From positions 1 through 9,950 of the forward strand of contig JAOZUV010000046.1 in the NCBI GenBank assembly GCA_029938505.1: a stretch of 9,950 bases of DNA. Direction: 5' to 3'. Positions 1 to 9,950 of the stretch are shown here, piece after piece. This DNA is from Bacteroidales bacterium (lineage in GTDB: Bacteria; Bacteroidota; Bacteroidia; Bacteroidales; GCA-2711565). The translations under genes and the position numbers were made by a program. The notes beneath the pieces are model-generated. The model made no database searches. It saw only the letters and a program-made list of their open reading frames with translations, and was not told where the DNA came from. Every line of letters starts with the position of its first letter. The first letter of the stretch is position 1.

Positions 1-95
1 CAGCCAGTCCGTCAGATCCACCACCACCAGGCTTTGTAAAAGCAGAACCTCTTCCGTCAAAAGAAGAGGAGCAAAAGAAATCATATAATGGGTAA
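1..95 (+). CDS. 3' end of unidentified proline-rich protein (partial)
   Basis: An open frame entering from the left edge (first full codon at base 3) gives about 30 residues ending in a TAA at 93-95. The tail has a run of four prolines, then GFVKAEPLP, then a charged stretch (SKEEEQKK) and ends SYNG. The next gene starts inside it at 88, so the two overlap by 8 bp, the normal geometry of co-translated genes; the other two forward frames stop at 37-39 and 86-88. The composition suggests a disordered hydrophilic tail. I do not recognise the family. It could be the end of a biosynthetic enzyme or of a short precursor peptide of the same cluster; the window cannot decide. Confidence 0.5.
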   Translation, partial: ASPSDPPPPGFVKAEPLPSKEEEQKKSYNG

Positions 96-1212
96 TATCC
101 CTTTAGTTGCGACGATTTCGGGTCAATGTGCTGTTTGGTTTCAAGAAAGTAATCAGTATGTAATAATGAGTCCAATCGAAGCAGAGGTTTTATTAAAAAT
201 TTATAAAAATGATGAAACTTCTGCCATTAAAAAATTCTACGAAGAAAAAACAGAATATGAGCTGGATGATATTATAATCAGAGTTCAGAGCTTAGTTGAT
301 CAGCAAAAAAAAATAGCAAAATCTGTATCTGATGTTATACAGGGAGATATTGGTGAAACTCCTACGGAATTTTCTCGTAAGAGATTTTATAAAATTAGCA
401 ATAAAATATTTTTTGTAGAGTATGAAACTGCTGAATTAGAATTTCAAATCCACCATAAATTTGCTCATCTAGAAATAGAAAACACAACTTTTATCAGCAA
501 TCATTTTCAAGTGTTTTTAAGTGATGAGATGTATGTACTTAAAGTTGACGATAGAATAATAGGTCAATGGGATGCACAAAATTTGCATTATTTGACAGGT
601 AAATTCTCGATGGAGCTTTTGAATAGTTTTTACGATAAAACAGAAGATGATTGGTTAGCAGTATTGCATGCATCTGTGATTAGTGATGGTGAGAATTGTT
701 TATTGTTTGCTGGCGATTCAGGAAATGGGAAAAGTACTGCTGCAGCAATTTTAATGGCGAATAATTTTCATTTAATTGCGGATGATTTTGTTCCCCTTGA
801 TACTTCTTCTGAAGTAAGGTTTTTCCCAGCGGCATTATCTGTGAAAAGACAAGCTCTGAGTGTATTATCTGAAAAATTTCCCGAACTCAATGATGTTAAA
901 GAAATTTATTTTGAACAATTAAATAAGACGGTGAGATATTTAGCTCCTTCCAATGATTTTAGTCAAGATTCTTATCCCTCAAAGGCAATAATTTTTATTA
1001 AATATAATAAAGATGTTTCTTTTGAATTAAAAAGAATTCGGAATATTGAAGCTTTTCAAGAATTGGTTCCTGATACTTGGATTTCTCAAATATTTGAAAA
1101 TGTTGAGAGATTTATGGAATGGTTTTCAAACATACCCTGTTATCGTTTAGAATATTCAAACAATGATGAAATGCTATTATCCATAAAATCTCTTTTTAAA
1201 GATGAATTATAA
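88..1212 (+). CDS. PqqD-like / HPr kinase-like fusion protein
   Basis: This 374-residue protein appears to have two parts. Residues about 1-80 resemble a PqqD-type peptide-binding domain: a short beta-strand region (QYVIMSPIEAEVLL), then two helices. Residues about 185-370 form an HprK-like kinase domain: LHAS at 193-196, a Walker A loop GDSGNGKST at 209-217, and IADDF at 230-234 as the Walker B/base region. True HPr kinases are bifunctional and carry a separate N-terminal domain, absent here. HprK relatives of this kind occur in RiPP clusters (the paeninodin lasso-peptide kinase, SynChlorMet ScmC), where the partner PqqD protein presents the precursor. A peptide or small-molecule kinase role is therefore inferred. 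The start overlaps the upstream frame by 8 bp and the stop overlaps the next gene by 11 bp. The kinase fold is well supported, the PqqD assignment less so, and the substrate is unknown. Confidence 0.75.
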   Translation: MGNIPLVATISGQCAVWFQESNQYVIMSPIEAEVLLKIYKNDETSAIKKFYEEKTEYELDDIIIRVQSLVDQQKKIAKSVSDVIQGDIGETPTEFSRKRFYKISNKIFFVEYETAELEFQIHHKFAHLEIENTTFISNHFQVFLSDEMYVLKVDDRIIGQWDAQNLHYLTGKFSMELLNSFYDKTEDDWLAVLHASVISDGENCLLFAGDSGNGKSTAAAILMANNFHLIADDFVPLDTSSEVRFFPAALSVKRQALSVLSEKFPELNDVKEIYFEQLNKTVRYLAPSNDFSQDSYPSKAIIFIKYNKDVSFELKRIRNIEAFQELVPDTWISQIFENVERFMEWFSNIPCYRLEYSNNDEMLLSIKSLFKDEL

Positions 1213-2269
1213 GGATACCCTTTTGTTTATTGGTGAAAGTATCACTTTAGATAACTATCCAGAGCGTACACCTAAGATTCGTAAAATTATCAAATCTGAG
1301 GAAGTAGATTGGGAAAGATTTGTTTGGGTAGGTAGTAATCACTTATTACTACCCACCATTTATATGCAATATAAACGTGCCGATTTATTGAAAGAATTGG
1401 ATGCTGAATTACTAGAACATATGCGTCATATTTATCAGTTAAATTTGGAACGTAATGAGGCTATATTACACCAAACTCAAGCAATCATAAAGCTATTAAA
1501 CAAACATCAAATCTATCCGCTGTTTTTAAAAGGTGTTGGGAATTTATTGGACAATCTTTATGTCGATATTGGTGAACGTATGATAGGGGATATTGATTTT
1601 TTATTACCCGAAGATGAAGTTATTCCTGCTGCTGAGATCCTCAAAAAAGATGGATATAAAGAGTTAATAGCTTTCTCAAAAAAGGCTTTAAAATATGCAA
1701 GGCATTACCCAAGATTGATAAAGGATAATGAAATTGCTAGTATAGAAATTCATCATCGGATTGTTAAAACACCCTTTGATAAAAGGCTTAATTTCGACAT
1801 TATCAATGAATCAAAAAAGAAATTAAATTTAGATCATATTGTTTATGTTCTCTCAGATACATACCAGATTATTTTTAATATGATGATTGTTCAAATGAAT
1901 GACAATCAGAAGTTCCGACCCCACATTAATCTTAAGCATAGTTATGATTTACTTTTATTATCTAAACGAAAAGAACCTTTAAAAACCTTAGGTGATTTCA
2001 GGTTTTATTTTCAAAGATTAAATAATTATTTGGCAATGTCTTCAATACTATTAGGAAACTCTAAAAGTCTAGCATTTAAAGAAAACAAGCTTACTGCTTT
2101 TTATATTCAAAAGCAGATGTTCGACATTAGGTATGTGAAATGGGCAAAAATAAAAATGATTTTATTTTACCGATTATATGCTTATTTGAGTCAATTTGTA
2201 CAAGCATTCTATAAAAGCAGTGTACGTTATACCTTGTCAAAGCGTTTGTTCAAACGATTATTCAAGTAG
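1202..2269 (+). CDS. Nucleotidyltransferase family protein (NTP_transf_5 type)
   Basis: This 355-residue protein carries the hallmarks of the NTP_transf_5 branch of minimal nucleotidyltransferases. These are FLKG at 108-111, R126 followed by the metal-binding GDIDFLL at 129-135 (Asp130 and Asp132), and IEIHH at 181-185 with the further acidic/His site. The C-terminal half is helical and ends in a basic tail (SKRLFKRLFK). Members are commonly encoded beside HprK-like kinases and PqqD-like proteins in lasso-peptide, exopolysaccharide and exosortase loci; their substrates are mostly unknown. Here the start lies inside the 3' end of the kinase gene (11-bp overlap), so the two are almost certainly co-translated and probably act in one modification pathway. 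No terminator is evident downstream before the next promoter. Family call is confident; biochemical role is not. Confidence 0.8.
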   Translation: MNYKDTLLFIGESITLDNYPERTPKIRKIIKSEEVDWERFVWVGSNHLLLPTIYMQYKRADLLKELDAELLEHMRHIYQLNLERNEAILHQTQAIIKLLNKHQIYPLFLKGVGNLLDNLYVDIGERMIGDIDFLLPEDEVIPAAEILKKDGYKELIAFSKKALKYARHYPRLIKDNEIASIEIHHRIVKTPFDKRLNFDIINESKKKLNLDHIVYVLSDTYQIIFNMMIVQMNDNQKFRPHINLKHSYDLLLLSKRKEPLKTLGDFRFYFQRLNNYLAMSSILLGNSKSLAFKENKLTAFYIQKQMFDIRYVKWAKIKMILFYRLYAYLSQFVQAFYKSSVRYTLSKRLFKRLFK

Positions 2270-2347
2270 GAACCCAGAATGCATTTGTTCTAAATTAACA
2301 GATCTGATAAATAAGAAGTCTTAAAAATTTGTTAAACTAATACTGTT

Positions 2348-2380
2348 TTGAAATTAAATATGTAGGAATGTATATATTTG
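2348..2380 (+). promoter_or_regulatory. Bacteroidota-type promoter for the DUF6132 gene
   Basis: The -7 box TATATTTG at 2373-2380 matches the consensus TAnnTTTG. A TTG at 2348-2350 (within TTTTG) can serve as the -33 box, with a 22-bp spacer that is slightly longer than the usual 19-21. The predicted transcript would begin near 2387, only a few bases before the ATG, so the leader would be very short. Confidence 0.55.
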
Positions 2381-2393
2381 CATTTAGAAATAA

Positions 2394-2645
2394 ATGATGA
2401 TGAGCAAAGACGGAAAAGAGAAAAAAACATTTTTACAAAAAATAAAGGCATTATTCCCCTTATTAAGTATTATTGGGTTGTTTGTAGGAGCCTTGGGTGG
2501 CTATATTTATTATTTAAAAGTGGGTTGTGTTGATGGAACTTGTGCCATCACATCAAATCCATGGAGAAGCACACTTTATGGCGCATTGATGGGTTATTTG
2601 CTTTTCGATATGTTTAATCGAAAACCAAAAACAAAGAAAGAGTAA
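2394..2645 (+). CDS. Small two-helix membrane protein, DUF6132 family
   Basis: An 83-residue protein of unknown function. A lysine-rich N-terminus (1-19) precedes a first membrane segment at about 20-42, which contains GALGGYIYY. A loop with VGCVDGTCAITSNPW at 43-57 follows, then a second membrane segment at about 58-74, and a lysine-rich tail. The GC-x4-TC-x-ITSNPW signature and the GALMGYLL start of helix 2 are, as I recall them, the diagnostic features of the DUF6132 family, common in Bacteroidota. The two cysteines (45 and 50) could form a disulfide or bind a ligand; that is inference. Three consecutive ATG codons (2394, 2397, 2400) make the exact start uncertain by two residues. It has its own promoter and ends at a shared hairpin terminator facing the gap gene. 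Confidence 0.8.
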   Translation: MMMSKDGKEKKTFLQKIKALFPLLSIIGLFVGALGGYIYYLKVGCVDGTCAITSNPWRSTLYGALMGYLLFDMFNRKPKTKKE

Positions 2646-2679
2646 TTGAGTTAACTGTGACCATGTTGTTTATAAAAAA

Positions 2680-2709
2680 ATAAAACCCTAATGTTATTTA
2701 GGGTTTTAT
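2680..2709. terminator. Bidirectional hairpin terminator between the DUF6132 gene and gapA
   Basis: A perfect 12-bp inverted repeat: ATAAAACCCTAA at 2680-2691 pairs with TTAGGGTTTTAT at 2698-2709 around a 6-base loop. Read on the - strand the stem is followed by a T-run (complement of the A-run ending at 2680), so it should stop gapA transcripts strongly. On the + strand the following bases are only moderately T-rich, so it is weaker in that direction. Confidence 0.85.
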
Positions 2710-2745
2710 CAAAATTGTTTTTCGAGTATAAACTATAATCAGGAC

Positions 2746-3747
2746 TTATTCAAAATCCATAAATAAGCCGATTAAATCAACTACCCGATTCGAATAGCCC
2801 CATTCATTGTCGTACCAACTCAGTGTTTTAACAATTCGTTTCCCAAGTACTTTAGTGTATTCAGAGTCATAAATACTTGAGTATCCATTGCCCACAATAT
2901 CCAAGGAAACTAATTTTTCATCGGTATATTGTAAAATGTTTTTCATGCTTTTTGATGCAGATGCAATCCTAACGGCTGCATTAATATCTTCAACCGTTAC
3001 ATCTCTTTCCAGTTCTACCACTAAATCAACTACTGAACCATCAGGAACTGGCACTCGACAAGCCAAGCCATCTAATTTCCCTTGTAATTCAGGAATAACT
3101 TTACCCACTGCTGCTGCTGCTCCAGTAGTTGTTGGAATGATATTTTCTGCTGCAGCTCGTCCTCTTCTCCAGTCTTTATGTGGAACATCAGCTAGTCGTT
3201 GATCATTGGTATAGGCATGGGTTGTTGTCATTAAGCCTTCTTTAATTCCAAATGCATCATTTAAAACTTTTGCCATTGGAGCCAAACAATTTGTTGTACA
3301 ACTGGCATTGGAAATAATGCGATGTTCGGGTTTTAATCCATCATCATTTACTCCAATTACAATGGTAAAATCAATTTCATCTTTAGCAGGAACCGTTAAA
3401 ATAACCCGATCTGCACCTGCCTCCAAATGTTGTTCAAGCTCTTTTTTAGTACGAAAAATTCCAGTAGCCTCAATAACTACATCAATTTCAAGCTCTTTCC
3501 ATGGAAGTTCAAGAGGGTTTTTTATGCTCATCATCTTTACTTTTTCATTGGGAGTAATTAAATAATCTCCTTCCAAATGAACATTTTGTCCAAATCCTTG
3601 CATGACAGAGTCATATTTTAATAAATATGCCAGTACTTCGTTGTCAAATAAATCATTGATTGCAATCACTTCAATGTCTTTTCTACTATTTAATATTCTA
3701 AATACAGAACGACCAATTCTTCCAAATCCATTAATAGCTATCCTCAT
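2746..3747 (-). CDS. gapA: Type I glyceraldehyde-3-phosphate dehydrogenase
   Basis: A 333-residue canonical cytosolic GAPDH that oxidatively phosphorylates glyceraldehyde-3-phosphate to 1,3-bisphosphoglycerate with NAD+. All landmarks are present. The N-terminal Rossmann motif is NGFGRIGR (6-13) and Asp32 (INDLFD) points to NAD preference. The catalytic loop is SCTTNC with nucleophile Cys150, and the general base is His177 (THAYT). The S-loop runs to RRGRAAAENIIPTTTGAA, Arg231 binds phosphate, and the C-terminal motif is WYDNEWGYSNR (311-321). Length is normal for the family. The ATG overlaps the stop of the upstream GAPDH-like gene as ATGA and is preceded by a near-perfect Shine-Dalgarno site, so it is translated as the second gene of an operon. 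A strong hairpin terminator lies about 35 bp beyond the stop. Confidence 0.97.
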   Translation of the reverse strand: MRIAINGFGRIGRSVFRILNSRKDIEVIAINDLFDNEVLAYLLKYDSVMQGFGQNVHLEGDYLITPNEKVKMMSIKNPLELPWKELEIDVVIEATGIFRTKKELEQHLEAGADRVILTVPAKDEIDFTIVIGVNDDGLKPEHRIISNASCTTNCLAPMAKVLNDAFGIKEGLMTTTHAYTNDQRLADVPHKDWRRGRAAAENIIPTTTGAAAAVGKVIPELQGKLDGLACRVPVPDGSVVDLVVELERDVTVEDINAAVRIASASKSMKNILQYTDEKLVSLDIVGNGYSSIYDSEYTKVLGKRIVKTLSWYDNEWGYSNRVVDLIGLFMDFE

Positions 3748-4760
3748 TGTGCACCTCCTTTCTTATCAATTTTGTTATACGTCATAATTACATCTACCAC
3801 TCTTGCTGCAACGGCCAGAGAAGTGTGATACCAGGATAAAATTTTAATCATTCGCCCAGGTGATTTCATTACAGATTGTTTATCAAATACAACAGAGTGG
3901 CAGTTTCCAACAACATCAGTAGAAACAATCGGGTCATAAACAACTTCAATAATATTTTTATGTTCTTTTGCCTTTTTTTCCATTAGATCAGTAATCATTT
4001 TAATGCTAACATTTGGATCTTTCAAAATAGTTGTTAAATCGAGCAATGAGCCATGGGGTACTGGAACATTTAATGCAGTTCCTTCAATTCGTCCTGAAAA
4101 TTCAGGAAGAATTTTTTGTATCATTTTTGGTGATGGCGAATCGTTTGGTATAATGTTTTCAGCAGCCGAACGACTCCGACGAAAATCGTCTCCAGCTCTA
4201 TCACGTAAAGGTTGATCAGAAGTGTAAGAATGCACGGTTGTAAGCATGGCATAATCTACACCAAAAGCTTCATCAAATATTTTTAAAATATTGGCTGTGG
4301 CATTGGTTGTTGCCGAGCCAGCAGAAATTAGTTTATCTGAAGGTTTAATAGTATGTTCGTTTACACCCATTATAACAACCCTGTCGATATCATCTTTTGG
4401 TAAATGAGTAATAATCACTCGCTTTGCTCCTGCATCAATATGTTTTTGCATGTGTTTTGCTGACCAGAATTCTGGAATCCCATCAATAACAACATCCACA
4501 TCAAATATATCCCAAGGGATGTCTCCAGGATTTCCACCTTCCATAATACGGGCTTTCCCGTTTTTAGAGACTAAGAAATTCCCTTCTAAACTTACATCAA
4601 TTTTATTTTTTGATTCGGAAACCAATAAATAGTGTAAAATATCTGGTTTTCCAATATCTGCAATTGCGACAATTTCTATTAATTCATTTTCTAAACACAT
4701 GCGATAGATGTGACGTGGAGCTTCTCCAAATCCCATTAATCCAACTCTTATTTTTTTCAT
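3744..4760 (-). CDS. GAPDH-like paralogue lacking catalytic residues (putative pseudoenzyme)
   Basis: A 338-residue protein that aligns with GAPDH almost without gaps, yet the key residues are changed. The Rossmann turn reads GFGEAPR (10-16) instead of GFGRIGR. The catalytic loop is SATTNA (149-154), with Ala150 (codon GCA) for the nucleophilic Cys and Ala154 for the second Cys. Asn231 replaces the phosphate-binding Arg, NDSPSP replaces TTTGAA after ENIIP, and HTSLAVAAR replaces DNEWGYSNR. Conserved parts are the His177 region (TVHSYTSDQ) and the S-loop (FRRSRSAAENIIP), which in GAPDH forms intersubunit contacts. The reading frame is intact and overlaps gapA by 4 bp, so it is not a decayed gene. 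It probably has no GAPDH activity; it may assemble with or regulate the active enzyme, or bind another ligand. AGGAG sits very close to the ATG. Confidence 0.85.
   Translation of the reverse strand: MKKIRVGLMGFGEAPRHIYRMCLENELIEIVAIADIGKPDILHYLLVSESKNKIDVSLEGNFLVSKNGKARIMEGGNPGDIPWDIFDVDVVIDGIPEFWSAKHMQKHIDAGAKRVIITHLPKDDIDRVVIMGVNEHTIKPSDKLISAGSATTNATANILKIFDEAFGVDYAMLTTVHSYTSDQPLRDRAGDDFRRSRSAAENIIPNDSPSPKMIQKILPEFSGRIEGTALNVPVPHGSLLDLTTILKDPNVSIKMITDLMEKKAKEHKNIIEVVYDPIVSTDVVGNCHSVVFDKQSVMKSPGRMIKILSWYHTSLAVAARVVDVIMTYNKIDKKGGAQ
3753..3761 (-). promoter_or_regulatory. Strong Shine-Dalgarno site for gapA
   Basis: On the - strand AAAGGAGGT is followed, six bases after AGGAGG, by the gapA ATG. 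The same bases encode the Lys-Gly-Gly near the C-terminus of the upstream GAPDH-like protein. Most genes in this window lack such a motif, so strong re-initiation at the coupled gapA start is implied. Confidence 0.8.
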
Positions 4761-4834
4761 ACTCCTATTTTTTATAATAAACGTAAAAACACCAACACAA
4801 TTTTAATAAAATACTTTGAATAAATATACTCAAT

Positions 4835-5194
4835 TTATGGCTTTAGACTAAAGAGTTCATCTCTAAGTTTTTTAGTAAGAGAGGATACTATTAGCTCATA
4901 GGAGTGGTCTATTAAGTCCCATACCAACTTATCTGTTAGGTTACCCGTTAAATTTAAAGTATTCCAAAGTTGTTTGTTCAAATGATAACCCGCTTGTACT
5001 TCAGGATACCTTTCTCTTAATTGAATTGCTTTTTCAGGGTCACATTTTAAACTTATTTTCAAATCTCCATCCAGACTTATTATTGCAAACATTTTATTCA
5101 TCACTTTAAAAACAAGGGTTACATCATCAAAAGGAAAGCCTTCAGTCACGCCTTTTTTTGATAAACAGTATTCTCTAATTTCTTCTATATTCAT
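4835..5194 (-). CDS. MmcQ/YjbR family protein
   Basis: A 119-residue protein of the MmcQ/YjbR (DUF419) family, a small CyaY-like alpha/beta fold sometimes annotated as DNA-binding; its cellular role is poorly defined. Recognisable elements are IREYCLSKKGVTEGFPF near the N-terminus, then the strand region VFKVMNKMFAIISL and LKISLKCDPEKA. Next is the C-terminal signature GYHLNKQLWNTLNL with DKLVWDLIDHSYELI. The length is typical. A GTG one codon upstream (5195-5197) could also start the frame, but the ATG at 5194 is preferred and gives an 18-base leader from the candidate -7 box. The gene lies 74 bp upstream of the GAPDH-like gene on the same strand; I see no terminator between them, so read-through into the gap genes is possible. 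Confidence 0.85.
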   Translation of the reverse strand: MNIEEIREYCLSKKGVTEGFPFDDVTLVFKVMNKMFAIISLDGDLKISLKCDPEKAIQLRERYPEVQAGYHLNKQLWNTLNLTGNLTDKLVWDLIDHSYELIVSSLTKKLRDELFSLKP

Positions 5195-5219
5195 CACTCG
5201 TAATTTAAAATTTACTACA

Positions 5220-5227
5220 CAAATTTA
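5220..5227 (-). promoter_or_regulatory. Candidate -7 box for the YjbR-family gene
   Basis: On the - strand this reads TAAATTTG, matching TAnnTTTG, with the expected start of transcription about 18 bases before the ATG at 5194. No TTG lies at the usual -33 distance, so support is partial. Its expected -33 region overlaps the divergent promoter at 5232-5261. Confidence 0.4.
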
Positions 5228-5231
5228 ATAA

Positions 5232-5261
5232 TTGCAATTAAATTAAAATGAATTAACTTTG
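5232..5261 (+). promoter_or_regulatory. Bacteroidota-type promoter for the carboxyltransferase operon
   Basis: TTG at 5232-5234 (-33) is separated by exactly 19 bp from TAACTTTG at 5254-5261 (-7, consensus TAnnTTTG). Transcription should start near 5268, leaving a leader of about 110 bases before the ATG at 5380. This is the best-formed promoter in the window. Confidence 0.75.
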
Positions 5262-5267
5262 CACAGC

Positions 5268-5379
5268 TTTGAGGGAAAGTTTTTAATCGTTGTAATCAAG
5301 TTCCGAATGTGTCAACAACTGAAAACCATTTGCCCTCTTTTTGTTTTTAACGATTAGTTTATCAAAAAAAGTAAGAGAT
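5268..5379 (+). other. Leader (5' UTR) of the carboxyltransferase operon
   Basis: About 112 transcribed but untranslated bases, long compared with other leaders here. Two complementary pairs are visible: GAGGG (5271-5275) with CCCTC (5333-5337), and TAATCGTT (5284-5291) with AACGATTA (5349-5356). They cross rather than nest, so they would form a pseudoknot if both paired. I do not recognise a known riboswitch, and chance complementarity is possible. Confidence 0.35.
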
Positions 5380-6927
5380 ATGCCTTTAAAACAAAAGACA
5401 ATTGATCTTAAAAAGCGGATGCAGGATGCCCTTAAGGGTGGCGGATCAAAAGCTATTGAGAAACAAAAAGCCATAGGAAAACTAACAGCTCGCGAACGTA
5501 TTCTTGCAATTTTAGATCCTAAGACTTTTCATGAATATGATCTTTTTGTGGAACATGCCGCAAAGGATTTCGACATGGATAAAAAATACCTCCCAGGGGA
5601 TGGAGTTGTTACTGGAACAGGTTCCATTATGGGTAAACCAGTTTGTATTTATGCACAGGATTTTACTGTCGCAGGAGGTTCTCTAGGTTGGATGCATGCC
5701 AAAAAAATTACTAAAATCATGGATCATGCCATGAAATTGAAAGTTCCAATCATTGGGATTAACGATTCAGGTGGAGCTCGTATTCAAGAAGGAGTAAATT
5801 CCTTAGCCGGTTATGGTGAAATTTTTTATCGCAATACAAAAGCTTCAGGAATTGTACCTCAAATTTCGGTTATTTTGGGCCCTTGTGCAGGTGGAGCCGT
5901 TTATTCGCCTGCCTTAACTGATTTTGTTTTTGTAGTTGATAATATTTCAAAAATGTTCATCACAGGTCCTGAAGTTATTAAAACTGTATTGGGCGAAGAA
6001 ATTTCAATGGAAGAATTAGGTGGTGCTAGAGTTCATGCTGAAACTACTGGTAATGCTCATTTTTATGCTGAAAGTGAACAAGAATGTTTTGACCAGATCA
6101 AGCAATTGATAAGTTTTATTCCTTGGAATAATAAGCGTAAAGCGATGTCGTTTCCTAAGAAAAATCCAAAAGCTAAAGTATATGACATTGAATCGATCAT
6201 TCCTACAGATCCAAGCACACCTTATGATGTACGTGACGTAATTAGAGCGATTAGTGATGACAGTGAGTTTTTAGAAGTTCAAGAATTATTTGCAGCAAAC
6301 ATAGTGATTGGATATGCTCGTTTACAAGGTGAAACCGTTGCATTTGTAGCTAATCAACCTTTAATTTTGGCTGGTGTATTAGATGTTGATTCATCCGATA
6401 AAGCAGCTCGTTTCATCCGTTATTGCGATGCTTTTAATATCCCAATTGTAACGCTTGTTGACTTGCCAGGATATTTGCCAGGTATTGATCAGGAACATGC
6501 CGGTGTTATTCGCCATGGAGCAAAGGTATTATATGCTTATTCTGAAGCAACGGTTCCCAAAATTACTTTGATTTTACGTAAAGCTTATGGTGGCGGATAT
6601 ATTGCGATGTGTTCACATCATTTAAGAGCTGATTTTGTAATGGCGTGGCCAACAGCCGAAATTGCAGTTATGGGTCCTGAGGGTGCTGCAAATATTATTT
6701 TCCGCAAGGAGATTGCCAATGCAGAAAATCCAGATGAGATGCGGAAACAAAAAGTTGATGAATACCGTACTAAATTTGCAAATCCTTATGTAGCTGCCGC
6801 TTATGGTTATATAGATGCTGTGATTGAACCATTTGAAACACGCAAAAAATTGATTCATGCTCTCGAAATTTCAGCCAATAAAACAGAAGAACCTTTGGAT
6901 AAAAAGCATGGAGTACCCCCATTTTAA
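5380..6927 (+). CDS. Acyl-CoA carboxyltransferase (methylmalonyl-CoA decarboxylase alpha / propionyl-CoA carboxylase beta type)
   Basis: A 515-residue biotin-dependent carboxyltransferase, which moves a carboxyl group between biotin and an acyl-CoA such as propionyl-/methylmalonyl-CoA. Two crotonase-fold halves are visible. The N half has GGSLGWMHAKK (99-109), DSGGARIQEGV (129-139) and the oxyanion-hole segment GPCAGGAVYSPA (167-178). The C half has DLPGYLPGIDQEH (361-373), KAYGGGYIAM (401-410) and PTAEIAVMGPEGAANIIF (424-441). Ile408 sits where Streptomyces PccB has its specificity Asp, and YIAM is what I recall for MmdA-type decarboxylases. The frame stays open upstream to a TTG at 5341, but ATG 5380 gives the usual MPLKQK-like start and length. 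The biotin carrier follows 12 bp later. Decarboxylase versus carboxylase cannot be settled because neither a biotin carboxylase nor a membrane beta subunit gene is in the window. Confidence 0.93.
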   Translation: MPLKQKTIDLKKRMQDALKGGGSKAIEKQKAIGKLTARERILAILDPKTFHEYDLFVEHAAKDFDMDKKYLPGDGVVTGTGSIMGKPVCIYAQDFTVAGGSLGWMHAKKITKIMDHAMKLKVPIIGINDSGGARIQEGVNSLAGYGEIFYRNTKASGIVPQISVILGPCAGGAVYSPALTDFVFVVDNISKMFITGPEVIKTVLGEEISMEELGGARVHAETTGNAHFYAESEQECFDQIKQLISFIPWNNKRKAMSFPKKNPKAKVYDIESIIPTDPSTPYDVRDVIRAISDDSEFLEVQELFAANIVIGYARLQGETVAFVANQPLILAGVLDVDSSDKAARFIRYCDAFNIPIVTLVDLPGYLPGIDQEHAGVIRHGAKVLYAYSEATVPKITLILRKAYGGGYIAMCSHHLRADFVMAWPTAEIAVMGPEGAANIIFRKEIANAENPDEMRKQKVDEYRTKFANPYVAAAYGYIDAVIEPFETRKKLIHALEISANKTEEPLDKKHGVPPF

Positions 6928-6928
6928 G

Positions 6929-6934
6929 AAGGAG
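6929..6934 (+). promoter_or_regulatory. Shine-Dalgarno site for the biotin carrier gene
   Basis: AAGGAG directly follows the carboxyltransferase stop codon and lies five bases before the ATG at 6940. It fixes that start and fits translation as the second gene of an operon. Confidence 0.7.
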
Positions 6935-6939
6935 CTGTT

Positions 6940-7284
6940 ATGAAAGAGAAGAAAGAAAAAAAAGCGAGGAAGCTTGCTGTTAAGTACGATTCGCTGACAG
7001 TTGAGGGCGTTAAATATAAAACGTTTTTAACCAAGAAATACAAAGACAGAAAACCGTATCAGGAAGTTAATTTCCGTGTGGTAAAAGCATTTATCTCAGG
7101 TGGAATTTGCGATATTTTTGTAAAAGTAGGATCATCTGTAAGAGCTGGAGACCCCTTACTGATTTTGGAAGCTATGAAAATGAAAAACATTATTCTAGCA
7201 CCTCAAGAGGGGGTTGTCAAAAGTATAGATGTAGAGACTGGTGCTAAGGTTATTAAAGGCGACTTATTAGTCGAGTTGGAATAG
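6940..7284 (+). CDS. Biotin carboxyl carrier protein / biotin-lipoyl domain subunit
   Basis: A 114-residue carrier subunit. A lysine-rich N-terminus (MKEKKEKKARK) and a linker of about 35 residues precede a biotinyl domain at about 45-114. The biotinylation motif EAMKM lies at 77-81 with Lys80 as the modified residue. The flanking hairpins carry SGGICDIFVKVGSSVRAGDPL and GAKVIKGDLLVEL, typical of the barrel-sandwich hybrid fold. It should carry carboxybiotin to or from the carboxyltransferase encoded 12 bp upstream. Similar short carriers serve as the gamma subunit of methylmalonyl-CoA decarboxylase and as BCCP of acyl-CoA carboxylases. The last 18 bp overlap the 3' end of the convergent engB gene. 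Confidence 0.92.
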   Translation: MKEKKEKKARKLAVKYDSLTVEGVKYKTFLTKKYKDRKPYQEVNFRVVKAFISGGICDIFVKVGSSVRAGDPLLILEAMKMKNIILAPQEGVVKSIDVETGAKVIKGDLLVELE

Positions 7285-7872
7285 TTGATTTGTATTTTCA
7301 ATTAATTCGAGTACTGCTTCTTTACCCGTTTTAGAAATGGAGGAACTGACGATTATTTGCGGGAGTTCACTCCATTTTTGTTTTAGAGTGGCTTTATAAG
7401 TATCCAAATTTTTTAGCAGCTTTTCTTTGCTGATTTTATCCGATTTTGTAAAAATTAACACAAAGGGTAATTGATTTACACCAAACCATTCGATAAATTC
7501 CAAATCATTTTTTTGAGGTTCGTGACGCGAGTCAATGAGTATAAAAGTGCAAAGCAAATTTTCTCGCTTCATTAAATATTTATGGATCATCTGACCCCAT
7601 TTCTCGCGATCTGTTTTTGATGATTTTGCATAACCATAGCCAGGCAAATCAACTAAATACCATTCATCATTTATTAAAAAATGATTAATGAGTTGTGTTT
7701 TTCCAGGAGTGGAAGAGGTTTTAGCCAACTTTTTATTACCTGAAAGCATATTGATTAATGAAGATTTACCAACATTTGATCGGCCAATAAATGAATATTC
7801 TGGAAGATTTGGCTCAGGACATCCTGCAACTTCAGGACTGCTTATAATAAATTTTGCTGATTTTATATCCAT
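7267..7872 (-). CDS. engB: Ribosome biogenesis GTPase EngB (YihA/YsxC)
   Basis: A 201-residue TRAFAC GTPase that acts in late 50S ribosomal subunit assembly in the cytoplasm. The G motifs are in order: G1 GRSNVGKS (30-37), G2 around STPGKT (54-59), G3 DLPG (75-78) in the family-specific DLPGYGYA, G4 TKSD (142-145), and G5 in SSSIS (176-180). IDSRHEPQKNDLE (113-125) is also characteristic of EngB. Length is normal. It starts 5 bp after the stop of the GlsB-like gene, so it is most likely the last gene of that operon. Its stop lies inside the convergent biotin carrier gene, leaving no room for a terminator between them. Confidence 0.95.
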   Translation of the reverse strand: MDIKSAKFIISSPEVAGCPEPNLPEYSFIGRSNVGKSSLINMLSGNKKLAKTSSTPGKTQLINHFLINDEWYLVDLPGYGYAKSSKTDREKWGQMIHKYLMKRENLLCTFILIDSRHEPQKNDLEFIEWFGVNQLPFVLIFTKSDKISKEKLLKNLDTYKATLKQKWSELPQIIVSSSISKTGKEAVLELIENTNQLFQLD

Positions 7873-7877
7873 GATTT

Positions 7878-8804
7878 TTATTTCTTATAGGAAGAAATAT
7901 GACGAATTTGTTTGTTCTCGTGGATGTCTAGATTTGTGACAATAATTCCCGTTTCTTCAACATCTCCAAAATGCTCATTAACAGCTGTTCCAAACACCTT
8001 CATAGTCGATGTTAAGTTCATATACGTATTGAATAATGGAGGAATATTTTCTCCTTGGGATCTTATTTTTTGTGTAAGTATTTTATAATCCTCATCATAG
8101 CTACTCCCAGTTAATATTGAGTCTAGCATATCCGTATCTAATGTGAGTAGCAATGGATTACGCGGTTTAAGTAAGTTGTCAGGATCTGGAAAATATTTGT
8201 GCATAAAACGCATCAATAATTCTTTTGATAAAGTATCAAAATGTGGATACATTGTAATTTTTCCAAACAAATATTTAACATCCGGATTGTCAAAAATAAT
8301 GGCTCCCAAACCATCCCAAATATTATCTAAAGCATACATTCCTTTTCTAATATTTTTACTTGGTTGGTATTCAGGTTGAACAAATGAACGACCCAGCTCA
8401 ATGGTTATCGGTAAGTATTCTTTAATAAACTTTTCAGTAAAACTAAACAAACGTGAGGTTGGAGAGTGTACTTCGTCTTTCGAAATAATTTTTAAGTCTT
8501 CGCAACGTATAAATCGGTAACCCCCAATGATCTCTTTTTCTATAGGATTCCACACAATCATTTGTTTGAAAGGTTTTTCAGCAGTATCATAACTGTCAAT
8601 ATCAACAGATTTACCAGTTCCTCCTTTAGCATCTCTAAAAGAAAGCTCTCTTAAACGGCCAACTTCTTGCATCAAATTTGGAGAATCATGATGAGAAAAA
8701 ATATAGATTTTATTGTTTCCATAATTGGTGTCACGAACAAAAATCTCATCTGTTAGTTCTTGTTCTAGTAAGTTTCTGTCAACCGGTTCTATAATCGTTT
8801 CCAT
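7878..8804 (-). CDS. glsB: GlsB-like N-acyltransferase (hemolysin-family GNAT)
   Basis: A 308-residue member of the OlsB-like/'hemolysin' acyltransferase family with a GNAT fold. Visible landmarks are VGRLRELSFRDAKGGTGKSVDIDSYD (48-73, in two adjacent blocks), IVWNPIEKEIIGGYRF (83-98), and ELGRSFVQPEYQ (136-147), the diagnostic acyl-carrier/CoA-binding segment. IWDGLGAIIFDNPDVKYLFG (162-181) follows. In Bacteroides thetaiotaomicron the neighbouring pair glsB (BT3459) and glsA (BT3458) makes glycine lipids: GlsB N-acylates glycine with a 3-hydroxy fatty acid and GlsA adds the second acyl chain. The acyltransferase gene 22 bp upstream fits GlsA, so GlsB is the best call. An ornithine-lipid OlsB role cannot be excluded from sequence alone. 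Probably membrane-associated; no Shine-Dalgarno motif is evident. Confidence 0.82.
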   Translation of the reverse strand: METIIEPVDRNLLEQELTDEIFVRDTNYGNNKIYIFSHHDSPNLMQEVGRLRELSFRDAKGGTGKSVDIDSYDTAEKPFKQMIVWNPIEKEIIGGYRFIRCEDLKIISKDEVHSPTSRLFSFTEKFIKEYLPITIELGRSFVQPEYQPSKNIRKGMYALDNIWDGLGAIIFDNPDVKYLFGKITMYPHFDTLSKELLMRFMHKYFPDPDNLLKPRNPLLLTLDTDMLDSILTGSSYDEDYKILTQKIRSQGENIPPLFNTYMNLTSTMKVFGTAVNEHFGDVEETGIIVTNLDIHENKQIRHISSYKK

Positions 8805-8826
8805 AAAATCTAATTATTACGTAAAA

Positions 8827-9678
8827 TTAGTAATTAAAAATCGCATCCGGATTTTTTTCTAATAAATAAACGTGTTCTTTTACTTTTTCGGCCCATTTTG
8901 CATAAGTCATTCGCTTGTCAAAAGTCTGGTAAGCTATAGGTTTGCCGAATGTAATATGGATGGTTTTTCCTTGCTGTTTATACATTTCATTAACGAGATA
9001 AAGCATCTCGAAATTATTTTTTATGCCTAGCTTTTCACGCAAATTGGCAATATTGTAAAAAAAGTTTGAATTTCTACCATCCATATGGGTGGGAATAATA
9101 TCTCTTTTGTGTTGTTTAGCTTTTGAAATAAAAGTTTTTTTCCATTCGAGATCTGAAATAACACCCTTACGTTTACGAGAGACTAATCCCGCTGGGAAGA
9201 AGAGCATTAAAGCATCAGAGGCGAAATTTTCATTGAATACTTTTACATTATCAGCATTGCTTCCGTGTTTATTAATCGGAATAAACATTTCTTCTGCACT
9301 CGGAAGGTTCATTAGGATGTCATTAGCTGGTATTTTAATATCAGGACGTACTTCAGATGTAGTTTTCATTAATGCTAATCCATCTAAGCCACCAAATGGA
9401 TGATTGGATGCAACAACAGATCTTCCTTTCACTGGAATATTTTCCTGTCCTCTTGCTTTGATGGTTGTGCCAAATTCTTCCAATATATTTTGCACATGTT
9501 CTAATCCAGAATTTCCCTTATTGCGGAGGATAAATGCATTTAATTCTTCTTCGTGAATAATACGCCTAAGGTATTGAATAACAAATCCGGGGAGGATGTT
9601 TAAAAGCGTTGAACTCTTTTTCTGGATTACCTCACGGATGTCGATAAACTTCTCGTATTTTATATCTGAATTTTCCAT
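8827..9678 (-). CDS. glsA: GlsA-like O-acyltransferase (PlsC/LPLAT superfamily)
   Basis: A 283-residue acyltransferase, numbered from the chosen start. The catalytic motif is SNHPFGGLDG, with His93 and Asp99 in the His-x5-Asp spacing seen in OlsA-like enzymes. Further landmarks are the block MFIPINKHGSNA, FFPAGLVSRKRKG (from 160, the equivalent of the substrate-binding EGTRS loop), and DIIPTHMDGRNSNFFY. With the downstream GlsB-like gene it should convert N-acylglycine to the diacylated glycine lipid of the membrane. The frame extends 24 codons upstream to 9750, but I chose ATG 9678 (MENSDIKYEK). A -7 box lies at 9714-9721, inside the extension, and the extra residues look like translated promoter sequence. 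Paralogy with other 1-acylglycerol-3-phosphate acyltransferases is the alternative call. Confidence 0.82.
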   Translation of the reverse strand: MENSDIKYEKFIDIREVIQKKSSTLLNILPGFVIQYLRRIIHEEELNAFILRNKGNSGLEHVQNILEEFGTTIKARGQENIPVKGRSVVASNHPFGGLDGLALMKTTSEVRPDIKIPANDILMNLPSAEEMFIPINKHGSNADNVKVFNENFASDALMLFFPAGLVSRKRKGVISDLEWKKTFISKAKQHKRDIIPTHMDGRNSNFFYNIANLREKLGIKNNFEMLYLVNEMYKQQGKTIHITFGKPIAYQTFDKRMTYAKWAEKVKEHVYLLEKNPDAIFNY

Positions 9679-9713
9679 TAATCTTTTCGAGTTATTAGCG
9701 CAAACTAAGATAA

Positions 9714-9721
9714 CAAAGTTA
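9714..9721 (-). promoter_or_regulatory. -7 box of the glsA-glsB-engB operon promoter
   Basis: On the - strand this reads TAACTTTG, identical to the -7 box of the carboxyltransferase promoter. Transcription would start near 9707, giving a leader of about 29 bases before ATG 9678. The nearest upstream TTG (complement of 9748-9750) is 26 bp away, too far for a normal -33, so only the -7 element is well supported. Confidence 0.55.
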
Positions 9722-9904
9722 GTGCTTAAAACGTAAAAATTTTCTTTCAAATTAATATTTTTTTGAATCTGTATGTCTATTTATAAGGCTTTATTTAATA
9801 AAGCAGAGCCAATGTTTATAAGTCTCTAAAAAACAATTCTGTAAATCTTATCGCTAAAATAATTTTAAAAAAAGATTAACAAAATGAAACTTTTTATTAA
9901 CAAT

Positions 9905-9934
9905 GTGGTAAAAGGTGGTAAAAAGTGGTAATAT
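9905..9934 (+). promoter_or_regulatory. Triple 10-bp direct repeat, probable MraZ operator
   Basis: Three consecutive units GTGGTAAAAG (9905-9914), GTGGTAAAAA (9915-9924) and GTGGTAATAT (9925-9934) recur at exactly 10 bp, one helical turn. MraZ binds three or four TGG-containing direct repeats at this period in front of its own gene (TGGGN repeats in Escherichia coli, AAAGTGG repeats in mycoplasmas). Here the last repeat runs into a -7 box, as expected for autorepression. The target gene would start beyond the right edge. The same family of repeats is the most economical explanation, but the mraZ gene itself is not visible. Confidence 0.65.
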
Positions 9935-9939
9935 ATTTG
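9932..9939 (+). promoter_or_regulatory. -7 box of a rightward promoter (probable mraZ / dcw cluster)
   Basis: TATATTTG matches TAnnTTTG, with transcription expected near 9946 and running out of the window. No TTG lies at the -33 distance; that position is occupied by the GTGG repeats, so a bound repressor would cover the promoter. Confidence 0.55.
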
Positions 9940-9950
9940 CTATATTTACA

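Follow-up and report, generated by a model that had tools for sequence, protein, structure and literature searches.

Background

GAPDH is the textbook homotetramer, with well-studied cooperativity among identical subunits. Two GAPDH paralogues are combined in the plant plastid enzyme, which the excerpt of one paper describes as an A2B2 heterotetramer of GapA and GapB (PMC11025378) and in which, according to the excerpt of another, GapB carries a C-terminal extension (PMC3728087). The paralogue described here, for which we use the label GapX, differs from the plastid subunits in lacking the catalytic Cys, and has no comparable tail at its length of 338 aa. Plastid GapB is catalytic, and both subunits of A2B2 are active. 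In other enzyme families, trypanosome deoxyhypusine synthase is activated about 3000-fold on joining a dead paralogue (DHSp) in a 2:2 heterotetramer, and AdoMetDC is activated by a dead paralogue known as the prozyme, as excerpts of the respective papers state (PMC3663545, PMC5201418). The arrangement that we propose for GapX, a dead paralogue in a hetero-oligomer with the active enzyme, is that of these trypanosomatid prozymes, although the enzyme families are different. Trypanosomatid prozymes are eukaryotic and are not known to have operon coupling. Like a prozyme, GapX is a paralogue of an active enzyme, is without some of the catalytic residues and is kept by selection.

Two further partners of GAPDH, CP12 and SR1P, are small proteins unrelated to it. 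CP12 is described as a regulator of GAPDH (PMC3728087), and SR1P of B. subtilis as a small protein partner that regulates it (PMC8152036), both in excerpts of the cited papers. A dead, operon-bound GAPDH partner had no description among the open-licence PubMed Central matches listed. Dead paralogous subunits and the plastid A2B2 enzyme are already known.

Organization of the locus and assignment of GapX

The window, by which we mean the whole stretch of 9,950 nucleotides from a Bacteroidales bacterium, contains gapX followed by gapA on the minus strand (Table 1). Their products share 37% identity across 331 columns. An initial annotation, made from the sequence alone, had described a full-length gapX frame overlapping gapA by four bases, with Ala substituted for the catalytic Cys and Asn for Arg231, and with the TTTGAA and NEWGYS motifs lost, and all of this proved correct: window GapX has GSATTNA where GapA has ASCTTNC, NDSPSP for TTTGAA and HTSLAVA for DNEWGYS. 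Terminator consensus matches number 2 in the stretch, against 1.5 expected in shuffles. A scan that covered sites of the sigma-70-like type only gave none directly 5' of gapX on the minus strand, and the count of such sites across the scan was not above that in shuffles. The biotin carboxylase domain family had no match among the ten window proteins scanned.

Table 1. Features of the window, with positions counted from its first nucleotide
Feature	Position	Strand	Remarks
HprK-related kinase-like protein	88..1212	+	match below cut-offs
Uncharacterised nucleotidyltransferase	1202..2269	+	PF14907; overlaps the HprK-related gene
Terminator-like stem-loop and T run, 3' of gapA	2679..2710	-	consensus match
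gapA, canonical type I GAPDH, 333 aa	2746..3747	-	Cys150/His177/Arg231 kept; TIGR01534 439 bits
gapX, non-catalytic GAPDH paralogue, 338 aa	3744..4760	-	intact ORF; domain matches
ATGA start/stop overlap of gapX and gapA	3744..3747	-	4 bp
Strong gapA Shine-Dalgarno AAGGAGGTG in last GapX codons	3752..3760	-	
GapX codon 231, AAT (Asn), replacing phosphate-binding Arg	4068..4070	-	
GapX S-loop, residues 179-204	4149..4226	-	lowest variability among GapX regions compared
GapX codon 150, GCA (Ala), replacing catalytic Cys	4311..4313	-	
GapX codon 13 (GapA position 10), GAA (Glu), former GxGRxG NAD turn	4722..4724	-	
Carboxyltransferase	5341..6927	+	top NCBIfam match mmdA, below cut-off
Biotin carrier protein	6940..7284	+	3' of the carboxyltransferase
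GlsB, glycine lipid synthesis	7878..8804	-	NCBIfam equivalog, 455.7 bits, above cut-off
GlsA, glycine lipid synthesis	8827..9750	-	equivalog, 349.4 bits, above cut-off; adjoins GlsB

GapX passes the cut-offs of both GAPDH Pfam domains (PF00044/PF02800; 138.2 bits for a cut-off of 24.4 and 47.5 bits for one of 31.7), and it stays under the equivalog cut-offs of type I GAPDH (TIGR01534; 246.7 against 367.2, the neighbouring GapA scoring 439) and of the erythrose-4-phosphate dehydrogenase Epd (TIGR01532; 194.9 against 530.55). The separation is also seen in a profile search of Neomarinimicrobiota, where GapX proteins score at least 376.7 bits and canonical GAPDHs at most 356.1. In contrast to type I GAPDH, GapX has no Cys150, has Asn for Arg231 and has lost the Thr208-Gly209 phosphate loop, whereas the catalytic-base His177 is retained. 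Several named protein matches (e.g. P0021, P0035 and P0083) annotate the dead paralogue as GAPDH, so that counting GAPDH genes in such genomes can give a misleading figure.

Pairing with gapA and translation signals

We scored pairing in 131 distinct paralogue proteins of at least 120 aa, 130 of which had at least 150 bp downstream; L073, whose locus is cut by a contig end, was left out of the count. In all 130 cases gapA lies directly 3' of gapX on the same strand, 129 of these being found automatically and one (L013) by reading, since this apparent exception has a gapA start in a piece below the ORF length limit. Of 125 pairs, 102 overlap by precisely 4 bp and the other 23 do not. Ahead of gapA, inside or at the coding end of GapX, 84 of the 125 pairs have a Shine-Dalgarno core of six bases or longer, as against 4 of the 113 gapX starts that could be placed and 2 of 13 starts of unpaired GAPDH genes. 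A Gly near the C-terminus of GapX is invariant in 42 close relatives, which may partly be due to this DNA signal for gapA.

A third gene accompanies the pair in at most 22 of 124 loci, counted as gene clusters over flanks of unequal length. Most of the widest flanking clusters belong to a single lineage each. Two that extend beyond one lineage, both named by reading the sequence without a database search, are LepA-like (22 loci, one of them in Neomarinimicrobiota) and sigma-factor-like (17 loci). Flanks found only in Neomarinimicrobiota loci are a TrmB-like regulator (14), a GH57 4-alpha-glucanotransferase-like gene (13) and a phosphorylase-like gene (10), each cluster being named from one representative. 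In one Neomarinimicrobiota group the pair lies between the TrmB-like sugar regulator and alpha-glucan genes, a setting that fits a role in sugar breakdown.

Residue conservation across the GapX family

Conservation was read in three sets: a locus set of 128 distinct paralogues of at least 300 aa, which includes extra loci and the second-branch members L082 and L083; a close-kin set of the best 120 protein matches, that is the window protein and 119 others that are 62-91% identical; and a second-branch set of 120 relatives among the matches listed in a search started from the outlier L082, a few of which are named Acidobacteriota or Candidatus Polarisedimenticolia. Position 150 is Cys in 127 of 127 paired GapAs, all of which also keep His177 and Arg231, and in 30 of 30 unpaired GAPDHs, versus none of the 128 locus GapXs (68 Ala, 59 Ser, 1 Thr). 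Nor is there a Cys at this position among the 120 close kin listed (101 Ala, 19 Ser) or the 120 second-branch proteins listed (48 Thr, 35 Ala, 34 Ser, 3 Gly). Residue 231 is Asn in 127 locus paralogues and His in one (n=128), and in the second branch both Asn231 and His177 are present in 120 of the 120 proteins listed. His177, Asp182, Gln183, Arg197, Ser198 and Pro205 are each found in 128 of 128 locus paralogues, and the adenosine-ribose Asp/Glu at position 32 in 127 of 128. The conservation of the substitutions in relatives, a point raised by the initial annotation, is therefore what we observe, and because Cys150 and Arg231 have been lost in relatives too, chance is excluded for these motif changes.

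The remodelled NAD turn is a different matter. It is real in the window, where GFGEAPR replaces GFGRIGR, but it does not extend to the whole family: the NAD core R10/G12/D32/N314 is kept in 37 of the 128 locus paralogues and in 107 of the 120 second-branch proteins listed, as compared with none of the 120 close kin listed. Among the sampled sequences, loss of Cys150 and Arg231 is universal, and erosion of the NAD site is a trait of some lineages only.

Activity regained through a nearby Cys seems unlikely in the branch of the window, because residues 145-156 hold a Cys in 3 of the 120 close-kin proteins listed; this is less excluded in the second branch. There, Cys147, three residues before the lost catalytic Cys, occurs in 98 of the 120 proteins listed. 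The second branch may be a distinct functional subgroup.

Distribution among genomes

From a genome scan that confirmed 203 relatives we retained the best 80, which are labelled Bacteroidota (two being Chlorobiota), Neomarinimicrobiota, Gammaproteobacteria (Cellvibrionales, Haliea and Exilibacterium) and, in a single case, Deltaproteobacteria, a record placed in Myxococcota at the tree stage. In profile searches, GapX was present in 97 of 199 Neomarinimicrobiota genomes (a draw that includes its centre genome), in 3 of 274 genomes of Gammaproteobacteria, the class of Exilibacterium (again including the centre), and in 1 of 395 Bacteroidota sampled, that one being the centre genome of the draw; at most five candidates were scored per Bacteroidota genome, so that a rare miss is possible. 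Within the family of the Bacteroidota centre 5 of 6 genomes have GapX, and the sixth carries a fragment where a contig ends. The pair is conserved in the sense that gapA follows gapX wherever this could be scored, in several phyla, but it is atypical for Bacteroidota as a whole, despite the Bacteroidota records in the scan.

We also took a census of genes for the GAPDH C-terminal domain PF02800 in 32 genomes (from 32 of the 80 loci), among them 12 Neomarinimicrobiota and 17 Bacteroidota. In 10 of the 12 Neomarinimicrobiota, genomes of unstated completeness, the pair are the only genes above the PF02800 cut-off; each of the other two genomes has an extra PF02800 fragment, at a contig end. The 17 Bacteroidota genomes checked have additional GAPDH genes, and so the pair does not account for all GAPDH there. 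Paired Bacteroidota genomes have a further type I GAPDH, mostly together with a longer GAPDH whose open frame runs to about 490-530 codons; L170, L172 and L173 are GAPDHs of this additional kind. Two Neomarinimicrobiota assemblies, G722 (L120, L146) and G730 (L144, L145), have two different gapX-gapA pairs each, which may be true duplicates or may reflect mixed bins.

Selection and joint evolution of the pair

Median dN/dS is 0.055 for GapX (29 computable pairs, range 0.03-0.15) and 0.048 for gapA (30 computable), as estimated by the Nei-Gojobori method from 36 disjoint close pairs, many with dS above 1, so that the values are rough; window GapX had no DNA relative close enough and lies outside this test. 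On these values, purifying selection on GapX is strong and near that on gapA, a point that the initial annotation had raised. Confinement to one strain under relaxed selection, which it had set against its own proposal, is contradicted by the many genomes, the several phyla and the low omega.

For phylogeny we used 135 sequences (56 GapXs, their 56 GapAs and 23 unpaired GAPDHs) and a quick tree method with SH-aLRT support, without bootstrap and with midpoint rooting. The unpaired controls, mostly from Bacteroidota, were collected by HMM search; L167, 76 bases from a contig start, was dropped because its partner may be lost, reducing the set from 31 to 30, L171 (a cut gene) was kept outside it, and the tree omitted 8 of 31 as near-copies or doubtful. 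GapX, paired GapA and unpaired GAPDH are each set apart from the rest by a branch (SH-aLRT 100, 97 and 90, respectively), and the inner orders of GapX and paired GapA correspond when compared by eye. In both, L082 from the gammaproteobacterial draw is outermost, followed by the same 12 sequences from the Neomarinimicrobiota draw, and the same 7 gammaproteobacterial/Myxococcota records and 17 Bacteroidota rows nest among Neomarinimicrobiota. Pairwise distances of GapX and GapA are correlated (0.785 over 1540 comparisons, which are non-independent), those of GapX being about 1.6 times those of GapA. This pattern in the trees fits a joint transfer of the pair between phyla.

Subunit interfaces and the S-loop

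Interface ranges were taken from the excerpt of a paper on the structure of group B Streptococcus GAPDH (PMC5119734) and shifted to GapA numbering; according to the same excerpt, the R interface includes the loop 181-206 as well as N-terminal-domain residues that contact NAD. Mean column entropy in GapX is 0.71 for the R-interface loop (179-204), 1.45 for the P strands, 1.48 for Q, 1.35 for the NAD site, 1.26 for the catalytic and phosphate positions and 1.76 elsewhere, so that P- and Q-interface columns are somewhat less variable than the rest. The corresponding values for paired GapA are 0.19, 0.89, 0.89, 0.29, 0.13 and 1.24. The Q-interface loop of GapX has a 3-residue gap in more than 80% of 81 paralogues, and position 193 is variable (72 Phe, 34 Leu, 15 Tyr and others, n=128).

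The S-loop of paired GapA is itself distinctive. Window gapA has Ala186, Val188 and Trp193, residues present in 127, 127 and 117 of 127 paired GapAs, respectively, versus 0, 1 and 0 of 30 unpaired GAPDHs; since paired GapA forms one tree group, this signature possibly reflects descent and not fit to a partner. In plastid GAPDH, Ser188 of the S-loop touches the coenzyme of the R-axis partner subunit, as the excerpt of PMC3728087 states. Of 127 paired GapAs, 125 have Val-Pro as the dipeptide matching this site; in GapX it is mostly Thr, Lys, Ser, Ala or Arg followed by Ala or Val (Arg-Ala in the window). If GapX and GapA are R-axis partners, GapX would line the coenzyme pocket of GapA.

AlphaFold modelled GapX with a mean pLDDT of 88.5 and with the S-loop (180-202) under 50. 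We rejected the low confidence of this loop as a sign of a missing partner, as a paired-GapA control with an alignment of equal depth (28 rows) gave the same at 180-198. Covariation between GapX and GapA, computed from 125 pairs (about 49 effective), was dominated by clade structure, its highest-ranking column pairs being those that split large clades.

What is the role of GapX?

The explanation that we favor, with some confidence, is that GapX is a conserved non-catalytic, prozyme-like subunit that forms a hetero-oligomer with GapA. Both proteins would probably be made from one message by coupled translation and would then co-assemble, probably as a GapA2-GapX2 tetramer, where both the contact and the 2:2 ratio are what we infer from the pairing and the sequences. 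GapX retains the S-loop that forms the tetramer; without Cys150 it cannot form the thioacyl intermediate, and its Arg231 phosphate site is gone as well. As a structural or allosteric subunit, it could complete or tune the coenzyme pockets and the activity of GapA across the R interface. The initial annotation, which had suggested a non-catalytic partner or regulator, perhaps within a heterotetramer, or a binder of a new ligand, is supported in part. The absence of the catalytic Cys from every relative read, inheritance together with gapA, strong purifying selection and the frame overlap have strong support; association of the proteins, a heterotetramer, a constant ratio of the two and ligand binding are suggestions. 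A point against the hetero-oligomer is that operon partners need not bind each other.

One may also consider that GapX is an independent sensor or regulator, for instance one that binds a nucleotide or metabolite and controls expression or another enzyme. It would then be a homotetramer by itself, with co-expression as its only tie to GapA. The near-invariance of His177, Asp182, Gln183 and Asn231 in the pocket suggests a ligand site, and the adenosine-ribose residue at position 32 points the same way, but the unbroken pairing with gapA and the corresponding trees are stricter than expected of a free regulator, and the S-loop of the paired GapA differs as well. We regard this reading as rather unlikely. 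Less probable still is a new enzymatic activity that uses other residues, such as His177, Asp182 or, in the second branch, Cys147. A rebuilt pocket that is strictly conserved would suit an enzyme, as would the frequent NAD core and Cys147 of the second-branch proteins listed; however, the NAD core is incomplete in 91 of 128 locus paralogues, and position 150 varies among Ala, Ser, Thr and Gly, which leaves no shared nucleophile there. That GapX is mainly a translational device, bringing ribosomes to gapA through its own translation, or an assembly chaperone that assists the folding of GapA, and is absent from the mature enzyme, seems improbable to a high degree: it would agree with a strong Shine-Dalgarno signal for gapA and a weak one for gapX, but translation alone leaves the near-invariant residues across the whole of GapX without an explanation. 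Finally, a decaying duplicate or an assembly artefact, which the missing catalytic residues of the window copy might suggest, can hardly be reconciled with the low omega in all 29 computable pairs and with open frames in independent assemblies from several phyla.

Returning to the prozyme-like subunit, a bolder form of it, which we put forward tentatively, would be that in several phyla GAPDH is an obligate hetero-oligomer, in which the S-loop of GapX reaches across the R axis and alters the coenzyme affinity or selectivity of GapA, or relays an effector, and that the pair has moved between phyla as a unit. If true, there would be a widespread natural GAPDH with half of its subunits dead, and hence a new mode of regulation of glycolysis, as well as a natural system in which to dissect the part of each subunit in coenzyme binding and cooperativity. 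The finding bears on the carbon metabolism of the largely uncultivated Neomarinimicrobiota.
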